Positions 1 to 64,000 of a stretch of 64,000 nt of DNA are shown in pieces; position 1 is the stretch's first letter, and every line of letters starts with the position of its first letter. The translations under genes were made by a program, and so were the position numbers. This DNA is from Ectothiorhodospiraceae bacterium (GTDB lineage Bacteria > Pseudomonadota > Gammaproteobacteria > XJ16 > Halofilaceae). Location: the NCBI GenBank assembly GCA_007134775.1, contig SLKC01000042.1, positions 29,451-93,450 on the forward strand. Reading direction: 5' to 3'. The notes under the pieces were generated by a model. The model searched no databases. It worked only from the letters and a program-made list of their open reading frames with translations, and had not been told where the DNA came from.

Positions 1-1685
1 CCGCGACTGATCGCGCTGCTGATGCAGACACTCGGCTGCGGCGGTTGGATGATGATGTCACCGAAGTCGATATCGTCATCGTTTTCGACAAAGTCGAAGA
101 TCGAATCGCCTTCAGGGATCTCCGCATAGACCTCTTCGGTCTCTTCCAGCAGCAGCGTGGTGGCGCCCGAACCCCCGATTGCCCAGCCGTCGTCGGTCGG
201 GAACCAGCGACCCTTGCGGTAGGCGATCGGGGTTACGGTGATTTCGACCTGCTGGTTGGGGACGGCGCTACCGGTTGAGTCCGTGACGAAGACCTTCCAG
301 GGCTCGTTGTAGCTGGTAATATCCGGCGTTTCGAGTTCGTTGCCCGTGCCGAGCGAGATGCTGAAGGCGTCACCGCTGATGGTAAGCGGCTCGGTCGCCA
401 CGACATCGGCATCGGACTCGGCGGCCGCCTCGATCTGCACGCCCTCGGGGCCGCTGTCGCCAGCACCGGCCTCCAGGCGCACACTGGCGACCCCATCCGG
501 ACCGGTCTCCGCGGTATTGCTCGAAAGTTGCGTCTGATTGGTGTCGTCGCGGATTTTGCGAAATTCTACGATCTCACCAGCCACGGGATTATCGCCCGAG
601 TCGGTGACGCGTGCGCGCAAGGTGGTCTCCTCGTTCGGTGCGATGACCGTGGGGCTCGCGATCAGCTCAATCTGTCGGGCCACGGTGCCGACGTACTGGA
701 AGGTACGCTCCGTCTGCAGGGCCTCACCCGATGCCGCCGTACCGGTCGCCTCCACGCGTACGGGGCCCGCAATGTCCGAGCGGATCGTCGTCGAGGCAGT
801 GCCGTCGCCGCCCGTAGTCACCGTGCGCGGATCGACTTCACCCAGGTTTACGGTGAATTCGACCTCACGACCGCTGACGGGTTGGCCCTGCTCTTCCCAG
901 GTCACCTCGACGGTGCGATTGCTCGCCACGCTATGGAGGCTGTCCGCGCTGGGGCTCGTAAACGACAGGCTCTCGGCAGGCAGCCGCACATTGCGGGTGG
1001 TGGACACGTCGAGGTCCGTGGCATTGGCCGTGATGAAAGCCGATATGGCGCTCGAGGCGATCGCCTCGAGCCGGCCACGCACCACACCGTCACCGTCGGT
1101 GCGGTCGCCGAAGGGCTCGCGTACATTGACACCCTGCGTGATGTCCACATCGACCGGTTCGTTCCCCACGGGGTTGCCCGCGCCGTCAGTCAGGCGCACC
1201 TCGTACTCCACATCCTGGCCGACCGCCAGGGAACCGGGGCCGTCGATCTCGATCGATGTACCGGAGATGTTCAGGTCGATCGCGTTGGCCCCCTGGCTCG
1301 TATCGGCGATGATGCGTGCGGTCCGATTCTGCGGATTGGGGCCGGGAGCGACTCGGATCTCGGCACGACCCGATTCATCGGTCGTGCGGTCCTCGATCGG
1401 GCCCGAGAGGATGGCGTCGTCACCGGCGGCTACGCGGAAGTCGACGGGTTCGTCGACGACCACGACATTGTTCTCGTCCCGTACCGTGGTCGTGATAGTC
1501 GTCGTATCCGTGCTACCCGTGTCGAGTTCGGTCGACTCGGCCACGAGGGTGATCGGTCCCAGTGGCTCCGGATCGACGGTGTCGCCCGCTGCGGTGTCGT
1601 CGTCACTGGATTCGGGGCAGCCGGCTAGCAGGAGGGCGAGCGGGACGGCGAGAAAGAGGGCGGTGCGGGATGATTTCCTGACCAT
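1..1685 (-). CDS. Lipoprotein with repeated bacterial Ig-like (Big_1/invasin-type) domains, partial
   Basis: The N-terminal 561 or so codons of a surface or periplasmic lipoprotein; the 3' end lies beyond the window start. After ATG at 1685 the protein has a basic n-region, a hydrophobic stretch and a lipobox ending LLLAGC, so Cys23 would be the lipidated residue. A Thr/Asp-rich linker follows, then at least four units of the Big_1 pattern (T..T..V.D..GNPV....V.F........T...G.A). These are typical of invasin/intimin-like adhesins and of Ig-fold lipoproteins. Both strands are open here, but only the minus frame gives a signal peptide and a repeated fold. The function is not identifiable; adhesion or envelope scaffolding is inference. 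Confidence 0.85.
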   Translation of the reverse strand, partial: MVRKSSRTALFLAVPLALLLAGCPESSDDDTAAGDTVDPEPLGPITLVAESTELDTGSTDTTTITTTVRDENNVVVVDEPVDFRVAAGDDAILSGPIEDRTTDESGRAEIRVAPGPNPQNRTARIIADTSQGANAIDLNISGTSIEIDGPGSLAVGQDVEYEVRLTDGAGNPVGNEPVDVDITQGVNVREPFGDRTDGDGVVRGRLEAIASSAISAFITANATDLDVSTTRNVRLPAESLSFTSPSADSLHSVASNRTVEVTWEEQGQPVSGREVEFTVNLGEVDPRTVTTGGDGTASTTIRSDIAGPVRVEATGTAASGEALQTERTFQYVGTVARQIELIASPTVIAPNEETTLRARVTDSGDNPVAGEIVEFRKIRDDTNQTQLSSNTAETGPDGVASVRLEAGAGDSGPEGVQIEAAAESDADVVATEPLTISGDAFSISLGTGNELETPDITSYNEPWKVFVTDSTGSAVPNQQVEITVTPIAYRKGRWFPTDDGWAIGGSGATTLLLEETEEVYAEIPEGDSIFDFVENDDDIDFGDIIIQPPQPSVCISSAISR

Positions 1686-1852
1686 GATTCTGGTATTCCC
1701 CCGGTGACTGGACTGTTTGCGTTCGTCTTGCGTCGCGCCATCCCGCCGCCGATGCAGGAGTGACAGCGGTCGCTTATCATGCGCCGCGTCAACTCTATCC
1801 TCCAACCCCCTGTATTGTCTACTCAAGAACCGCGGAGAGGGGGGGCGCCCCC

Positions 1853-1878
1853 GGAAGGGGGGCCAGGTATCCCCTTCC
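1853..1878. repeat. Perfect 8-bp inverted repeat (hairpin)
   Basis: GGAAGGGG, a 10-nt loop, then CCCCTTCC. The stem follows a G/C palindrome and could be a transcript end or processing structure between the DUF1015 and lipoprotein genes. There is no adjacent U-run on either strand, so a classical intrinsic terminator is not supported. Confidence 0.45.
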
Positions 1879-1917
1879 AGCGCAGGGCTGGATATACGCC
1901 GGCAAGCCGGGCGAAAA

Positions 1918-1941
1918 TGCGGTTGCGGTTGCGGTTGCGGT
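1918..1941. repeat. Tandem hexamer TGCGGT x4
   Basis: Four exact copies of TGCGGT plus two further bases (TG) lie in the non-coding gap. It is a short microsatellite of the kind that can vary by slippage. It is not inside a recognised reading frame, so any effect would be on transcription or RNA structure. Confidence 0.8.
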
Positions 1942-2172
1942 TGTCGATCCTTTGCGGTCAGCCGCATACCGGTGAGGCGGGCAGCTCGCTCAAGGCACGA
2001 GATGAGCCGCGGGCCGACAATGGAGTCGCTACGGAAGGATACCGTGGCGGTCCGCCTATGCCAGCTTCCAGCATAGCCGCTCGTATCCGCGCTTGCGAGC
2101 GCGCCGGTCCATCCAACAGCGCCGTTCGTCGTCCCAGCGAGCGTGGCGCGTGGTCGTCGTGCGGGTTGGGGG

Positions 2173-3420
2173 CTAGCGCAGGCGCACGAGCAGGCCTGAA
2201 CGGACCTTCGGGTCAACCCAGGTCGATTTCGGCGGCATCACCTCGCCGGCGTCGGCGATCGCCATCATCTCCGCCACCGAGGTCGGATAGCAGGCAAACG
2301 CGACACCCCAGCCCGATTGTACGCGCCCTTCCAGCTCTTCGAGGTCGCAGGCCCCGGGTACGTACTCAAGGCGCGGATCGCCGCGCGGATCCTCGATGCC
2401 GAGAATCGGCCCGAGCACGCGCTCCTGCAGTACGCAGGCGTCAAGGCAGCGTACCGGGTCGTCTTCATCGACCCGACCCGGGCGTACGACCAGCCGATAC
2501 CAGCCCGAGGGCAGGTACATGGAGAACTCGTGGCGTTCCCGTGGCCGCGCCTCCTCCGCCGGGATCGCCCCCAGTGGCTCCACGGCGAAGTCGTCGTCGA
2601 GCCGTTGCAACAAATGCTCTTCGGTCAGGCCATTGAGGTCACGCACGATCCGGTTGTATTCGAGGATCCGCATCTGGCGGTCAGGAAAGATCGCCGTGAG
2701 CACGAAATTGTACGGCTCGTCACCGCGATGGTCCGGATTCTCCGCGCGCCGGCGGGCGGCCCACTTCTGGACGACCGCAGAGCGATGGTGGCCGTCGGCC
2801 AGGTAGAGTGCCTCGTAGGCGGCGAAGGCGCTCTGCAGGGCCTCAATCTCGTCGGGGGCGCCGACGAACCAGATCGTCTGGCGTACGCCGTCATCGGAAA
2901 CGAACTCGATCAGGGGTGACCGCTGCTCGACCCGTTCGACGACCTGGTCGACAGTGTCGCTCGCGGGATAGGTCAGCGTGATCGGCGTTGAACTCGCGCG
3001 CACCGTATCGCGGTAACGGATCAGGATCTCTTCCTTGTCGCGGCGCGTGTGCTCGTGCTTGCGGATGCGCCCACTGTCAAATTCGTCGACGGGTATCTCG
3101 GCGATCAAGCCGGTCTGGGCATGACCATCGACCGCGAGGCGGTAGACGTAGATCCCGGGCGTGCTGTTGTACTGAAACACGCCATCGCGGATCATCTGTT
3201 GCAGACGCGCCGAGTTGCGCTGCAGGTTCTCGTCGAAGGCGGGGCGCTCGCTCTCGGGAAATTCCTCGGTCGAGCGCATGACGTTGAGGTAGTTCCGCGG
3301 GTGGGCCAGTGCGAATTCGTGGCGCTCGCCCGGCGCCATCATATCGTAGGCCGGGCAGGCCACTTCATACGCCAGATCCGGGTTCGCGTGATAACACTGG
3401 AAGGGACGGATCATCGTCAT
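2173..3420 (-). CDS. DUF1015 family protein next to serine-synthesis genes
   Basis: 415 residues, full length for the DUF1015 family (uncharacterised conserved proteins of about 400-450 residues). The N-terminus (IRPF, then AYDMM after AcPA-like residues) and the internal motif LADGHHRSAV are typical of the family. GGAGGG lies about 8 bases before the ATG at 3420. It is the third gene of a serA-serC-DUF1015 run on the minus strand, 32 bases after serC, an arrangement recurrent in other bacteria. The biochemical role is unknown; co-location suggests a link to serine or phosphoserine metabolism, which is inference. Confidence 0.85.
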   Translation of the reverse strand: MTMIRPFQCYHANPDLAYEVACPAYDMMAPGERHEFALAHPRNYLNVMRSTEEFPESERPAFDENLQRNSARLQQMIRDGVFQYNSTPGIYVYRLAVDGHAQTGLIAEIPVDEFDSGRIRKHEHTRRDKEEILIRYRDTVRASSTPITLTYPASDTVDQVVERVEQRSPLIEFVSDDGVRQTIWFVGAPDEIEALQSAFAAYEALYLADGHHRSAVVQKWAARRRAENPDHRGDEPYNFVLTAIFPDRQMRILEYNRIVRDLNGLTEEHLLQRLDDDFAVEPLGAIPAEEARPRERHEFSMYLPSGWYRLVVRPGRVDEDDPVRCLDACVLQERVLGPILGIEDPRGDPRLEYVPGACDLEELEGRVQSGWGVAFACYPTSVAEMMAIADAGEVMPPKSTWVDPKVRSGLLVRLR

Positions 3421-3452
3421 GGCTGCACCCTCCGAGGCCGTCGTCCGGCCAC

Positions 3453-4538
3453 TCAGCCGTTGTCCCGCTGGAACTGTTCCATGAATTGCGCCAGCGCTTC
3501 GACACTGTCCATCGGCAGGGCATTGTAGATGCTGGCCCGGCAGCCACCGACGCTGCGGTGTCCCTTGAGGTTCTTCATCCCCGCTGCATCGGCTTCCTGC
3601 AGGAACTTCTTCTCCAGCTCCTCGTCGGGCAGCCGGAAGACGACGTTCATGTGCGAGCGGTTCTCGCGCGCGACCGGGCAGCTATACCAGCCGTCGCTGT
3701 CGTCGATCACGCGGTAGAGTCGGCCCGCCTTCTTCGCGGCCCAGGACTCCATCGCCTCGAGGCCACCATTCGCCTGCATCCACTTGAGCACCTTGCCCAC
3801 CATGTAGATGGTGAATACGGGCGGTGTATTGAACAGCGAGTCCTTGTCCACGTGGGTCTGATAGCGCAGGTATTCGCCGACGTCGGTGTTGGCGTCGGTG
3901 AGCGCCGACTTGCGCACGAAGACGAGCGCCGCACCGGCGGGCCCCAGGTTCTTCTGCACGCCGCCGTAGACGAGGTCGAACTTCTCCCAGGGGATCGGGC
4001 GGGACATGAAATCCGACGACATGTCACCGATTAGCGGGACATCGACGGCGGGCCACTCGACCATGCGGATGCCGCCGATGGTCTCGTTCGATGTCACGTG
4101 CAGATAGCGGGTGTCGGGCTTGAGCGTTAGCTCATCGGTGCGCGGCATGCGCATGTAGCCTTCGTCCTTGCCATCCCAGGCGAGATAGGCATCCCCATAC
4201 TTCTGGGCGTCCTTGAACGCCCCCGTCGCCCATGCACCGGAGCCGACGTAGGCACCTTTGATGCCGGCGCGAAGGAAATTGATCGGGATCATGGAGAACT
4301 GGAGGGTGGCCCCACCCTGAAGAAACAGTACGGCGAAGTCGTCCGGTACACCAAAGACCTCGCGGGCGAGGCGCATCGCCTCCCCGTGCACGGCGTCGTA
4401 TTCGGGCGCGCGATGGCTCATCTCGATGAGCGACATGCCGGCACCGTGATAGTCGACGAATTCCTGTTGCGCTTCCTCGAGTACCTCAAGCGGCAGCGTG
4501 CAGGGGCCGGCGCAGAAGTTGTGGACGCGGTGGCTCAT
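3453..4538 (-). CDS. serC: Phosphoserine aminotransferase SerC
   Basis: 361 residues, the usual length for SerC. It converts 3-phosphohydroxypyruvate and glutamate to phosphoserine and 2-oxoglutarate in the cytoplasm (PLP enzyme; also used in pyridoxine synthesis in some bacteria). Family signatures include the N-terminal HNFCAGPCTLP, a GGATLQF phosphate-binding stretch, VYGGVQKNLGPAG with the PLP lysine, and the C-terminal GGCRASIYNA. It follows serA by 33 bases on the same strand, so the two are very likely co-transcribed. Confidence 0.97.
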   Translation of the reverse strand: MSHRVHNFCAGPCTLPLEVLEEAQQEFVDYHGAGMSLIEMSHRAPEYDAVHGEAMRLAREVFGVPDDFAVLFLQGGATLQFSMIPINFLRAGIKGAYVGSGAWATGAFKDAQKYGDAYLAWDGKDEGYMRMPRTDELTLKPDTRYLHVTSNETIGGIRMVEWPAVDVPLIGDMSSDFMSRPIPWEKFDLVYGGVQKNLGPAGAALVFVRKSALTDANTDVGEYLRYQTHVDKDSLFNTPPVFTIYMVGKVLKWMQANGGLEAMESWAAKKAGRLYRVIDDSDGWYSCPVARENRSHMNVVFRLPDEELEKKFLQEADAAGMKNLKGHRSVGGCRASIYNALPMDSVEALAQFMEQFQRDNG

Positions 4539-4571
4539 GATGATCTTCTCCTGAATACGGTAACGGCACGG

Positions 4572-5534
4572 TCACAGATTGACGCAGTGGAGGATGTTGC
4601 CGCGCTCGAATTCATCGAGCATGTGCACGACCTCGGCGGCGATCGCGTTCTGCGCCTGCTCCGTCGAAGCGCCGATGTGGTGCGTACCATAGACGCGCGG
4701 ATGACTCGCCAGCGGTGAGTCGAAGCTGCCTTCGGCCGCACCCGGCTCGTCTTGGAATACGTCGAGGCCGGCACGCATGCCCTTTTGCTCCAGTGCCCGG
4801 ATCAACGCGCTTTCATCGACGATCTCGCCGCGCGATGTGTTAATCAGAATGGCACCGTCGCGGAACCGGCCGAGCAGCTCGTCGTTGATCATGCCGCGCG
4901 TCTCAGGCGTCGCGGGGACGTGGAAGGAGACGACGTCACAGCGACCGACGAGACTCTCCAAGTCGCGGTCGTGTGCGGCACCGAGTGCGTCGAGGCGGGC
5001 GGTGGTAGCCTCGTCGCGCCCCGGCTTTTCGACGACATGAATGTGCATGCCGAACGCGGCAGCGCGCTCGGCGAGCGCGAGGCCGATGCCGCCCAGTCCG
5101 ACGATGCCGAGGTGGCGACCCATGATCCCTTCGGCCTTGGAGTAGTGCTTCTTGTTCCACCGCCCGGCGCGCAGATCGGCGACGTTGTCCGGGATATTGC
5201 GATCGATCGCCAGGATGAGGCCGAAGGCGAGTTCGGCGACCGCGACGGCGTTCTTGCCCGGGACATTGCATACGGGGATGTTGCGCTCCGCGGCGGCCTC
5301 ACGATCGATGGTGTTGGTGCCGGCACCGGCGCGGATGATCAGGCGCAACGAGTCGGCGGCCTCGATCGCACTGCGGGTGACCCGCGTGCTGCGCACGATG
5401 ACGACCTCGGCGCCCGCGATCTGCCCAGGGAGGTCGTCGGCGCTCAGATCGGGCTGAAAATCGCACTCATGGCCGCGGCCCTGAAGCTCTTCCAGGTAGT
5501 CGGACTGGAACTTGTCAGCGAACAGGATCTTCAT
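4572..5534 (-). CDS. serA: D-3-phosphoglycerate dehydrogenase, short type without ACT domain
   Basis: Catalyses the first step of serine synthesis, NAD-dependent oxidation of 3-phosphoglycerate. 320 residues from the ATG at 5534, which has an excellent GGAGGAAG ribosome site; the frame is open further upstream but without a good start. The NAD motif GLGGIG is at residues 146-151; the catalytic Arg is in NTSRGEIV, Glu in DEPG and His in THHIGAST. It ends right after the nucleotide and substrate domains, so it lacks the regulatory ACT/ASB domains of E. coli SerA and is probably not feedback-inhibited in the usual way. It heads serA-serC-DUF1015. Confidence 0.93.
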   Translation of the reverse strand: MKILFADKFQSDYLEELQGRGHECDFQPDLSADDLPGQIAGAEVVIVRSTRVTRSAIEAADSLRLIIRAGAGTNTIDREAAAERNIPVCNVPGKNAVAVAELAFGLILAIDRNIPDNVADLRAGRWNKKHYSKAEGIMGRHLGIVGLGGIGLALAERAAAFGMHIHVVEKPGRDEATTARLDALGAAHDRDLESLVGRCDVVSFHVPATPETRGMINDELLGRFRDGAILINTSRGEIVDESALIRALEQKGMRAGLDVFQDEPGAAEGSFDSPLASHPRVYGTHHIGASTEQAQNAIAAEVVHMLDEFERGNILHCVNL

Positions 5535-5613
5535 GCCCTTCCTCCTCGGGATGCGCCCATGGCGGGAAATGGTGTCACGGCTCCCTGGTGGGCCGCTCAT
5601 ATGCCGGCGGCGG

Positions 5614-5643
5614 ATTATGTCACGCGCCGAAAAAGCGCCACAA
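5614..5643 (-). promoter_or_regulatory. Candidate sigma70 promoter for serA-serC-DUF1015
   Basis: On the minus strand TTGTGG (-35, complement of 5638-5643) and CATAAT (-10, complement of 5614-5619) are separated by 18 bases. The -10 matches the consensus at 5 of 6 positions and stands out in GC-rich DNA. It lies about 80 bases before the serA start. Assigned by eye. Confidence 0.45.
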
Positions 5644-5727
5644 GCCAGGGGGTTGCGGCAGAAGGCGGAGTGACGCGGCAGGGTCAGAAGGCGGCGCTTG
5701 CAGGCAAGAGCGCGGGCGTACGAGGCG

Positions 5728-6588
5728 CTACGAGGAGGGGGGCTGCCCGAGCCAGTGGGCGACCACGTCGGCCTGCTCCTGGAGATACCAGTCGATCGCC
5801 GCCGAGTAGTCGTGGCGATACATCTCCAGCAGCGCCCGTTCCAACGTGTCGAGGTCGAGATACATGCGCGCGAGCATCCGCGCCGCCTCGGGATGGTCAT
5901 TGTAGAAGCCCGAGCGGGCCAGCGCCTGGACGCGTTCACTCCCGCCCAAGGCGCCCATCGGGTCGGCGAGGTAGCGCAGATCCTCGGCTGCGAACAGCCA
6001 GTGCGGGCTCCAGGCGGTGATCACGATCCAGGTCTCGTCCTGCGTGGCGGCCTGCAGCTCGGCTGCCATGGATGGGCCGCTCGAGGTCTCGAGTTCGAAG
6101 GCGTCGAGCTGGTAGCGTTCGAGGGCCTCGCGGGAGAGGCGCGTGAGGCCGGCATCGGGATCGATGCCCGTGACGCGCCCGTCGAAGCGTTCGCTGTGAT
6201 CGGCCAGATCCCCGATCGACTCCACCTGGTCCCGTGGGACGTACGCCGGCACGGCCCAGCCGAGCTGGGCGCCGTCATAGAGGACGCCGAGATGCTCGAC
6301 CCGGTTGCCCAGGCGCTCCAGGTAGGGGGCGTGCGTCTTCGGCTGCCACGACATGAGCATCACGTCGATCCGCCCCCACGCCAGTGCCTGGTACTGCTCG
6401 GAGATCGGGGCCTCGACCAGATCGACGGGATGGCCCAACTCGTCTTCGATCAAGCGCTCGGCCAGGCGTGTGACAAAGATGCCGTCGGCCCATGGTGTCC
6501 AGCCGATGCGGATCGGCTCATCGGCGGCGGTGACCGGAGTCGCCAGGGTGAGCAGGGCGGCGGCGAGGATGCACAGTGCCCGGTTCAC
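5728..6588 (-). CDS. Glycine betaine/quaternary-amine ABC transporter substrate-binding protein (OpuAC/ProX type)
   Basis: 286 residues from a GTG at 6588 that overlaps the sufE stop (GTGA). A Sec signal peptide ends around PVTAADEP, after which the mature protein starts IRIGWTPWADG. The Trp-rich elements GWTPWADG and TAWSPHW resemble the aromatic cage residues that bind trimethylammonium groups in OpuAC/ProX proteins. Expected role: periplasmic capture of betaine, choline or a related osmolyte. No matching ATPase or permease is adjacent, so it must work with a transporter encoded elsewhere or have a sensing role. The ligand is not fixed by sequence reading alone. Confidence 0.85.
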   Translation of the reverse strand: MNRALCILAAALLTLATPVTAADEPIRIGWTPWADGIFVTRLAERLIEDELGHPVDLVEAPISEQYQALAWGRIDVMLMSWQPKTHAPYLERLGNRVEHLGVLYDGAQLGWAVPAYVPRDQVESIGDLADHSERFDGRVTGIDPDAGLTRLSREALERYQLDAFELETSSGPSMAAELQAATQDETWIVITAWSPHWLFAAEDLRYLADPMGALGGSERVQALARSGFYNDHPEAARMLARMYLDLDTLERALLEMYRHDYSAAIDWYLQEQADVVAHWLGQPPSS

Positions 6589-7004
6589 GCGGCCGTTTCC
6601 ATCCGGGCGAGTTCGCGCACGCGGCGCACCATCGACGAGAGGCCGTTGCGCCGGCCCGGCGAGATGTGCTGCTCGAGCTCGAGGCGCTCGAAGATCGCGT
6701 CGATATCGGTCTCGAGGATCTCTGCCGGCGGGCGGTTGTTGAATACCTCGAACACGAGGGCGATCAGGCCACGCACGATCTGCGAGTCGCTGTCCGCCTG
6801 CAGGCGCAGCACGGGCGGGTGGGTACCCGTGTCCAGCTCCGCGGTCAACCATACCTTGCTTAGGCAGCCGTCGAGGAGCTGGTCGTCGGTCTTGTCCTCG
6901 TCGGGCATGGGCGGGAGCTTGCGGCCCATGTCGATGAGCAGGCGGTAGCGCTCCTGCCAGTTCGGCATCATTTCGAAGGCCTGGATCACGCGGTCGATGC
7001 TCAT
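6585..7004 (-). CDS. sufE: Cysteine desulfuration protein SufE
   Basis: 139 residues from the ATG at 7004, preceded by GGGAGC. SufE accepts persulfide sulfur from the SufS desulfurase and passes it to the SUF Fe-S scaffold. The active-site cysteine is Cys47 in LLDGCLSKVW, the family hallmark; the C-terminal segment GLSSMVRRVRELA also fits. It overlaps the following betaine-binding gene by four bases, so the two are translationally coupled although functionally unrelated. No other suf or csd gene is in the window. Confidence 0.95.
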   Translation of the reverse strand: MSIDRVIQAFEMMPNWQERYRLLIDMGRKLPPMPDEDKTDDQLLDGCLSKVWLTAELDTGTHPPVLRLQADSDSQIVRGLIALVFEVFNNRPPAEILETDIDAIFERLELEQHISPGRRNGLSSMVRRVRELARMETAA

Positions 7005-7109
7005 CTCGGCTCCCGTGCTGTCCTGGACGGCGGCAGATGCATATAACGCCATTGTACGGATCAACACCGCGTGGTGGAAAACGCCCCGAATTCGGTGGGC
7101 GCATGCGAG

Positions 7110-7143
7110 ATATTGTGTCGCTCCTAGTTCGCGGGCACAATAT
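7110..7143. promoter_or_regulatory. AT-rich 8-bp inverted repeat in the sufE / adenosyltransferase divergent region
   Basis: ATATTGTG (7110-7117) and CACAATAT (7136-7143) are perfect inverted arms 18 bases apart. TTGTGT and CACAAT within the arms could also serve as -35 and -10 with 17-base spacing for the adenosyltransferase starting at 7169. A dyad this AT-rich is rare here and suggests an operator; the cognate regulator is unknown. Confidence 0.45.
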
Positions 7144-7168
7144 GCTGAGTTACGTCGGAGTCTGTTCC

Positions 7169-7723
7169 ATGGGGCATCGCCTCTCGAAGATCTATACCCG
7201 CACCGGCGACGAGGGCACGACCGGTCTCGGCGACGGCTCGCGTACCGACAAGGATGGCGCGCGGGTCGAGGCCTACGGCACAGTCGACGAACTCAACAGC
7301 GCGATCGGGATGCTGCTCGCACTGCCCATGCCGGTGGATATCTCCCGCCCGCTCGTCGAGGTTCAGCACAACCTGTTCGATCTCGGCGGCGAGCTCTGTG
7401 TTCCCGGCTACAAGGTAATCACTGACGCCCAGGTCTCGTGGCTCGAGCGCGTCCTCGACGAGCACAACGCGGAGCTGCCCCCGCTGAAGGATTTCATCCT
7501 GCCCGGAGGTGGCCAGGCGGCCGCGACTTGCCACCTCGCTCGCACCGTCTGCCGCCGCGCCGAACGCCGCGTCTACTCGCTCGCGCGTCTGGAGGAGGTG
7601 AACCCGCAGGCGCTCGCCTATCTCAACCGCCTGTCGGATCTACTGTTCGTCCTCGGTCGACGCCTGGCACGTATCGAAGGCGGTAGCGAGGTGCTCTGGC
7701 AGCGCCACCGCAACGCCGAGTGA
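7169..7723 (+). CDS. Cob(I)yrinic acid a,c-diamide adenosyltransferase, PduO type
   Basis: 184 residues from the ATG giving MGHRLSKIYTRTGD; an upstream in-frame extension is not protein-like. PduO-type ATP:corrinoid adenosyltransferases transfer the 5'-deoxyadenosyl group of ATP to cob(I)alamin. Seen motifs are YTRTGDEGTTGLGDG (ATP binding), VDELNSAIG, and the C-terminal RTVCRRAER followed by NRLSDLLFVLGR. The enzyme serves adenosylcobalamin-dependent mutases, consistent with methylmalonyl-CoA chemistry that propionate-type catabolism would need. Divergent from sufE. Confidence 0.95.
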   Translation: MGHRLSKIYTRTGDEGTTGLGDGSRTDKDGARVEAYGTVDELNSAIGMLLALPMPVDISRPLVEVQHNLFDLGGELCVPGYKVITDAQVSWLERVLDEHNAELPPLKDFILPGGGQAAATCHLARTVCRRAERRVYSLARLEEVNPQALAYLNRLSDLLFVLGRRLARIEGGSEVLWQRHRNAE

Positions 7724-7818
7724 TGTCCCGGGGCGCCGACGCCGGCCCGGACCTTACCGATGGCGCCGCGATCGCGTAGACTCTGCGCGCTCGGCCCGCC
7801 TGTTTCCGCGTGTTTCCG

Positions 7819-8751
7819 ATGAACGCACTGTCGATTCGTAATCTGGCGAAGACCTATCCCAGGGGGGTGGTCGCACTGCGCGGTATCGATCTCGACGTCG
7901 AGGCGGGGGAGTTCTTCGCCCTGCTCGGGCCCAACGGGGCCGGCAAGTCGACCGCGATCGGCATCATTACCTCGCTGGTCAACAAGTCCTCGGGGACGGT
8001 GTCGGTGTTCGGCCACGATCTTGACCGCGAGACCGAGGCAGCGAAGGCGTGTATCGGACTGGTGCCCCAGGAGATCAACTTCAATCAGTTCGAGACGGTG
8101 CGCCAGATCGTGCTCAACCAGGCGGGCTACTACGGCATCCCGCGACGCCAGGCGGCACAGCGCGCTGAGACCTATCTCAAGCAGCTCGGGCTGTGGGAGA
8201 AGCGTGATGCCGTCTCACGCGAACTCTCGGGAGGTATGAAGCGCCGCCTGATGATCGCGCGCGCCCTCGTGCACGAGCCCCGCCTGCTGATCCTCGACGA
8301 GCCGACTGCCGGTGTCGACATCGAGGTCCGGCGGTCGATGTGGCATTTTCTCGAAGAAATCAACCGCCGTGGCGTGACCATCATCCTGACGACGCACTAC
8401 CTCGAAGAGGCCGAGATGCTCTGTCGCAACGTGGCGGTGATCAACCATGGCGAGATCGTCGAATACGGGACCGTTACCGAGCTGTTGCACAAGCTGCACA
8501 TCGAAACCTTCGTCCTGACCGTTTCCGGCGATACGGTTCGCCTGGAACCGATCGAGGGGTACACGATCCGCCCGCGCGCCGACGGCGGCCTCGAGGTCGA
8601 AGTGCCCAAGGATCACGGCGTCAATCGCCTCTTCGCCGAACTCGACCGACAGGGCATCGAGGTGCTGAGCATGCGCAACAAGGCCAATCGGCTCGAGGAG
8701 TTCTTCCTGCGCCTGGTCGAGCGCCAGCGCGAATCCGCCGAAGTGGCATAG
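7819..8751 (+). CDS. yadG: ABC-2 type exporter ATPase, YadG-like
   Basis: 310 residues from ATG 7819 (a GTG nine bases upstream is an alternative). Cytoplasmic nucleotide-binding subunit closely resembling E. coli YadG throughout: Walker A GPNGAGKST, Q-loop VPQE, signature LSGGMKRR, Walker B LLILDEPTAGVD and the switch His in TTHYLEEAEMLC. The C-terminal QGIEVLSMRNKANRLEE matches the YadG tail. It is followed after 21 bases by its membrane partner. The substrate of YadGH-type exporters is not established. Confidence 0.92.
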   Translation: MNALSIRNLAKTYPRGVVALRGIDLDVEAGEFFALLGPNGAGKSTAIGIITSLVNKSSGTVSVFGHDLDRETEAAKACIGLVPQEINFNQFETVRQIVLNQAGYYGIPRRQAAQRAETYLKQLGLWEKRDAVSRELSGGMKRRLMIARALVHEPRLLILDEPTAGVDIEVRRSMWHFLEEINRRGVTIILTTHYLEEAEMLCRNVAVINHGEIVEYGTVTELLHKLHIETFVLTVSGDTVRLEPIEGYTIRPRADGGLEVEVPKDHGVNRLFAELDRQGIEVLSMRNKANRLEEFFLRLVERQRESAEVA

Positions 8752-8772
8752 CCCCTTTTTCGGCCGACACGA

Positions 8773-9564
8773 ATGGAGACCATGATGCCGTCGCGCTGGC
8801 AGCGCAATCGGGTCGCGTTCGAAACGATCGTGATCAAGGAGGTGACGCGCTTCACGCGTATCTGGGTGCAGACCATCCTGCCCTCGGGCATCACCACCGC
8901 GCTGTATCTGCTGATCTTCGGTGGGCTGATCGGCCAGCGGGTGGGCGAAATGGATGGCCATACGTACATGGATTACATCGTCCCCGGTGTGATCATGCTC
9001 GCGATCATCACCAACTCATACGGCAATGTGGTGTCGTCGTTCTACGGCACGAAGTTCCAGCGCCATATCGAGGAGCTGCTCATCGCGCCCGTGCCCAACT
9101 GGCTGATCGTTGCCGGTTACGTCGCCGGTGGCGTCGCCCGCGGCCTCGTCGTCGGCCTGCTGGTTACGGCGGTCGCCGCGGTGTTCACCGATCTCTCGTT
9201 CGAGCATCCGCTACTGACGTTGCTGATCGCGACACTGACCGCGGTCGTGTTCTCCCTCGGCGGTTTCCTCAACGCGATGTTCGCGCGCAGCTTCGATGAC
9301 ATTTCCATTGTCCCGACCTTCGTGCTCACGCCGCTGACCTATCTCGGCGGCGTATTCTATTCGATCACGCTACTCGCGCCCTTCTGGCAGGTGGCCTCGC
9401 TGGCGAACCCGATCCTCTACATGGTGAATGCGTTCCGCTACGGTATCCTCGGCGTTTCCGATATCCCGATCGTGCTCGCTTTCGCCATCATTCTGGTGTT
9501 CATCGGCGTGCTGGGTGCGGCGGCGCTGATCCTGCTCGAGCGCGGTGTGGGCGTGAAAAGCTGA
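8773..9564 (+). CDS. yadH: ABC-2 type exporter permease, YadH-like
   Basis: 263 residues with about six membrane segments. Very close to E. coli YadH, including FxRIWVQTxLP near the N-terminus, KFQRxIEELLxAPVP, FDDISxVPTFVLTPLTYLGGVFYS in pieces, and a basic C-terminal tail. The first ATG (8773) is used here; ATGs 9 and 12 bases later are possible. It forms the transmembrane half of the exporter with the preceding ATPase and the two are surely co-transcribed. Confidence 0.93.
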   Translation: METMMPSRWQRNRVAFETIVIKEVTRFTRIWVQTILPSGITTALYLLIFGGLIGQRVGEMDGHTYMDYIVPGVIMLAIITNSYGNVVSSFYGTKFQRHIEELLIAPVPNWLIVAGYVAGGVARGLVVGLLVTAVAAVFTDLSFEHPLLTLLIATLTAVVFSLGGFLNAMFARSFDDISIVPTFVLTPLTYLGGVFYSITLLAPFWQVASLANPILYMVNAFRYGILGVSDIPIVLAFAIILVFIGVLGAAALILLERGVGVKS

Positions 9565-9636
9565 GGCGCGTAGTGGCGCCGCAGGTCATTGGTGGATACA
9601 CGTAGGCGGATGGACGCGATAGCGGAGAGACAGGCA

Positions 9637-10464
9637 ATGGGTAAGGCGGCAAGAAAGCGGCAGCAGGGACCGACCCTCGCGGAGAAGGTCGATCCCTACG
9701 AGCTGTATCAGGAGTCGGTCCAGGGCGTCGAGTTCGAGCTCGATTTCGTCGAGCAGACCTTCACCGACATCCGTGGGCGTAACCCGCGGCGCATCCGCGA
9801 GGACTTCTGCGGCACCGCCCAGTCCGCCACCGAGTGGGTCAGGCGAGCACCCGGCAACGAGGCCATCGGGGTCGATATCGATCCGGAAGTCCTCGCCTGG
9901 GCCTGGGAGCACAATATCGCGCCGCTGACCCCGGACCAGAAGCAGCGCATCGATCTGCTGCCGGAGGACGTGCTGACCGTCGATGCACGGGGCTTCGACG
10001 TGGTGCAGGCGTTCAACTTCAGCTACTGGTTTTTCCAGGAACGCGCCGACATGCGCCGCTATTTCGCCAACGCATGGCACTCGCTCGGCGCCGACGGCGT
10101 GCTTTTCCTCGACGCCTTCGGTGGGTACGAGGCCCACCGCTGCCAGCGCGAGAAGACCAAGATGGACGGCTTCACCTATATCTGGGAGCAGGCCGCCTAC
10201 AATCCGATCGCCGCCGAGATGGTCTGCTTCATCCACTTCCACTTCCCGGATGGGTCGAAGCTCAACCGCGCCTTCAGCTACAACTGGCGGCTGTGGGGCG
10301 CGAAGGAGCTGCGCGAGCTGCTGGCGGAGGTCGGTTTCCGCCGCACGCGCATGTATGTCCAGGCCTTCGACGAGGAGACGGACGAGCCCGTCGACCGTTT
10401 CGACGAGACCGAGGAGATTCCCGATTACGCCTCCTGGATCGCCTACCTGATCGCGGAGAAGTAG
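9637..10464 (+). CDS. Class I SAM-dependent methyltransferase of unknown substrate
   Basis: 275 residues from the ATG at 9637, chosen because GGAGAG lies about 8 bases before it; earlier in-frame starts exist at 9589 and 9610. The SAM-binding motif I is a variant, EDFCGTAQSATEW, followed by acidic motif II (AIGVDIDPEVL) and the FNFSYWFF segment. This is the pattern of a conserved proteobacterial family annotated only as class I methyltransferase. A Lys/Arg-rich N-terminus (GKAARKRQQ) could contact nucleic acid. It sits between an exporter and dusA, so an RNA target is conceivable but unproven. Confidence 0.8.
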   Translation: MGKAARKRQQGPTLAEKVDPYELYQESVQGVEFELDFVEQTFTDIRGRNPRRIREDFCGTAQSATEWVRRAPGNEAIGVDIDPEVLAWAWEHNIAPLTPDQKQRIDLLPEDVLTVDARGFDVVQAFNFSYWFFQERADMRRYFANAWHSLGADGVLFLDAFGGYEAHRCQREKTKMDGFTYIWEQAAYNPIAAEMVCFIHFHFPDGSKLNRAFSYNWRLWGAKELRELLAEVGFRRTRMYVQAFDEETDEPVDRFDETEEIPDYASWIAYLIAEK

Positions 10465-10524
10465 GGTCCGCCTTCCCCGTGCGGGGTGGTGGTGCCTGCT
10501 ATCATGGCCGGCGGAGGTGAGCGA

Positions 10525-11520
10525 ATGGCGGTCAACCGCACACTCAGCGTAGCGCCCATGATGGACTGCACGGACCGGCACGCCCGCTATCTGCTGCGGT
10601 TGATCACGGCGCGCACGTTGCTCTATAGCGAGATGGTCGCGGCGCAGGCGCTGGTGCGCGGCGACGCCGCGCGTCTGCTCGCCTACGACGCGTTCGAGCA
10701 CCCGCTCGCGCTGCAGATCGGTGGCAGCGAGCCCGAGGCGATGGCGACGGCCGCGCGCCTGGCCGAGGACCACGGCTACTGCGAGGTCAATATCAACTGC
10801 GGTTGCCCCAGCGAGCGTGTGCGCTCCGGGGCCTTCGGCGCTTGCCTGATGGCGGAGCCCGAGACGGTCGCGGCCTGCGCCGCGGCGATGCGCGCAGCGG
10901 TCGCGATCCCGGTGACGGTGAAGACGCGCATCGGCATCGACGAGCGTGATGACCCCGACTTTCTTCTCGCCTTTGTCGATACCGTGGCCGCGGCCGGCGT
11001 CGACAGCTTCACCATCCATGCGCGCAAGGCCTGGCTGCAGGGTCTGTCGCCGAAGCAGAACCGCGAGATACCGCCGCTGGTTCACGCCCGGGCGCACTGG
11101 CTCAAGCGCCAGCGCCCCGATCTCGAGATCATCCTCAATGGCGGCCTGCGCACGCTCGATGAGGTCGAGGACCATCTCGACGGCGTCGATGGCTGCATGC
11201 TCGGACGCGCGCCCTATGCCGATCCCTATCTGCTGGCGGACGCCGATCGCCGTCTCTGGGGCGTGGCCGGCACGGGCCGGCGCCGTGTCGATGTGGTGCG
11301 TGACTACCTGCCCTACGTCCGGGCCCGCCTCGCCGAAGGCGTACCGCTGCACCACATGACGCGCCACATGGGCGGGCTGTTTGGTGGCTGCCGCGGGGCC
11401 CGCGCCTGGCGGCGGACCCTGGCCAAAGGCGCGGCGGCCAAGGGCGGCATCGAAGTCATCGAGGCCGCGCTCGCCCAGGTTGAAGAGGCGGGCGCTGCCT
11501 GCACGGCCGAGCCCGCATGA
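10525..11520 (+). CDS. dusA: tRNA-dihydrouridine synthase DusA
   Basis: 331 residues. A perfect GGAGGT six bases before ATG 10525 fixes the start. FMN enzyme that reduces uridines in the tRNA D-loop (U20/U20a). Motifs are SVAPMMDCTDRHAR at the N-terminus, CEVNINCGCPSERV with the catalytic cysteine, TVKTRIGID, FTIHARKAWLQGLSPKQNR (DusA-specific) and the GGLRTLDEV phosphate site. Length and motifs are those of DusA rather than DusB or DusC. Confidence 0.97.
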   Translation: MAVNRTLSVAPMMDCTDRHARYLLRLITARTLLYSEMVAAQALVRGDAARLLAYDAFEHPLALQIGGSEPEAMATAARLAEDHGYCEVNINCGCPSERVRSGAFGACLMAEPETVAACAAAMRAAVAIPVTVKTRIGIDERDDPDFLLAFVDTVAAAGVDSFTIHARKAWLQGLSPKQNREIPPLVHARAHWLKRQRPDLEIILNGGLRTLDEVEDHLDGVDGCMLGRAPYADPYLLADADRRLWGVAGTGRRRVDVVRDYLPYVRARLAEGVPLHHMTRHMGGLFGGCRGARAWRRTLAKGAAAKGGIEVIEAALAQVEEAGAACTAEPA

Positions 11521-11583
11521 GGGCTCCCGCTACCGGTCATCGATCCGGTCCGCCACCGCCAGCCGGCCTGAGGGGCGCTGTCG

Positions 11584-13398
11584 ATGCAGGGGCGTGACCT
11601 CCGGGATGACCTGCCATCGGGCGAGCGTACCGATGTCGGCAACCTCCTGCGCATGCTGCGCCAGTTGCAGCCCTGGCGCACGCGTATCGCCTTCGCGCTG
11701 GTCAGCCTGATCATCGCCAAGCTGGCGGTGGTCGGCGTGCCGTTGACCCTCAAGGAGATCATCGACACCCTCGAGGCGGACCTCGAGGTGGCACTCGTCG
11801 TACCGCTCGCGCTGCTTGCCGCCTATGGCGCGCTGCGCCTCGCCAACGCCGGTTTCACCGAACTCCGTGACGGGCTCTTCGCCCGGGTGCGTTATGCGGC
11901 GATGCACCACCTCTCGACGACCGTGCTCGCCCATCTGCACCGCTTGTCACTGAGCTGGCACCTGGAGCGGCGCACGGGGGCGATCTCGCGCGATCTCGCC
12001 CGCGGGACGCGGAGTGTCGCCAACATCCTCAACTATCTCGTCTTCAGCCTGCTGCCGACGGGCGCGGAATTGGCCCTGGTCGCCGGCATTCTGCTGGTCG
12101 GGTATCACTGGTCGTTCGTGGCCACGACGCTGGCCGCGGTCGCGGTCTATGTCGGTTTCACGCTCGCCGTGACCAACTGGCGGATCGAGCATCGGCGCCA
12201 GATGAACGCCCTGGAGTCACAGGCGAACGACCGCGCCGTCGACAGCCTGCTCAACTATGAGACCGTCAAGCAGTTCAACAACGAGCGGCGCGAGATCGAC
12301 CACTACAGCGCCACCCTGCAGCAGTGGACCGATGCGGGGGTCCGTACGCAGACCTCAATGGGCATCCTCAATTTCGGTCAGGGCGCCATCATCGCGTTCG
12401 CCGTGACCCTGATCATGGCGCAGGCGGTGCAGGGCGTGCGCATGGAGACGATGTCGATCGGCGATCTGGTGTTGGTCAACGCCCTGCTGCTGCAGATGTT
12501 CGTCCCACTCAATGTGCTCGGTAGCGTCTATCGCGAACTCCGCTACGCGCTGGTCGACATGGACCTCGTCTTTCGTTTGCTCGACACCGAGCCCGAGGTG
12601 CGCGACGCGCCCGGCGCCCGGCCCCTCGTGGTCGAGCGGGGCACGGTCCGCTTCAAGCGGGTCGGCTTCGCCTACCGCAGTGACCGGCCGATCCTGCACG
12701 ACATTGATTTCACCATCCCGCCCGGCGGTCGTGTCGCCGTGGTCGGCCCATCGGGTGCGGGCAAGTCGACCCTGGCCCGCCTGCTGTTCCGTTTCTGGGA
12801 TCCAACGGCCGGCGCCATCCGCATCGATGGCCAGGATTTGCGCGGCTGTACCCAGCAGAGCGTGCGCGCCGCGATCGGGATGGTTCCGCAGGACACGGTA
12901 CTGTTCAACGACACCCTGGCCTACAACATCGGCTACGCGCGCCCCGACGCCACCCGCGACATGATCGAGCACGCCGCCCGGCTGGCGGATATCCACGACT
13001 TCATCCGCGAGCTGCCCGATGGCTACGATACCGTGGTCGGCGAGCGCGGGCTCAAACTCTCCGGTGGTGAGAAACAGCGCGTGGCGATCGCCCGCGTTAT
13101 CCTCAAGGACCCGCCGCTGCTCGTCTTCGACGAGGCGACCTCCAGCCTCGACTCGCGCTCGGAAGGGGCGATCCTGGCGTCGCTGAACCGCGTCGCCCGC
13201 GACCACACCACGCTGGTCATTGCCCATCGTCTGTCGACGATCGCCGATGCCGACGAGATCCTGGTTCTGGAGCAAGGCCGTATCACCGAGCGCGGCACGC
13301 ACGCGGAGCTACTGGCGGCCGGCGCGACCTATGCACGCATGTGGCACCTGCAGCAGCGTGAACGGACGAGCGAACCGCTATCGCAGGGTAGCGACTGA
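11584..13398 (+). CDS. ABC transporter of the Atm1/heavy-metal exporter type (ABCB6/7-like)
   Basis: 604 residues, a full half-transporter: six membrane segments (about residues 30-300), then one ATPase domain. Walker A GPSGAGKST, Q-loop MVPQDTVLFNDT, signature LSGGEKQRVA, Walker B LLVFDEATSSLD, switch HRLSTI. The substrate-cavity region NYETVKQFNNERRE and the PQDTVLFNDTLAYNI stretch are diagnostic of the Atm1 group, which moves glutathione-linked species or metal-thiol conjugates and confers heavy-metal tolerance. It follows dusA by 63 bases and may share its transcript. Confidence 0.9.
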   Translation: MQGRDLRDDLPSGERTDVGNLLRMLRQLQPWRTRIAFALVSLIIAKLAVVGVPLTLKEIIDTLEADLEVALVVPLALLAAYGALRLANAGFTELRDGLFARVRYAAMHHLSTTVLAHLHRLSLSWHLERRTGAISRDLARGTRSVANILNYLVFSLLPTGAELALVAGILLVGYHWSFVATTLAAVAVYVGFTLAVTNWRIEHRRQMNALESQANDRAVDSLLNYETVKQFNNERREIDHYSATLQQWTDAGVRTQTSMGILNFGQGAIIAFAVTLIMAQAVQGVRMETMSIGDLVLVNALLLQMFVPLNVLGSVYRELRYALVDMDLVFRLLDTEPEVRDAPGARPLVVERGTVRFKRVGFAYRSDRPILHDIDFTIPPGGRVAVVGPSGAGKSTLARLLFRFWDPTAGAIRIDGQDLRGCTQQSVRAAIGMVPQDTVLFNDTLAYNIGYARPDATRDMIEHAARLADIHDFIRELPDGYDTVVGERGLKLSGGEKQRVAIARVILKDPPLLVFDEATSSLDSRSEGAILASLNRVARDHTTLVIAHRLSTIADADEILVLEQGRITERGTHAELLAAGATYARMWHLQQRERTSEPLSQGSD

Positions 13399-13458
13399 GC
13401 GGTGGATTGCCGCCTGCGCCTGACAGGGCGACCCCCCCCGGCGGGCCGTGTCGGCGCG

Positions 13459-14379
13459 CTACGCGCGCTGTCGGCTCCACCAGCGCTGCAGCAGGCCGTG
13501 ACGGGGGGAGAGGATCAGGGCAACGAGGAACAGCGCACTGGCGACGAGCACGATGGTACCGCCGGAGGCGACATTGAAGATGAATGACAGGTAAAGCCCG
13601 ACGATCGCGGAGAAGACGCCGATGGCACCGGCGATGGCCATCATCAGGGGCAGGCTGTTGACCAGCAGATAGGCGGTCGCGCCCGGCGTGATCAGCATGG
13701 CGACGACGAGGATGATGCCCACGGTCTCCAGGCTAGCGACGATCGTGAGTGTCAGCAGCAGGATCAGGCCGTAGTGGATGACCCCGGTGGACAGGCCCAT
13801 GGCGCGCGCCTGCACGGGGTCGAAGGTGTAGAGGAAGAGCGGCTTGTAGGCGAGCAGTACGGCGCCGATGGCGATGACGCCAGCGCAGAGCGTGAGCAGC
13901 AGCGCCGGGTAGCCGACGCCGAGAACGTTGCCAAACAGGATGTGCATGAGGTGGGTCGAGGTCGCGATCTGGCTGATGATGACGACACCGAGCGCGAAAG
14001 CCGCGGTGAACATCAGTCCCATCGCCGCATCGGACTTGATCCGGGTGTGGCGTTCGATGAAGCCGATGCCGACCGAGGTGAGCGCGCCGGTGAGGAAGGC
14101 GCCGATGAAGAAGGGCCAGCCCAGCAGATGGGCGATCGCGACACCGGGTAGTACGGCGTGGGAGATCGCATCGCCGAGCAGCGACCAGCGCTTGAGGATG
14201 ACATAGCAGGAGAGGACGCCACAGATGCCGCCGACGATGATCGAGGTGAGCAGGCCGCGCTGCATGAAGCCGTAGCGGAAGGGATCCGAAAGGGCAGACG
14301 GCAGCAGATTGACCACGGCCATCACGGCGGCAATCAGCGCATCGACGACGCCGACACCGAAGGCAAAGAGTGTCTCCAT
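13459..14379 (-). CDS. Mn/Zn/Fe-type ABC transporter permease (ABC-3 family)
   Basis: 306 residues with about eight to nine membrane segments. ABC-3 family permeases (ZnuB, MntB, SitC, TroC) import divalent metals. Typical motifs: FMQRGLL, LLGDAISHAVLPGVA, IKSDAAMGLMFTAAFALGV, VGIILVVAMLITPGATAYLL. It overlaps the preceding ATPase by one base (TGATG). The tail SPRHGLLQRWW resembles the Mn/Fe branch more than ZnuB. No periplasmic binding protein is adjacent. Confidence 0.93.
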   Translation of the reverse strand: METLFAFGVGVVDALIAAVMAVVNLLPSALSDPFRYGFMQRGLLTSIIVGGICGVLSCYVILKRWSLLGDAISHAVLPGVAIAHLLGWPFFIGAFLTGALTSVGIGFIERHTRIKSDAAMGLMFTAAFALGVVIISQIATSTHLMHILFGNVLGVGYPALLLTLCAGVIAIGAVLLAYKPLFLYTFDPVQARAMGLSTGVIHYGLILLLTLTIVASLETVGIILVVAMLITPGATAYLLVNSLPLMMAIAGAIGVFSAIVGLYLSFIFNVASGGTIVLVASALFLVALILSPRHGLLQRWWSRQRA

Positions 14380-15188
14380 CAGGTGGCAACCGCTCGCGTG
14401 GTGCCCTCATCGCCGAACCATTGGGCTGCAACCGTGCGGGCGAGCATCTCTTCGGTGAGCATCTCGTCACGCTCGCCGGTAGCGATCACCCGGCGGTTGA
14501 GCAGCACGACATGGTCGGCGTGGGCACGCGCGCTCATCAGATCGTGAGTGACCGTGACCACAGTCCGGCCACGCGCCTTCTCGCGTTGCAGGACCTGCAT
14601 GATCAGCTCTTCACTCATCCGGTCGACCCCGGTCAGGGGTTCGTCGAGCAGCAGCACGGCGGCGCCCTGGGCGAGGACCCGCGCCATCAGCGTGCGCTTG
14701 CGTTGGCCACCCGAGAGCGCGGCGATCGGCTGATCGGCGAGTGCGGCAAGGTCGACGTCGGCCAGCGCGGCGGCCACTGCATCGTGGTGGTCGGGGCCGG
14801 CGAAGCGGCTGGGGAGGAAGCGGCGCAGCCCCGGTTCGCGGGCCATGCGGGCGAAGCGTGCCGACATCACGACAGCCCGCACCGAGGCGGGAAAATCCCA
14901 GTCGATCTGTTCCTGCTGCGGCATATAGGCGATGTCGCCGCGGGCCCGGACGCGCGTCGCGTCGTCGCCGAGTATCTGTACCCGGCCGCTGCGCGGGGCC
15001 AGGATGCCGACGAGCACCTTGAACAGGGTCGACTTGCCGGCGCCATTGGGCCCGACCAGGGTCACCAGCCGCCCCTGCGGCAGGTCGAGATCGATGTCCT
15101 CGATGACCGGGGCGCCGTCGTACCCGGCACTGAGCCCGCGGATGGCGATCGCGCTACCCGGGGATGGCGCGCGCTCGTTCATGGCCAT
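14379..15188 (-). CDS. Mn/Zn/Fe-type ABC transporter ATPase
   Basis: 269 residues. Walker A GPNGAGKST, the Q-loop stretch MPQQEQIDWDFPASV (typical of MntA/SitB/TroB ATPases), signature LSGGQRKR, Walker B AVLLLDEPLTGVD and the switch TVTHDLMSA. The first ATG (15188) has only a weak ribosome site; another ATG lies 6 bases downstream. First gene of a two-gene unit with the permease, behind a palindrome at 15267-15281 that is a good candidate for metal-dependent control. Confidence 0.93.
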   Translation of the reverse strand: MAMNERAPSPGSAIAIRGLSAGYDGAPVIEDIDLDLPQGRLVTLVGPNGAGKSTLFKVLVGILAPRSGRVQILGDDATRVRARGDIAYMPQQEQIDWDFPASVRAVVMSARFARMAREPGLRRFLPSRFAGPDHHDAVAAALADVDLAALADQPIAALSGGQRKRTLMARVLAQGAAVLLLDEPLTGVDRMSEELIMQVLQREKARGRTVVTVTHDLMSARAHADHVVLLNRRVIATGERDEMLTEEMLARTVAAQWFGDEGTTRAVAT

Positions 15189-15266
15189 GCGGGCGCTGGG
15201 CCACCGGCGCGCTGCAGGGGCGATGGGTCAGGCATTGGGGGCTCCGCGCCGCTGTTGGACTGCGTC

Positions 15267-15281
15267 TTAGACTCAGTCTAA
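15267..15281. promoter_or_regulatory. Perfect 15-bp palindrome, candidate metalloregulator operator
   Basis: TTAGACT-C-AGTCTAA is a perfect inverted repeat with a one-base centre, 79 bases upstream of the metal-transporter ATPase. The TTAG...CTAA ends resemble the layout of DtxR/MntR-family boxes. A manganese- or iron-sensing repressor is therefore the first guess, by analogy only. No candidate regulator gene lies next to it. Confidence 0.55.
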
Positions 15282-15359
15282 TTCTAGCGTGCCGTCCCCC
15301 GCAGCGCCACAAGCCGCTGTGTGCCCCCGGGCGTGCGCGGAGGCGGCCAAGGGAACCGC

Positions 15360-15788
15360 TCAGCCGGAGATGTAACGCTGCAACTCGGCGCGCTCATTCT
15401 CCAGCTCATCGATGCGTGCCCGCACCACGTCGCCGATCGAGATGATGCCCGTCAACTGTTCACCCTCCAGGACCGGCACATGGCGAAAACCACCGTCGGT
15501 CATCTGCCGCATGACGTAGTTCACGTCGTGGTCCGGCGTGCAGCACTGCACCTGCGGTGTCATCAGATCGGCGGCGGTGAGGCGGGTGAGGTCGGGCCCT
15601 TCCCCGGCAAGGGCATGCACGATGTCGCGTTCGGAGAGGATCCCGACCATATGATCATTTGCGTCAGTCACGACCACCGCACCGATGCGTCGACGTTTGA
15701 GCTCCTCGACGACTTCGAGGATCGGGCGATCCGGTCTCACCGTGGCCACTCCACCGCCCTTGCGCTGCAGAATCCGTGAGAGTTTCAT
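15360..15788 (-). CDS. CBS-domain pair protein
   Basis: 142 residues from ATG 15788, supported by GGGGAGGA seven bases upstream; a longer upstream extension looks non-coding. Two tandem CBS motifs fill the whole protein: first about residues 8-65 (PILEVVEELKRRRIGAVVV, VGILSERDIV), second about 75-130 (GGFRHVPVLE, GIISIGDVV). Stand-alone CBS pairs bind adenosine nucleotides or NAD and act as energy sensors or partner regulators. The C-terminal charged helix may mediate pairing. The partner is unknown. Confidence 0.92.
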   Translation of the reverse strand: MKLSRILQRKGGGVATVRPDRPILEVVEELKRRRIGAVVVTDANDHMVGILSERDIVHALAGEGPDLTRLTAADLMTPQVQCCTPDHDVNYVMRQMTDGGFRHVPVLEGEQLTGIISIGDVVRARIDELENERAELQRYISG

Positions 15789-15924
15789 GTTGCGGGTCCT
15801 CCCCATGGCTTGCGGGTCGACGCAGTTTGCTGCCCAACCCCGTGTCACTTTCCAAGGATGCGGGAATGCGCGGGACAGTCAATATCCGGGATTGTGCGCA
15901 TCGCCATCGTCGGCCGTGTCGTGC

Positions 15925-16947
15925 TCAGCCGCCGATGTAGGACATCTCCACCTTCTGCACAGGCACGGTCTCGTCGGAGCGCAGTTCCGAGTATCGATCG
16001 GCTCGGCTGCTCCAGATCGCCCGAATTTCCTCGTCGAGGCGCTCATCCGCGACACCCGAGCGCAGCAGGCCGCGCAGATCGGTGCCGACACCCGCGAACA
16101 GGCAGGTATAGAGCGCGCCCTCCGCCGACAGGCGCGCCCGCGTACAGCCGCGGCAGAAGGGCTGGGTCACCGAGGCGATGATGCCGATCTCGCCCGTGCC
16201 GTCGCGGTAGCGCCAGCGCTTGGCGACCTCGCCTGGGTAGTTCGGCTGCAGCGTCTCCAGCGGGAAGACGGCGTCGATGCGATCGCGGATCTCGCGGGCG
16301 GTGACGACATCGTCGAGACGCCAGCCGTTGGTCGTGCCCACATCCATGAACTCGATGAAGCGCAGGACATGGCCGCTGCCGCGGAAATAGCCCGCCATCC
16401 GCGGGATCTGGTCGTCGTTGACGCCGCGTTTGATCACTGCGTTGATCTTGACCGGTCCGAGTCCCGCATCCCCCGCGTTCTCGATGCCCTCGAGCACCTT
16501 CGCCACCGGGAAGCCGACGTCGTTGACCGCCATGAACACGGCGTCGTCGAGCGCGTCGAGGCTGACCGTGACCCGTGACAGACCGGCGTCGGCGAGCGCG
16601 CGGGCGCGCGCGGCACTGAGCAGAGAGCCGTTCGTGGTCAGCGCGATGTCATTGATGCCGTCGACGGCGGCGAGGCGCTCGACCAGCCGTTCCAGGTTGG
16701 GCCGCACCAACGGCTCGCCGCCGGTCAGGCGGACCTTGCGTACACCGTGCGCGGCGAAACGACGGGCGAGGCGCTCGATCTCGTCGAAGTCGAGCAGCGC
16801 CGAACGCGGCAGAAAATCGTGGTCGGCGCCGAACTGCTCCTTGGGCATGCAATAGGTGCAGCGGAAGTTGCAGCGATCGGTCACCGAGATGCGCAGATCG
16901 CGCAATCCGCGGCCGAGCTGGTCGACGGGTTGGCTGGCGTCGGACAT
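15925..16947 (-). CDS. moaA: GTP 3',8-cyclase MoaA (molybdenum cofactor synthesis)
   Basis: 340 residues. Radical-SAM enzyme that, with MoaC, converts GTP to cyclic pyranopterin monophosphate. The N-terminal cluster cysteines are Cys26, Cys30 and Cys33 (CNFRCTYC). The C-terminal second 4Fe-4S cluster cysteines lie in [19 protein letters not shown], and the protein ends in GG as MoaA does. Divergent from cysG across a 221-base gap. No other moa gene is in the window. Confidence 0.97.
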
Positions 16948-17168
16948 CGTGCGTCCTCCGGTGGGTTCAGCAACTGCCGCGCGGGGAGCGGGACGGCATC
17001 GCCATGATCGGGAAAATGCCGTCGCGATACAAGAATTCCATCATGCGATCGCCGCAGCAGCAGAGCCCCACTGGCGCGCATAAGCTGATGACGAATCGCA
17101 TGAGTCGGCCGCCGACAGCTCTGGGATAATCCCGAGCCATCGATGGCCCGCGGAGGGCTTGTGCGGCA

Positions 17169-18608
17169 ATGCGGTTCTATCCTGTTTTCATGGATCTCAA
17201 CGGGCGGCGGGTCCACGTCGTCGGCGGCGGCGAGGTGGCTGCGCGCAAAGTCGATCTGGTCGCGGCCGCCGGAGCGCACGTGGTCGTGGTCGCGCCACAG
17301 CTCGGGGAGGAACTCGCAGCCCGGCGCGCGGCCGGCGAGATCGAGCACATCGGCCGCGACTTCGTCGCCACGGATGTCCAGGGCGCGGCTCTGGTGATCG
17401 CGGCGAGTGACGATGAGGGGCTCCACGAGTGCATCTCCGTTCACTGCCAGCGCCTCGGCATCCCGGTCAACGTCGTCGACAACACGCCGCTGTGCAGTGT
17501 CATTACGCCGGCGATGGTCGACCGCTCGCCGATCCAGATTGCCATCTCCTCGGGCGGTGTCGCACCGGTGCTCGCCCGGCGGCTGCGCGCTTGGCTCGAG
17601 GCCACGGTTCCTTCGGGCTACGGTTCGCTGGCGGCGCTGGCCGCGCGCTTTCGCGATCGCGTCAAGGCGCGGTTCGCCAGCGTCGACGAGCGCCGCAAGT
17701 TTTGGGAGCGGATCTTGGAAGGCCCGGTCGCCGATCTCGTCTACGCCGGCCGCGAGGAGGAGGCCGCGACCCGGCTCGACGCCGAGATCCGTCGCCCCGA
17801 CGCCGGTCCGCCTGCCGTCGGTGATGTCGCCCTGGTCGGCGCGGGCCCGGGGGACCCGGATCTGCTCACCTTCCGCGCCCTGCGCCTGATGCAGCAGGCG
17901 GATGTCGTCCTCTACGACCGCCTCGTCTCGGCGCCTGTGCTCGAACTCTGCCGCCGCGATGCGGAGAAGCACTATGTGGGCAAGCAGCGCTCCCAGCACC
18001 ATCTCACGCAGGAGCGGATCAACGCCGAGTTGATCCGCCTGGCACGCGCGGGCAAGCGCGTGGTACGACTCAAGGGCGGCGACCCCTTCATCTTCGGGCG
18101 CGGTGGCGAGGAGATCGGCGAACTCATGGACGCGGGCATTCCCTTCCAGGTCGTCCCCGGTGTGACCGCTGCGGCTGGCTGTGCCGCTTATGCGGGGATC
18201 CCGCTGACCCATCGCGATCATGCCCAGTCGGTGCAGTTCGTAACCGGCCACCTGCGCGATGGCACCCCGGACCTTGACTGGCCCGCACTCGCACGGGCGC
18301 GCCAGACGGTCGCGGTCTACATGGGGCTGTCCGGCCTGCGCACGCTGTGCGAGCAGCTCGTCGACCACGGGCGCGCGCCCGATACCCCGGCAGCGCTGGT
18401 CCAGCAGGGGACGCTGCCCGAGCAGCGCGTCTTCGTCGGCACGCTGGCGACGCTGCCCGATCTGGTTGTCGCCCACACGGTTCAGGCACCGACCCTGGTC
18501 ATCATCGGCGAGGTCGTCAGCCTGCACCGACAGCTGCAGTGGTTCCGGCCCGAGGAGAAGATTGAGGCGGGCGAGCCTGCCGAAGTGGCCGTCGCGCGCG
18601 CCTCCTGA
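17169..18608 (+). CDS. cysG: Siroheme synthase CysG, fused precorrin-2 dehydrogenase/ferrochelatase and uroporphyrinogen-III methyltransferase
   Basis: 479 residues, full-length fusion as in E. coli. The N-terminal CysG-B half (about 1-210) holds the NAD motif [13 protein letters not shown] and [15 protein letters not shown]. The C-terminal CysG-A SAM methyltransferase half (about 215-465) holds [28 protein letters not shown] and [23 protein letters not shown]. Makes siroheme for sulfite and nitrite reductases. GGAGGG lies 11 bases before ATG 17169, and a GATAAT at 17125-17130 could be its -10. The divergent molybdopterin gene suggests a nitrate or sulfur assimilation setting. Confidence 0.97.
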
Positions 18609-18609
18609 G

Positions 18610-19530
18610 TCAGGCGTTGTAGATGACCTCGCCTGTGCCACTGAGGTCGTAGCCACCGAGCGCCTCCGCGTGGCGGCGGCAGCGCTCGCCGCGCGCGAAC
18701 TCGAGCAGGCGCTGGATCGGTGGTTCGAAGTAGCTCCGCCGCCGCAGGGCGAGATCGAAGGGTTCGGTATAGAGCGGCAGGAACCCCAGGCCGTGGCGCC
18801 GGGCCGAGGCCTCCACGGCGAGGCCCGCGTCGACTCGGCCCTGGCGGATGGCGAGGGCGAGGTCGTCCTCACTGAGCGCGGGCTCGCCCGCGAATCCGAT
18901 CTCTTCCGGGGGGATGCCGGCCTGGTGCATCAGCCACTGCAGGAGGCGATGGGCCCCCGCTTCGGGTTGACGCTGTCCGACACGCAGCTGCAGGCGGGCG
19001 AGATCGGCCAGTGTCGCCACGCCGGCCGGGTTGCCCGGGGCGACGAGGAGGCCCTGGCGGCGTCGGGCCCAGCGGATCATCAGCAGATCGCGCATGCCGG
19101 CCAGCCCCAGGCTCTCCGGTCGGTTGTGCTCGCCGGTCACCGTGTCGATGACGTGGATGCCCGCCACCATGACGTCACCGCTGAGTAGCTGGTGCGCACC
19201 GTCGGCGCTGCCGCGGCAGCGCATCGCCAGTTCGTGGCCCGTCTCGCGCACGGCCCAGTCGAGCAGAGGATCGTGGCTACCTCCGAGGATCGCCGCCACA
19301 TCGCGCGCGGGCGCCTGATCCCCTTCGAGGTGGCTCATCAGCCAGTGATCGATGGCATCACGCGGGAACAGCAGCTTGCCGGTGATCTTGATACAGGGGA
19401 TTACGCCCTGGCGGGCGAGGTCGTAGACCTTGCGCTCCTTGAGACGCAGATAGGCGGCGACTTCGCCCGTCGTCATGTAGGCCGGGGCGGCGGCAGCCGC
19501 CGTAGCGGCATGGGTCGATTCATGGGTCAT
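18610..19530 (-). CDS. Regulator with excisionase/MerR-like helix-turn-helix and periplasmic-binding-protein-like domain
   Basis: About 306 residues if started at ATG 19530 (later ATGs are possible; no clear ribosome site). The N-terminal domain MTTGEVAAYLRLKERKVYDLARQG..P is an HTH_17/excisionase-type DNA-binding unit. The remainder (about residues 80-300) is a PBP_like domain, related to the molybdate-sensing and LysR-type ligand domains (GLVVAPGNP-like, DAGLAVEASARRHGLGFLPL). Such proteins are often found near molybdenum-cofactor or oxyanion genes. It converges on cysG with one base between stops. Ligand and targets are unknown; molybdate or tungstate is a guess from context. Confidence 0.75.
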   Translation of the reverse strand: MTHESTHAATAAAAAPAYMTTGEVAAYLRLKERKVYDLARQGVIPCIKITGKLLFPRDAIDHWLMSHLEGDQAPARDVAAILGGSHDPLLDWAVRETGHELAMRCRGSADGAHQLLSGDVMVAGIHVIDTVTGEHNRPESLGLAGMRDLLMIRWARRRQGLLVAPGNPAGVATLADLARLQLRVGQRQPEAGAHRLLQWLMHQAGIPPEEIGFAGEPALSEDDLALAIRQGRVDAGLAVEASARRHGLGFLPLYTEPFDLALRRRSYFEPPIQRLLEFARGERCRRHAEALGGYDLSGTGEVIYNA

Positions 19531-19622
19531 GTCGGGGCATACATCACGCGCGGGTTGAATGGCAGCACCGCAGAGCACCCAAAATGCCCGCCCGCTGCGT
19601 GACAGGCAAGCCACCCGCGCGT

Positions 19623-20660
19623 TCAGTCCTCGGGGGCCGGTTCGGTGTGCCGGTCCTGAAACACCTCGACGGCGCGCTCCACCGCCGCGGGCCGATCGAC
19701 CCGTGCAATATGGAAGGCCGCATCGCCTTCGTTGAGCAGTGGGATCTGGCTCATGCCGACAATAATGCCGCCGGTCGGGGTGGTGATGTCGACGGTCTGT
19801 TCGCCGAACGGGCTCAGCAGCCGGCCGACGCGGTCGCCCTTGCGCACCCTGGCGCCCAGCTTCTGCGCAGCCTGGAAGATGCCGCTGCCCGGGGCGCGCA
19901 CCCAGCTACTCTCGCGCGCCACCGCCGGCTCGGCTCGTAGGCGCCGCGACCGGGACGGCGGTAGCATCTCGAGGGCGCGCATCACGCTGGTGATACCGCG
20001 TACACCCGCCCGGATGGCGATCTCGTCGAAGCGCAGCGCCTCGCCGGCCTCGTAGAGCAGCATCGGTATGCCGCGCTCGGCCGCCGTGGCCCGCAGCGAG
20101 CCGTCGCGCAATTCCGCGTCGAGGATCACAGGGGCGCCGAACGCTTTTGCCAGCGTCAGCGTGTCCGCCTGGTCGAGACTCGCGCGGATCTGCGGTAGAT
20201 TGGTACGATGGATAGCGCCGGTGTGCAGGTCGATACCGTGATCGCAGTGCACCATAACCTCGTTCATGAACAGATGTGCTAGGCGCGCGGTCAACGACCC
20301 CCGATCGCTGCCGGGGAACGATCGGTTCAGGTCGCGCCGGTCCGGCAGGTAGCGGCTCTGCTGGAGGAAGCCGAAGACGTTGACGACGGGGACGGCAATC
20401 AGTGTCCCGCGCATGCGTGCCAGGTTCGGCTGCTCGAGGAGGCGGCGCACGATTTCGACGCCGTTGATCTCGTCACCGTGGATGCCGGCGCTGACGCTCA
20501 GAATGGGGCCGGGACGGCGGCCGCGCACGACCCGTACGACCATGTTCATATCGACATGGCTGAACACGCGGGCGAGCGGGATCTCGATGGTGCGCTGCTC
20601 GCCGGCGCCGATGTCGACACCGCCGAGGCGCAGGGCCGGGACGCGTTCAGCCTTTGCCAC
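19623..20660 (-). CDS. Succinylglutamate desuccinylase/aspartoacylase-family zinc hydrolase
   Basis: About 345 residues from a GTG at 20660, preceded by GGGGA and overlapping the end of rimK by 14 bases. AstE/AspA family, M14-like fold: zinc motif [13 protein letters not shown] (His and Glu) and later [12 protein letters not shown]. The C-terminal about 100 residues contain a lipoyl-like barrel ([22 protein letters not shown]). Family members cleave amide bonds of acylated amino acids or trim peptides. Its fixed place after RimB and RimK suggests it acts on the same glutamate-tailed target or on a RimK-made small peptide. That is inference. Confidence 0.85.
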
Positions 20661-21552
20661 GGGTCCCCGTTCGTCCCACGCGTGCGTTGCGCTCGATGAA
20701 CTCGATAATCCGTCCGGCAATATCCTTGCCCGTGGCGGTCTCGATCCCGCGCAGCCCCGGCGACGAGTTCACCTCCATGACCACGGGGCCGTGGTTCGAG
20801 CGCAGCATATCGACGCCAGCGACATTCAGGCCCATGACCTTCGCGGCCCGTACGGCCGTCGAGCGCTCCTCGGGCGTGACCTTGACCACCTGCGCCGTGC
20901 CGCCGCGATGGAGATTCGAGCGGAAGTCCCCCTCCGCGCCCTGGCGCTTCATCGCCGCGATCATGCGGCCGCCGACAACGAAGCAGCGGATATCGGCGCC
21001 CTTGGCCTCGCGGATGTATTCCTGGACCATGATCTCTTTCTCCAGCCCCATGAAGGCCTGGATCACCGACTCGGCCGCCTGGTAGGTCTCGGCGAGGACC
21101 ACGCCGACGCCCTGCGTGCCCTCAAGCAGCTTCACCACCAGGGGCGGGCCGCCCACCATCTTGATCAGATCGTCGACATCACTCGGCGAGTAGGCGAAAC
21201 CGGTGACCGGCAGGCCGATGCCTTTACGGGCCAGCAGCTGGGTCGCCCGCAGCTTGTCGCGTGAGCGCGAGATCGCGACCGATTCGTTGACCGGGAACGT
21301 ACCCATCATCTCGAACTGGCGGACCACGGCTGTACCGTAGAACGTGACCGAGGCGCCGATGCGCGGGATGATCGCGTCGATGCCGTGCAGCGCCTCGCCG
21401 CGGTAATGTACCGAGGGGCGGTGTGAGGTGACGTTGTTGTAGCAGCGCAGCGTGTTGATCACGCTGATGTCGTGGCCGCGCTCGCGTCCCGCTTCGACCA
21501 GGCGCACCGTCGAATACAGGCGGGGGCCACGCGAGAGGATCGCGATCTTCAT
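20647..21552 (-). CDS. rimK: ATP-grasp ligase RimK
   Basis: 301 residues, the E. coli RimK length. RimK adds glutamates to the C-terminus of ribosomal protein S6 and can make poly-glutamate. Seen: [34 protein letters not shown]-grasp residues [31 protein letters not shown], and metal ligands [10 protein letters not shown]. It lies 15 bases after rimB and overlaps the next gene, so this is a three-gene operon on the minus strand. Confidence 0.96.
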
Positions 21553-21567
21553 CGGTCCGGCGCCTCC

Positions 21568-22065
21568 TTAGCTGCTTGCCGGTGGGGACACTCCGCGGTA
21601 GTAGGCTCCCGCCTCCGCGACCGACAGCGGTGCGGCGGTGAGAAACGACCGATCCGGGATGACACGCAGGCCGCGCATCGCCGTGCGGCCGAGAAGCATG
21701 CGAAAGAGCATGGTATCACGGTCGGTCAGTGTGATCTCGATCGATCGCTCCTGACCGGCAATGCGCAGCGGTGTGTGGATGACGTAGCGCAGCTCGCGGT
21801 GACCGCCCGAATCGCTCACCGGCCGCCGGTCGTGTACCGCCGCGACACAGATCGTCGACAGGGTCTTGTCGCGTTGCAGCGGGTGCATGTGGAAGCGTAC
21901 CCACGGCGCCCCATTCTGGGTGAAGGGCTCGATGCGCCAGGCATGGAGCGCCGAGGTCCGTGCGCCGGTGTCGATCTTTGCCTTGATCGCCGGGAGTTGG
22001 AGCATCGGCAGCGCGAGCCACTCGCGCCAGCCGACATCGATACGCCCGTCGCCTGCGCTCGTCAT
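21568..22065 (-). CDS. rimB: RimB-like retropepsin-type aspartic protease
   Basis: 165 residues. Member of the family once called ATP-dependent zinc protease (DUF785/COG4067), whose Pseudomonas member RimB trims glutamates added by RimK. The catalytic Asp is Asp32 in KIDTGARTSALHA, the retropepsin DTGA motif. Other conserved parts are GWREWLALP at the N-terminus and FRMLLGRTAMRG. First gene of rimB-rimK-hydrolase. A separate RimA-like regulator is not present here. Confidence 0.9.
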   Translation of the reverse strand: MTSAGDGRIDVGWREWLALPMLQLPAIKAKIDTGARTSALHAWRIEPFTQNGAPWVRFHMHPLQRDKTLSTICVAAVHDRRPVSDSGGHRELRYVIHTPLRIAGQERSIEITLTDRDTMLFRMLLGRTAMRGLRVIPDRSFLTAAPLSVAEAGAYYRGVSPPASS

Positions 22066-22243
22066 TGGAACCCGTCCCCGCTCGTGGCGGCATCAGCGTA
22101 CCCGAAGCCGTCGGGTACCGAAACAAGCGGCCTGGCGCGACCACGGCCGCCTGATCGGGTACGCTGCAGATTGCGCTCGCGTGCCCTTGGTCCTATGGTG
22201 TCGCCATGATTCGCTCCCACGCTGCATGTGGTTCGGAGTCTCC

Positions 22244-24928
22244 ATGAGTCTCGTGATCTGGCTGATCATCATTTTCGCCGCGCTCGTCGCCGTGGCGCGT
22301 CTGCGGGCCTCCTTTCTCACCTGGACCGGCGGGGGCGCGGTTGCACTGGTGCTGCTCGGCTGGGTGGGCCTGCTCGCCTTCTGGCCCGGCGTCGTGCTCT
22401 GGGCCCTGTTCCTGCTGATCGCGGTGCCGCTGAATGTCCCCGCGTTGCGCCAGCGCCTGCTCTCCGAACCTTTGCGCCGTTACATCGGGCGGGCGCTGCC
22501 GCCGATGTCCGAGACCGAGCGCGAGGCCATCCAGGCAGGGACCGTCTGGTGGGAGAGTGAGCTGTTTCGCGGCAACCCTGACTGGGACCGGCTGCTGACC
22601 TATCCCAGCCCGCGGCTCGGTGAGCGCGAGCGCGAGTTCCTGGAGGGGCCTGTCGAAGAACTCTGCCGGATGCTGGAGAACTGGGACGTGACCCACCGGC
22701 GCAACGATCTGCCCGCCGAGGCCTGGGATTACATCAAGCGCAATCGTTTCTTCGGCATGATTATCCCGGAAAAGTATGGCGGGCTCGGTTTTTCCGCCTA
22801 CGGGCATTCACAGGTCGTGATGAAGATTTCGAGCCGCGCGCCAACGGCCGGTGTGACGGTGATGGTGCCGAACTCTCTTGGCCCGGCGGAGCTGCTGCTT
22901 GAATATGGCACGGAAACCCAGAAGGACTATTACCTGCCGCGACTGGCCGATGGCCGTGAGGTGCCCTGTTTCGGGCTCACCAGCCCCTTCGCCGGCTCGG
23001 ACGCGGGGGCGATCACCGATTGTGGTGTCGTCTGCTACGGTGAGCATAACGGCGAGCGCGTCCTCGGCCTGCGCACGACTTGGGAGAAGCGCTACATCAC
23101 CCTGGCGCCCGTCGCCACGGTGCTGGGGCTTGCCTTCCGGGCCTATGATCCGGAGGGTCTGCTCGGTGGCGACGAGGATCTCGGTATCACCTGTGCACTG
23201 GTCCCCACTGACACCCCGGGGGTCGGGATCGGTCGCCGCCACGACCCGCTCGGGACCGCGTTCCAGAACGGCCCCACGGAAGGCAAGGATGTCTTCATCC
23301 CCCTGGACTGGATCATCGGCGGTCAGGGAGGAGTCGGTCGTGGCTGGACCATGCTGATGGAGTGCCTGTCCGTCGGTCGCGGGGTGTCGCTTCCGGCCCT
23401 GGGTGCGGGCACCGGCAAGTTCACCACCCGCGTCACCGGGGCGTATGCCCGTGTCCGCCGCCAGTTCCGCACGCCCATTGGGCGCTTCGAGGGGATCGAG
23501 GAGCCGCTCGCGCGCATTGGCGCCAAGAGCTACTCGATGGACGCCGCGCGGATGCTCACGCTCGCGGCGCTCGATGCCGGCGAAAAGCCCTCGGTCGTCT
23601 CGGCGATGCTCAAGCACTACAACACCGAGGGCACGCGCGAGGTCATCAACGATGCCATGGATGTCCATGGCGGCCGGGCCATCTGCGACGGACCGGCCAA
23701 CTACCTGGCGACGCCCTACCGGGCGATCCCCGTGGCCATTACCGTCGAGGGGGCGAACATCCTCACGCGCAGCATGATCGTCTTCGGGCAGGGCGCGATG
23801 CGCTGTCATCCGTATCTGCTGCAGGAGATCGAGGCGGCGCAGGAGCGCGATGAGGAGGTCGCGGGCGATGCGTTCGACAAGGCCCTGTTCGCGCACCTCG
23901 GCTACACCACGCGCAATGCCGTTCGGGCCCTGGTGTACGGCCTTACGCGTTCCGTGGTCGCGCCCGCGCCGGCGACGGGCCAGGCGGCGAAGTACTATCG
24001 ACGGCTGGGCCGGATGTCGGCTGCGTTCGCCTTCCTCGCCGATATCACGCTGCTCGTGCTCGGGGGAGAACTCAAGCGCAAGGAGAAGCTTTCCGGGCGA
24101 TTCGCCGACGCGATGATCCACATGTACGCCTGCTCGGCCGCCCTGCGCCGGTTCGAGCAACAGGGGCGCAAGCCAGAGGACGTCCCGGTGATGGAGTGGG
24201 CCGTCAAGCACAATCTCTACCAGGTGCAACAGGCCCTTGACGAAATCCTGCGCAATTTCCCGATCAAGCCGCTCGGCATTGCGATGCGGTGGTTGGTGAT
24301 CTTCCCCCTCGGGCGGCGGTTCCGCTATCCCAATGACCGCGTGGGCCACAAGGTAGCCCGGTTGCTGCTGGAGCCCTCCGCCGCACGCGACCGGCTGACC
24401 GAGGGTATCCATATCGATGATCGCCCCGACGATCTGACCGGCTGCCTCGAGCACGCGCTGCAAATGGCGGTACGCGTTGAGCCCGTCATGGCGCGGCTGC
24501 GCAAGGCCGGGCATGAGCAGCATCCGATGACTGCCTGGCCCGACTGGATCGAGTCGTTGCGGGCCGACGGGATCCTGACCGACGAGGAAGCGGAGCTGAT
24601 GCAGGCCTGGCGTCCTGCAGTGCGTCGCGTGATCGATGTCGACGACTTCGATCCCGGGGAGATCATCCAGCCGGTTCCGCAGGAGTCGGCGGGCGGTCGA
24701 CCCACCGGGGACGAAAGCGGCGGGGCGAGGAAGAAGGCGGCGGCGAAGAAGACCGGCGCCAAGAAGACCGCTGCGCGCAACAATGCGAGTACGAAGAAAC
24801 GGGGTGTCAAAAAGAAGGCCGCGGTTGCTCAGTCGACCACGGAGGCGGCCGGTGGTAGCGCAACGCCGAGTAGCGATTCGGCGCCCGATGACACCAGGCA
24901 AGCGGACGGAAAACAGGGGAACGAATGA
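22244..24928 (+). CDS. fadE: Acyl-CoA dehydrogenase FadE with a lysine/alanine-rich C-terminal tail
   Basis: 894 residues from ATG 22244 (GGAG six to nine bases upstream). First step of beta-oxidation: FAD-dependent formation of trans-2-enoyl-CoA. N-terminal hydrophobic segments (residues 1-65) anchor it to the inner membrane, as in E. coli FadE (about 815 residues). The core carries MIIPEKYGGLGFSA, FGLTSPFAGSDAGA and VHGGRAICDGP. Residues from about 826 form an unusual tail of KKAAAKK, AKKTAAR and KKRGVKKKAA segments like bacterial histone H1-type proteins, ending acidic. The stop overlaps the next start (ATGA). Confidence 0.95.
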   Translation: MSLVIWLIIIFAALVAVARLRASFLTWTGGGAVALVLLGWVGLLAFWPGVVLWALFLLIAVPLNVPALRQRLLSEPLRRYIGRALPPMSETEREAIQAGTVWWESELFRGNPDWDRLLTYPSPRLGEREREFLEGPVEELCRMLENWDVTHRRNDLPAEAWDYIKRNRFFGMIIPEKYGGLGFSAYGHSQVVMKISSRAPTAGVTVMVPNSLGPAELLLEYGTETQKDYYLPRLADGREVPCFGLTSPFAGSDAGAITDCGVVCYGEHNGERVLGLRTTWEKRYITLAPVATVLGLAFRAYDPEGLLGGDEDLGITCALVPTDTPGVGIGRRHDPLGTAFQNGPTEGKDVFIPLDWIIGGQGGVGRGWTMLMECLSVGRGVSLPALGAGTGKFTTRVTGAYARVRRQFRTPIGRFEGIEEPLARIGAKSYSMDAARMLTLAALDAGEKPSVVSAMLKHYNTEGTREVINDAMDVHGGRAICDGPANYLATPYRAIPVAITVEGANILTRSMIVFGQGAMRCHPYLLQEIEAAQERDEEVAGDAFDKALFAHLGYTTRNAVRALVYGLTRSVVAPAPATGQAAKYYRRLGRMSAAFAFLADITLLVLGGELKRKEKLSGRFADAMIHMYACSAALRRFEQQGRKPEDVPVMEWAVKHNLYQVQQALDEILRNFPIKPLGIAMRWLVIFPLGRRFRYPNDRVGHKVARLLLEPSAARDRLTEGIHIDDRPDDLTGCLEHALQMAVRVEPVMARLRKAGHEQHPMTAWPDWIESLRADGILTDEEAELMQAWRPAVRRVIDVDDFDPGEIIQPVPQESAGGRPTGDESGGARKKAAAKKTGAKKTAARNNASTKKRGVKKKAAVAQSTTEAAGGSATPSSDSAPDDTRQADGKQGNE

Positions 24929-27300
24929 TCGATCCGGGTACAAGCATCCAGCGCGCAGCCGTTCTCGGCGCGGGCGTCATGGGTGCGCAGATTGCGGCCC
25001 ATCTGGGCAACGCGGGTATTCCCGTTGACCTGTTCGAGCTGCCAGCCGAAGGGGCCGACTCGCGGGCGCCCGCGCGTGACGCCATTGACCGCTTGCACAA
25101 GTTGCGGCCGGGACCGTTGGCGCGTCCCGATGTGACGCGTGCGATCCAGCCTGCGACCTACGATCTCGATCTCGATCGGTTGGCGGCGTGCGACCTGGTC
25201 GTCGAGGCCGTCGCCGAGCGCATGGACGTTAAGCAGGCGCTGTACCGCCAGATCGCTCCCGCTCTGGGCGCGGCAACACTGTTCGTCTCCAACACCTCGG
25301 GGCTGCCCGTCGGGCGGTTGGCGGAGGCGTTGCCGCGGACGCTGCGCTCGCGGTTTTGTGGCGTCCACTTCTTTAATCCGCCACGCTACATGCACCTCGT
25401 CGAGCTGATTGCCCATCCGCAGACGGACGGCAACGCGCTGCATCGGCTCGAAGGCTTTCTCACGACGACCCTGGGCAAGGGCGTGCTCCATGCCCGCGAT
25501 ACCCCCGGGTTCATCGGCAACCGGATTGGTGTGTTCGCGCTCTGCGCCGTGATGCGTCACGCCGAGCGCCTCGATCTGCCCTTCGATCTGGTCGATGCAC
25601 TGACCGGGCCGGGCATCGCCCGCCCCAAGTCTGCGACCTTCCGCACCGCCGACGTCGTCGGGCTCGATACCTTCAGCCACGTCGTCACGCATCTGCATGA
25701 CACCCTGACCGATGATCCCTGGCGCGACTGCTTCCGCATCCCGGATTGGCTCCAGGGGCTTCTCGATACCGGCAATCTCGGCCAGAAGACAGGGAGCGGT
25801 GTCTATCGCAAGGGCAAGGGCGGCATCGAGGTGCTCGATCCCGCGAGCGGCGACTACCGTCCTGCGGAAGATCGGGTCAGTGACGGGGTGCGAGCGGCGC
25901 TGGCCAAGTCCGACTTGTCGGCGAAATACGACGCCCTGGCGGAACTCGATGACCCACAGGCGGAATTGATACGGGCGAGTCAGCGCGATCTGTTCCACTA
26001 CTGCGCCTACCACCTTGCCCAGATCGCGCCCAGTGCGCGCGAGCTCGATCTCGCCCTGCGCTGGGGCTTCGCTTGGGAGCGGGGGGCATTCGAGACGTGG
26101 CAGCTTCTGGGCTGGGCGCCGACGGCAGAGCGCCTTGAGCGCGCGATCGAGGCGGGGGAAACCCTGGCCTCCGCCCCACTGCCCGAGTGGGTTCGGGAGC
26201 GGTGGCGTGAGGGCGTGCATGGCCCACGCGGTTCCTGGGCCCCCGATGTGGGCAGCTGGCTGCCGCGTTCGAGCCATCCCGTGTACCAGCGTCAGCGTTT
26301 TCCTGCGCGCCTCGTCGGAGAGCCCGAGCCACGCACACCGACGCTGTGGCAAAACGATGGGGTCCGGTTGTGGGATGCCGGCGACGATATCGCAGTACTG
26401 GGGTTCCGGACACCGATGCATGCCGTCAACGACGCCGTGCTTGAGGGGATCCTGCGCGCCATCGAGGTCGCCGAGCGCGAGTGCCGTGCGCTGGTGGTCT
26501 GGCAGGCCAACGCGCCCTTCTGTGTGGGGGCCGATCTGAAGGCGGTTCGGCGTGCGCGCGATGGCGGCAACTATGCCGCGATCGAATCGCTGGTGGGTGG
26601 CTTCCAGGAGGCCACGATGGCGCTGCGCCATTGCCGTATCCCGACCGTGGGTGCGCCCACAGGGCTCGCCCTGGGCGGCGGGCTGGAGATCCTACTCCAC
26701 TGCGACATCCGGGTCGCGGCGATGGAGACCTATTGCGGCCTGGTGGAGGCCGGCGTCGGTCTGATTCCAGCCGGCGGTGGCTGTGCCAACCTGGCCCGAC
26801 GGGCGGTCGAGTGGTCGCCGGACGGTGACCCTTGGCCCTGGATCCAGCACTACTTCGAAGAGATCGCCTATGCGCGGGTCGCCGGCAGCGCCAGTGACGC
26901 GCGCGCCCGCTTCTGGCTGCAGGGCGGGGATCGGGTCGTGATGAATGCCGACGAGGTGCTGCACGCCGCGCGCAGTGCGGGCCTTGCCCTGGCAGAGACC
27001 GGCTACCGGTCGCGCATGCGCAACCAGCCGGTGCGGGTCGCGGGGGCGCCGGGCATTGCCACGCTGGAGGGCAAGTTGGTGAACCTGCATGCCGGCGGCT
27101 TTATCTCCGACCACGACTACACCATCGGCCGCTGCCTCGCAGAAGCCCTCTGCGGTGGTCGCGTCGAGGCGGGTAGTGAGGTCGATGACGAATGGCTGCT
27201 GCGGCTCGAGCGGGAGGGATTCATGGCGCTGGCCCGCACCGAGGAGACGGGCGCGCGTATCGCCCACATGCTCGAGACCGGCAAGCCGCTCAGAAACTGA
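24925..27300 (+). CDS. Bifunctional 3-hydroxyacyl-CoA dehydrogenase / enoyl-CoA hydratase
   Basis: 791 residues. The domain order is dehydrogenase first (NAD motif LGAGVMGAQIAAHLGNAG, residues 12-30; catalytic region CGVHFFNPPRYMHLVEL), then the dehydrogenase C-domain to about 450. An enoyl-CoA hydratase/isomerase domain (APFCVGADLK oxyanion hole, GLALGGGLEILLHCDIRVA) occupies about 475-640. This is the reverse of E. coli FadB and matches the FadN type. It carries out the hydration and second oxidation of beta-oxidation. Four-base overlap with fadE implies coupled translation. Confidence 0.95.
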   Translation: MIDPGTSIQRAAVLGAGVMGAQIAAHLGNAGIPVDLFELPAEGADSRAPARDAIDRLHKLRPGPLARPDVTRAIQPATYDLDLDRLAACDLVVEAVAERMDVKQALYRQIAPALGAATLFVSNTSGLPVGRLAEALPRTLRSRFCGVHFFNPPRYMHLVELIAHPQTDGNALHRLEGFLTTTLGKGVLHARDTPGFIGNRIGVFALCAVMRHAERLDLPFDLVDALTGPGIARPKSATFRTADVVGLDTFSHVVTHLHDTLTDDPWRDCFRIPDWLQGLLDTGNLGQKTGSGVYRKGKGGIEVLDPASGDYRPAEDRVSDGVRAALAKSDLSAKYDALAELDDPQAELIRASQRDLFHYCAYHLAQIAPSARELDLALRWGFAWERGAFETWQLLGWAPTAERLERAIEAGETLASAPLPEWVRERWREGVHGPRGSWAPDVGSWLPRSSHPVYQRQRFPARLVGEPEPRTPTLWQNDGVRLWDAGDDIAVLGFRTPMHAVNDAVLEGILRAIEVAERECRALVVWQANAPFCVGADLKAVRRARDGGNYAAIESLVGGFQEATMALRHCRIPTVGAPTGLALGGGLEILLHCDIRVAAMETYCGLVEAGVGLIPAGGGCANLARRAVEWSPDGDPWPWIQHYFEEIAYARVAGSASDARARFWLQGGDRVVMNADEVLHAARSAGLALAETGYRSRMRNQPVRVAGAPGIATLEGKLVNLHAGGFISDHDYTIGRCLAEALCGGRVEAGSEVDDEWLLRLEREGFMALARTEETGARIAHMLETGKPLRN

Positions 27301-27376
27301 TCGGCGAGGTTCGCCCGGCGATTTGCGCCGACGCCGCGCCGCCCTTGATAGTTGACTGCCAACGGAAGTTTGCCTG

Positions 27377-28576
27377 ATGGCCATTGATGATCGCGAAGCC
27401 TATGTCGTCGCCGCTCGCCGCAGTCCGGTGGGTAAGGCGCCGCGCGGGGTGTTCCGTCATACCCGCCCCGACGACCTACTCGCGCATGTGATCCAGGCGG
27501 TGCTTGCCGACCAGCCGGATCTCGATCCGGCGCAGGTGGAGGATGTCATCGTCGGCTGCGCCATGCCCGAGGGTGAGCAGGGCATGAACGTCGCGCGCAT
27601 CGCCGCGCTGCTCGCGGGACTGCCGGACGCGGTGCCGGGCGTGACGATCAACCGCTTCTGCGCGTCGGGCCTGGAGACGGTAGCGCGTGCCGCCGATCAG
27701 ATCCGCCTCGGTGAGGCCGATGTCCTGATCGCCGGCGGCACGGAGAGCATGAGCCTGATCCCCTTCATGGGCAGCCGACCCGCATTCAATCCGCGCATCT
27801 TTGACGACGCCGATGTCGCCATTGCCTATGGCATGGGGATGACTGCCGAGCGCGTCGCCGAGCGGTGGCAGGTCAGCCGCGAGGATCAGGATGCCTTTGC
27901 CCTCGAGAGCCATCGACGCGCGCTTGGCGCGCAGGAGGCCGGCCATTTCGCCGACGAGATCGCGCCCTTTGACGTGGTCGAGCAGCGCCCCGATTTGGAG
28001 GCGGGGCAGGTCGTTGCGTCGCGCCGCCGGGTGGACGCCGACGAGGGCCCGCGGGCGGATACCTCGGCGGAACGTCTGGCGAAGCTGCGACCCGTGTTCG
28101 CCGCCCGCGGCAGCGTGACACCCGGTAACAGCTCGCAGATGAGCGATGGGGCCGGGGCGGTACTTCTTGCAAGTGGAGCGGCGGTCAAGCGCTACAATCT
28201 GCAACCACTGCTGCGCTTTGCCGGGTATGCCGTGGCGGGGGTGGCGCCCGAGATCATGGGCATCGGCCCGGTGGCGGCCGTACCGCGTGCCCTGCAACGC
28301 ACTGGCCTGGCAGCCGAGGATGTCGATTGGGTCGAACTCAATGAGGCGTTCGCGGCGCAGAGCCTTGCCGTCATGCGTGACCTGGGGCTCGACGCGCAAC
28401 GCGTCAATCCACTTGGTGGCGCGATCGCGTTGGGCCATCCGCTGGGGGCGACAGGTGCCATCCGTACCGCAACCCTCGCGCATGGTCTGCGGCGCACGCG
28501 AGGACGCTGGGGCATGGTGACGATGTGTGTGGGGACCGGCATGGGAGCGGCCGGCCTGTTTGAGCGCACGGACTGA
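27377..28576 (+). CDS. Acetyl-CoA C-acyltransferase (thiolase)
   Basis: 399 residues. Final thiolytic step of beta-oxidation. The acyl-carrying cysteine is Cys95 in NRFCASGLE; the other catalytic elements are NEAFAAQSLAV, GHPLGATGAIRT and CVGTGMGAAG with the second Cys. It lies 76 bases after the bifunctional enzyme, so the pair acts like FadA with FadB. The start ATG at 27377 follows a modest ribosome site. Confidence 0.95.
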   Translation: MAIDDREAYVVAARRSPVGKAPRGVFRHTRPDDLLAHVIQAVLADQPDLDPAQVEDVIVGCAMPEGEQGMNVARIAALLAGLPDAVPGVTINRFCASGLETVARAADQIRLGEADVLIAGGTESMSLIPFMGSRPAFNPRIFDDADVAIAYGMGMTAERVAERWQVSREDQDAFALESHRRALGAQEAGHFADEIAPFDVVEQRPDLEAGQVVASRRRVDADEGPRADTSAERLAKLRPVFAARGSVTPGNSSQMSDGAGAVLLASGAAVKRYNLQPLLRFAGYAVAGVAPEIMGIGPVAAVPRALQRTGLAAEDVDWVELNEAFAAQSLAVMRDLGLDAQRVNPLGGAIALGHPLGATGAIRTATLAHGLRRTRGRWGMVTMCVGTGMGAAGLFERTD

Positions 28577-28596
28577 ACAAGCGGATGGAGGATCCC

Positions 28597-30264
28597 ATGG
28601 AACGTGTCTGGCAGCAGGATTATCAAGAGGGCGTGCCGTACGAGATCGATGCGGATGCCTATCAGTCGCTTCCGCAGGTCTTCGACCACGCCTGTGAGCG
28701 CTTCGCCGATCGCGACGCCTTCCGCTGCATGGGGGCGTCGCTGACCTTCAGCGATTTCGAGGCGCGTGCCCGCGACTTTGCTGCATTCCTCCAGAACGAC
28801 CTTGGTCTGCAGAAAGGCGACCGGGTCGCGCTGATGATGCCAAACGTGATCCAGTACCCGGTCGCGCTCTACGGGGTGCTTCGGGCCGGGTTGGTTGCGG
28901 TCAATGTCAATCCGCTCTATACCGCCCGTGAGCTTGAGCTCCAGCTCGTCGATGCCCGTCCGCGGGCGATCGTGATCGTCGAGAATTTCTGCGCCACACT
29001 GGCCCAGGTCCGCGGGCACACCTCGCTCGAGCATATTGTGGTGACCAGCCTCGGCGACATGCTCGGCTTTCCCAAGCGGCCGTTGGTGAATTTCGTTGTT
29101 CGTCACATCAAGAAGATGGTGCCGAAGTGGGAGATCAACGACGCGATCGGCTGGCGGGATGCGCTGCATCGTGGATCGAGCGGCAAGCTGGCGCCGCCGA
29201 CGCTCGATGGCGGCGACCTGGCCTTCCTGCAGTATACCGGCGGTACCACCGGGCAGGCGAAGGGCGCCCGCCTCTCCCACCGCAATATGATCGCGAATCT
29301 CGAGCAGATCTCCGCATGGTTGCAACGTGAGGAGGGGCGTGAGGTGGTCATAACGCCGCTGCCGCTCTATCACATCTTCAGCCTGACGGCGAACCTGCTG
29401 ACTTTCGTCAAACATGGCGGCACCAATGTGCTGATCACCAATCCGCGCGATATCCCCACTTTCGTCAAGACGTTGCGCAGCGAGGCGTTCACGGCGATGA
29501 CCGGCGTCAACACGCTATTCAACGCACTGCTGCAGAACGAGGACTTCCGCAAGCTCGACTTCTCGCAGCTCAATCTCGCCGTGGGTGGTGGCATGGCCGT
29601 GCAGCGGGCCGTCGCGGAGCGCTGGCAGCGTCTCACTGGCACGCCTCTGATCGAGGGCTATGGCCTCACGGAGACCTCGCCCGTTGTGGCGGCGAACCCG
29701 CTGAATATCGAATCCTTTACCGGCTCGATCGGACTACCGCTGCCCTCGACCGATGTCTCCATCCGCGATCCCGAAGAGGGCCATGAACTGGGCGCGGACG
29801 AGCCCGGCGAACTCTGCGTACGCGGCCCGCAGGTGATGGATGGCTACTGGGAGAAAGAGGACGCGACGGCGGCGGTGTTCTATGAAGGGGGGTGGTTCCG
29901 CACCGGAGATGTCGCGACCATCGACGACCGCGGGTGGCTGCGCATCGTCGATCGGATGAAGGACATGATCCTGGTCTCGGGCTTCAATGTGACGCCGAGC
30001 GAGGTCGAGGACGTCGCCGTCATGTACGAAGGTGTGATGGAGGCCGCCTGTGTCGGCGTTCCCGATCCCGAAGGGGGTGGGGAGTTGGTCAAGCTCTTTG
30101 TCGTGCCGGAAGCGGGCGTCGAGCTCGACGTCGACAGTGTGCGGGAGCACTGTCGAGCCAACCTGACCGGCTACAAGGTGCCGCGCCAGATCGAGATCCG
30201 TGACGAGCTGCCCAAGACCAACGTCGGCAAGATCCTGCGGCGCGCATTGCGCGACGAGGACTGA
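28597..30264 (+). CDS. fadD: Long-chain fatty-acid-CoA ligase
   Basis: 555 residues from ATG 28597, chosen because GGAGG lies 5-9 bases before it; an ATG 12 bases earlier is less well placed. Adenylate-forming enzyme that activates fatty acids to acyl-CoA. Motifs: QYTGGTTGQAKGA (P-loop-like), YGLTETSP, RTGDVATIDDRGWLRIVDRMKDM and the catalytic C-terminal Lys region LPKTNVGKILRR. Fourth gene of the fad operon, giving activation and the whole cycle in one transcript. Confidence 0.96.
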   Translation: MERVWQQDYQEGVPYEIDADAYQSLPQVFDHACERFADRDAFRCMGASLTFSDFEARARDFAAFLQNDLGLQKGDRVALMMPNVIQYPVALYGVLRAGLVAVNVNPLYTARELELQLVDARPRAIVIVENFCATLAQVRGHTSLEHIVVTSLGDMLGFPKRPLVNFVVRHIKKMVPKWEINDAIGWRDALHRGSSGKLAPPTLDGGDLAFLQYTGGTTGQAKGARLSHRNMIANLEQISAWLQREEGREVVITPLPLYHIFSLTANLLTFVKHGGTNVLITNPRDIPTFVKTLRSEAFTAMTGVNTLFNALLQNEDFRKLDFSQLNLAVGGGMAVQRAVAERWQRLTGTPLIEGYGLTETSPVVAANPLNIESFTGSIGLPLPSTDVSIRDPEEGHELGADEPGELCVRGPQVMDGYWEKEDATAAVFYEGGWFRTGDVATIDDRGWLRIVDRMKDMILVSGFNVTPSEVEDVAVMYEGVMEAACVGVPDPEGGGELVKLFVVPEAGVELDVDSVREHCRANLTGYKVPRQIEIRDELPKTNVGKILRRALRDED

Positions 30265-30321
30265 ACGGACAGAGGCAAAGACTGCGCGGGGACCGCGCCA
30301 GGGAAACCGGGGGGCGCAGCG

Positions 30322-31800
30322 GTGTTCATCCTTCCTCTCGACCGTCCCATCGATTGGCGGCGACCGCCAGTCATGGTCGTTTTGCTCGTGCTCGTCAACG
30401 TGGTGATCTACTTCGGCGTGCAGAGCGACGACCGCCGGGCCGAGGCGGCGGCGTACGACTGGTACTACGAAGCCGGTCTGGCAGAGATCGAGCTGCCGCG
30501 CTACCGCGACTGGCTGCTCGAACAGGGCGAACGCGACTTCGTCGAGACCCACGAACACCGCCTCGAGGAGCGGGGATCGCCGTGGCTCGGGCGGCGGCTC
30601 GCCGATGGCGAGTTCGAGCAGGCGCTGTTGGCGGGTGGCGTTATCGAGGACGACACCGTTCAAGCGCGTTGGCGACGGCAGCACGCGGAGTTCGAGGCAC
30701 GGCTGGAGCGCAGTACCACGATGGCCTGGGGTCTCACCCCGGTGCGGGCGGAGTGGGCGACGTGGCTGACGCACATGTATCTGCACGGCGGCCTGCTGCA
30801 TCTCATCGGCAATATGATCTTCCTTGCGGCGGTCGGCTTCCTGGTCGAACTCGCTCTGGGGTCCTGGCTTCTGCTCGGGCTCTACACACTGGCCGGTTTC
30901 GGCGGTGCCGCGCTGTTCATCGTGGCCAACCCGGCACAGGCCATGCCGCTGGTGGGTGCTTCGGGGGCGATCGCCGGGCTGATGGGGATGCTCGCTGTCG
31001 TCTACGGCATGCAGCGGATCCGGTTTTTCTATTTCGTCGGTGTGTATTTCGACTACGTCAAGGCACCCGCGCTCGTGCTGCTGCCGCTGTGGCTCGGGTA
31101 TGAGCTGTATCAGTATATCGCCGCGGACGAGCGCGATCCCGTTGCCTATAGCGCCCATATCGGCGGCCTCGTTGTGGGTGCACTGGCGGCCACGGGTGTG
31201 CGTGTTTTCACGCCACTGGTCGACCACGACGCGATCGGCGAACGCGAGCGCGAGGAGCACCTGCAGACCGATCTCGACGAAGTCAACGAGGCGGTGCGCA
31301 CGCTCGATGCACCAACCGCCCAACGGGCGTTACGCCGACTTCAACAGGCATTCCCCGAGGATCCGCGGGTGTGGCAGGCGGCTTACGACGTCGGCGCCCT
31401 GCAGCCTGCGAGTGAGGCCTTCCATGCGGCGGCTGTGAGGATACTGCAGCAACCGGGGACTGACAGCGAGACCGCGCAGTGGGTGGTCCGAATCTATAAC
31501 GACTACCGCGAGCGCGCGCGACCGCGACCGCGACTGAATGCGGCAACGATCGAGAATGTTGTGCCCATTCTGCTCGCGCGCGGGGAGGCACGGGCGGCGA
31601 TGCCGCTGGTCAACGCGATGCTCAAACGTCCGGACGCGTTCACCCGGCCGGGGGAGATGGCCTGTCGCCTGGCGCGCGCACTGTCACGCGGAGGGGATCG
31701 CGAGCGGGCTCTGGTCTATTACCAGCATGTCCTCAAGGCGTGGCCCGGCAGCGATGTCGCCCGGGTCGCAGCACAGGGACTCGGGCGCCAGCGCGAGTAA
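30322..31800 (+). CDS. Rhomboid-family intramembrane serine protease with a helical C-terminal extension
   Basis: 492 residues from a GTG at 30322. TM1 (about 16-33), a charged soluble insertion of about 100 residues, then the rhomboid core with THMYLHGGLLHLIGNM, catalytic Ser214 in VGASGAIAG and His279 in YSAHIGG. This gives an active Ser-His dyad. From about 300 to the end is a soluble alpha-helical region resembling TPR-like repeats (LPLV..ML, ALVYYQHVLKAWPG). Rhomboids cleave membrane-spanning substrates; this domain layout occurs in other proteobacteria but the substrate is unknown. Converges on another membrane/TPR protein. Confidence 0.9.
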   Translation: MFILPLDRPIDWRRPPVMVVLLVLVNVVIYFGVQSDDRRAEAAAYDWYYEAGLAEIELPRYRDWLLEQGERDFVETHEHRLEERGSPWLGRRLADGEFEQALLAGGVIEDDTVQARWRRQHAEFEARLERSTTMAWGLTPVRAEWATWLTHMYLHGGLLHLIGNMIFLAAVGFLVELALGSWLLLGLYTLAGFGGAALFIVANPAQAMPLVGASGAIAGLMGMLAVVYGMQRIRFFYFVGVYFDYVKAPALVLLPLWLGYELYQYIAADERDPVAYSAHIGGLVVGALAATGVRVFTPLVDHDAIGEREREEHLQTDLDEVNEAVRTLDAPTAQRALRRLQQAFPEDPRVWQAAYDVGALQPASEAFHAAAVRILQQPGTDSETAQWVVRIYNDYRERARPRPRLNAATIENVVPILLARGEARAAMPLVNAMLKRPDAFTRPGEMACRLARALSRGGDRERALVYYQHVLKAWPGSDVARVAAQGLGRQRE

Positions 31801-31851
31801 AGGCGGCGCTGCGGTGTCCCCGTTCCACCCGGCAGCGTATGCCGACGATGC

Positions 31852-33108
31852 TCAGCCCGCCAGCGCGCTCTGCAGTGAGGCAGCCTGGCGCGCTTCCGGG
31901 CGATCGGGGAAGCGGCGGCGGATGAAATCGAGGAGGGTGCGGGCCTTTTCCGGCTGCTGCTTGTGTTCGGCGAGGATGTGGGCGACGAGCAGATAGAGCG
32001 GTGGCATTTCTGGATGGTCGGGGAAGTTGCGGTGAAAGCCGTTCGCCAGGCGCAGCGCCCGGTCCGGCTCGTTGGCGTCGAACAGCATGCGCGCGAGGGG
32101 GAAATAATCGGTGGGACGACGCGGGCGCGCGGCCGGATCGAGGTCCTGGCAGGTGCGATAGATCTCGGTAGCGTCGCGTACCCGGCCGAGGTCGATCAGC
32201 TTCTCGATCAGGCCACCCGCGCGCGCGAGCACGAGGCGGTCGTCGCCAGCGGCAACGGCGAGCCGGTGTAGCCAGAGGCGCAGCTCAAGGTTGTCTTCCT
32301 CTTCACGGATCAGTCGCTTGAGCCCTTCAATCGCCGCGGCATGGTTGCCCGCATCGATGTGCTCCTGGATGCCTGCGTGTCGCGGATCGACATCCTGCGC
32401 CGCATTTACTCCGGCTTCGGGTTCATAGCCGAGGTGGTCGTGGTACTGATAGAGCAGGTAGCCCATCAGGTGGAACATGACGAAGGTGAAGTAGTACTGG
32501 ACGACCAGGGACAGTGCGATCAATTGCTCGACGGGCAGGCCGGCGGCGAGCCAGTTGAGCGCGATGGACGCGCTGCCGTTGAGCAGGAATAGACACCCCA
32601 GTAGTGCGACATAGCCCCAGCCGGTTGCCTGCACAGTGCGGATGAGTTCGCCCGGGTGGACCGCCTGGGCGAGGCTGTGGGTGACGGCGAGCGTCATCAC
32701 GCTCGCCGGCAGAAGCACGAGTGCGGCGAGGAGGAGCAGGATCGCGAACAAGCCCCCGAGGACGGTACCGACGATGAGTAGGGCGATACCGAGCACGAGG
32801 AAGATGCCGACGAGCTTGAAGGGCAGGGCGTAGCCCTGCAGGAAGGTCTCGCCGTCCAGCGGCGGGGGATCCATGTGCCCTTCGGCCGTGTGAGCGAGGA
32901 TGTCCAGCGAGAACTTGGTCAGGAACAGGGTCAGAGCGATCGACGCTAGTGCGGCGCCAATGGGTGGCATGTTGCCCGCCGCGGCCGTGATGACGACCAT
33001 GCCGACAAAGATCGCCAGCGTGCGCGGCTTGAACGGGTAAAGAAAGAATTGCGGTAATCGATGCCAGAACGGCGTGACCCGCCGGCGCGTCCCTGTTGCG
33101 GTTGCCAT
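31852..33108 (-). CDS. Integral membrane protein with C-terminal TPR-like domain
   Basis: 418 residues. The N-terminal half (about 20-225) has five to six hydrophobic segments (FLYPFKPRTLAIFVGM, LVGIFLVLGIALLIVGTVLGG, GYVALLGCLFLL and so on). The C-terminal half (about 240-418) is helical with TPR-like periodicity (AAIEGLKRLIREEEDNLELRLWLHRLAVAAGDD; DRALRLANGFHRNFPDHPEMP). No enzymatic motif seen. The stop is 51 bases from the rhomboid stop, tail to tail. The shared plan of membrane part plus TPR-like tail in two convergent neighbours is notable, but no function is assigned. Confidence 0.8.
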   Translation of the reverse strand: MATATGTRRRVTPFWHRLPQFFLYPFKPRTLAIFVGMVVITAAAGNMPPIGAALASIALTLFLTKFSLDILAHTAEGHMDPPPLDGETFLQGYALPFKLVGIFLVLGIALLIVGTVLGGLFAILLLLAALVLLPASVMTLAVTHSLAQAVHPGELIRTVQATGWGYVALLGCLFLLNGSASIALNWLAAGLPVEQLIALSLVVQYYFTFVMFHLMGYLLYQYHDHLGYEPEAGVNAAQDVDPRHAGIQEHIDAGNHAAAIEGLKRLIREEEDNLELRLWLHRLAVAAGDDRLVLARAGGLIEKLIDLGRVRDATEIYRTCQDLDPAARPRRPTDYFPLARMLFDANEPDRALRLANGFHRNFPDHPEMPPLYLLVAHILAEHKQQPEKARTLLDFIRRRFPDRPEARQAASLQSALAG

Positions 33109-33189
33109 GGCCGCGTTGTCCTCCCCCCGTGGATCCCGGCGGTCATGTGCCGGTGATGTTGGCGATTCTCGGCGATGGCGGCGTGTTTG

Positions 33190-33573
33190 TCACGTCGTGC
33201 CATCGCCCTCGCTTTGTCCCGCCGCTGCGGCCACGGTCTCGGCATCGCGGCCGCTGGCGATGCGCCCCTCCGGCGTCTGCAGCAGGGGGCGGCGGATCAG
33301 TGTGGGCACGCGAACAAGCAGTGCCTGAACGGACGCATCATCGGGCAGCTCGCGCTCGGCGGCGCTCAGCTCGCGCCACGCACGGCTGCGGCGGTTGAGC
33401 AGGGTGATCGCACCGAGCCGCTCCAGCCAGTCGCTCACCTGGTCTGCATCGACGCCCTCGGCACGCAGATCGTGGAAGCGCCAGTCGACATCGGCCCATT
33501 CCAGGGCCCGCCGGACCCGGCGGCAGGCATCGCAGTTGCGCAGCCCGTAGAGGACATAGGGTCGTGCGGCCAT
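33190..33573 (-). CDS. ArsC/Spx-family protein, YffB-like
   Basis: 127 residues from ATG 33573, whose ATG overlaps the dapD stop (TGATG). Thioredoxin-fold ArsC-like family: YGLRNCDACRRVRRAL holds a CDAC dithiol near the N-terminus, then WRFHDLRAEGV, LLNRRSRAWREL and PTLIRRPLL. YffB of E. coli, which neighbours dapE, is the likely relative; its role is unknown and it is probably not an arsenate reductase. Third gene of dapC-dapD-arsC-like. Confidence 0.9.
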   Translation of the reverse strand: MAARPYVLYGLRNCDACRRVRRALEWADVDWRFHDLRAEGVDADQVSDWLERLGAITLLNRRSRAWRELSAAERELPDDASVQALLVRVPTLIRRPLLQTPEGRIASGRDAETVAAAAGQSEGDGTT

Positions 33574-34400
33574 CACTGGGCGTTGCGCAGCAGCTCGTTG
33601 ATGCCGACCTTGGCGCGGGTCTGGGCATCGGCGTATTTGACGATGATCGCCGCATAGAGGGCGCACTTGCCGTCACGCGAGGGCAGGGTGCCGGGGACGA
33701 CGACCGCACCGGCGGGTACTCGCCCCTGCAGCACGGTATCGTTTTCGCGATCGTAGATGCGCGTACTCTGACCGATGTAGACGCCCATCGACACCACCGC
33801 GCCCTCTTCGACGATGACGCCCTCGACGATCTCCGAACGCGCACCGATGAAGCAATTGTCCTCGATGATCGTGGGCTGCGCCTGCAGCGGCTCGAGCACG
33901 CCCCCGATGCCGACGCCCCCGGAGAGGTGGACATTGCAGCCGATCTGGGCACAGGAGCCCACCGTTGCCCAGGTGTCGACCATGGTGCCCGCGTCCACGT
34001 AGGCACCGATGTTCACGTAGGACGGCATGAGGACGACGTTGTCCGCGATATAACTGGCGTGGCGAGCGATCGCCGGTGGCACCACGCGCATGCCGCCCTC
34101 GCGGAAATCCTCCTCCGACCAGTCGGCGAACTTCAGCGCCACCTTGTCGAAGTACTGCGTGACATAGCCATCAATTGGCTGGTTGCCATGCAGCCGGAAC
34201 GAGAGCAGCACCGCCTTTTTCAGCCATTCGTTGACTTGCCAATCGCCGGGCGCCCGCCGCTCGGCCACGCGGGCCTCGCCGCTGTCGAGCTGGTCGAGGG
34301 CCGCAGCCACGGCGGCGCGGACTTCATCGGGCGCCCGATCGGGGGCGAACTCATTGCGCCGTTCAAAGGCCTCTTCGATCGTTGCTTGGATGTCGTTCAT
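33573..34400 (-). CDS. dapD: Tetrahydrodipicolinate N-succinyltransferase DapD
   Basis: 275 residues, standard length. Transfers succinyl from succinyl-CoA to tetrahydrodipicolinate in lysine/diaminopimelate synthesis. A left-handed beta-helix of hexapeptide repeats spans about 105-225 ([27 protein letters not shown] and [15 protein letters not shown] are the recognised family stretches). It starts 30 bases after dapC and overlaps the ArsC-like gene by one base. Confidence 0.97.
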
Positions 34401-34430
34401 GGTCGTTGTTGTCCGTGTTCGTGCATGTTC

Positions 34431-35630
34431 TCAAGCCCGGTCGTAGTCGCGAACGAAATCGCGAATACGGCAGGCGGCCTCATAACAGATGCCGCGCTCG
34501 GCGACGAGCGCCATGCGCACCCGCCCCGCCGCCGGGTTGACGCCATCGACCGTACGGCCGAGGTAGCGTCCGGGCAGTGCCCGGACGTGCGTTGCAGCGA
34601 GTAGTTGTCGACAGAACTGCTCGTCATCCCCGCCGGGCACCCTGGGCCAGAGATAGAAGCCGCCAGGTGGGTGCTCGACGGGGAGCGCGCCGATCAGCAG
34701 GTTGATCACCGCCGTGAACTTCTCCCGATAGGCGCGGCGATTGTCGCGCACGTGGGCCTCGTCGCGCCAGGCAAGGGCGCTCGCGCGCTGGATCGGTGGC
34801 GGCATGGCGCAACCGTGGTAGGTTCGGTAGCGGGCAAAGGCAGCGAGCACGTCGGGATCGCCGGCGACGAACCCGGAGCGCAGCCCTGGTAGGTTCGAGC
34901 GTTTCGACAGGCTGTGGAAGACGACACAGTTGCGGTGGTCTCCGGCAGCGGCCTCGAGGAGGCCAACCGGGGGGGTGGCCTCGTCGGCATAGATCTCGCT
35001 GTAGCACTCGTCGGCCGCGATAATGAAGCCGTACTGCCGTGCCCGTTCGATGAGCGCCTGCTGGGTGGTCCGGCTCAGTAGTGTACCGGTCGGGTTGGCC
35101 GGATTGCAGATATACAGGAGCTGGCAGCGCGCCCAGACCGACTCGGGCACGGCCGCGAAATCGGGCTCCGCTCCCTCCGCGGCCGGATAGTACACCGGCT
35201 CGGCACCCGCGAGCAGCGCGGCCCCTTCGTAGATCTGATAGCAGGGGTTCGGCATGACCACGGCGGCGCCGCTGCGATTGCGGTCGACGACGGCCTGGGC
35301 GAAGGCGAACAGCGCTTCGCGTGTGCCGTTCACCGGGAGCACCTCGTGTGCGGGATCGATGGCGCGCAGGCCGAAGCGGTGAGCCAACCAGTCGGCGATG
35401 GCGCCGCGTAGCTCGTCACTGCCGCGCGTCGCCGGATATTGGCCGATGCCGTCGATCGCTTGCGCGAGCTCGCGCCGTACGGCCGGTGGCGCTGGATGGT
35501 CCGGTTCGCCGATCGAAAGGTTGATCGGCGTCAGTCGGGAAGGCACCCCGACATCGCTGAGCAGATGGCGCATGCGTTCGAACGGGTAGGGCTGCAGTCG
35601 ATCCAGATCGGGGTTCACACCGCCATCCAT
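34431..35630 (-). CDS. dapC: Succinyldiaminopimelate aminotransferase DapC
   Basis: 399 residues, PLP fold-type I. Converts N-succinyl-2-amino-6-ketopimelate to succinyl-DAP. Features: INLSIGEPDHPAP, YPATRGSDELR, CNPANPTGT, PLP lysine in HSLSKRSNLPGLRSGF, and a C-terminal GRVRMAL. The link to dapD supports DapC over other class I aminotransferases. A promoter with a perfect TATAAT ends 20 bases before the start. dapE, the next step, is not here. Confidence 0.93.
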   Translation of the reverse strand: MDGGVNPDLDRLQPYPFERMRHLLSDVGVPSRLTPINLSIGEPDHPAPPAVRRELAQAIDGIGQYPATRGSDELRGAIADWLAHRFGLRAIDPAHEVLPVNGTREALFAFAQAVVDRNRSGAAVVMPNPCYQIYEGAALLAGAEPVYYPAAEGAEPDFAAVPESVWARCQLLYICNPANPTGTLLSRTTQQALIERARQYGFIIAADECYSEIYADEATPPVGLLEAAAGDHRNCVVFHSLSKRSNLPGLRSGFVAGDPDVLAAFARYRTYHGCAMPPPIQRASALAWRDEAHVRDNRRAYREKFTAVINLLIGALPVEHPPGGFYLWPRVPGGDDEQFCRQLLAATHVRALPGRYLGRTVDGVNPAAGRVRMALVAERGICYEAACRIRDFVRDYDRA

Positions 35631-35650
35631 TGCTTGCTCACTCCGTGGCG

Positions 35651-35679
35651 ATTATAGGTGATGCACCGATCCGGCTCTA
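35651..35679 (-). promoter_or_regulatory. Candidate promoter for dapC-dapD-arsC-like
   Basis: The minus strand carries a perfect -10 TATAAT (complement of 35651-35656) and a weak -35 TAGAGC (complement of 35674-35679), spaced 17 bases. A perfect -10 is unusual in this GC-rich sequence and is correctly placed for a short leader into dapC. Confidence 0.5.
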
Positions 35680-35721
35680 GGCAATCGGTAGGCCGCTGCG
35701 CTACGATACCAAGTCCAGTCA

Positions 35722-35814
35722 GGAGGGGTACCGAAGTGGTCATAACGGCGCCGACTCGAAATCGGATGGGGGCTTAACGGCCCCACGTGGGTTCGAATCC
35801 CACCCCCTCCGCCA
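35722..35814 (+). tRNA. tRNA-Ser (anticodon CGA)
   Basis: 93 bases including an encoded CCA end (35812-35814). Acceptor GGAGGGG pairs with CCCCTCC before G and CCA. The anticodon CGA is at 35757-35759 in a CTCGAAA loop, reading UCG codons. A long variable arm (GGGGGC..GGCCCC) marks a class II tRNA, and the T arm GTGGGTTCGAATCCCAC is perfect. A possible -10 TACGAT is at 35702-35707. An intrinsic terminator follows. Confidence 0.97.
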
Positions 35815-35824
35815 CTTGCAGCGA

Positions 35825-35847
35825 GGCCCCTTCGACGGGGCCTTTTT
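35825..35847 (+). terminator. Intrinsic terminator after tRNA-Ser
   Basis: GGCCCC, a TTCGAC loop, GGGGCC, then TTTTT. It begins 11 bases after the CCA end of the tRNA and 47 bases before the next gene. Confidence 0.9.
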
Positions 35848-35893
35848 GCGTTTTGGACGCTGACCGTGTTTCCGGGTGGTGGTGGAGCGAGCC

Positions 35894-36622
35894 GTGAAGG
35901 ATGAGTCCGGCCCCTATTTCGTGAGTGTGGTGGCCGACAGCCATGTCGGTTTCGTGCGCGCGCACAACGAGGACGCCTGGAGGCTGGATGCGCAGGGCGG
36001 TTGGATCGTCGTCGCCGACGGTATGGGCGGGCATGCGGGCGGCGAGATCGCCAGCCGCATCGGGGTCGACGCCGTTGATGCCGCGCTGCGTCACGACATG
36101 GTTCGTGATACGGTCGATGCCGTTGTCGCGGCGAATGCCGCGGTCGTGGAGGCGAGCGACGGGGCGCTGCAGGGCATGGGGGCGACCCTGGTCGTCGCAT
36201 GCCTGGCGCGCGGGTTGCTCGAGATCGCCTGGGTCGGTGACAGCCGTGCCTATCTGCTGCGGGCAGGCCGTCTCCAGCAGCTCAGCCACGACCACACGCG
36301 GGCGCAGGAACTCGTCGACGCTGGTGTCCTCGATGCGGCCAGTGCCGCAGACCATCCGCAGCGCCACGTCCTTACCCGCAGCATCGGCACGGCCGGGTTG
36401 GGCCGCGAGCATGTCGGCACGGTCACAAGACCCGTCGCCAACGGTGATCGCATCCTGTTGTGCAGTGACGGTCTCCACGGCGAGATCGGTGACCGCGCCA
36501 TCGAGGCCTGTCTGGTCGGTCGACGGCGCGATGCGGATGCGGCGCAGGCGTTGATCGACGCCGCGCTGGCCGCGGGCGCGCATGACAATGTCACCGTCGC
36601 CGTTGCCACCGTTGCTGTATGA
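35894..36622 (+). CDS. PP2C-family Ser/Thr protein phosphatase (Stp1/PrpC-like)
   Basis: About 242 residues from a GTG at 35894 with GGAG six bases upstream (earlier GTGs at 35876 and 35882 are possible). All PPM metal and phosphate motifs are visible: HNEDAW, VADGMGGHAGGEIAS, WVGDSRAYLLR, LCSDGLHGEI and HDNVTVAV. Cytoplasmic, single-domain, Mn-dependent; would dephosphorylate Ser/Thr-phosphorylated proteins. No Hanks-type kinase is adjacent. Its end overlaps hslR (ATGA), so the two are coupled. Confidence 0.93.
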   Translation: MKDESGPYFVSVVADSHVGFVRAHNEDAWRLDAQGGWIVVADGMGGHAGGEIASRIGVDAVDAALRHDMVRDTVDAVVAANAAVVEASDGALQGMGATLVVACLARGLLEIAWVGDSRAYLLRAGRLQQLSHDHTRAQELVDAGVLDAASAADHPQRHVLTRSIGTAGLGREHVGTVTRPVANGDRILLCSDGLHGEIGDRAIEACLVGRRRDADAAQALIDAALAAGAHDNVTVAVATVAV

Positions 36623-37047
36623 GTGCCGGAAGGAAGATACCTCCTGAGGGTCGTCAACGCCTGGATCGCTGGTTGTGGGCGGCGCGTTTTTTCAAGAGCC
36701 GTTCGCTCGCGAGCAAGGCCGCAGAGCTTGGGCGGATCGAGGTCAACGGGCTGCGCGCCCGACCGGCGCGGAACATCGTGCCTGGTGATACCCTCACCAT
36801 TCGATGTCCGGCCGGGGTATTCACGGTGGTGGTCGAGGGGCTCAATCTCCAGCGGGGGCCCGCCGCCGAGGCGCAGCAGCTCTACATCGAGACGGTCGCG
36901 AGCCGCGAGGCGCGTGAGCGCGAGCAGGCCGAGCGCCGTCGCGCCCGTGCACTGGTGAAATTCGACCGCGAGCGCCCCGACCGGCGCACGCGGCGCAGTG
37001 CGATTCGCGCCCGGCGGGAGCCGCCCGCTTCCGGAGAAGAGGACTGA
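36619..37047 (+). CDS. hslR: Heat shock protein 15 (HslR), S4-domain ribosome rescue factor
   Basis: 142 residues. S4 RNA-binding domain at residues 13-75 (RLDRWLWAARFFKSRSLASKAAELGRIEVNG in the family pattern), then a very basic tail. HslR binds free 50S subunits carrying a blocked nascent chain with peptidyl-tRNA and helps recycle them. Four-base overlap with the phosphatase gene. Confidence 0.94.
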   Translation: MSAGRKIPPEGRQRLDRWLWAARFFKSRSLASKAAELGRIEVNGLRARPARNIVPGDTLTIRCPAGVFTVVVEGLNLQRGPAAEAQQLYIETVASREAREREQAERRRARALVKFDRERPDRRTRRSAIRARREPPASGEED

Positions 37048-38835
<1,788 letters not shown>

Positions 38836-38839
<4 letters not shown>

Positions 38840-39360
38840 GCACCGCGGTGGACGCCTTCATCGGCCTCGGGAGCAATCTCGATGGCCCCGCCGCGCAGGT
38901 CACCGCCGCGCTCGAGTGCCTCGCGGCGCTGCCGGATTCGATGCTGCACGCCCGTTCTCGCCTCTACGCCAGCGCGCCGATGGGCCCCCAGGATCAGCCC
39001 GACTACGTGAATGCGGTTGCCTGGCTGCGCACGCATCTGTCCCCGCACGCGCTGCTCGACCGGCTGCAGGCGATCGAACACGCCGCCGGGCGGCGGCGCA
39101 CGGATGGGCAGCGCTGGGGCCCGCGTCCGCTCGATCTGGATCTGCTGATGTGGGGCGATCTGCAGATCGCAGAGGAGCGCCTGACGCTGCCGCATCCGGG
39201 GATCGCCGAGCGCGCCTTCGTCCTGCTCCCCTGGGCCGAGATCGCGCCGGCGCAGTCGGTCCCCGGCCTCGGGCGGGTGGATGGGCTCGCCGCGGCGCGC
39301 GACGATGGCACGGTCTACCCCCTGTCGGTCCGTCGGCATGAGCGCAGTGCAGTGCCCTAA
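38836..39360 (+). CDS. folK: 2-amino-4-hydroxy-6-hydroxymethyldihydropteridine pyrophosphokinase FolK
   Basis: 174 residues from a GTG overlapping the pcnB stop. Folate synthesis: transfers pyrophosphate from ATP to the pterin. Family signatures are FIGLGSNL, YASAPMGPQDQPDYVNAV, and the HPPK motif RWGPRPLDLDLLMWG, then LPHPGIAERAFVLLPWAEI. The pcnB-folK-panB-panC order is classic for gammaproteobacteria. Confidence 0.96.
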
Positions 39361-39421
39361 TGGGATCGTAGGCCCCATGGGTGTGGGCCGGACGACGCTG
39401 TCGAGGGACCGCGCCCGGCGT

Positions 39422-39427
39422 TATAAT
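39422..39427 (+). promoter_or_regulatory. Candidate -10 element for panB-panC-pgi
   Basis: A perfect TATAAT lies 59 bases before the panB start in the 125-base gap after folK. No good -35 is seen 16-18 bases upstream. It suggests that panB-panC-pgi can be transcribed separately from glnB-pcnB-folK. Confidence 0.45.
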
Positions 39428-39485
39428 CGACAGCGATTCAGTTGCTCGCCGTGCTGCCTCGGGCGGCCTAGATCGGGGTTCTGCG

Positions 39486-40289
39486 ATGAGCGTCCACACG
39501 AGCCGGCGGGGCGAGGTCACCGTCGATTCCCTTGCCGCGATGAAACGCGATGGCCGGCCCATCGCCGCGATGACGGCCTATGATGCCAGTTTTGCCCGGC
39601 TGCTGGACGAGGCCGGCTTGGATGTCGTGCTCGTGGGCGACTCGCTGGGCATGGTTATCCAGGGGGGCAGCACCACCCTGCCCGTGACTGTCGATGACAT
39701 GGTCTACCACGCGCGTTGTGTCCGCGCGGGCCTGGACCGGGCGCTGCTCATGGTCGACCTGCCCTTCCTGAGCTTCTCGACACCCGAGGTGGCGGTCGCC
39801 AATGCGGGGCGGATGCTCAAGGAGGCCGATGCGCAGATGGTCAAGCTTGAGGGCGGCGGCGCGCAGGTCGACACCGTCGCACGGCTCACCGAGTGCGGCA
39901 TCCCGGTTTGTGCCCATCTGGGGCTCAAGCCCCAGTCGGTGCACAAGCTCGGCGGCTATCGCATGCAGGGGCGTGACGAGGCGTCGGCACGTGCCATGCT
40001 CGAAGATGCACTGGCGCTGGAGGCGGCGGGCGCCGATCTCGTTCTCCTCGAATGCGTCCCGGCGACACTGGCCGAGGAGGTCGCGCGGAATCTGCGCGTG
40101 CCGGTCATCGGTATCGGCTCGGGCAGCGGCTGTGACGGCCAGATTCTCGTGCTTCATGATGCGATCGGCGTGTCCGCGCGTATGCCCGGATTCGCGCGCG
40201 ACTTCCTCGCCGACGCGGGCAGTATTCACGCGGCGATGACCACGTATGTCGCCGATGTCCGCGCTCGTCGCTTCCCCACTGGCAAGTAG
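39486..40289 (+). CDS. panB: 3-methyl-2-oxobutanoate hydroxymethyltransferase PanB
   Basis: 267 residues from ATG 39486. Pantothenate synthesis: adds a hydroxymethyl group from methylene-THF to 2-oxoisovalerate. Signatures are AMTAYDASFARLLDEAG, VLVGDSLGMVIQG, MLKEADAQMVKLEGG, CAHLGLKPQSVHKLGGYR and GIGSGSGCDGQILVLHD. Three bases separate it from panC. Confidence 0.97.
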   Translation: MSVHTSRRGEVTVDSLAAMKRDGRPIAAMTAYDASFARLLDEAGLDVVLVGDSLGMVIQGGSTTLPVTVDDMVYHARCVRAGLDRALLMVDLPFLSFSTPEVAVANAGRMLKEADAQMVKLEGGGAQVDTVARLTECGIPVCAHLGLKPQSVHKLGGYRMQGRDEASARAMLEDALALEAAGADLVLLECVPATLAEEVARNLRVPVIGIGSGSGCDGQILVLHDAIGVSARMPGFARDFLADAGSIHAAMTTYVADVRARRFPTGK

Positions 40290-40292
40290 GCG

Positions 40293-41162
40293 ATGTCTCC
40301 AGTACTGAGCGATCCGGGCGCTGTTCGCGAGCAGGTGCGCGCATGGCGCCGGCAGGGCGAGCGCATTGCGCTGGTGCCGACGATGGGCGACCTCCACGCC
40401 GGCCATCTGGCGCTGGTCGATCACGCCTGCGCCGTGGCGGATCGCACCGTGGTGAGCCTGTTCGTCAACCCGCTGCAGTTCGGGCCGGGCGAGGACTACG
40501 CGGCGTATCCGCGCGTGCCGGAACAGGATCGTGCACGGCTCGCTGAACACGGTGTCGATGCGGTCTTCGCACCGTCCGACGAGGCGCTCTATCCCTTCGG
40601 CCTCGACAGCGCGCTGCGTATCAGTGTGCCGGGGCTGGACGACATCCTCTGCGGCGTTGATCGGCCCGGGCACTTCAGCGGCGTCGCGACCGTCGTGACC
40701 AAGCTGTTCAACACGGTCGATCCCGATGTGGCGGTCTTCGGCGAGAAGGACTATCAGCAGCTCCTGCTCGTCCGCCGCCTCGTGGCCGAGCTGCTGTTCG
40801 CCATCGATATCCACGGCGTCGCGACCGTTCGCGAGGCCGACGGCCTCGCGCTGTCCTCGCGCAACAGCTATCTCGATGAGGAGCAGCGCCGACGCGCACC
40901 CACGTTATTTGCGGTCCTGCAGGAGACAGCCAGCGCCGTCGGCGCCGGTGCACGCGACTTCGCAGCGCTAACGGCGCACGCCGAACAGCGCCTTCGGGCC
41001 AACGGCCTGCGGCCCGAATATGTGGAGATCCGTCGGGCGGCGGATCTCGCGCGTCCGCGCCCCGCGGACTCAGCGGCGGAGTTGCGCGTCCTCGCCGCGG
41101 GTCGCCTTGGCCGTGCCCGTCTGATCGACAACGTGGCGGTGACGCTCGGGGAGGCCAAGTGA
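40293..41162 (+). CDS. panC: Pantothenate synthetase PanC
   Basis: 289 residues. Condenses pantoate with beta-alanine using ATP. Signatures are LVPTMGDLHAGHLALV (HIGH-like), SLFVNPLQFGPGEDYAAYPR, VDRPGHFSGVATVVTKLFN, FGEKDYQQL and LALSSRNSYL. The stop overlaps the pgi start (GTGA). Its beta-alanine substrate is also what the BauA-type enzyme elsewhere in the window would consume. Confidence 0.97.
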   Translation: MSPVLSDPGAVREQVRAWRRQGERIALVPTMGDLHAGHLALVDHACAVADRTVVSLFVNPLQFGPGEDYAAYPRVPEQDRARLAEHGVDAVFAPSDEALYPFGLDSALRISVPGLDDILCGVDRPGHFSGVATVVTKLFNTVDPDVAVFGEKDYQQLLLVRRLVAELLFAIDIHGVATVREADGLALSSRNSYLDEEQRRRAPTLFAVLQETASAVGAGARDFAALTAHAEQRLRANGLRPEYVEIRRAADLARPRPADSAAELRVLAAGRLGRARLIDNVAVTLGEAK

Positions 41163-42766
41163 GTACAGTGACGAACTCATCGCCCTGGCAACGCCTGGTT
41201 GCGGAGGCGGAAGCGGCCCGGGCGGTCCCGATTGCCGAGCTGCTGGCGCGGGATGAGCAGCGGGTGGAGCGGCTGACTGGCTCGGTCGGTGGCATTACCG
41301 TTGATGCCAGCAAGACGCGCTTGACCCCGGCCGCCGAGACAGCCCTCCACGACCTCGCGGTGGAGGCCGATGTCGCGGGTTGGCGCGAGCGCATGTTCGC
41401 GGGGGAGGCGGTCAACACCAGCGAGGGGCGCGCGGCGCTCCACGCCGCCCTGCGCACGCCGGAGATCGCCACCGCCCGTGTCGCGGGCGAGGCCGTTGGT
41501 TCGCGTGTGCGCGCGACGTATGATGCGGTCATCGGGCTTGCCGAGGCGGTGCGTACCGGCGAACTGCGCGGCGCGACGGGCGCCGCCTTCACCGATGTCG
41601 TGAATATCGGCATCGGCGGCTCCGATCTCGGTCCGCGCCTCGCCTGCGAGGCGCTCGCCGGCGACGCGCCGCTGCGGATGCACTTCATCGCGAACATCGA
41701 CCCGCACGCGCGTCAGGCGGTGCTTGCGGACCTCGATCCGACGCGCACGCTGGTGATCGTCGCATCGAAGACCTTCACGACACTGGAGACGCTGGCGAAT
41801 GCGCGAGCGCTGCGGCAATGGCTCGCGGCCGCGCTGCCGGCCAATGGTGTCGGGCGGCATCTGGTGGCGGTCACGGGTGCCGGGGAGCGCGCCGCGGCGT
41901 TCGGGGTGGCGAGCGAGCGCATCCTCGATCTGCCCGATTGGGTCGGGGGGCGGTACTCGGTCTGGTCCGCGGTCGGGCTGCCCGTCGCGATGGCCGGTGG
42001 CGGTGCCGTCTTCGACGAGCTGCTCGCGGGGGCGGCGGAGATGGACCGCCATTTTCGCCAGGCCGATCCAGCCGTGAGCCTGCCCCTGCGCCTCGCGCTG
42101 GTCGGCATCTGGCACGGCAACTTCCTCGGCGCGCGCAGCCATGTGGTCGTGCCGTACAGTGAACGCTTGGCGCGTCTGCCCGAATATCTGCAGCAACTGG
42201 AGTTGGAGTCGAACGGCAAGTCGGTGGACCGTGATGGCGAGCCGCTGGACTATGCCACGGCGCCTGCCCTCTGGGGCACGGTCGGTACCACGGCGCAGCA
42301 CGCCTTCTTTCAGTGGCTGCACCAGGGTACGGAGGCCGCGACCTGCGACCTGATCGCGGTGCTCGGTGGCGGGGAGCCCGATGCCGATGTCCTCGCGGCC
42401 AACTGCCTGGCCCAGGCGGCCGCGTTGATGGCGGGCGTCTCCGAGCGCGAACTCGAGCAGGCGGGCGTGCCCCCGGCTGAGCGGGCGTTCCGGCGCTTGC
42501 CCGGTGACCGGCCCAGCACCGTGATCCTGCTCGATCGCCTCGATGCACGCACACTGGGGGCATTGGTTGCGCTGTACGAGCACAAGGTCTTCTGCCAGGC
42601 GGTGATCTGGCGCATCAATCCCTTCGATCAATGGGGCGTGGAGCGGGGCAAGGCCCTCGCCCGAGTGCTCGTTCCAGCCCTCTCTACGGGCGAGGCGGAC
42701 GGCGATGTTGATCCGTCGACGGTGGCACTACTGCGCCGCTATCGCGCAGCGGGGCGAGAGACTTGA
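41159..42766 (+). CDS. pgi: Glucose-6-phosphate isomerase
   Basis: 535 residues from GTG 41159. Interconverts glucose 6-phosphate and fructose 6-phosphate. Seen: VNIGIGGSDLGPRLACEAL, ASKTFTTLETLANA, PGI signature 1-like DWVGGRYSVWSAVGLP, the ESNGKSVDRDGEPL stretch, GTTAQHAFFQWLHQG and NPFDQWGVERGKALA. Coupled to panC by a four-base overlap; the same junction occurs in related gammaproteobacteria. Confidence 0.97.
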   Translation: MSTVTNSSPWQRLVAEAEAARAVPIAELLARDEQRVERLTGSVGGITVDASKTRLTPAAETALHDLAVEADVAGWRERMFAGEAVNTSEGRAALHAALRTPEIATARVAGEAVGSRVRATYDAVIGLAEAVRTGELRGATGAAFTDVVNIGIGGSDLGPRLACEALAGDAPLRMHFIANIDPHARQAVLADLDPTRTLVIVASKTFTTLETLANARALRQWLAAALPANGVGRHLVAVTGAGERAAAFGVASERILDLPDWVGGRYSVWSAVGLPVAMAGGGAVFDELLAGAAEMDRHFRQADPAVSLPLRLALVGIWHGNFLGARSHVVVPYSERLARLPEYLQQLELESNGKSVDRDGEPLDYATAPALWGTVGTTAQHAFFQWLHQGTEAATCDLIAVLGGGEPDADVLAANCLAQAAALMAGVSERELEQAGVPPAERAFRRLPGDRPSTVILLDRLDARTLGALVALYEHKVFCQAVIWRINPFDQWGVERGKALARVLVPALSTGEADGDVDPSTVALLRRYRAAGRET

Positions 42767-42799
42767 ACCGCGCGGCTTCGGGGCGTGGAGGCCGCGCCG

Positions 42800-43300
42800 T
42801 CAGCGGGGAGCGCGGGAGTCGCCGGCGTACTCGAGCAGATAGCCCAGAGGCAGCCCGCTTGAGCGTTTCACTTCACGGGTGACGATGTAGGTGAAGTAGC
42901 GGTCGATGCCGATCTCGGCCTCGAGCAGGCTGTCGATGATGCGCTGATAGTGCTCGATGTCGAGCGTGACCACCTTCAATATGTAGTCGACACCTCCACC
43001 TGTGGCGTAGCACTCAATGACCTCGGGGACACGCGCGATGGCGTCCTGGAAGCGTTCAAAGTCGCGTGCCTGGTGGCTGCGCAGCGTGATCTCGACCAGG
43101 ATGGTCGTCGTGTGGAGGATGCGCTCGTGATCGATGTGGGCATGGTAGCCGCGGATCAGTCCCGCCTGTTCCAGACGGCGCATGCGCTCCCAGCAAGGGC
43201 TGGGGGAGAGGCCGATCTCGTCGGCCAGGCGCAGCTTTGTCATGCGGCCGTCACGCTGCAGCGCAGCGAGGATACGGACGTCGAAGGCATCGAGCTTCAT
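42800..43300 (-). CDS. Lrp/AsnC-family transcriptional regulator
   Basis: 166 residues from ATG 43300 (GGAGAG upstream). The N-terminal winged HTH (DVRILAALQRDGRMTKLRLADEIGLSPSPCWERMRRLEQAGLIRGY) is followed by the RAM ligand-binding domain (about 65-150, with VECYATGGGVDYILKV). It lies 64 bases after the GhrA-like gene on the same strand and beside the amine-uptake island. Probably senses an amino acid or amino compound; the effector cannot be read from the sequence. Confidence 0.92.
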   Translation of the reverse strand: MKLDAFDVRILAALQRDGRMTKLRLADEIGLSPSPCWERMRRLEQAGLIRGYHAHIDHERILHTTTILVEITLRSHQARDFERFQDAIARVPEVIECYATGGGVDYILKVVTLDIEHYQRIIDSLLEAEIGIDRYFTYIVTREVKRSSGLPLGYLLEYAGDSRAPR

Positions 43301-43364
43301 GGAGGGCTCTCCGTCGCGGTCGCGCCGAGGGTAGTGAGCCGATCTGCGCCGTGCAAGCCGGCGA

Positions 43365-44294
43365 TCAGTAGCCGCGCTCGCGATCGATGATCGATTCGGG
43401 AAGCGCTCCGTTCTGATCGCGGCGAATCCCCTCGGTGACGCGCGCGGCGCCGGTCCAGGGATTGGTCTGGCTCGCGATATGCGGCGTGACAGTGATCGCG
43501 GGATGGGACCAGAAGGGGTGGCCGGCAGGCAGCGGCTCCTCGGCAAAGACATCGAGCACCGCGTGGCGCAGGTGGCCCTGTTCCAGGCTCGAGAGCAGAT
43601 CGTCCTCGACGAGCTGCTGACCGCGGCCGGCGTGGATCAGCACTGCGGAAGGCGGCAAGCGTGAGAACAGCTCGGCGTTGAGGACACCGCGAGTGGCATC
43701 GGTCAGCGGTAACAGGCAGATCAGGATCTCGCTGTGCGCGAGGAACGCATCCCGCTCGTCCGCGCCAGCATAGCGGGTGACATCGGCCCGCTTGCGTCGC
43801 GAGCGGCTGTAGCCGGCGACGGCGAAGCCCAGGCCGGCGAGCGCCCGGGCGCAGGCGCTGCCGAGTTCGCCCAGGCCGAGCACGCCGATGCCGCGATCCC
43901 CGGAGCGCACCTGCTCGTGCACGGCCCATGTAGCGCGCTGCTGGCGCGCTTCGTATTGGTCCATGCCGCGATGGTGGCGTAGCACCTGGTAGAGGACGTA
44001 CTCGACCATGCCTTCCGTGAGCGCCGGATCGACCAGGCGCGCGATCGGTATATGCTGCGGAACGGCGCCACCGATCAGGTGATCGACACCAGCACCGAGC
44101 GAGAACACCAGGCGCAGGTTGGGCAACTGGTGGAGCAGGTCGTCGGGTGCCGCCCAGATCAGGGCATAATCGACCTCCGCGGGGTCGCCCACCTCTGGCC
44201 AGATGCGCACCTCGAGTTCGGGCATCGCGGATTGCAGGGCCGAGCGCCACGTTTCGGCGGCGTCGGACGGGCTGCGGAAAAGGGCTACGGGCAC
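43365..44294 (-). CDS. 2-hydroxyacid dehydrogenase, glyoxylate/hydroxypyruvate reductase GhrA-like
   Basis: About 309 residues from a GTG at 44294 (an ATG 42 bases upstream is an alternative). It follows E. coli GhrA along its length: SLGAGVDHL, NAD motif GVLGLGELGSACA, catalytic Arg in IHAGRGQQLVEDDLL, Glu in DVFAEEPLP, His in TPHIASQTNP, and the shared C-terminus DRERGY. Reduces glyoxylate or hydroxypyruvate with NADPH. The first gene leftwards from the divergent gap that also serves the ABC cluster. Confidence 0.88.
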   Translation of the reverse strand: MPVALFRSPSDAAETWRSALQSAMPELEVRIWPEVGDPAEVDYALIWAAPDDLLHQLPNLRLVFSLGAGVDHLIGGAVPQHIPIARLVDPALTEGMVEYVLYQVLRHHRGMDQYEARQQRATWAVHEQVRSGDRGIGVLGLGELGSACARALAGLGFAVAGYSRSRRKRADVTRYAGADERDAFLAHSEILICLLPLTDATRGVLNAELFSRLPPSAVLIHAGRGQQLVEDDLLSSLEQGHLRHAVLDVFAEEPLPAGHPFWSHPAITVTPHIASQTNPWTGAARVTEGIRRDQNGALPESIIDRERGY

Positions 44295-44827
44295 GGCAAC
44301 TTCTCGGCAGCGATGCGGTCCGGTGAATGTAACCATACGGCCGTGCCGGCCGTCGAGGGCGCGGTTGAGTGGCAGAATATGCCGCGCAGGTGGCTGAAGG
44401 TGGTGAAGTTTTTCGGGTTATCAGGCGGTAACTGGTGTTTCGTTCCGCGTGCTTGTGGGGGCGGCATATTTCCACTGTTGAATCGGCGGGAAGTGCCGGT
44501 CTAAACTCTGCGACATCATTGCGGCGCGAAAACCGCCGCGGGGGGCCAAGGGTTGATGATTTTGGGGATCATAGGCAGGCACGGGGCGAGGGCGGTCGCG
44601 CGCGGTGGATGGCGGCGATTCGTCTCTGCCCGGGCGCGAATCTGGGTGCGGGAGAAGGCTTCGCTCTCATGGCGATGCGCGGTCCCGCTCCCCAGTTCGC
44701 CGTCTTCGATTCCGCCCACTCCCTACGCGACCGATCCCTCCCTTCCCGAGCCGTATTTTTCGCCATGCCGGCCCGTGGCCATTGCCCCGCATGGCGATGG
44801 CGCGATGCCGAATCCTGGAGAGCCATC
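44295..44827. other. 533-base divergent non-coding region
   Basis: It separates the GhrA-like gene (minus) from the first binding-protein gene (plus). Reading frames are open through much of it, but none gives a protein-like sequence or a ribosome site until the signal-peptide ORF at 44828. I see no clear sigma70 pair and no good sigma54 match. It is long for this window, so it likely holds two promoters and operator sites for the Lrp-type or another regulator. Confidence 0.5.
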
Positions 44828-45943
44828 ATGCTGAACAACCGGTTGCGCCGGTATTCGCCTATAGACGGAGCGCGTGTCCCTCGAATCTTCCTCGCGGGCC
44901 TGTTGATGGTGCCGGTGGCTACCGCGAGCGCCCAGGATGAAATGCTGACCGTGGTCTCCTGGGGTGGCGAGTACGAGGAGAGCCAATGGTACGCCTACCA
45001 CGATCCCTATACCGAGAAGACGGGGGTCGAGATCGAGACGGTCAACTATGGCGGTGATTTCGACCTCGTCATCGAGCAGGTCGAGAGTGGCGAAGTCGAA
45101 TGGCAGCTTGTCGACGTCACGCTCGCCGACGCGATGCGCGGCTGCGACGGGGGGTATCTCGAGCCGATCCCGCCGAGCATCCTCGAGCCCGCGCCCGATG
45201 GCACGCCACCCATGGACGACTTCCTGCCGAATACGCTCCACGAATGTGCCGTTGGCCTGATCATCTGGTCGACGCTATTCGTCTATGACAAGGATGCCTT
45301 TGATGGCGATGGACAGCCCGAAACCATGGCCGATGTCTTCGACACGGCGCGTTTCCCGGGCGAACGTGGTTTCCGGCGCACGGCGCGCAATACGCTTGAG
45401 TACGCGCTGATGGGAGACGGTGTCCCACCTGAAGACGTCTATGCCGAATTGACAGCCGAGGGGGGCATCGAGCGCGCCTTTGCCAAGCTCGACGAAATCC
45501 GCGACAGCATCCGCTGGTGGGAGGATGGTGCCACGCCGCAGCAGTGGCTGACCGATGGCGAGGTCGTGATGACGGCGGCCTACAACGGCCGCGCGTTCAA
45601 TCACATCATCCACGAGGGACAGAACTGGGAGTATATCTGGGATGGCCAGATGCTTGAGTTCGACCTCTGGGCCATCCCGCGCGGCGCGGACAATCTCTCC
45701 CGCATCCTCGATTACGTGGCCTTTTCGACCGGCACGGAGCCGCTCGCGGATCAGACCGAGGTCATGTCCTATGCGCCCGCGCGGCGCTCGTCGCTGCCAC
45801 TGGTCCGTGACGAGTATCGCCCGCATCTGCCCACTGCTCCCGCCAACATGCGCAATGCGCTGCAGAACGATTTCATCTGGTGGGCGGAGAACCAAGAGGA
45901 AATGGATGAACGGTTTGCGGCCTGGTTGGACGAGGGGGAATGA
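44828..45943 (+). CDS. Polyamine-type ABC transporter substrate-binding protein, paralogue 1
   Basis: 371 residues from ATG 44828 (GGAGAG six bases upstream), with a signal peptide ending near VATASAQDEM. PotD/PotF-like family (COG0687): mature start LTVVSWGGEYEESQ, then VDVTLADAMRGCDGG and AYNGRAFNHI. Two cysteines (in RGCDGG and HECAVG) recur in paralogue 2 as RGCDDG and RDCYIP, suggesting a disulfide. It is separated from the ATPase gene by 263 bases, so may be expressed separately. The ligand is likely a cationic or amino compound but is not defined. Confidence 0.9.
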   Translation: MLNNRLRRYSPIDGARVPRIFLAGLLMVPVATASAQDEMLTVVSWGGEYEESQWYAYHDPYTEKTGVEIETVNYGGDFDLVIEQVESGEVEWQLVDVTLADAMRGCDGGYLEPIPPSILEPAPDGTPPMDDFLPNTLHECAVGLIIWSTLFVYDKDAFDGDGQPETMADVFDTARFPGERGFRRTARNTLEYALMGDGVPPEDVYAELTAEGGIERAFAKLDEIRDSIRWWEDGATPQQWLTDGEVVMTAAYNGRAFNHIIHEGQNWEYIWDGQMLEFDLWAIPRGADNLSRILDYVAFSTGTEPLADQTEVMSYAPARRSSLPLVRDEYRPHLPTAPANMRNALQNDFIWWAENQEEMDERFAAWLDEGE

Positions 45944-46115
45944 GGTTCGTGCTCGCCTTTAGTCGTACATCGTCGATTGGCGCGGTGTGCCGTGATCGTG
46001 CATGGCGACGCCGCACCCAGGTGTTGGGCTCGTTTGTGGTCGCGGGCCGCTATTGCCGAGAGGCTCGGAAGCAACGCGTGCGCTCACCAATCCGGTGTGT
46101 CTAGTGACCAGCGCG

Positions 46116-46144
46116 TTGCACTCGCTATAGGGCTGTGTTTAGAT
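46116..46144 (+). promoter_or_regulatory. Weak sigma70 promoter candidate before the ABC ATPase
   Basis: TTGCAC (46116-46121) and TTAGAT (46139-46144) are 17 bases apart, 62 bases before the ATPase start. The -10 is a weak match (3 of 6). If real, the ATPase-binding protein-permease unit has its own promoter. Confidence 0.3.
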
Positions 46145-46206
46145 GCCGCGATCTTTGTCGCGCGCTGATCGCCATCAAGAACTAGGAAAGGGGAGTCGCC
46201 GGTACC

Positions 46207-47295
46207 ATGTCCGATGATGCCTTCGTCCAATTCAGTGAAGTGCAGAAGAGCTATGATGGCGAGACACTCGTTGTCAAGAATCTGAATCTCGATATTGCTC
46301 GTGGCGAGTTCGTCACGATGCTCGGTCCTTCCGGGTCGGGCAAGACCACATGCCTGATGATGCTTGCCGGTTTCGAGCCGGCGACCCATGGCGAGATCTA
46401 TATCGATGGCACGGCCATCAACAAGATGGCGCCGCACAAGCGCGGTATCGGCATGGTCTTCCAGAACTACGCGCTGTTCCCGCACATGAGCGTTGCCGAG
46501 AATGTCGCCTTCCCGCTTCAGGTGCGTGGTTATGCAAAATCCGATATCGAGGACCGGGTGAACCGGGCGCTCGACATGGTCCGTCTGCGCGATTTCGGCA
46601 GCCGTCGACCGGCTCAGCTCTCGGGCGGTCAGCAGCAGCGTGTCGCCTCGGCACGCGCCCTGGTTTTCGAGCCCAAGGTCGTGCTGATGGATGAGCCCCT
46701 GGGCGCGCTGGACAAAAACCTGCGCGAGGAAATGCAGATCGAGATCAAACATCTCCACGAGGACATCGAGACCACAATGGTCTATGTCACCCATGACCAG
46801 TCCGAGGCCTTGACGATGTCGAACCGCATTGCCGTGTTCGACGACGGCGTCGTCCAGCAGTTGGCGAGTCCGCCGGAACTCTATGAGCGGCCGGTCAATG
46901 CCTTCGTCGCCTATTTCATCGGCGAGAACAATCGCTTCTACGGCACCGTCAAGGAGTCCGATGGCGACTGGTGCAAGGTTGAGCTCGAGGGCGACGGTAA
47001 TACCGTGACGGCCTTGCCCGTGAATATTGCCGGCGTCGGTGAGCGCACGACGCTGTCACTGCGCCCGGAACGCGTCGTCGTGAACCCGAACGAAGGCCAG
47101 TGTGACAATGTCCTAGAAGGTGTTGTGCGTGAACTGATCTATCTGGGCGACCACATCCGTACGCGTGCGGTGGTGGGTGACAACGAGGATTTCATCGTCA
47201 AGATCCCGAACGCACAAGGGCATGCGCAGCTCGAGAAGGGCCAGAGTGTGCGCTTCGGCTGGGCTGCGGAGGATTGCCGCGCTCTGGATGCCTGA
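46207..47295 (+). CDS. Polyamine-type ABC transporter ATPase (PotA/PotG-like)
   Basis: 362 residues. Walker A GPSGSGKTT, Q-loop VFQNYALFPHMSV, signature LSGGQQQRVA, Walker B VVLMDEPLGALD and switch VTHDQSEA. The C-terminal TOBE domain (about 280-360) is typical of PotA/PotG/FbpC. It precedes the second binding protein and both permeases, and is the only ATPase in the cluster. GGGGAG lies a few bases before ATG 46207. Confidence 0.95.
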   Translation: MSDDAFVQFSEVQKSYDGETLVVKNLNLDIARGEFVTMLGPSGSGKTTCLMMLAGFEPATHGEIYIDGTAINKMAPHKRGIGMVFQNYALFPHMSVAENVAFPLQVRGYAKSDIEDRVNRALDMVRLRDFGSRRPAQLSGGQQQRVASARALVFEPKVVLMDEPLGALDKNLREEMQIEIKHLHEDIETTMVYVTHDQSEALTMSNRIAVFDDGVVQQLASPPELYERPVNAFVAYFIGENNRFYGTVKESDGDWCKVELEGDGNTVTALPVNIAGVGERTTLSLRPERVVVNPNEGQCDNVLEGVVRELIYLGDHIRTRAVVGDNEDFIVKIPNAQGHAQLEKGQSVRFGWAAEDCRALDA

Positions 47296-47414
47296 ACGGG
47301 CATTCCGTACGCGGTGTATCGAGTGCTGGCTGATGTATCCGGCCTGAATGCAGCGGAAGCATCAGTCAGTGGATCGTCGGCATGCTGCCGACAGCACAGA
47401 TGAGGGGAAACAAC

Positions 47415-48509
47415 ATGAAGCACACTTTCAAGAAGACGACGGTCGCTAGTGCGGCGGCGGTCGGGCTGATGGGTGTACCGAGTGTCGGCTTCGCGGATTC
47501 GCTCACGATCGTTTCGTGGGGTGGTGCGTACGAAGAGAGCCAGCGGCGCGCCTACTACGAGCCGTTCATGGAGATGACCGGTATCGACATCGTGCAGGAA
47601 TCCCGCTCGGCCGAAGGTCTGGCCGGTGTGCGCGCCCAGGTCGAGGCCGGCAACGTCACCTGGGACATTGTCGACATGCTCGAGCCCGACTCGATGCGCG
47701 GCTGTGATGACGGCGTGCTCGAGGTGATCGACCATGACGAGATCCTGAAGCCGGCCCCGGACGGCACACCGCCGACCGAGGACTTCGTCCTGCCGATGCG
47801 CGACTGCTACATCCCGCAGATCCTCTACTCCACCGCGCTTGCCTACAATTCCGAGGCGTTCGACGGCGAGGAGCCGAGCCGCGTCGAGCATGTCTGGGAA
47901 ATGGATGAGTTCCCGGGTCGGCGTTCGCTGCGGCGGGTGCCGGCCGGCAACCTCGAGTGGGCACTCGTCGCCGACGGCGTGCCGCGCGACGAGGTGTATG
48001 ACGTCCTGATGACGCGCGATGGTCCCGAGCGCGCCTTCGCCAAGCTCGACGAGATCAAGGACGATGTCCTGTGGTGGACCGAGGGCGCGCAGCCGCCGCA
48101 GCTGTTGGCGGACCGGGAGGTCGCGATCGCCTCCGGTTACAACGGCCGCTTCTTCAACGCCCAGGTCGTCGAGGACCAGCCCATCGAGATCATCTGGCAC
48201 GGCCAGGTCCTTGAGTCGGATGGCTGGGTCGTCCCCCAGGGCAAGCTGAGCGAGGATGTGCGTCAGTTCCTGCGCTTCGCCACCGATACCCAGCGGCTGG
48301 CGGACCAGGCGAAGTACATCGCCTACGGCCCCGCCCGGGCCTCCTCCGCGGCGATGGTCGGCGACCACGCCGACACGGGTGTCGACATGGCGCCGCACAT
48401 GCCGACGCATCCGGACCACATCGAGGTCGGCATCCTGCAGGACGCCGAGTTCTGGGCCGACATGGGCGACACGCTCGAAGAGCGCTTCAGTTCCTGGCTG
48501 GCCCGCTGA
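47415..48509 (+). CDS. Polyamine-type ABC transporter substrate-binding protein, paralogue 2
   Basis: 364 residues from ATG 47415 (GAGGGG upstream). The signal peptide ends near SVGFADS. It is clearly paralogous to the protein at 44828: LTIVSWGGAYEESQ, DSMRGCDDG, KPAPDGTPPTEDF, ERAFAKLDEIKDD, SGYNGRFFNAQ, YGPAR. The likely ligand-facing residues in these shared motifs differ somewhat (EYEESQW versus AYEESQR), so the ligands may differ. It is placed in the operon core between ATPase and permeases, and followed by two mRNA hairpins. Confidence 0.92.
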   Translation: MKHTFKKTTVASAAAVGLMGVPSVGFADSLTIVSWGGAYEESQRRAYYEPFMEMTGIDIVQESRSAEGLAGVRAQVEAGNVTWDIVDMLEPDSMRGCDDGVLEVIDHDEILKPAPDGTPPTEDFVLPMRDCYIPQILYSTALAYNSEAFDGEEPSRVEHVWEMDEFPGRRSLRRVPAGNLEWALVADGVPRDEVYDVLMTRDGPERAFAKLDEIKDDVLWWTEGAQPPQLLADREVAIASGYNGRFFNAQVVEDQPIEIIWHGQVLESDGWVVPQGKLSEDVRQFLRFATDTQRLADQAKYIAYGPARASSAAMVGDHADTGVDMAPHMPTHPDHIEVGILQDAEFWADMGDTLEERFSSWLAR

Positions 48510-48546
48510 TCGGGGCAGGCGCTTGAGTGACTGAAGCAAGCGGAAC

Positions 48547-48605
48547 GGTCCGGGGTGGCGTGGCCGCCCCGGACCGGATTCACCCGACCGGACCGGGATG
48601 AATCC
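48547..48605 (+). other. Two tandem hairpins between binding-protein and permease genes
   Basis: First stem GGTCCGGGG/CCCCGGACC (48547-48555 with 48567-48575); second GGATTCA/TGAATCC (48576-48582 with 48599-48605), directly abutting. No strict U-run follows. Such structures after a binding-protein gene commonly protect its mRNA 3' end and lower permease expression; that role is inferred. Confidence 0.55.
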
Positions 48606-48658
48606 TTGAAAAAGACCACGCCGACTGTCCGGAGACAGAGCTGAGAGGGGCCGAGCCG

Positions 48659-49939
48659 ATGGCGCAGAGCGATAACGCCAATCCCGAGGTGATGACGACA
48701 TCCGACGGCACGCCGCTCAAGGAGAGCCTGCGGCGATCCATGCGGCGCAACCGGATCAAGGCATTACTGCTGGTCGCGCCACTCGGTCTCTTCATTTTCT
48801 TTTCCTTCGTGATGCCGATCCTCACGATGATGTATCGCAGCATCACGAATCCCGAAATCATTGATCACTTGCCGCGCGCGACGGCCGAGCTGCGCGCCTG
48901 GACTCCCGCCGAGTCGGATCTGCCGCCCGAGTCGTTCTTCCGCGCCATATCGCTGGACATGCTCACGGCGGATGAGGAAGATCGCCACATCGGCCGCGCC
49001 GGCGGGCAGCTGAATTACGAAATCCCCGGCGCGCGGTCGATGTTGGGTCGCACGGGGCGCGCGGTCACCAGTCTCGACGAGCCGCCGGATAGCTGGAAGG
49101 ACTTCATCCTCGAGCAGCACCGGCTGTGGGAGGATCCGGCGACCTACCAGATCATGCAGCGCCAGATGAACCCGATCACGGCGCAGTACTATCTGAACGC
49201 GCTCGATTTTCGCTATGACGCCGAAGGCAACATCGAGCGCCAGCCAGAATTCCAGCGCATCTATGTGGAGCTTTATTGGCGGACGTTGTGGGTAAGCGCA
49301 CTGATTACCGGACTGACGATCCTGCTCGGCTTCCCGGTGGCCTATCTGCTGGCGAACCTGCCGATGCGGATCAGCAACCTGCTGATGATCCTGGTGCTGC
49401 TGCCCTTCTGGACCTCGCTGCTGGTGCGAACGTCATCCTGGATCGTGATCCTGCAGTCGCAGGGCGTACTCAACGATATCCTGGTGCTACTCGGCGTCGT
49501 CGCCGATGACAATCGACCTCGCATGATCTACAACATGATCGGCACGGTCGTGGGCATGACCCACATCCTGCTGCCGTTCATGATCCTGCCGCTCTACAGC
49601 GTGATGAAGGGCATACCACCGAGCTATGTGCGCGCCGCAAGATCGCTCGGCGCGAATCCGGTCGTTGCGTTCTTCCGCGTGTATCTGCCGCAGACCGTGG
49701 CTGGAATCGGGGCGGGTAGCATCCTCGTGTTCATCCTCTCGATCGGTTACTACATCACGCCGGCGCTCATCGGTGGTTCCAGCGGCCAGTTGATCAGTAA
49801 CTTCATCGCCTACCACATGCAGTCCTCGCTGAACTGGTCCCTCGCGGCCGCGCTGGGCGGGATACTGCTTGTCGCGGTTTTGATTCTGTACTACTTCTAC
49901 AACAAGCTTATCGGCGTCGATAAGATGAAGCTCGGCTGA
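48659..49939 (+). CDS. Polyamine-type ABC transporter permease 1 (PotB-like) with a large periplasmic insertion
   Basis: 426 residues, much longer than PotB (about 280). TM1 is at about residues 36-60. A polar segment of about 140 residues (about 62-204, with SWKDFILEQHRLWEDP) follows and is presumably periplasmic; five more membrane segments come from about 208. The EAA loop is recognisable (RAARSLGANPVVAFFRVYLPQT). Partner of the permease 16 bases downstream. Similar long forms occur in transporters for opine- or polyamine-like compounds. Confidence 0.9.
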   Translation: MAQSDNANPEVMTTSDGTPLKESLRRSMRRNRIKALLLVAPLGLFIFFSFVMPILTMMYRSITNPEIIDHLPRATAELRAWTPAESDLPPESFFRAISLDMLTADEEDRHIGRAGGQLNYEIPGARSMLGRTGRAVTSLDEPPDSWKDFILEQHRLWEDPATYQIMQRQMNPITAQYYLNALDFRYDAEGNIERQPEFQRIYVELYWRTLWVSALITGLTILLGFPVAYLLANLPMRISNLLMILVLLPFWTSLLVRTSSWIVILQSQGVLNDILVLLGVVADDNRPRMIYNMIGTVVGMTHILLPFMILPLYSVMKGIPPSYVRAARSLGANPVVAFFRVYLPQTVAGIGAGSILVFILSIGYYITPALIGGSSGQLISNFIAYHMQSSLNWSLAAALGGILLVAVLILYYFYNKLIGVDKMKLG

Positions 49940-49955
49940 TAGGGGAATACCAGAG

Positions 49956-50807
49956 ATGGCACTTCCGGCATACGCGGGCAAACTTGAAACGGCTTGGTAT
50001 TACGGCTTCCGCTTCTATTGCGGGCTGGTGTTCTTCTTCCTGATCACGCCGATTCTGGTGATCATCCCGCTGTCGTTCAACGCACAGCCCTACTTCAGTT
50101 TCACGACCGAAATGCTCACCCTGCAGCCGGAGGGCTGGTCGTTGCGCTGGTATGAAGACTTCCTTACCAGCGAGCGCTGGATGCAGGGGATACGCAACAG
50201 CTTCATCATCGCGATCGCGGCGTCGTTCTTGGCGACATCGTTGGGTACGCTCGCCGCACTCGGACTCTCGCGCGCCTACATGCCCTTCCGCAACGCCTTC
50301 ATGGCGATGCTGATCTCACCGATGATCGTCCCGCTGATCATCTCCGCCGCCGGCATGTACTTCTTCTACTCGGATGTGGGTCTCGCACAGACCTTCCCCG
50401 GCGTGATCCTCGCCCACACCGCACTGGGCACGCCCTTCGTGATCATCGTGGTCACGGCCACCCTGATGGGGTTTGATCAGTCCCTGGTGCGGGCCGCAGC
50501 GATCTCGGGAGCCAATCCGAAGACGACCTTTTTCAAGGTGACCATGCCGCTCATCGCCCCCGGCATGATTTCGGGCGCCCTGTTCGCATTCATTACCTCA
50601 CTCGACGAGATCGTGATCGTGAATTTCATCGCCGGCGCGGGTCAGCGGACGGTGCCGATGCGCATGTTCGCCGGTATCCGTGAGGAGATCAGCCCAACGA
50701 TCCTCGCGGTGGCGACCATACTCGTGACGATTTCCGTCATCCTGTTGACGACACTGGAGATGATTCGGCGGCGAAACGAGCGCATCCGCGGGATCGTACC
50801 GCAGTAG
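49956..50807 (+). CDS. Polyamine-type ABC transporter permease 2 (PotC-like)
   Basis: 283 residues, six membrane segments, normal PotC/PotI length. EAA motif region RAAAISGANPKTTFFKVTMPLIAPGM. N-terminal YYGFRFYCGLVFFFLITPILVIIPLSF is typical. Completes a one-ATPase, two-permease, two-binding-protein importer. Confidence 0.93.
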   Translation: MALPAYAGKLETAWYYGFRFYCGLVFFFLITPILVIIPLSFNAQPYFSFTTEMLTLQPEGWSLRWYEDFLTSERWMQGIRNSFIIAIAASFLATSLGTLAALGLSRAYMPFRNAFMAMLISPMIVPLIISAAGMYFFYSDVGLAQTFPGVILAHTALGTPFVIIVVTATLMGFDQSLVRAAAISGANPKTTFFKVTMPLIAPGMISGALFAFITSLDEIVIVNFIAGAGQRTVPMRMFAGIREEISPTILAVATILVTISVILLTTLEMIRRRNERIRGIVPQ

Positions 50808-50898
50808 GCGAGGCAACATCGGTGCGCTGTTCGTGCTCACGTCCCTGCCGTGAAGGCTCGTACCGATTGGCGGGGACCGACAAGATTGGGAAAGATAC

Positions 50899-51348
50899 AT
50901 GAAGCTTTTCAATGGGATCCTTGTCGCGGTGGATGGATCGGAGGCGAGCCAACGCGCGCTGGAAACCGGCGCGAGCATGGCGGCTGCACACGACGAGCCG
51001 CTGCACCTGCTCTACGTGATCCGCGACATGCAGTTCCCGGAAGGGCTTTCGCGCATGGCAGAGGTGGAGCGGCTGGTCGGTAGCCGTGCCGACGTACTCG
51101 GATTCGTCGCCAACAAGCTGCTGAAGCAGGCGCGCCGGGATGCCCGCGATCTGGGTGCGAAGCAGGTGGAGACCGTCTCGCGCGAGGGCGATCCGGCGAC
51201 CCAGATCGTCGCCCTGGCCAAGGAGAAGGAACTTGGCTTGATCGTCCTGGGCACGCGCGGCTTGGGCACGGTGAGCGGAGCCCTTCTGGGTAGTGTCTCA
51301 CGCAAGGTCTCCAATATCGCTGAACAGCACGTCCTGATCGTCCGCTGA
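50899..51348 (+). CDS. Universal stress protein, UspA family
   Basis: 149 residues, single Usp domain. ATP-binding signature GTRGLGTVSGALLGSVS (G-2x-G-9x-G-S) near the C-terminus and LVAVDGSEASQRALE at the N-terminus. Usp genes are often attached to TRAP or ABC importer operons, possibly as energy-state regulators. It lies 91 bases after the permease and 54 before the SDR gene on the same strand. Confidence 0.93.
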   Translation: MKLFNGILVAVDGSEASQRALETGASMAAAHDEPLHLLYVIRDMQFPEGLSRMAEVERLVGSRADVLGFVANKLLKQARRDARDLGAKQVETVSREGDPATQIVALAKEKELGLIVLGTRGLGTVSGALLGSVSRKVSNIAEQHVLIVR

Positions 51349-51402
51349 GCGCTGGCGCACGGTGTGGAACGAGGCGACTACCGCTGCACAACGGAGGATG
51401 AT

Positions 51403-52203
51403 ATGACGGCAGATCTGTCCAATCGGGTTGCGATCGTCACCGGTGCGGCACAGGGGATCGGCCGTGGATGTGCCGAGCGCCTGGCCCGTGATGGTGCGCG
51501 TGTGCTGCTGGTCGATATCGATGAGGAGCGCGTACAGGCCGCGGCGCACGAGATCGGTGCCGGCCTCGACGCGCCGGACCGGCTCGCTGCCCGTTCGTGC
51601 GATGTGGCTGATGGTCAGCAGATTCGCGCGGCCGTTCAGCAGTGCGTCGATGAGTGGGGCGGGCTGGACATCTGCGTGGCCAATGCGGCCGTGGTCCACG
51701 GCGCGGATTTCCTGGAGATCGAGGAGTCCGATTTCGACCGCGTGCTCGCGATCAACCTGCGTGGGGTCTTCCTCACCGGTCAGGCCGCCGCGCGCGCGAT
51801 GGTCGACACGGGCCGTGGTGGTGCGATCGTGAACATGTCGTCGGTCAATGCCCAGGTCGCTATCCCCAATCAGGTTCCCTACTGTGTCGCGAAGGGTGGT
51901 ATCCAGCAGCTCACCAAGGTCATGGCCTTGTCGCTCGCCGAGCACGGCATCCGCGTCAATGCGGTCGGTCCCGGTTCGATCGGTACGGACATGCTGCAGA
52001 CGGTGATCGCGAGCGACCCCGCCGCGCGCCAGAAGGTCCTCTCGCGTACGCCGATGGGACGTCTGGGCGAGGTCGAGGAAGTGGCCGCAGTAACGGCCTT
52101 TCTCGCCTCCGACAACGCTTCCTATGTAACGGGGCAGACGCTGTTTGCCGACGGCGGACGCCTGGCCCTCAACTACACGGTACCCGTTCCCGACGCGGAC
52201 TGA
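51403..52203 (+). CDS. Short-chain dehydrogenase/reductase (SDR)
   Basis: 266 residues from ATG 51403, supported by GGAGGA. Classical SDR: TGAAQGIGRG cofactor motif, NAA (VANAAVV), catalytic Ser in NMSSVNAQ, YCVAK and PGSIGTDM. An acidic residue (VDID) after beta2 favours NAD(H). The substrate is unknown; as the last gene of the ABC cluster it may oxidise a hydroxyl group of the imported compound. Confidence 0.92.
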   Translation: MTADLSNRVAIVTGAAQGIGRGCAERLARDGARVLLVDIDEERVQAAAHEIGAGLDAPDRLAARSCDVADGQQIRAAVQQCVDEWGGLDICVANAAVVHGADFLEIEESDFDRVLAINLRGVFLTGQAAARAMVDTGRGGAIVNMSSVNAQVAIPNQVPYCVAKGGIQQLTKVMALSLAEHGIRVNAVGPGSIGTDMLQTVIASDPAARQKVLSRTPMGRLGEVEEVAAVTAFLASDNASYVTGQTLFADGGRLALNYTVPVPDAD

Positions 52204-52218
52204 TCCCGGCAACGATGC

Positions 52219-52243
52219 CGCCCCTGGAGCCGCTCCCGGGGCG
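52219..52243. terminator. Hairpin between convergent SDR and EamA genes
   Basis: CGCCCC-T-GGAG, short loop, CTCC-C-GGGGCG gives a long stem with one internal mismatch, 16 bases after the SDR stop. It lacks a U-run on either strand, so it may be a bidirectional end structure rather than a strong terminator. Confidence 0.4.
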
Positions 52244-52284
52244 TCTGACCAGCCGTGTCGGCTGACGACCCGTGGAGTGAGCCG

Positions 52285-53187
52285 TCACGCCCTCGGGGCG
52301 GCGCGGTTGACCAGCAGGATGCCTACCATGATGACCACCATGCCGATGAACGCGAGTGGCCCGAGGGTCTCGCCGAACAGCAGCCAGGCGTAGCCGGCGG
52401 CTGTCGGCGGTACCAGGAAGAAGAGGCTGGCTACTTTCGACGCGGCGCCGCGGCGCAGCAGCACGTAGAGCAGGGTGACGGCGCCGAGCGAGAGCACGAG
52501 CGAGAGCCACCCCAGCGCGAACAGGAATTCCGGTGTCCACTCGACGGTCTCGCTCTCGAGCGCGAGGGCGAGTGCCCCCAGTGCCACCGCTGTGGCGACA
52601 TACTGGATGGCCGTGCCGGTACGTAGGTCGAGCTGGGGGCAATAGCGTTTCTGGTAGAGCGTGCCCGCGGTGATCGCGAGCAGCGCGAGGAAGCCGAAGC
52701 CGAGCACGGCGAGGCTGTCGCCGTCGGGCAGGGTGAGGCGTTCGCTGACGACCAGCGTGAGTCCGGCGAAGCCGAGCAGAAAACCGAGCCATTGCAGTGG
52801 TCGTACCCGTTCACCGAGAAACGGGCCGACTACGATGGCGGTGAGAACGGGCTGGGCCCCGACGATGAGCGCCATGACGCCGGCGGGAACCCCGCGGTCG
52901 ATACCGATGAACACCCCGCTGAGATAGACCCCGTGGAGCAGCAGCCCCGCGACCGCGATATGGACGACATCGCGCCGACGATCGGGCCAGGGCGCGCCGA
53001 GTGCCACGGCGAGGCCGCTGAAGAGCAGGGCCACGATGACGAAGCGGATGGCGAGGAAGTCGATCGGATCCGCATAGGGTAGGCCAAACTTCGCGCCAAC
53101 GAAGCCGGTCCCCCACAGCGCGACGAAGCCCAGCCCGAGAAGCGTATCGGGCCGGACTTCCGTCGTCGTCGAGGCTGCGCGGCTGAT
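52285..53187 (-). CDS. EamA/DMT-family permease, no canonical start codon
   Basis: Up to about 300 residues, ten membrane segments of the drug/metabolite exporter family. TM1 with the family signature (GFVALWGTGFVGAKFGLPYADP) is present in frame, but between the upstream bauC-type stop (TAG, complement of 53200-53202) and the first GTG at 53034 there is no ATG, GTG or TTG. An ATC at 53187 lies seven bases after GAGG and would give a natural N-terminus. The permease frame is the same as the dehydrogenase frame. Start at 53187 is provisional; starting at 53034 would delete TM1. May export or import a catabolite of the island. Confidence 0.7.
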   Translation of the reverse strand: MSRAASTTTEVRPDTLLGLGFVALWGTGFVGAKFGLPYADPIDFLAIRFVIVALLFSGLAVALGAPWPDRRRDVVHIAVAGLLLHGVYLSGVFIGIDRGVPAGVMALIVGAQPVLTAIVVGPFLGERVRPLQWLGFLLGFAGLTLVVSERLTLPDGDSLAVLGFGFLALLAITAGTLYQKRYCPQLDLRTGTAIQYVATAVALGALALALESETVEWTPEFLFALGWLSLVLSLGAVTLLYVLLRRGAASKVASLFFLVPPTAAGYAWLLFGETLGPLAFIGMVVIMVGILLVNRAAPRA

Positions 53188-53199
53188 GGCGCTGCCTCG

Positions 53200-54699
53200 C
53201 TACTTCATCGTCGGCATGACGAATTCCGCCGGCAGGGGCTGGGACTGCGGCCAGCGCGAGGTGACGGTCTTCATCCGTGTATAGAAGCGCACGCCTTCCG
53301 GTCCGTGCATGTGGAGTGGGCCGAACAGCGATCGCTTCCAGCCGCCGAAGCTGTGGAACGCCATGGGCACCGGGATCGGCACATTGATCCCGACCATGCC
53401 GCACTGCGCATAGGAGGAAAAGGCGCGGGCGGTGCCGCCGTCGTTGGTGAAGATCGCCGTGCCGTTGCCGAATTCGTGCTGATTCACGAGACGCAGTCCG
53501 CGTTCGAAATCGGGGACACGGACCACGACCAGCACTGGGCCGAAGATCTCTTCCTGATAGATACGCATCTCCGGGGTGACGTGGTCGAAAAGACAGCCGC
53601 CGAGATAGAACCCGTCCTCGTAGCCCTCGATGACGAGGTCGCGGCCATCAACGACGAGTTCCGCGCCCTCCTCGACCCCGAGATCGACATATCCCTTAAC
53701 CCGTTCGCGATGCTCTGCGGTAACCAGCGGGCCCATTTCCACACCTTCGCGGCTTCCCGGTCCGACCTGCAGGGCCCGGATCTTGGGTGCGAGCTCCGCG
53801 ACGAGCCGGTCGGCCGTGTCATCACCGACGGCGACGGCGACCGAGATGGCCATGCAGCGCTCGCCTGCGGATCCGTAGGCGGAGCCGAGGAGCGCATCGG
53901 CCGCCTGCCCGGTATCGGCATCGGGCATGACCAGCATGTGATTCTTGGCGCCGCCGAGCGGTTGCACGCGCTTGCCGTGCTCGGAACCGACGCGATAGAT
54001 GTGCTCGGCGATCGGCGTCGAGCCGACGAAGCTCACGGCGCCAACGCGCTCGTCCGTCAGCAGCGTGTCCACGGCCTCGCGGTCGCCATTGACCACATTG
54101 AACACGCCGTCGGGCAGGCCCGCCTCCTGGAGCAGTTCGGCGAGCCGCAGCGGGCAGGAGGGATCCTTCTCCGAGGGCTTCAGCACGAAGGTGTTGCCGC
54201 AGGCCAGGGCGATGGGGAACATCCACATCGGCACCATGGCGGGGAAATTGAAGGGTGTGATGCCGGCGCAGACACCGACCGGCTGCTGCACCGACCAGGA
54301 GTCGACGTTCGTACCCACATTCTCCGAGTATTCCCCCTTGAGCAGGTGCGGAATACCGCAGGCGAACTCGACGACCTCAAGTCCGCGCGTGACCTCGCCG
54401 CGGGCATCGCCGAGTACCTTGCCGTGCTCGGCCGACACGAGCCCGGCGAGCTCGTCGAAATGCTGCTCGATCAGGTACTTGAACTGGAACAGCACCCGTG
54501 CCCGCGCCAGCGGCGTACGCGCCGCCCACTGCGGGAGCGCCTCGCGCGCCGCGGCGATCGCCTGGCGCGTCTCGTCGGTGCTGGCATAGGGGAGATCCCC
54601 GGTCACATGGCCCGTAGCGGGGTTGTAGACGGGGCCGCTGCGGCCGCTGGTGCCGCCGACCCGGGCCCCGTTGATCCAGTGGTGGAGTGTTTCGGTCAT
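53200..54699 (-). CDS. mmsA: CoA-acylating (methyl)malonate-semialdehyde dehydrogenase, MmsA/BauC type
   Basis: 499 residues from ATG 54699 (GGGAGAG upstream). Oxidises malonate semialdehyde or methylmalonate semialdehyde to acetyl-CoA or propionyl-CoA with NAD and CoA. MmsA features: [49 protein letters not shown], catalytic Cys in AGERCMAIS, and [10 protein letters not shown]. It is 47 bases downstream of a BauA-type aminotransferase, as in the Pseudomonas beta-alanine (bau) genes, so a BauC role is likely. Confidence 0.94.
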
Positions 54700-54746
54700 T
54701 GCGCTCTCCCGGGCAGCGCCCGTGTGGTTGGCTGGGTGATTCCGCA

Positions 54747-56099
54747 TCAATGCGCTTGTGCGACGGCCTTGAGGCCATCGTGCAGCGTTTCGATCAATCG
54801 GTCGATCTCGGCCCGCTCAATGATGAGCGGCGGTGACAGCGCGATGATGTCCGCGGTAACGCGGATGAGCGCGCCATGGTCGAAGCAGTGACGGAAGGCG
54901 GCGAATCCGCGTTCACCTACGGCATCCGGTTTCGATGCCAGATGGACGGCACCGATCAAACCGAAGTTGCGTACATCGATGACGTTCGGGGCGTCGGCGA
55001 GCGAGTGCAGCGCGTCCTCCCAGTAGGGCGCCAGCTCACGCACGCGCGTAAACAATCCTTCGCGTTCATAGATGTCGAGCGCCGCCATGCCGGCGGCGCA
55101 GGCAGCGGGGTTGCCGGAATAGGTATAGCCGTGGAACAGCTCGATGGCGTGGCCGCGCGGTGCCCCCGTGTCCATGAAGGCCTCATAGATGGTGCCCGTC
55201 ACGCCCACGGCGCCCATCGGGATCACCCCATTGGTCAAGCCCTTGGCCATGCAGATCAGGTCCGGCGTGACATCGAAGCGCTGGCTGGCGAAGGCCTCGC
55301 CGAGCCGTCCGAAGCCGGTGATGACCTCGTCGAAGATGAGCAGGATGTCGTGGCGATCGCAGATCTCGCGCACACGCCGAAGATAGCCGCGTGATGGCAT
55401 GAAGACGCCGCCGGAGCCCGCGATCGGCTCGACAATGACGGCGGCGATGGTCTCGGCGCCGTGGAGCTGCACGAGCTGTTCGATGTCGTCGGCGTGCTCG
55501 TCGCCATACTCGGGCAACCCGCGGGTGAAGGCGTTGCGCTCGAGATCGAAGGTGTTGCGGATGTGATCGGTGCCGGGCACCAGCGGGCCGAACGCGCGGC
55601 GGTTGTTCACGATCCCGCCGACGGATACGCCGCCGAAGTTGGTCCCGTGGTAGGCTTTCTCGCGGCCGATGAGGCGCCAGCGTTCACCCGCGCCGCGACG
55701 CTTCTGGTATGCGCGCGCGATCTTGAGCGCCGTCTCGGCGGCCTCGGAGCCGGAATTGGTGAAGAAGACATGGTCGATCCCGGCGGGCAGATGGCCGGCG
55801 AGGCGGTCGGCGAACTTGAAGGCCAGCGGATGGCCGAGCTGGAAGGTCGGGGCATAATCGAGTCGCGCGAGCTGATCGCCCACAGCGGTGCTGATCTCCC
55901 GGCGGCCGTGTCCGGCGTTGACGCACCAGAGTCCGGCGGTGCCGTCGAGGAGCGAGTCGCCACCGCTCGTGGTGTAGTACATGCCGGCGGCTTCCGCGAT
56001 CAGGCGCGGTTCCTGCTTGAAATAGCGGTTGGCCGAGAACGGCATCCAGAACGCGGCCAGGTCGCCTGCCTCGGTCTGCTCAGGGGAGTTGGGAACCAT
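54747..56099 (-). CDS. bauA: Beta-alanine/omega-amino acid:pyruvate aminotransferase, BauA type
   Basis: 450 residues from ATG 56099 with GGAGG upstream. Class III PLP aminotransferase following Pseudomonas BauA closely: [62 protein letters not shown] and PLP lysine in [16 protein letters not shown], then [10 protein letters not shown]. It converts beta-alanine (or a related omega-amino compound) plus pyruvate to a semialdehyde plus alanine. Divergent from the PuuR-like regulator across 101 bases holding an AT-rich dyad. Taurine or 4-aminobutyrate as alternative substrates cannot be excluded. Confidence 0.9.
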
Positions 56100-56138
56100 G
56101 TCTGCCTCCGGAGAATTTCCGGTGCGCAGCATAGCACG

Positions 56139-56153
56139 GTTAAAATAATTAAC
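56139..56153. promoter_or_regulatory. AT-rich dyad, candidate PuuR-type operator
   Basis: GTTAA-AATAA-TTAAC in the bauA/puuR divergent gap. Extended one base, TTAAAATAATTAACA matches the E. coli PuuR site AAAATATAATGAACA at 11 of 15 positions by eye. It would control both bauA-mmsA and the regulator itself. Inference. Confidence 0.5.
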
Positions 56154-56200
56154 AAGTATCCGGTATGATGTAGCCGGGTGTGGCGGCAAGGGATGGATCG

Positions 56201-56776
56201 ATGGTGGACTCCGAGATCGCAGACGAAGCAACCACGGGCATTGGCGCACGCCTGCGCGCCCTGCGCAAGATCCACGGGCTCTCGCAGCGCGAGCTGGCGC
56301 GGCGCGCCGGGGTGACGCATGCGACGATCTCACTGATCGAGGCGGAGCGTGTCAGCCCTTCCGTGAGTTCACTGAAGAAAGTGCTGGATGGCGTGCCCAT
56401 CTCGCTGGCCGAATTCTTCACGGTTGACACGGACACGAGTCCGCAGATCTTCTATCGTGCCGACGAGCTGCCCGACATGGGCAGTGGCGATATCGCCTTC
56501 CGTCTCGTGGGCGCCGAGCGCGCGGAGCGGGCGATGAATGTGCTCCACGAGCGTTATGCGCCGGGCGCGGACACGGGGGCGGAGATGCTGGTCCACAATG
56601 GCGAGGAGGCCGGCGTGGTGGTCAGCGGCGAGATCGAGCTGACGGTGGCCGGCGAGACGCAGCTCCTGCGGCGCGGTGACGCCTATTATTTCCCCAGCCG
56701 TCTGCCCCACCGCTTCCGGAATCCGGGCGCGGAGCCGTGCGAAATCATCAGTGCCAACACCCCGCCCTCGCTGTGA
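56201..56776 (+). CDS. puuR: PuuR-like XRE-cupin transcriptional regulator
   Basis: 191 residues from ATG 56201 (an earlier GTG at 56180 is possible). The N-terminal XRE helix-turn-helix (RLRALRKIHGLSQRELARRAGVTHATISLIE) and C-terminal cupin (about 110-185) match E. coli PuuR through to the end (EIISANTPPSL versus RIISAHTPTTF). PuuR represses putrescine catabolism and is released by putrescine. Here it stands divergent from bauA-mmsA and upstream of an FAD oxidoreductase, so a polyamine or beta-alanine effector is plausible. Confidence 0.88.
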   Translation: MVDSEIADEATTGIGARLRALRKIHGLSQRELARRAGVTHATISLIEAERVSPSVSSLKKVLDGVPISLAEFFTVDTDTSPQIFYRADELPDMGSGDIAFRLVGAERAERAMNVLHERYAPGADTGAEMLVHNGEEAGVVVSGEIELTVAGETQLLRRGDAYYFPSRLPHRFRNPGAEPCEIISANTPPSL

Positions 56777-56777
56777 C

Positions 56778-58034
56778 ATGCCTATGACCTCTCGCGATAT
56801 CACCGTCATCGGCGCCGGCATCGTCGGCATCGCCTGCGCCCGCAGCCTGCAGCGCGATGGCCATCGAGTCCAGGTATTGGACCCGCAGCCCCCCGGACAG
56901 GGCTGCTCCTGGGGCAACGCCGGCGTCTTCGCAACCGACTCCGTGATCCCGCTGGCGACGCCGGCGACGCTGCGCGCCGTACCGCCGATGCTGTTCAGCC
57001 GGGAGGCACCACTGACCTTGCGGTGGAGCTATGTGCCCTGGCTCTTGCCCTGGCTGGCGCGCTTCGTCGCCAATGCCCGCCCCCGCCGAGTCGAGGCCAT
57101 CACGCGCGCCTTGACTGCCCTGTGCGCGGCGGCCGATGACGCGACGGCGCGACTGGTCGCAGGCGGCAGGGCCGGTGAGCTGATCCACCGGACCGGCTGG
57201 CTGACGATCTTTGAGACGGAGCGGGGGCTGGCCGCGGGTCGGGCCGAAGCCGCCGAGCGCAACCGGCGAGGTGTCAACTGCGAGGTGCTGAGCGCCGATG
57301 AGGTCCGTTCGTGGCTGCCCGAAGTCACAGAACGGATCGTCGGGGGGCTGCGCTCGCCCGATTGTGCCATGTGCACGAATCCCGGGGGGTTCGTCGAACG
57401 TCTCGCGGACGCTTTTTGTGCCGCGGGTGGGGATCTCGAAGCAGTTCGTGCCCGGCGACTGCGACCGCGAAGCGACGAGGTGCGCATCGAGACCGATGAT
57501 GGCGTGCGGGCCACGGAGCACGTCGTGATCGCCACGGGCATCGAGGCGAAGGGGCTGGCAGCCGACGTGGGGGATCACTTCCCGCTGGACACGGAGCGCG
57601 GCTACCACCTGATGGCCCCGGAGGCGGGTATCCGCCCCGCACTCCCGGTCATGGCGGGCGAACACAAGTTCGTTACGACGCCGATGGCGCTGGGCTTGCG
57701 CCTGGCGGGGCTGACCGAGCTGGGCGGTACCCGGCTGCCCCCGAATCCGGAGCGATTCCGCAGCATGCTGCGCCATGCGCGCAGGCTCTTCCCCACCCTG
57801 GCTGCTTCGGAGTGGTCCGAGTGGATGGGCTTTCGTTCCACCCTGCCGGACTCACTGCCCGTGATCGGACGCTCACCGCGCCAGCCGAATGTCAGCTATG
57901 CCTTCGGCCATCAGCATCTCGGGCTCACCCTCGCCGGGCTCACTGGTCAGCTGATCGCGGACGAGATCGCGGGGCGCGACCCGGTGGTCGATATGCACCC
58001 GGTCCGGCCGGGGCGGTGGCGCATGAGGGGGTGA
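56778..58034 (+). CDS. FAD-dependent amine/D-amino acid oxidoreductase, DadA family
   Basis: 418 residues from ATG 56778, one base after the puuR stop; an ATG six bases later is an alternative. Rossmann FAD motif DITVIGAGIVGIACARSLQRDGHRV, then SWGNAGVFATDSVIPLA as in DadA-type enzymes, and a C-terminal FAD loop GHQHLGLTLAGLTG. Oxidatively deaminates an amine or D-amino acid, passing electrons to quinone or oxygen. Co-transcribed with the regulator; could act before the BauA step. Confidence 0.9.
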   Translation: MPMTSRDITVIGAGIVGIACARSLQRDGHRVQVLDPQPPGQGCSWGNAGVFATDSVIPLATPATLRAVPPMLFSREAPLTLRWSYVPWLLPWLARFVANARPRRVEAITRALTALCAAADDATARLVAGGRAGELIHRTGWLTIFETERGLAAGRAEAAERNRRGVNCEVLSADEVRSWLPEVTERIVGGLRSPDCAMCTNPGGFVERLADAFCAAGGDLEAVRARRLRPRSDEVRIETDDGVRATEHVVIATGIEAKGLAADVGDHFPLDTERGYHLMAPEAGIRPALPVMAGEHKFVTTPMALGLRLAGLTELGGTRLPPNPERFRSMLRHARRLFPTLAASEWSEWMGFRSTLPDSLPVIGRSPRQPNVSYAFGHQHLGLTLAGLTGQLIADEIAGRDPVVDMHPVRPGRWRMRG

Positions 58035-58223
58035 GTCCACCCGCCCGCGAGCGCACGGTTCGGCGCAAGCCCTCGCCGATGCCGTCGCGGAGAATGAGCG
58101 GGTCGAACGAGAGCGCCAAGGTAGCGACGCGTGAGAGCGCGTTGACGAGCATGAAGCGTCATCCCTCGCTGTCGTGATGTACGCACCACGGGCGCAGACG
58201 TGCGCCCGCACCCGCGGGCTTGT

Positions 58224-58307
58224 TCAGGTGAGCACGGCCAGGAGCAGGCCGAGGACTGCATAGGCCGTGACGTAGGCGAGACCGACTTCAATCTGGACAT
58301 TCTGCAT
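58224..58307 (-). CDS. 27-residue single-pass membrane microprotein
   Basis: ATG 58307 is preceded by GGAGGTCTACACC, one of the best ribosome sites in the window. The product begins MQNVQIEVGLAYVTAYAVL and ends GLLLAVLT: a short polar N-terminus then one hydrophobic helix to the end. Size and form resemble accessory subunits of membrane complexes (CydX, CcoM or KdpF-like), but I cannot match it to a family. It sits alone, oriented leftwards, opposite to the FAD oxidoreductase. Confidence 0.6.
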   Translation of the reverse strand: MQNVQIEVGLAYVTAYAVLGLLLAVLT

Positions 58308-58756
58308 GGTGTAGACCTCCGAACAATGAAACGAAAGAGCGAGCAACGTTGCGTCGACGTGGGTGCGGCCAGGCCTAGGCCACCAGCCTTCCCGTATCCG
58401 CGCGCGCGACGCCGGATGGTGCGACGAGCGCCATCGTCGCGGACCACGGGCAGATCCGGTCGTCGGGTCACGGAGTGGGGGGCGGCTGGCGTGCCGCGGT
58501 CTGGTCATGGCCGTCGGGCCGGGGCGCTGTCAGGCTGGCCCGACCGGGGACACCACGCCGTCGTGCGTGCTTTCTATAGGCGTCGAGCCGAGAAATCAAT
58601 GCCGGCTAGTGAAATCAGCAAACCTTTCATCGATTGACGGTCGTTTGTGGAGAGAATCGCTGTCGATCGGGGCTCGGAGCAAGCAGGATTCTCTGTCTTG
58701 CCGCGATATCGGCTTGCCCCGGATGTCGCCGCAAGTGAGGCCGGCGGATGTCGTGG
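58308..58756. other. 449-base non-coding region
   Basis: No protein-like frame with a ribosome site between the microprotein start and the methyltransferase stop. The right part (58580-58700) is less GC-rich than its surroundings and may hold the microprotein promoter or the 3' end of the methyltransferase transcript. No clear hairpin with U-run or tRNA was seen. Confidence 0.5.
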
Positions 58757-59812
58757 TCACTGCGTCCCCGGCTTCTCCAGCAGGTGGTGCACCACCCACC
58801 ATTCGTCGCCGTTGCGCTGGGCGAAGAGCTCGGCGACGGCGAGAAAGAACAGCCGCCAGCGCCCGTGCCAGCGCGCGGCGTCGGCACCGTAGACGCCCTC
58901 GAAAACCGGGCGGAGTGCACGCTCGTGGCGATCGAGATTGGCCAGCCAGGCGTTTGCGGTTGCGGCATAGTGGCCCCCATGCCAGCGCCACTGGCGACGA
59001 TGGCGCAGTCGATCCTGGAACTGCAGCATCAGGCCATCGCTCGGCATCATGCCGCCGGTGAAGAAGTGTCGCGCCATCCAGTCGCCGGCATCGTCTTTGG
59101 CGAATGGGTAGGGGCATTCGCGATGACAGAAGGTGTGTACCAGTAGTCGACCTTCGGGGCGCAGCCAGTCGGCGATCCGGCCGAGCAGCCGCCGCCAGTT
59201 GCACAGGTGCTCGAACATCTCCACGGAGACCACACGATCGTAGCGCTGTTCGGTTGTGAAGTCGTTGATGTCGGCGGTGACGACCGTGATGTTGTCCAGA
59301 CCGCGCTCGGCGGCCCGCGCCTCGATCAGCGCGCCCTGTGCACGGGCGTTCGACAGCGCGGTGATCCGGCTCGCGGGAAAACGCGCCGCCATCCACAGCG
59401 TCAGTGCGCCCCAGCCGCAGCCCAGCTCAAGAATATCCTGGCCGTCGGCCAGACCGGCATGTGCGGCGGTTTGTTCGAGTGCCGCGGCTTCTGCGGCGGC
59501 GAGGTCGCGGTCCCCGGTCGGCCAGAGGCAGGCGCTGTACTTCAGGTGTGGTCCCAGAACGTAGCGGAAGAATGCAGCGGGGAGCTCGTAGTGCTGTTCA
59601 TTGGCCCGCTCGGGGACGGGTGCGATCGGCCCGGCATCCATACCGGCGATGAAGGCATCCCGGCGCGCGAGCCGCTGCTCGCAGTCGCCCCGTGTCTCCT
59701 GACGGCTGCGCTCGGCACAGAGGCGGCGGATGGCTACGCGCAGTAGGGGGTCGGGGACCAAGCCGCGCTCAGCCCAGTCGATCCCGGTCTGGAACAGCGA
59801 GGCGGGTATCAC
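58757..59812 (-). CDS. SAM-dependent methyltransferase resembling plant coclaurine N-methyltransferases (CFA-synthase superfamily)
   Basis: About 351 residues from a GTG at 59812. SAM motif LELGCGWGALTLW. The rest matches plant (S)-coclaurine N-methyltransferases better than bacterial Cfa: SVEMFEHLCNW, HTFCHRECPYPF, WMARHFFTGGMMPS, and a C-terminal FFLAVAELFAQRNGDEW. Enzymes of this group methylate amines or unsaturated lipids; the bacterial substrate is unknown. It is immediately downstream of a true cyclopropane synthase, so a lipid substrate is a reasonable guess. Confidence 0.85.
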   Translation of the reverse strand: MIPASLFQTGIDWAERGLVPDPLLRVAIRRLCAERSRQETRGDCEQRLARRDAFIAGMDAGPIAPVPERANEQHYELPAAFFRYVLGPHLKYSACLWPTGDRDLAAAEAAALEQTAAHAGLADGQDILELGCGWGALTLWMAARFPASRITALSNARAQGALIEARAAERGLDNITVVTADINDFTTEQRYDRVVSVEMFEHLCNWRRLLGRIADWLRPEGRLLVHTFCHRECPYPFAKDDAGDWMARHFFTGGMMPSDGLMLQFQDRLRHRRQWRWHGGHYAATANAWLANLDRHERALRPVFEGVYGADAARWHGRWRLFFLAVAELFAQRNGDEWWVVHHLLEKPGTQ

Positions 59813-59905
59813 CGCTTGGCCCCCCTGCTGTCGGTATACCGGGGAGCGGCCAGCAGCCAGGCACTCATCGCCGCAACGCCGCAGTCTTCGAAGGTAAGGT
59901 GAAGA

Positions 59906-61195
59906 TCACGGCACCGCCTGCCCCAGTTCGGGCCGGACCGGCGGGCTGCGATCGCCCGGGCGGGCCAGCACCATCTGGACGGTGCCGATGTGGCGCTCGG
60001 CGAAGCCGGCTTCACAATACTGCAGATAGAAGTCCCAGAGGCGGAGGAAGCGTTCCGGGTAGCCCAGCGCGAGGATGTCGCCAGTGCGCTGGGCAAATCG
60101 GGCACGCCAGTGGCGCAGGGTCTGCGCATAGTCGCCGGTCAGGTCCTCGAGGTGCGTCACGCGCAGATCGCTGTTGCGACCGACCGCGCGCGCCAGGGCC
60201 ATCGGCGCGGGACATAGGCCGCCGGGGAAGACGTAGCGCTGGATGAAGTCGACCGAACGCCGGTAGGTCTCGTAGTAGGTGTCGCTTGTGGTGATGACCT
60301 GCAGCAGCATCCGGCCGTCGTGCACCAGGCGGTCGCCGCAGGTGCGGAAGAAGGTGCCGAGATGCTCGTGGCCGACCGCCTCGATCATCTCGATCGAGAC
60401 GATGCGGTCGTAGCGCCCTGAGAGTTCGCGATAGTCGCGCTGCTGGATCTCGATGCGGTCGCTCAGTCCGGCGTCGGCTACCCGTCTCCGTGCCAATGCG
60501 CACTGCTCGGCCGAGATCGTCGTGGCGGTCACGCGACAGCCGTAGTGGCGTGCGGCGTGGAGTGCGAAACTGCCCCAGCCGCAGCCGATCTCGAGGACGT
60601 GGTGGTCGGGGCCGAGCGCGAGTTTGCGGCAGATGCGGTCGAGTTTGGCCGTCTGCGCCTGCTCCAGCGTCGCCGCCGGCGGATCGAATACGGCCGCCGA
60701 ATAGGTCAGCGAATGGTCGAGGAAGGAACGGAAGAAGGCGTTGCCGAGGTCGTAGTGCTCACGGACGTTGCGGCGGCTGCCACGCAACGAGTTGGGGCGC
60801 AGGCGCTGGCCGGCGCGAAGCAGCGCGAGGGCGACGCGCACGGGGCCGCGCTCAAGCTCGTAACCGCTGGGCATGCCCCGCAGGAAGAGGCGGAACAGCC
60901 CGCTGAGATCATCGCAGTCCCAGTCGCCATCGATGTAGGCCGCACCCGCTGCCAGGCTGCCGCCCAGGGCCAGGCGGCGGTAGAAGCGCGTGCGCGTGAC
61001 TTCGATCCGGAGGGTCTCATCGCCGCTGCCGAGCTCGATCTCCCCCAGCGCGTCGCGGATGACGAGGCGTCCGCTGCGGAGCGCGCCGAGGCGGTGCAGG
61101 ATCAGCTGGCGTAGCCAGCGCTCCAGCCGGGTCGGCTGTTCCCGTGGTGGTCGTCCCACCGCCGCGACTCGCGGCTTGTCCATTACTGACGCCAT
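59906..61195 (-). CDS. cfa: Cyclopropane-fatty-acyl-phospholipid synthase
   Basis: 429 residues from ATG 61195 (GAGG six bases upstream). Converts cis double bonds of membrane phospholipid acyl chains to cyclopropane rings with SAM. Motifs: GAAYIDGDWDCDDLSGLF, REHYDLGNAFF, LTYSAAVFD, LEIGCGWGSFALHAA, TTISAEQ, SIEMIEAVGHEHLGTFF, QRYVFPGGLCP and FLRLWDFYLQYCEAGF. Active-site segments look intact. Supports membrane hardening under salt, acid or stationary-phase stress. Confidence 0.94.
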   Translation of the reverse strand: MASVMDKPRVAAVGRPPREQPTRLERWLRQLILHRLGALRSGRLVIRDALGEIELGSGDETLRIEVTRTRFYRRLALGGSLAAGAAYIDGDWDCDDLSGLFRLFLRGMPSGYELERGPVRVALALLRAGQRLRPNSLRGSRRNVREHYDLGNAFFRSFLDHSLTYSAAVFDPPAATLEQAQTAKLDRICRKLALGPDHHVLEIGCGWGSFALHAARHYGCRVTATTISAEQCALARRRVADAGLSDRIEIQQRDYRELSGRYDRIVSIEMIEAVGHEHLGTFFRTCGDRLVHDGRMLLQVITTSDTYYETYRRSVDFIQRYVFPGGLCPAPMALARAVGRNSDLRVTHLEDLTGDYAQTLRHWRARFAQRTGDILALGYPERFLRLWDFYLQYCEAGFAERHIGTVQMVLARPGDRSPPVRPELGQAVP

Positions 61196-61294
61196 CGTTG
61201 GCCTCGTCGCGAATATCCCTAACCGCTTCGCCGCCGGGTCGGATCCGGATTCCCGCCTGCGGGGGACCGAGTCTTGGCGGCGACGCCCGTCGCT

Positions 61295-62254
61295 TTAGCC
61301 GGTCCCCGGGTGGCCGAACATCTCGCGACCGATGTCGCGTGACAGCGTGTTGAGCTGGCGCTGCACGCGGTCGAGATATTCGTGGAGGCCGTCGCGGATG
61401 ACCTGCTCGATATCGGCATCATCCACGAGGCGCCGCAGATCGTCCAGCGCCCCGGTCACGCCGGTGGCCCCGGGGATGGCGTAGAACGAGCGCAGCTCCG
61501 TGACACGCTCACTGATCTCGGCGACACAGGCGAGCACGGAGCGCGGGAAGGCGCGATGGAACAGCAGGAAGCCGGCGACATCGCTGGCGGTCAGGCCGCT
61601 CGGATGCACACGGCGGAAGGCGTGATAGCCCGAGGCCGAGCGCAGCAGTGCGTTCCAGCGGCTCGCGTCGACCGGCGTGCCGACCTGGTCGACGGAGGGC
61701 AGCAGCAGGTGGTATTTCGCATCGAGCAGCCGGGTCGTCTGGTCGGCGCGCTCGATCTGGCGGCCGATCTGATAGAAGCACCAGCCCTCGTCACGGTAGA
61801 ACGTGCCCTCGGTGATGCCGGTGTGCGTCTGGCATCCCTCCTTAATGAACTGGCAGAAGCGCGCGAGCCGTGGCTCGGTGATCTCTTGGGGGCCGAGCGC
61901 CTGGAGGCGGTTGTAGAAAATGTTGATCTGGGTCCACATCTCCGTGGAGATCAGTGGGCGCATGGCGCGGGCGTTCTCGCGTGCCATGCGCAATGCCGAG
62001 AGGATCGAAGTGGGATTGCGCCTGTCGAGCGTATAGAAGTGGATGACGTTCTCTGCACTTGAACTGGCGTGCTCGCGGAAGAATCGCGGCTCGTCACTGT
62101 AGATGGCGAGCACGGACTGCCAGTTCTGGCCGCCGCGGCTGTCGCGGGAGAAGGTCTCGTTGACATCGAGGATGCGGGCGACGGCCTCGGCACGCTCGAT
62201 GTAACGTGCGATCCAGAACAGGTCCTCGGCATAGCGCGAAAGTAGAATGCTCAT
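61295..62254 (-). CDS. Alpha-E domain protein (DUF403)
   Basis: 319 residues, whole length one alpha-E domain: LLSRYAEDLFWIARYIERAEAVARILDVN at the N-terminus, CQFIKEGCQTHTGITEGTFYRDEGWCFYQIGRQIERADQTTRLLDAKYH in the middle. A helical protein of unknown activity found fused to or beside permuted ATP-grasp ligases. GGGAG precedes ATG 62254; 29 bases separate it from the ATP-grasp gene. Confidence 0.93.
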   Translation of the reverse strand: MSILLSRYAEDLFWIARYIERAEAVARILDVNETFSRDSRGGQNWQSVLAIYSDEPRFFREHASSSAENVIHFYTLDRRNPTSILSALRMARENARAMRPLISTEMWTQINIFYNRLQALGPQEITEPRLARFCQFIKEGCQTHTGITEGTFYRDEGWCFYQIGRQIERADQTTRLLDAKYHLLLPSVDQVGTPVDASRWNALLRSASGYHAFRRVHPSGLTASDVAGFLLFHRAFPRSVLACVAEISERVTELRSFYAIPGATGVTGALDDLRRLVDDADIEQVIRDGLHEYLDRVQRQLNTLSRDIGREMFGHPGTG

Positions 62255-62283
62255 GCGGCTCCCTTGTCGGCCAGGGCGTTGGT

Positions 62284-63750
62284 TCAGTCCTCCAGTACCC
62301 AGGTATCCTTCGACCCGCCGCCCTGCGAGGAATTGACGATCAGCGAGCCGCGCTTGAGCGCGACCCGGCTCAGGCCACCGGGGAGGACCCAGGTGTCGCG
62401 ACCGGTGACGGCGAAGGTGCGCAGATCAACATGGCGCGGCTCGATCCCGGTATCGACGAGGGTCGGGCAGACCGAGAGATCGAGCGTCGGTTGGGCGATC
62501 CAGTTGTGTGGTCGATCGAGGATCTGCTGGCGGCACTGGGCGAGCTCTTCCGCAGTCGCGTGCGGGCCCACGGTGATACCGTAGCCGCCGGCCTCGCCGA
62601 CTGGTTTGACCACGAGCTCCTCCAGGTGGTCGAGCGTGTACTGCAGACCCTCGCGTTCACGGCAGAGGTGGGTCTCGACATTGGGCAGGATCGGTTCCTC
62701 ATCGAGGAAGTAGCGGATGATCCGCGGCATGTAGGCATACACCGCCTTGTCGTCGGCGACCCCCGTGCCGATCGCATTGGCCAGCGAGACGTTGCCCCGA
62801 CGATAGGCCTGCATCAGCCCCGGCACGCCGAGCAGGCTCTGCGGGTTGAACGCGCGCGGATCGAGGAAATCATCATTGATCCGGCGGTAGATGACATGCA
62901 CCGGTTCCAGGCCCCGGATCGTCTTCATATAGACCCGGTCGTTGTCGACCAGGAGATCGCGCCCCTCGACCAACGCCACACCCATCTCGCGCGCCAGGAA
63001 GATGTGCTCGAAGTAGGCAGAATTGTAGGTGCCTGGCGAGAGCAGCACGGTGGTCGGCTCGCTCACGCCAGCGGGTGCGGTCTCTTCCAATGCGGCTCGC
63101 AGGCGCGCGCCATAGTCGGAGACGGAACGCACGGGCAGTCCGTCCATCAGATCGGGGAAGGTGCGCAGCATCAGGTGGCGGTTCTCTACCAGATAGGAGA
63201 CGCCGGAGGGGCAGCGACCGTTGTCCTCAAGCACCAGAAAGCGCCCATCCTGGTCGCGGACCAGATCGGAGCCGTCGATGTGGACGTAGGTACCGTGGGG
63301 CACATCGAGTCCGTCCATCTCGGGCCGGTAGTTGTCGTTGCTGAAGATGATGTCGCCCGGGACGACGCCGTCGTTGATGATATGGCGCTCGTGGTAGACG
63401 TCGTGGAGGAAGAGGTTGATCGCGTGCACGCGCTGGCGCACACCCGCCTCGATGTGCGCCCACTCGTCGGCGGCGAGTACGCGGGGGATGACATCGAAGG
63501 GCAGGATACGGTCGATGGCGTCCTTCTGGGTGTAGACGGTGAAGGTGATGCCGAAGTTGTACAGCTCCAGCTCGGCATCATGGGCGCGCTCACGCAGGCT
63601 GGTCAGCGACATCGCATCGAGCCGGTCGCGTAGTACCCGCGTGTGCGCACACTCGATGGCGCCGCGGCCGAACATCTCGCAGAAATGGTCGCCGTGGTCG
63701 TAATCGCGCAACAGGCCCGCGTCCGCGGTGGTGTCGTCGCTCGCGCTCAT
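62284..63750 (-). CDS. Circularly permuted ATP-grasp protein (DUF404/DUF407 type 2)
   Basis: 488 residues. Family motifs: GITFTVY, DVIPRVL, HAINLFLHDVYHE, GTYVHIDGSDLVRD, LEDNGRCPSGVSYLVENR, GTGVADDKAVYAYMPRIIRYFL, ELVVKPVGEAGGYG and KRGSLIVNSSQGGGSKDTWVL. Predicted to form an amide or peptide bond using ATP; its alpha-E neighbour is the usual partner. Start overlaps the upstream gene stop (ATGA). Often accompanied by transglutaminase-like or Anbu proteasome-like proteins, in a proposed peptide-synthesis or tagging system. Confidence 0.94.
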   Translation of the reverse strand: MSASDDTTADAGLLRDYDHGDHFCEMFGRGAIECAHTRVLRDRLDAMSLTSLRERAHDAELELYNFGITFTVYTQKDAIDRILPFDVIPRVLAADEWAHIEAGVRQRVHAINLFLHDVYHERHIINDGVVPGDIIFSNDNYRPEMDGLDVPHGTYVHIDGSDLVRDQDGRFLVLEDNGRCPSGVSYLVENRHLMLRTFPDLMDGLPVRSVSDYGARLRAALEETAPAGVSEPTTVLLSPGTYNSAYFEHIFLAREMGVALVEGRDLLVDNDRVYMKTIRGLEPVHVIYRRINDDFLDPRAFNPQSLLGVPGLMQAYRRGNVSLANAIGTGVADDKAVYAYMPRIIRYFLDEEPILPNVETHLCREREGLQYTLDHLEELVVKPVGEAGGYGITVGPHATAEELAQCRQQILDRPHNWIAQPTLDLSVCPTLVDTGIEPRHVDLRTFAVTGRDTWVLPGGLSRVALKRGSLIVNSSQGGGSKDTWVLED

Positions 63751-64000
63751 GCCCTCGCTTCTCCCGGTTGTCGTTGGTCTTCGCGTGCCGCCATGATGAG
63801 ATCATGGACGAAGTGGAGCTTGCGTCGGACCGGCGGGATGAAGATCTCGGGTACGACGTCGAGCAGGCCCATCTCGCGGTTGATTTCGTTGAGCATCAGG
63901 CCGAGGTCGCCGTAAGCCTGCAGCATCGCATCGAGATCCGGCGAGCGCGGCGCGATCTGGGTCAGGCCCCAGTGGTGCGCGGTGTCCATGACCGCGATCA
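63747..64000 (-). CDS. C-terminal part of an unidentified protein coupled to the ATP-grasp gene
   Basis: The frame is open to the window edge, so the start may lie outside; an ATG at 63989 gives 80 residues. Visible sequence is helical: HHWGLTQIAPRSPDLDAML, then LNEINREMGLLDVVPEIF and a basic RRKLHFVHDLIMAAR, ending in a polar tail. It does not resemble the transglutaminase or Anbu proteins usually seen beside alpha-E/ATP-grasp pairs, and I do not recognise it. Four-base overlap with the ATP-grasp gene implies coupled translation and a shared task. Confidence 0.6.
   Translation of the reverse strand, partial: IAVMDTAHHWGLTQIAPRSPDLDAMLQAYGDLGLMLNEINREMGLLDVVPEIFIPPVRRKLHFVHDLIMAAREDQRQPGEARA

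Follow-up and report, generated by a model that had tools for sequence, protein, structure and literature searches.

A palindrome upstream of a metal ABC transporter operon as a predicted operator of an Irr-like repressor in Gammaproteobacteria

Introduction

Irr is placed, with few exceptions, in the alphaproteobacteria by passages of a review (PMC7762939). In Rhodobacter sphaeroides, Irr binds before the rubrerythrin-like gene mbfA, where the box lies over the transcription start, and before ccpA, which encodes a cytochrome c peroxidase; Bradyrhizobium Irr binds before bfr and a rubrerythrin-like gene (both from excerpts of PMC3413700). The ICE half-site of S. meliloti mbfA is given as TTCTAA in a passage of PMC7540006. 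According to excerpts of PMC8638967, PerR and Irr both have Asp as the discriminating residue of the metal site and Asn in the DNA helix, Irr is without CxxC, and the perRA autoregulatory sequence is similar to Irr boxes.

For Gammaproteobacteria, a prediction of Irr-type and PerR-type regulators is already known from Acidithiobacilli (excerpts of PMC2631029); the sites predicted in those excerpts are Fur sites, with no box or regulon for the Irr-type or PerR-type proteins. The available part of PMC3050691 reports no PerR-group protein among the three Fur homologues of Nitrosomonas europaea. No box or regulon of a gammaproteobacterial Irr-like protein turned up among the matches listed from the open-licence literature, though one could be published in a subscription paper or be in a database.

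Here we describe a 15-base palindrome in the window (the whole stretch of DNA that was analysed, 64,000 nucleotides), ahead of genes for a metal ABC transporter. We predict, with high confidence, that it serves as operator for an Irr-like repressor of the Fur superfamily, one with the box TTTAGACTNAGTCTAAA that controls peroxide defence and iron use.

The palindrome and the putative target operon

The perfect palindrome described in the original prediction is present (Table 1), and it is, as that prediction said, rich in A and T (10 of 15 bases) in GC-rich surroundings (66% G+C in the window). It lies in an intergenic gap, 78 bases upstream of the start codon of the ATPase gene. The palindromic form alone is unremarkable, because the window has 12 perfect 7-1-7 palindromes and about 7.9 are expected from base composition. 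The particular sequence is beyond chance. The exact palindrome has a single copy in the 3.06-Mb genome, where about 0.0007 are expected from the base composition of the window, and three more copies have one mismatch (about 0.04 expected), so that four copies are found at up to one mismatch; the reversed control pattern has none at this level. There is one copy with two mismatches (about 1.0 expected) and there are six with three mismatches (about 16 expected), and at up to three mismatches the control is found 19 times and the palindrome 11 times. With no excess at two or three mismatches, weaker copies are indistinguishable from chance by count.

Table 1. Positions of features around the palindrome, in window coordinates
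Feature	Position	Strand	Evidence or remark
ABC-3 family metal permease, second gene of putative operon	13459..14379	-	PF00950; SloB subfamily 256.6 bits, below the cut-off of 460
Mn/Fe-type metal ABC transporter ATPase, putative target	14379..15188	-	PF00005; best NCBIfam match MntA, 208.8 bits, below the cut-off of 400
Gap of 171 bp between the ATPase gene and the stop of the CBS-domain gene	15189..15359		contains the palindrome
Weaker overlapping copy TTGGACTGCGTCTTA, 3 mismatches	15255..15269	.	shares 3 bases with the palindrome
Candidate operator, perfect 7-1-7 palindrome TTAGACTCAGTCTAA	15267..15281	.	excess of this sequence in its own genome; motif found together with an Irr-like gene
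TAGAAT, -10-like hexamer (by eye)	15281..15286	-	last base is the first base of the palindrome
Two-CBS-domain protein gene	15360..15848	-	upstream, same orientation; no visible tie to motif
MoaA-like radical SAM protein gene (by eye)	15925..16947	-	upstream, same orientation; no visible tie to motif

The weaker overlapping copy, which the original prediction does not mention, may be a second dimer site with an offset of 12 bp. When the gap was scanned for promoters, no full sigma-70 site came up; the TAGAAT hexamer, if it serves as a -10 element, would put the operator over the transcription start. Hexamers that look like -10 elements by eye are found beside the box at the window, SUF and fur sites. 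The box is near the presumed transcription start, a position that fits repression.

The substrate of the importer is probably manganese. By eye, no gene for a substrate-binding protein is seen beside the ATPase and permease genes, and three ZnuA-type binding proteins are encoded elsewhere in the genome.

Copies of the motif in the genome and genus

The original prediction named random placement across the genome as evidence against an operator. We found instead that all four copies with at most one mismatch precede metal, iron-sulphur or iron-storage genes, and the operator-like look of the palindrome and its membership of a motif that precedes metal and iron genes held up. The copies with one mismatch precede a gene for a Tat-exported high-potential iron-sulphur protein (HiPIP; contig C37), a SUF regulator gene followed by an apparent sufB (C46, 17 bases before the regulator gene) and a bacterioferritin gene (C94). 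A copy with two mismatches, by count not beyond chance, lies between a bamE-like gene (by eye) and fur (C1).

Both sister genomes (G001 and G002) have copies with at most one mismatch before the SUF regulator and before bacterioferritin (the latter by profile in G001, by eye in G002). Across the three genomes of the genus, 9/9 copies at this level precede metal, iron-sulphur, iron-storage or SUF regulator genes, and the SUF-regulator site is found in 3/3 genomes, 17 to 36 bases before the gene. One sister genome has an exact palindrome (G001, C22) before a gene of the arsenic-efflux subfamily NF037962, presumably a family of heavy-metal exporters.

The Irr-like protein

Three genes of the window genome exceed the Pfam cut-off for the Fur superfamily. 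They encode a classical Fur (193.9 bits), a Zur-like protein (82.9 bits, under the cut-off of 167) whose gene adjoins znu genes, and an Irr-like protein of 148 residues (C12:6712-7158). By eye, the irr-like gene has a nadA-like gene on one side and, on the other, genes for the binding protein and permease of a ferric-iron-type ABC system; these transporter genes are another likely site of regulation. The closest family by profile is alphaproteobacterial Irr, the Irr of Bradyrhizobium, Rhizobium and Rhodobacter. The protein has 117.8 bits against IrrA (cut-off 150) and 108.9 bits against Irr (cut-off 170), below the cut-off in both cases, and only 97.9 bits against PerRA. Across the survey described below, one of the 369 genomes reaches the IrrA cut-off (G203, 171.9 bits) and 156 of the 157 genomes with a hit fall under it, a difference from the alphaproteobacterial proteins. 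The nearest named relatives are two Aquisalimonas proteins (64-66% identity).

The protein also has likenesses to PerR, as known from Bacillus subtilis and as PerRA and PerRB from Leptospira. Among solved sequences its nearest are 5nl9, a FUR-family regulator that we take to be from Leptospira, and then PerR 2fe3. Residues H43, D91, H97, H99 and D110 are invariant in 20 gammaproteobacterial proteins and align with PerR 2fe3 at positions that we assume to be the regulatory-metal ligands of PerR (three His and two Asp). This five-ligand set appears to be kept in alphaproteobacterial Irr too, so it does not separate PerR from Irr. The protein of the window genome has HHH at 97-99 and is without cysteine. 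As in alphaproteobacterial Irr, an HxH motif is found in 108/108 gammaproteobacterial Irr-like proteins and a CxxC after the DNA helix in 0/108, with one protein having an N-terminal CxxC.

The regulators predicted in Acidithiobacilli belong to the same class and superfamily, and Acidithiobacillus proteins are found among the gammaproteobacterial Irr-like set in our tree, in which much of the gammaproteobacterial backbone is left open.

Copies before irr-like genes

We searched upstream of 80 named irr-like loci, which were chosen by protein alignment, independently of the motif, and of which 78 were parsed. In 31/78 loci a copy with up to three mismatches lies in the stretch that runs from 200 bases ahead of the irr-like gene to 20 bases within it; dinucleotide shuffles (100 rounds) have a mean of 0.26 and a maximum of 3. 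Among 30 unnamed irr-like loci, 12 have a copy, nine of them at 30-37 bases before the start. No upstream copy is found at 47/78 named and 18/30 unnamed loci. The window genome's own irr-like gene has none, the best match in the 6.7 kb around it having five mismatches, and the two Aquisalimonas irr-like genes have none upstream. In a lineage that is sister by the tree (locus L129), the irr-like gene is convergent to a rubrerythrin operon and TTAGAATTAGTCTAA is found before that operon.

Distribution of the motif and of candidate binders

The same 369 gammaproteobacterial genomes were scanned for the motif, the SUF regulator, the Irr-like protein and MntR. We scored 151 genomes, those above a gap in the scores, as Irr-like-positive, and six weak hits near 1e-19 as negative. 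This occurrence in 151/369 genomes differs from the distribution given in the passages of the review PMC7762939. The motif at up to one mismatch is found in 104/151 Irr-like-positive and 33/218 negative genomes (OR 12.4, p=2.8e-26, a p-value that overstates independence, as do the others here, the genomes being phylogenetically related). With one genome per family (158 genomes), the counts are 47/64 and 12/94 (OR 18.9, p=7.6e-15). There is little change when the six weak hits are moved to the positive side (108/157 and 29/212), and with our own genus removed the motif is found in 101/148 positive and 33/218 negative genomes. The reversed control pattern has the opposite lean (47/151 positive, 96/218 negative). 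It is commoner in Irr-like-negative genomes, so base composition would bias against the association. Among the Irr-like-positive genomes, 47/151 have no copy at up to one mismatch. Six Irr-like-negative genomes have at least two copies (G132, G209, G216, G242, G291 and G305); Irr-like-positive congeners exist for G209, G216 and G291, and the assemblies of G209 and G216 are incomplete.

From the data of the genus, our initial hypothesis for the binder was the SUF Rrf2-family regulator (TIGR02944), an IscR-like iron-sulphur sensor that would repress itself, suf, HiPIP, bfr and the transporter. The site before its own gene in all three genomes of the genus and the iron-sulphur and iron targets there agree with this, but the 369-genome table shows no positive association: the motif is found in 30/105 genomes with the family and 107/264 without it (OR 0.59). 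In 75 genomes that have the SUF regulator and are without a strong Irr-like hit there are 12 sites against 58 control sites, and outside the genus no copy precedes the regulator gene in 29 placed loci (0/9 in other Irr-like-positive and 0/20 in negative genomes; 32 of 33 loci were placed overall). We dropped this candidate and regard it as quite unlikely.

OxyR binding is very unlikely, even though the genes behind the motif (katG, peroxiredoxin, ccp, fur, suf and manganese import) look like the OxyR regulon of E. coli, which includes such genes, and the OxyR unit ATAGnTnnnAnCTAT is likewise 15 bases long. The OxyR site has four parts, and the core GACTNAGTC in a single 15-mer is unlike it; OxyR would also leave unexplained the copies before irr-like genes and the tie of the motif to the presence of an irr-like gene.

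The palindrome could also be a chance occurrence at this locus while the motif is real elsewhere. For chance speak the many perfect palindromes of the window and the fact that we see the ABC operon as a target in this one genome only. Against it, the genome has no other exact copy, and the palindrome precedes a metal gene, with a -10-like hexamer beside it and a second copy that overlaps it; we consider chance highly improbable.

The original prediction was reminded of DtxR/MntR half-sites, an idea that fared badly. It proposed a search for MntR/DtxR-family genes, and an MntR gene is present in the window genome (C193; NF008273, 209 bits), as in all three genomes of the genus; the operon downstream of the palindrome is of Mn/Fe type, and MntR would repress it as a manganese importer. 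However, MntR, the one DtxR-family group that the survey covered, is found in 15/369 genomes, with the motif in 4/15 of them against 133/354 without it. Three of the four genomes with both are of the window's own genus, and the motif is found in one of the 12 genomes that have MntR but lack an Irr-like protein. Elsewhere, rubrerythrin and peroxidase genes predominate behind the motif, and the MntR of the window genome exceeds the cut-off for the E. coli-type family, whose box is quite different from the palindrome. We rejected MntR on these counts and hold it to be extremely improbable as the binder.

Classical Fur was set aside, since Fur occurs broadly and its consensus is GATAATGATAATCATTATC-like, a box that the palindrome, by inspection and in agreement with the original prediction, does not resemble.

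Genes downstream of the box in other genomes

We examined 69 of 201 sites, 30 of them loci from the motif survey and 39 picked mainly from Irr-like-positive genomes; 54 are in Irr-like-positive and 15 in negative genomes. Within 260 bases downstream of the box, we found rubrerythrin at 30 sites, gpmI at five, di-haem cytochrome c peroxidase/MauG at four, KatG-type peroxidase at three, and peroxiredoxin and Fe/Mn superoxide dismutase at one each. These six recognised target types account for 44/69 sites; the other 25, of which 15 are in Irr-like-positive genomes, have assorted neighbours or none. Rubrerythrin is found at 25/54 sites in Irr-like-positive and 5/15 in negative genomes, counts that include the loci L072, L089 and L219. 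XseB is found near the box 22 times, in most cases (by eye) as a neighbour that diverges from rubrerythrin. The distance from box to start codon is 20-100 bases for most copies. Among the 25 Pfam families listed (of 48) at these 69 sites there is no metal ABC importer, which counts against the ABC operon as a target.

The bases that flank the box, which were not part of the search pattern, are not the same at the 44 target sites as at the 25 others: T before the box in 64% vs 16%, and A after it in 75% vs 28%.

The operator of an Irr-like protein is supported by the resemblance of these genes to known Irr and PerR targets (rubrerythrin, CCP, KatG, peroxiredoxin, bfr and suf); peroxide-defence genes behind the box are a likeness to PerR. 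The targets of R. sphaeroides Irr in the excerpts of PMC3413700 are of the same kinds as the genes behind the gammaproteobacterial box. The box suggests a control route for rubrerythrin in many environmental gammaproteobacteria; a whole-word search of a paper on the rubrerythrin lineage (PMC5114695) found no mention of regulator, promoter, Fur, PerR or Irr.

At three loci (L062, L064 and L085), the palindrome has on one side gpmI, the gene for a 2,3-BPG-independent phosphoglycerate mutase, and on the other a divergent gene of the ArsR family. Pfam searches over the open reading frames that flank the sites found five ArsR-type and five gpmI genes, and at such loci the box may be bound locally by the ArsR protein. 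An exact palindrome in another genome (L234; G368, C8) precedes a protein for which the first 300 residues have no NCBIfam match at E 1e-8.

Proposed mechanism

An Irr-like dimer would bind the 7-1-7 box, which would overlap or abut the core promoter, and so repress transcription. The signal may be haem or iron repletion, as for alphaproteobacterial Irr, or peroxide, as for PerR; either would release the repressor. Release would turn on peroxide-defence, iron-storage and iron-sulphur genes, and here also the importer. The genes behind the box are those needed under peroxide or when iron is plentiful; the signal and the direction of the response are our inference. A manganese importer under the peroxide reading fits better than an iron importer under the haem reading.

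A regulator that occurs in 151/369 sampled gammaproteobacterial genomes would thereby have a likely binding site and a list of genes.

Box sequence and the DNA-reading helix

The predicted operator is like that of alphaproteobacterial Irr in its 7-1-7 form near a promoter and differs from it in sequence. The gammaproteobacterial box is GACT..AGTC, with the half-site GTCTAA, against TTCTAA for ICE. The Per box, TTATAATNATTATAA, is unlike it too. A Lys precedes ATVYN in the DNA helix of 105/108 gammaproteobacterial Irr-like proteins and in none of six alphaproteobacterial Irr proteins. The three exceptions have Leu (L097, the protein of G203), Arg (L101) and Leu (L119).

The G203 protein groups with alphaproteobacterial Irr in the tree (100/99), and its gene order is irr, then TTTAGAATCATTCTAT, then rubrerythrin; this box beside irr is of the TTAGAAT type, the alphaproteobacterial type of half-site. 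Upstream of the other gene for a Leu protein (L119) we found no GACT-type copy and no obvious GAAT-type one. We hypothesise, from this one gammaproteobacterial case and the literature, that the Lys reads the new C:G pair.

We tentatively suggest that many Gammaproteobacteria might have a second, so far undescribed peroxide and iron regulon beside those of OxyR and Fur, although we would not put this at even chances. Its regulator would be an Irr-type protein in which the metal site of PerR is kept, the structural zinc site is absent and the helix Lys gives a box of its own (VSL with GAAT..ATTC in alphaproteobacteria, VSK with GACT..AGTC in gammaproteobacteria). If true, the protein would stand between PerR and Irr in evolution and would show cleanly how one residue can switch an operator. 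Whether Irr proteins descend from peroxide sensors becomes a directly testable question.

A gene for a ThiO-like FAD oxidoreductase is found, by protein pattern, near 69 of 110 irr-like loci (L097-L206). Two Acidithiobacillus irr-like loci adjoin a ThiO-like gene, and not the peroxiredoxin named for PerR in the excerpts of PMC2631029.

Follow-up and report, generated by a model that had tools for sequence, protein, structure and literature searches.

A recurrent lysine-rich C-terminal tail, of a known type, on the acyl-CoA dehydrogenase FadE

Lysine-rich low-complexity regions are enriched in DNA- and RNA-binding proteins, and low-complexity regions in general are described as under-represented among metabolic proteins (PMC6821194). 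The lysine-rich tails of the Pseudomonas proteins AlgP and PhaF have been linked to granule organisation and to DNA binding (PMC9239181). For FadE, a review states that very little has been established about its localisation, even in E. coli (PMC9329746). Disordered lysine-rich tails are thus known on proteins that handle DNA or RNA and on organisers of granules, whereas FadE is a metabolic enzyme. The FadE tail described here is real, conserved within its lineage and recurrent; the kind of tail is known, and the enzyme that bears it is unexpected. A literature search for a lysine-rich tail on FadE found none.

In the window, by which we mean the whole 64 kb stretch of DNA analysed, fadE occupies positions 22244..24928 of the forward strand. 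The reading frame runs from an ATG at 22244 to a TGA stop at 24926-24928 without an internal stop and encodes 894 residues. It is open upstream as far as 21866, and an upstream start was rejected because homologues begin at the equivalent of 22244. Pfam returned three acyl-CoA dehydrogenase domains (N, M and 1) and ACDH_C (5e-105), all four over cut-off. The NCBIfam models NF007000 (1115 bits, cut-off 600) and NF009586 (1093, cut-off 608) also matched, and the narrower model NF038187 FadE_coli scored 1060.6, below its cut-off of 1300. Judged by its sequence, the product is a complete FadE acyl-CoA dehydrogenase. The ATG of the next gene overlaps the fadE stop (ATGA); by Pfam this gene encodes a 3-hydroxyacyl-CoA dehydrogenase/enoyl-CoA hydratase (HAD/ECH; 24925..27300, +). 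An acetyl-CoA C-acyltransferase (thiolase; 27377..28576, +; NF006553, 690 bits) is next in this beta-oxidation cluster.

The acyl-CoA dehydrogenase domains and ACDH_C span residues 140-802 (22661..24649, +). ACDH_C ends at residue 802, the FadE subfamily models end at 805-809, with NF007000 and NF009586 at 805-807, and alignments of homologues to the core stop at about 802-815. Residues 1-805 were taken as the core, which leaves a C-terminal extension of 89 residues. The original prediction was of a lysine/alanine tail beyond the normal FadE core, and the tail blocks do follow the point at 802-809 where the core models end. The extension begins with a Gly/Ser/Glu linker (residues 806-829; 24659..24730, +), placed by homologue alignments and model confidence. 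A Lys/Ala-rich block follows (residues 830-864; 24731..24835, +; KKAAAKKTGAKKTAARNNASTKKRGVKKKAAVAQS) with 11 K, 2 R and no D or E, for a net charge of +13 in 35 residues. The motifs quoted in the prediction (KKAAAKK, AKKTAAR and KKRGVKKKAA) are all present in the translation. The acidic end that it placed after these blocks is there as well and is mildly acidic: residues 865-894 (24836..24925, +), rich in Ser, Thr and Gly, carry 6 D/E against 2 K/R.

AlphaFold2, run on a 42-sequence alignment, modelled the protein with a mean pLDDT of 83.7. The core was confident, with VLCAD and ACAD9 as its nearest solved folds by structure and by sequence. Residues 810-894 fell below 50, and in this model the tail is predicted to be disordered from residue 810. 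The most cationic stretch of 40 residues reaches +8 in the core and +14 in the tail; when the whole protein was shuffled 2000 times, this value averaged 8.0, with a maximum of 14. At the DNA level, a KK(A/T/S)xxKK pattern has exactly 2 sites in the 64 kb window, both in the fadE tail, where shuffles expect 0.03; one further site with 1 mismatch lies elsewhere in the window. A Pfam search of FadE at E<=0.001 gave no match to an H1-like profile (e.g. PF07382, Hc1/Hc2 family). The translation holds no KPAA repeats and the Pfam search found no phasin domain, which places FadE outside the PhaF/AlgP type.

The family and order of the window genome are represented among the searchable genomes by its own genus only, with three species. 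A Lys/Ala tail was found on FadE in 3/3 of these, differing in sequence and in repeat number. A sequencing or frameshift artefact was rejected: tails are in frame in two further species, and in G001 the tail (ATAKKKATAKKKAASKKKAGSKKKAASKKKAAARQ) stops immediately upstream of the same following gene. Tail length and repeat number are not the same in G001 and G002, although only 5% of core residues differ between them. The 18-bp repeat units number about five in G001 and fewer in G002. It had also been suggested that slippage-prone repeats could change the length of the tail. Repeat number does vary between species, while the DNA repeat in the window genome itself is weak (TRF, 1.9 copies).

Outside this genus, a class-wide survey showed that FadE mostly ends about 5-30 residues past the core. 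The main exception was genus g220 (family f155), in which 23/23 scorable C-termini were cationic; in its sister genera g155 and g273 the tail was present in 0/7 FadEs, the ends being short and nearly uncharged. Smaller occurrences were seen in f58 (2/4 FadEs, the other two having lost or never gained the tail), in f87/g186 (one) and in f111/g247 (one, L225, rich in Arg and Lys). When each of 169 distinct FadE ends was scored by the net charge of its most cationic 30 residues, the distribution was bimodal, at +7 to +16 in the tailed genera and at no more than +6 in every other genus (140 ends); L225 was dropped by the filter of this count and comes from the class-wide survey. The tail is thus neither absent nor random in all close relatives, the outcome named beforehand as counting against it: it is present throughout the genus and convergent elsewhere. 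FadE tails of other kinds also exist, among them one of at least 135 residues rich in D/E/S/T, and hence acidic (L165, G323), and Pro/Glu-rich tails of ~78 residues (L038/L230).

On a tree of 92 FadE proteins, the window's genus (SH-aLRT 100) paired with the tail-less family f94 (support 94). Genus g220 (SH-aLRT 100) was separate from it, inside f155 with tail-less sisters. The simplest account is that the tail was gained at least twice, and more often when f58, f87 and f111 are included. The tail label on this tree was loose and also marked short dibasic ends (L013, L023, L060), so the printed count of seven tail changes is not usable; shape and supports are unaffected. Among the 79 families scored, 4 were tail-positive. 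Because the tail-less form is the norm, in the other 75, FadE as such does not need the tail in order to function.

The way in which the tail evolves was assessed from amino-acid and synonymous differences in seven independent close pairs. Their ratio was 404:1391 (0.29) in the core and 83:41 (2.0) in the tail; tail residues are therefore replaced almost without constraint, with frequent indels. Charge behaved differently from residues. In g220, where four-fold sites are near saturation (median p 0.62), 21/22 tails stayed at +7 or more, against 38% in a neutral simulation at 0.5 changes per site; this comparison is indicative and is not a p-value, because the simulation ignores shared ancestry and treats tails as independent. 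These results fit a disordered region that is held for its bulk charge while its residues drift almost freely, and they provide a bacterial example of a disordered tail that keeps its overall charge as its residues change. A pairing of the tail with an acidic core was also checked. Tailed cores of g220 were mostly at -2 to -20, compared with -4 to +5 in the tail-less sister genera, and core charge in the window's genus was no different from that in tail-less f94.

Other carriers of the lysine module were counted with a genome-wide KK-xxx-KK codon pattern, which may miss other Lys-rich tails because it sees this spacing only. In the window genome the pattern marked five carrier genes, and the reversed control pattern had zero matches. 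The carriers are fadE, topA (L135), rpsB, encoding S2 (L136), and two small H1-like coiled-coil proteins (L137, L138); TopA had a sub-threshold HC2 match only. The proposed resemblance of the FadE tail to H1-like DNA-binding tails in composition is genuine, and the same genome places the module on TopA, on S2 and on the two H1-like proteins. In the two other species of the genus the carriers are much the same (S2, TopA, an H1-like protein); one of these species, G001, also has the motif once inside a methyltransferase-like protein (L141). Carriers in g220 and other relatives include S2, TopA, L30, an HHH protein, Ku, H1-like proteins, phasin-like proteins and PhaE, names given outside a Pfam search being readings of the sequence. 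In this company FadE is the outlier, a predicted membrane catabolic enzyme among polyanion binders. A genome-wide spillover of Lys/Ala repeats was not supported. Six tail-less relatives (G017, G095, G128, G398, G404 and G406) bear the pattern on other genes and not on FadE; FadE is therefore not simply following a genome-wide habit.

Side observations were made on several Lys-rich proteins. The small H1-like proteins L137, L138, L142 and L146 have a central coiled coil between KKKAAS repeats, and Pfam gave no confident match for any of the four. L077, in G128 (whose FadE has no tail), is a phosphofructokinase-like enzyme with an N-terminal K/A repeat (MAKKAAKKTVKKKTTRKTTAKKAEV) and so another metabolic carrier. 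L294, in G059 (whose FadE is tailed), resembles a multi-haem cytochrome, with CxxCH motifs and a Lys-rich tail end (KKNAKIIKKTSSK).

Our preferred reading, to which we give an even chance, is that the tail is a disordered polycationic tether to a polyanionic surface. The original prediction, that the tail might tether FadE to anionic phospholipid, nucleoid, polyphosphate or a partner, is supported in part. FadE would sit at the inner membrane through its N-terminal hydrophobic region (residues 1-64; 22244..22435, +). Kyte-Doolittle windows of 19 residues reach 2.61 and 2.48 there, and AlphaFold2 places helices at 2-19, 24-40 and 46-64. This region is strongly hydrophobic in FadEs with and without the tail alike; membrane anchoring is therefore predicted, and the idea that the tail substitutes for a lost anchor was rejected. 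The job of the tail would be charge and not sequence: flexible KKAxx-type repeats could make many weak electrostatic contacts between a cytoplasmic enzyme and a polyanionic surface, and these contacts may fix the position or orientation of FadE. We infer the membrane topology, the polyanion binding, the identity of the target and any benefit to fatty-acid oxidation. Anionic phospholipid next to the anchor is the leading candidate for the partner in vivo because of its proximity, though well short of probable. Nucleic acid (nucleoid DNA, rRNA or nascent mRNA) follows closely and would be the likeliest by analogy, because of the other carriers of the module. Polyphosphate is a distant third.

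The strongest competitor narrows the surface to nucleic acid: the tail would act as it does on TopA, S2 and the H1-like proteins, and FadE would bridge the membrane and the nucleoid or ribosomes. We regard this as possible, if unlikely. Of the other module carriers found in the window genome, TopA and S2 belong to families that bind nucleic acid and the rest have an H1-like composition. The lysine repeats of Streptomyces TopA stabilise the complex of enzyme and DNA, according to Strzalka 2017 as cited in PMC6821194, and the KPAA repeats of AlgP bind DNA (PMC9239181). However, FadE is a membrane oxidoreductase with no known need for DNA or RNA and has no nucleic-acid-binding domain, and the function of a module on other proteins need not transfer. 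Broader still, and distinctly speculative, is the idea that in several gammaproteobacterial lineages a membrane-anchored FadE repeatedly acquired a nucleoid- or ribosome-binding tail that links beta-oxidation to nucleic acid (or polyphosphate). If it were true, fatty-acid use would be coupled to nucleoid position or to translation.

Slightly less likely in our view is a tolerated low-complexity appendage, in which Lys/Ala codon repeats arose by slippage or copying at a permissive terminus and have no function. The nearly free turnover of tail residues and the variation in length between close species agree with it, as does the tolerance of the FadE C-terminus for the unrelated long tails of other lineages (L038/L230, L165). 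Stretches of the fadE tail are also 70-90% identical to repeats of topA, rpsB and the H1-like genes. Low complexity would produce such nucleotide matches too and makes them uninformative, and direct copying from those repeats was set aside. Against a functionless appendage are the charge kept at near-saturated synonymous divergence, the Lys codons retained in a GC-rich gene (fadE's own GC3 is 0.83), the bimodal, genus-wide and repeatedly gained character of the trait, and the sister genera, which are rich in K/A modules elsewhere and have none on FadE. Near-neutral turnover and indels are also expected of a non-functional appendage; the one counter-argument is that charge persists, and the species are not independent.

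A tail that responds to polyphosphate is an unlikely third. Here the lysine stretch would capture polyphosphate in starvation, at a time when fatty acids are being consumed, and either take FadE to granules or change its activity. Ppk1 is present in 3/3 species of the window's genus, and Lys-rich stretches bind polyphosphate in P. aeruginosa EngA and SrmB, with 9 Lys per 20 residues (PMC12077175), and in E. coli YihI and Rnr (PMC12345225). The tails reach 11 Lys per 20 residues in G001 and 10 in G002, compared with at most 3 in the FadE core. However, the window FadE has 7, in the range of the P. aeruginosa negatives (5 and 7 Lys; PMC12077175), and the Ppk1 search gave no match in the tailed genomes G266 and G361, with one PPK2-like ORF at L079. 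The N-terminus of this PPK2-like polyphosphate kinase (L079, in G361) is short and contains Lys, and a Lys-rich coiled-coil ORF of 95 residues lies nearby.

Two further explanations are weaker. Docking or channelling appears improbable; the partner of the tail would then be an acidic surface on the HAD/ECH enzyme encoded downstream, or the tail would attract polyanionic acyl-CoA. The translational coupling of fadE to the HAD/ECH gene speaks for it, but in g220 fadE is followed by an acyl-CoA ligase-like ORF instead, and its sister genera without the tail share this ligase; no partner gene therefore tracks the tail. Least probable of all, and disfavoured in the window's genus, is a PhaF/PhaM-like tether to PHA granules that couples beta-oxidation to PHA metabolism: PhaF uses such a tail (PMC9239181), and in g220 a K/A tail is carried both by a phasin-like protein (L284) and, at the C-terminus, by the PHA synthase subunit PhaE (L078 in G266, KKAAVKKAVARKAKVTRAKAGA; L087 in G361), the PhaE tail in the same genomes as tailed FadE, but the window genome and its two genus mates gave no PhaE or PhaC match, the PhaC profile being insensitive (no match over cut-off in any of 12 genomes, PhaE-positive ones included).

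As a putative polycationic tether, the tail can be set beside several known systems. VLCAD and ACAD9 are inner-membrane-associated enzymes of fatty-acid oxidation; they are mitochondrial and match the FadE core only, not the Lys-rich tail. With gammaproteobacterial FadE of the E. coli type (PRK09463/PRK13026), the window FadE has in common the whole core, the domain order and the N-terminal hydrophobic region. E. coli FadE has 814 residues (PMC9329746), to which the window FadE adds about 80 Lys-rich residues, predicted to be disordered. A Lys-dense terminal stretch is also found in EngA and SrmB, targets of lysine polyphosphate modification, although the window FadE tail is less Lys-dense than those positives. 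In the case of TopA, C-terminal repeats of the KKAAAKK type are shared with the enzyme of the same genome (L135); unlike TopA, FadE is a predicted membrane enzyme with no nucleic-acid substrate, and its tail is shorter and has an acidic end. The H1-like domains of Pseudomonas AlgP and PhaF resemble the FadE tail in their Lys/Ala-rich disordered repeats and H1-like composition, and for PhaF a role in connecting a metabolic granule with the nucleoid has been proposed. AlgP carries KPAA repeats, about 150 residues long, on a helical domain, whereas the repeats of FadE are of the KKAxx type, have no proline in residues 830-864 and are borne by a catalytic enzyme.
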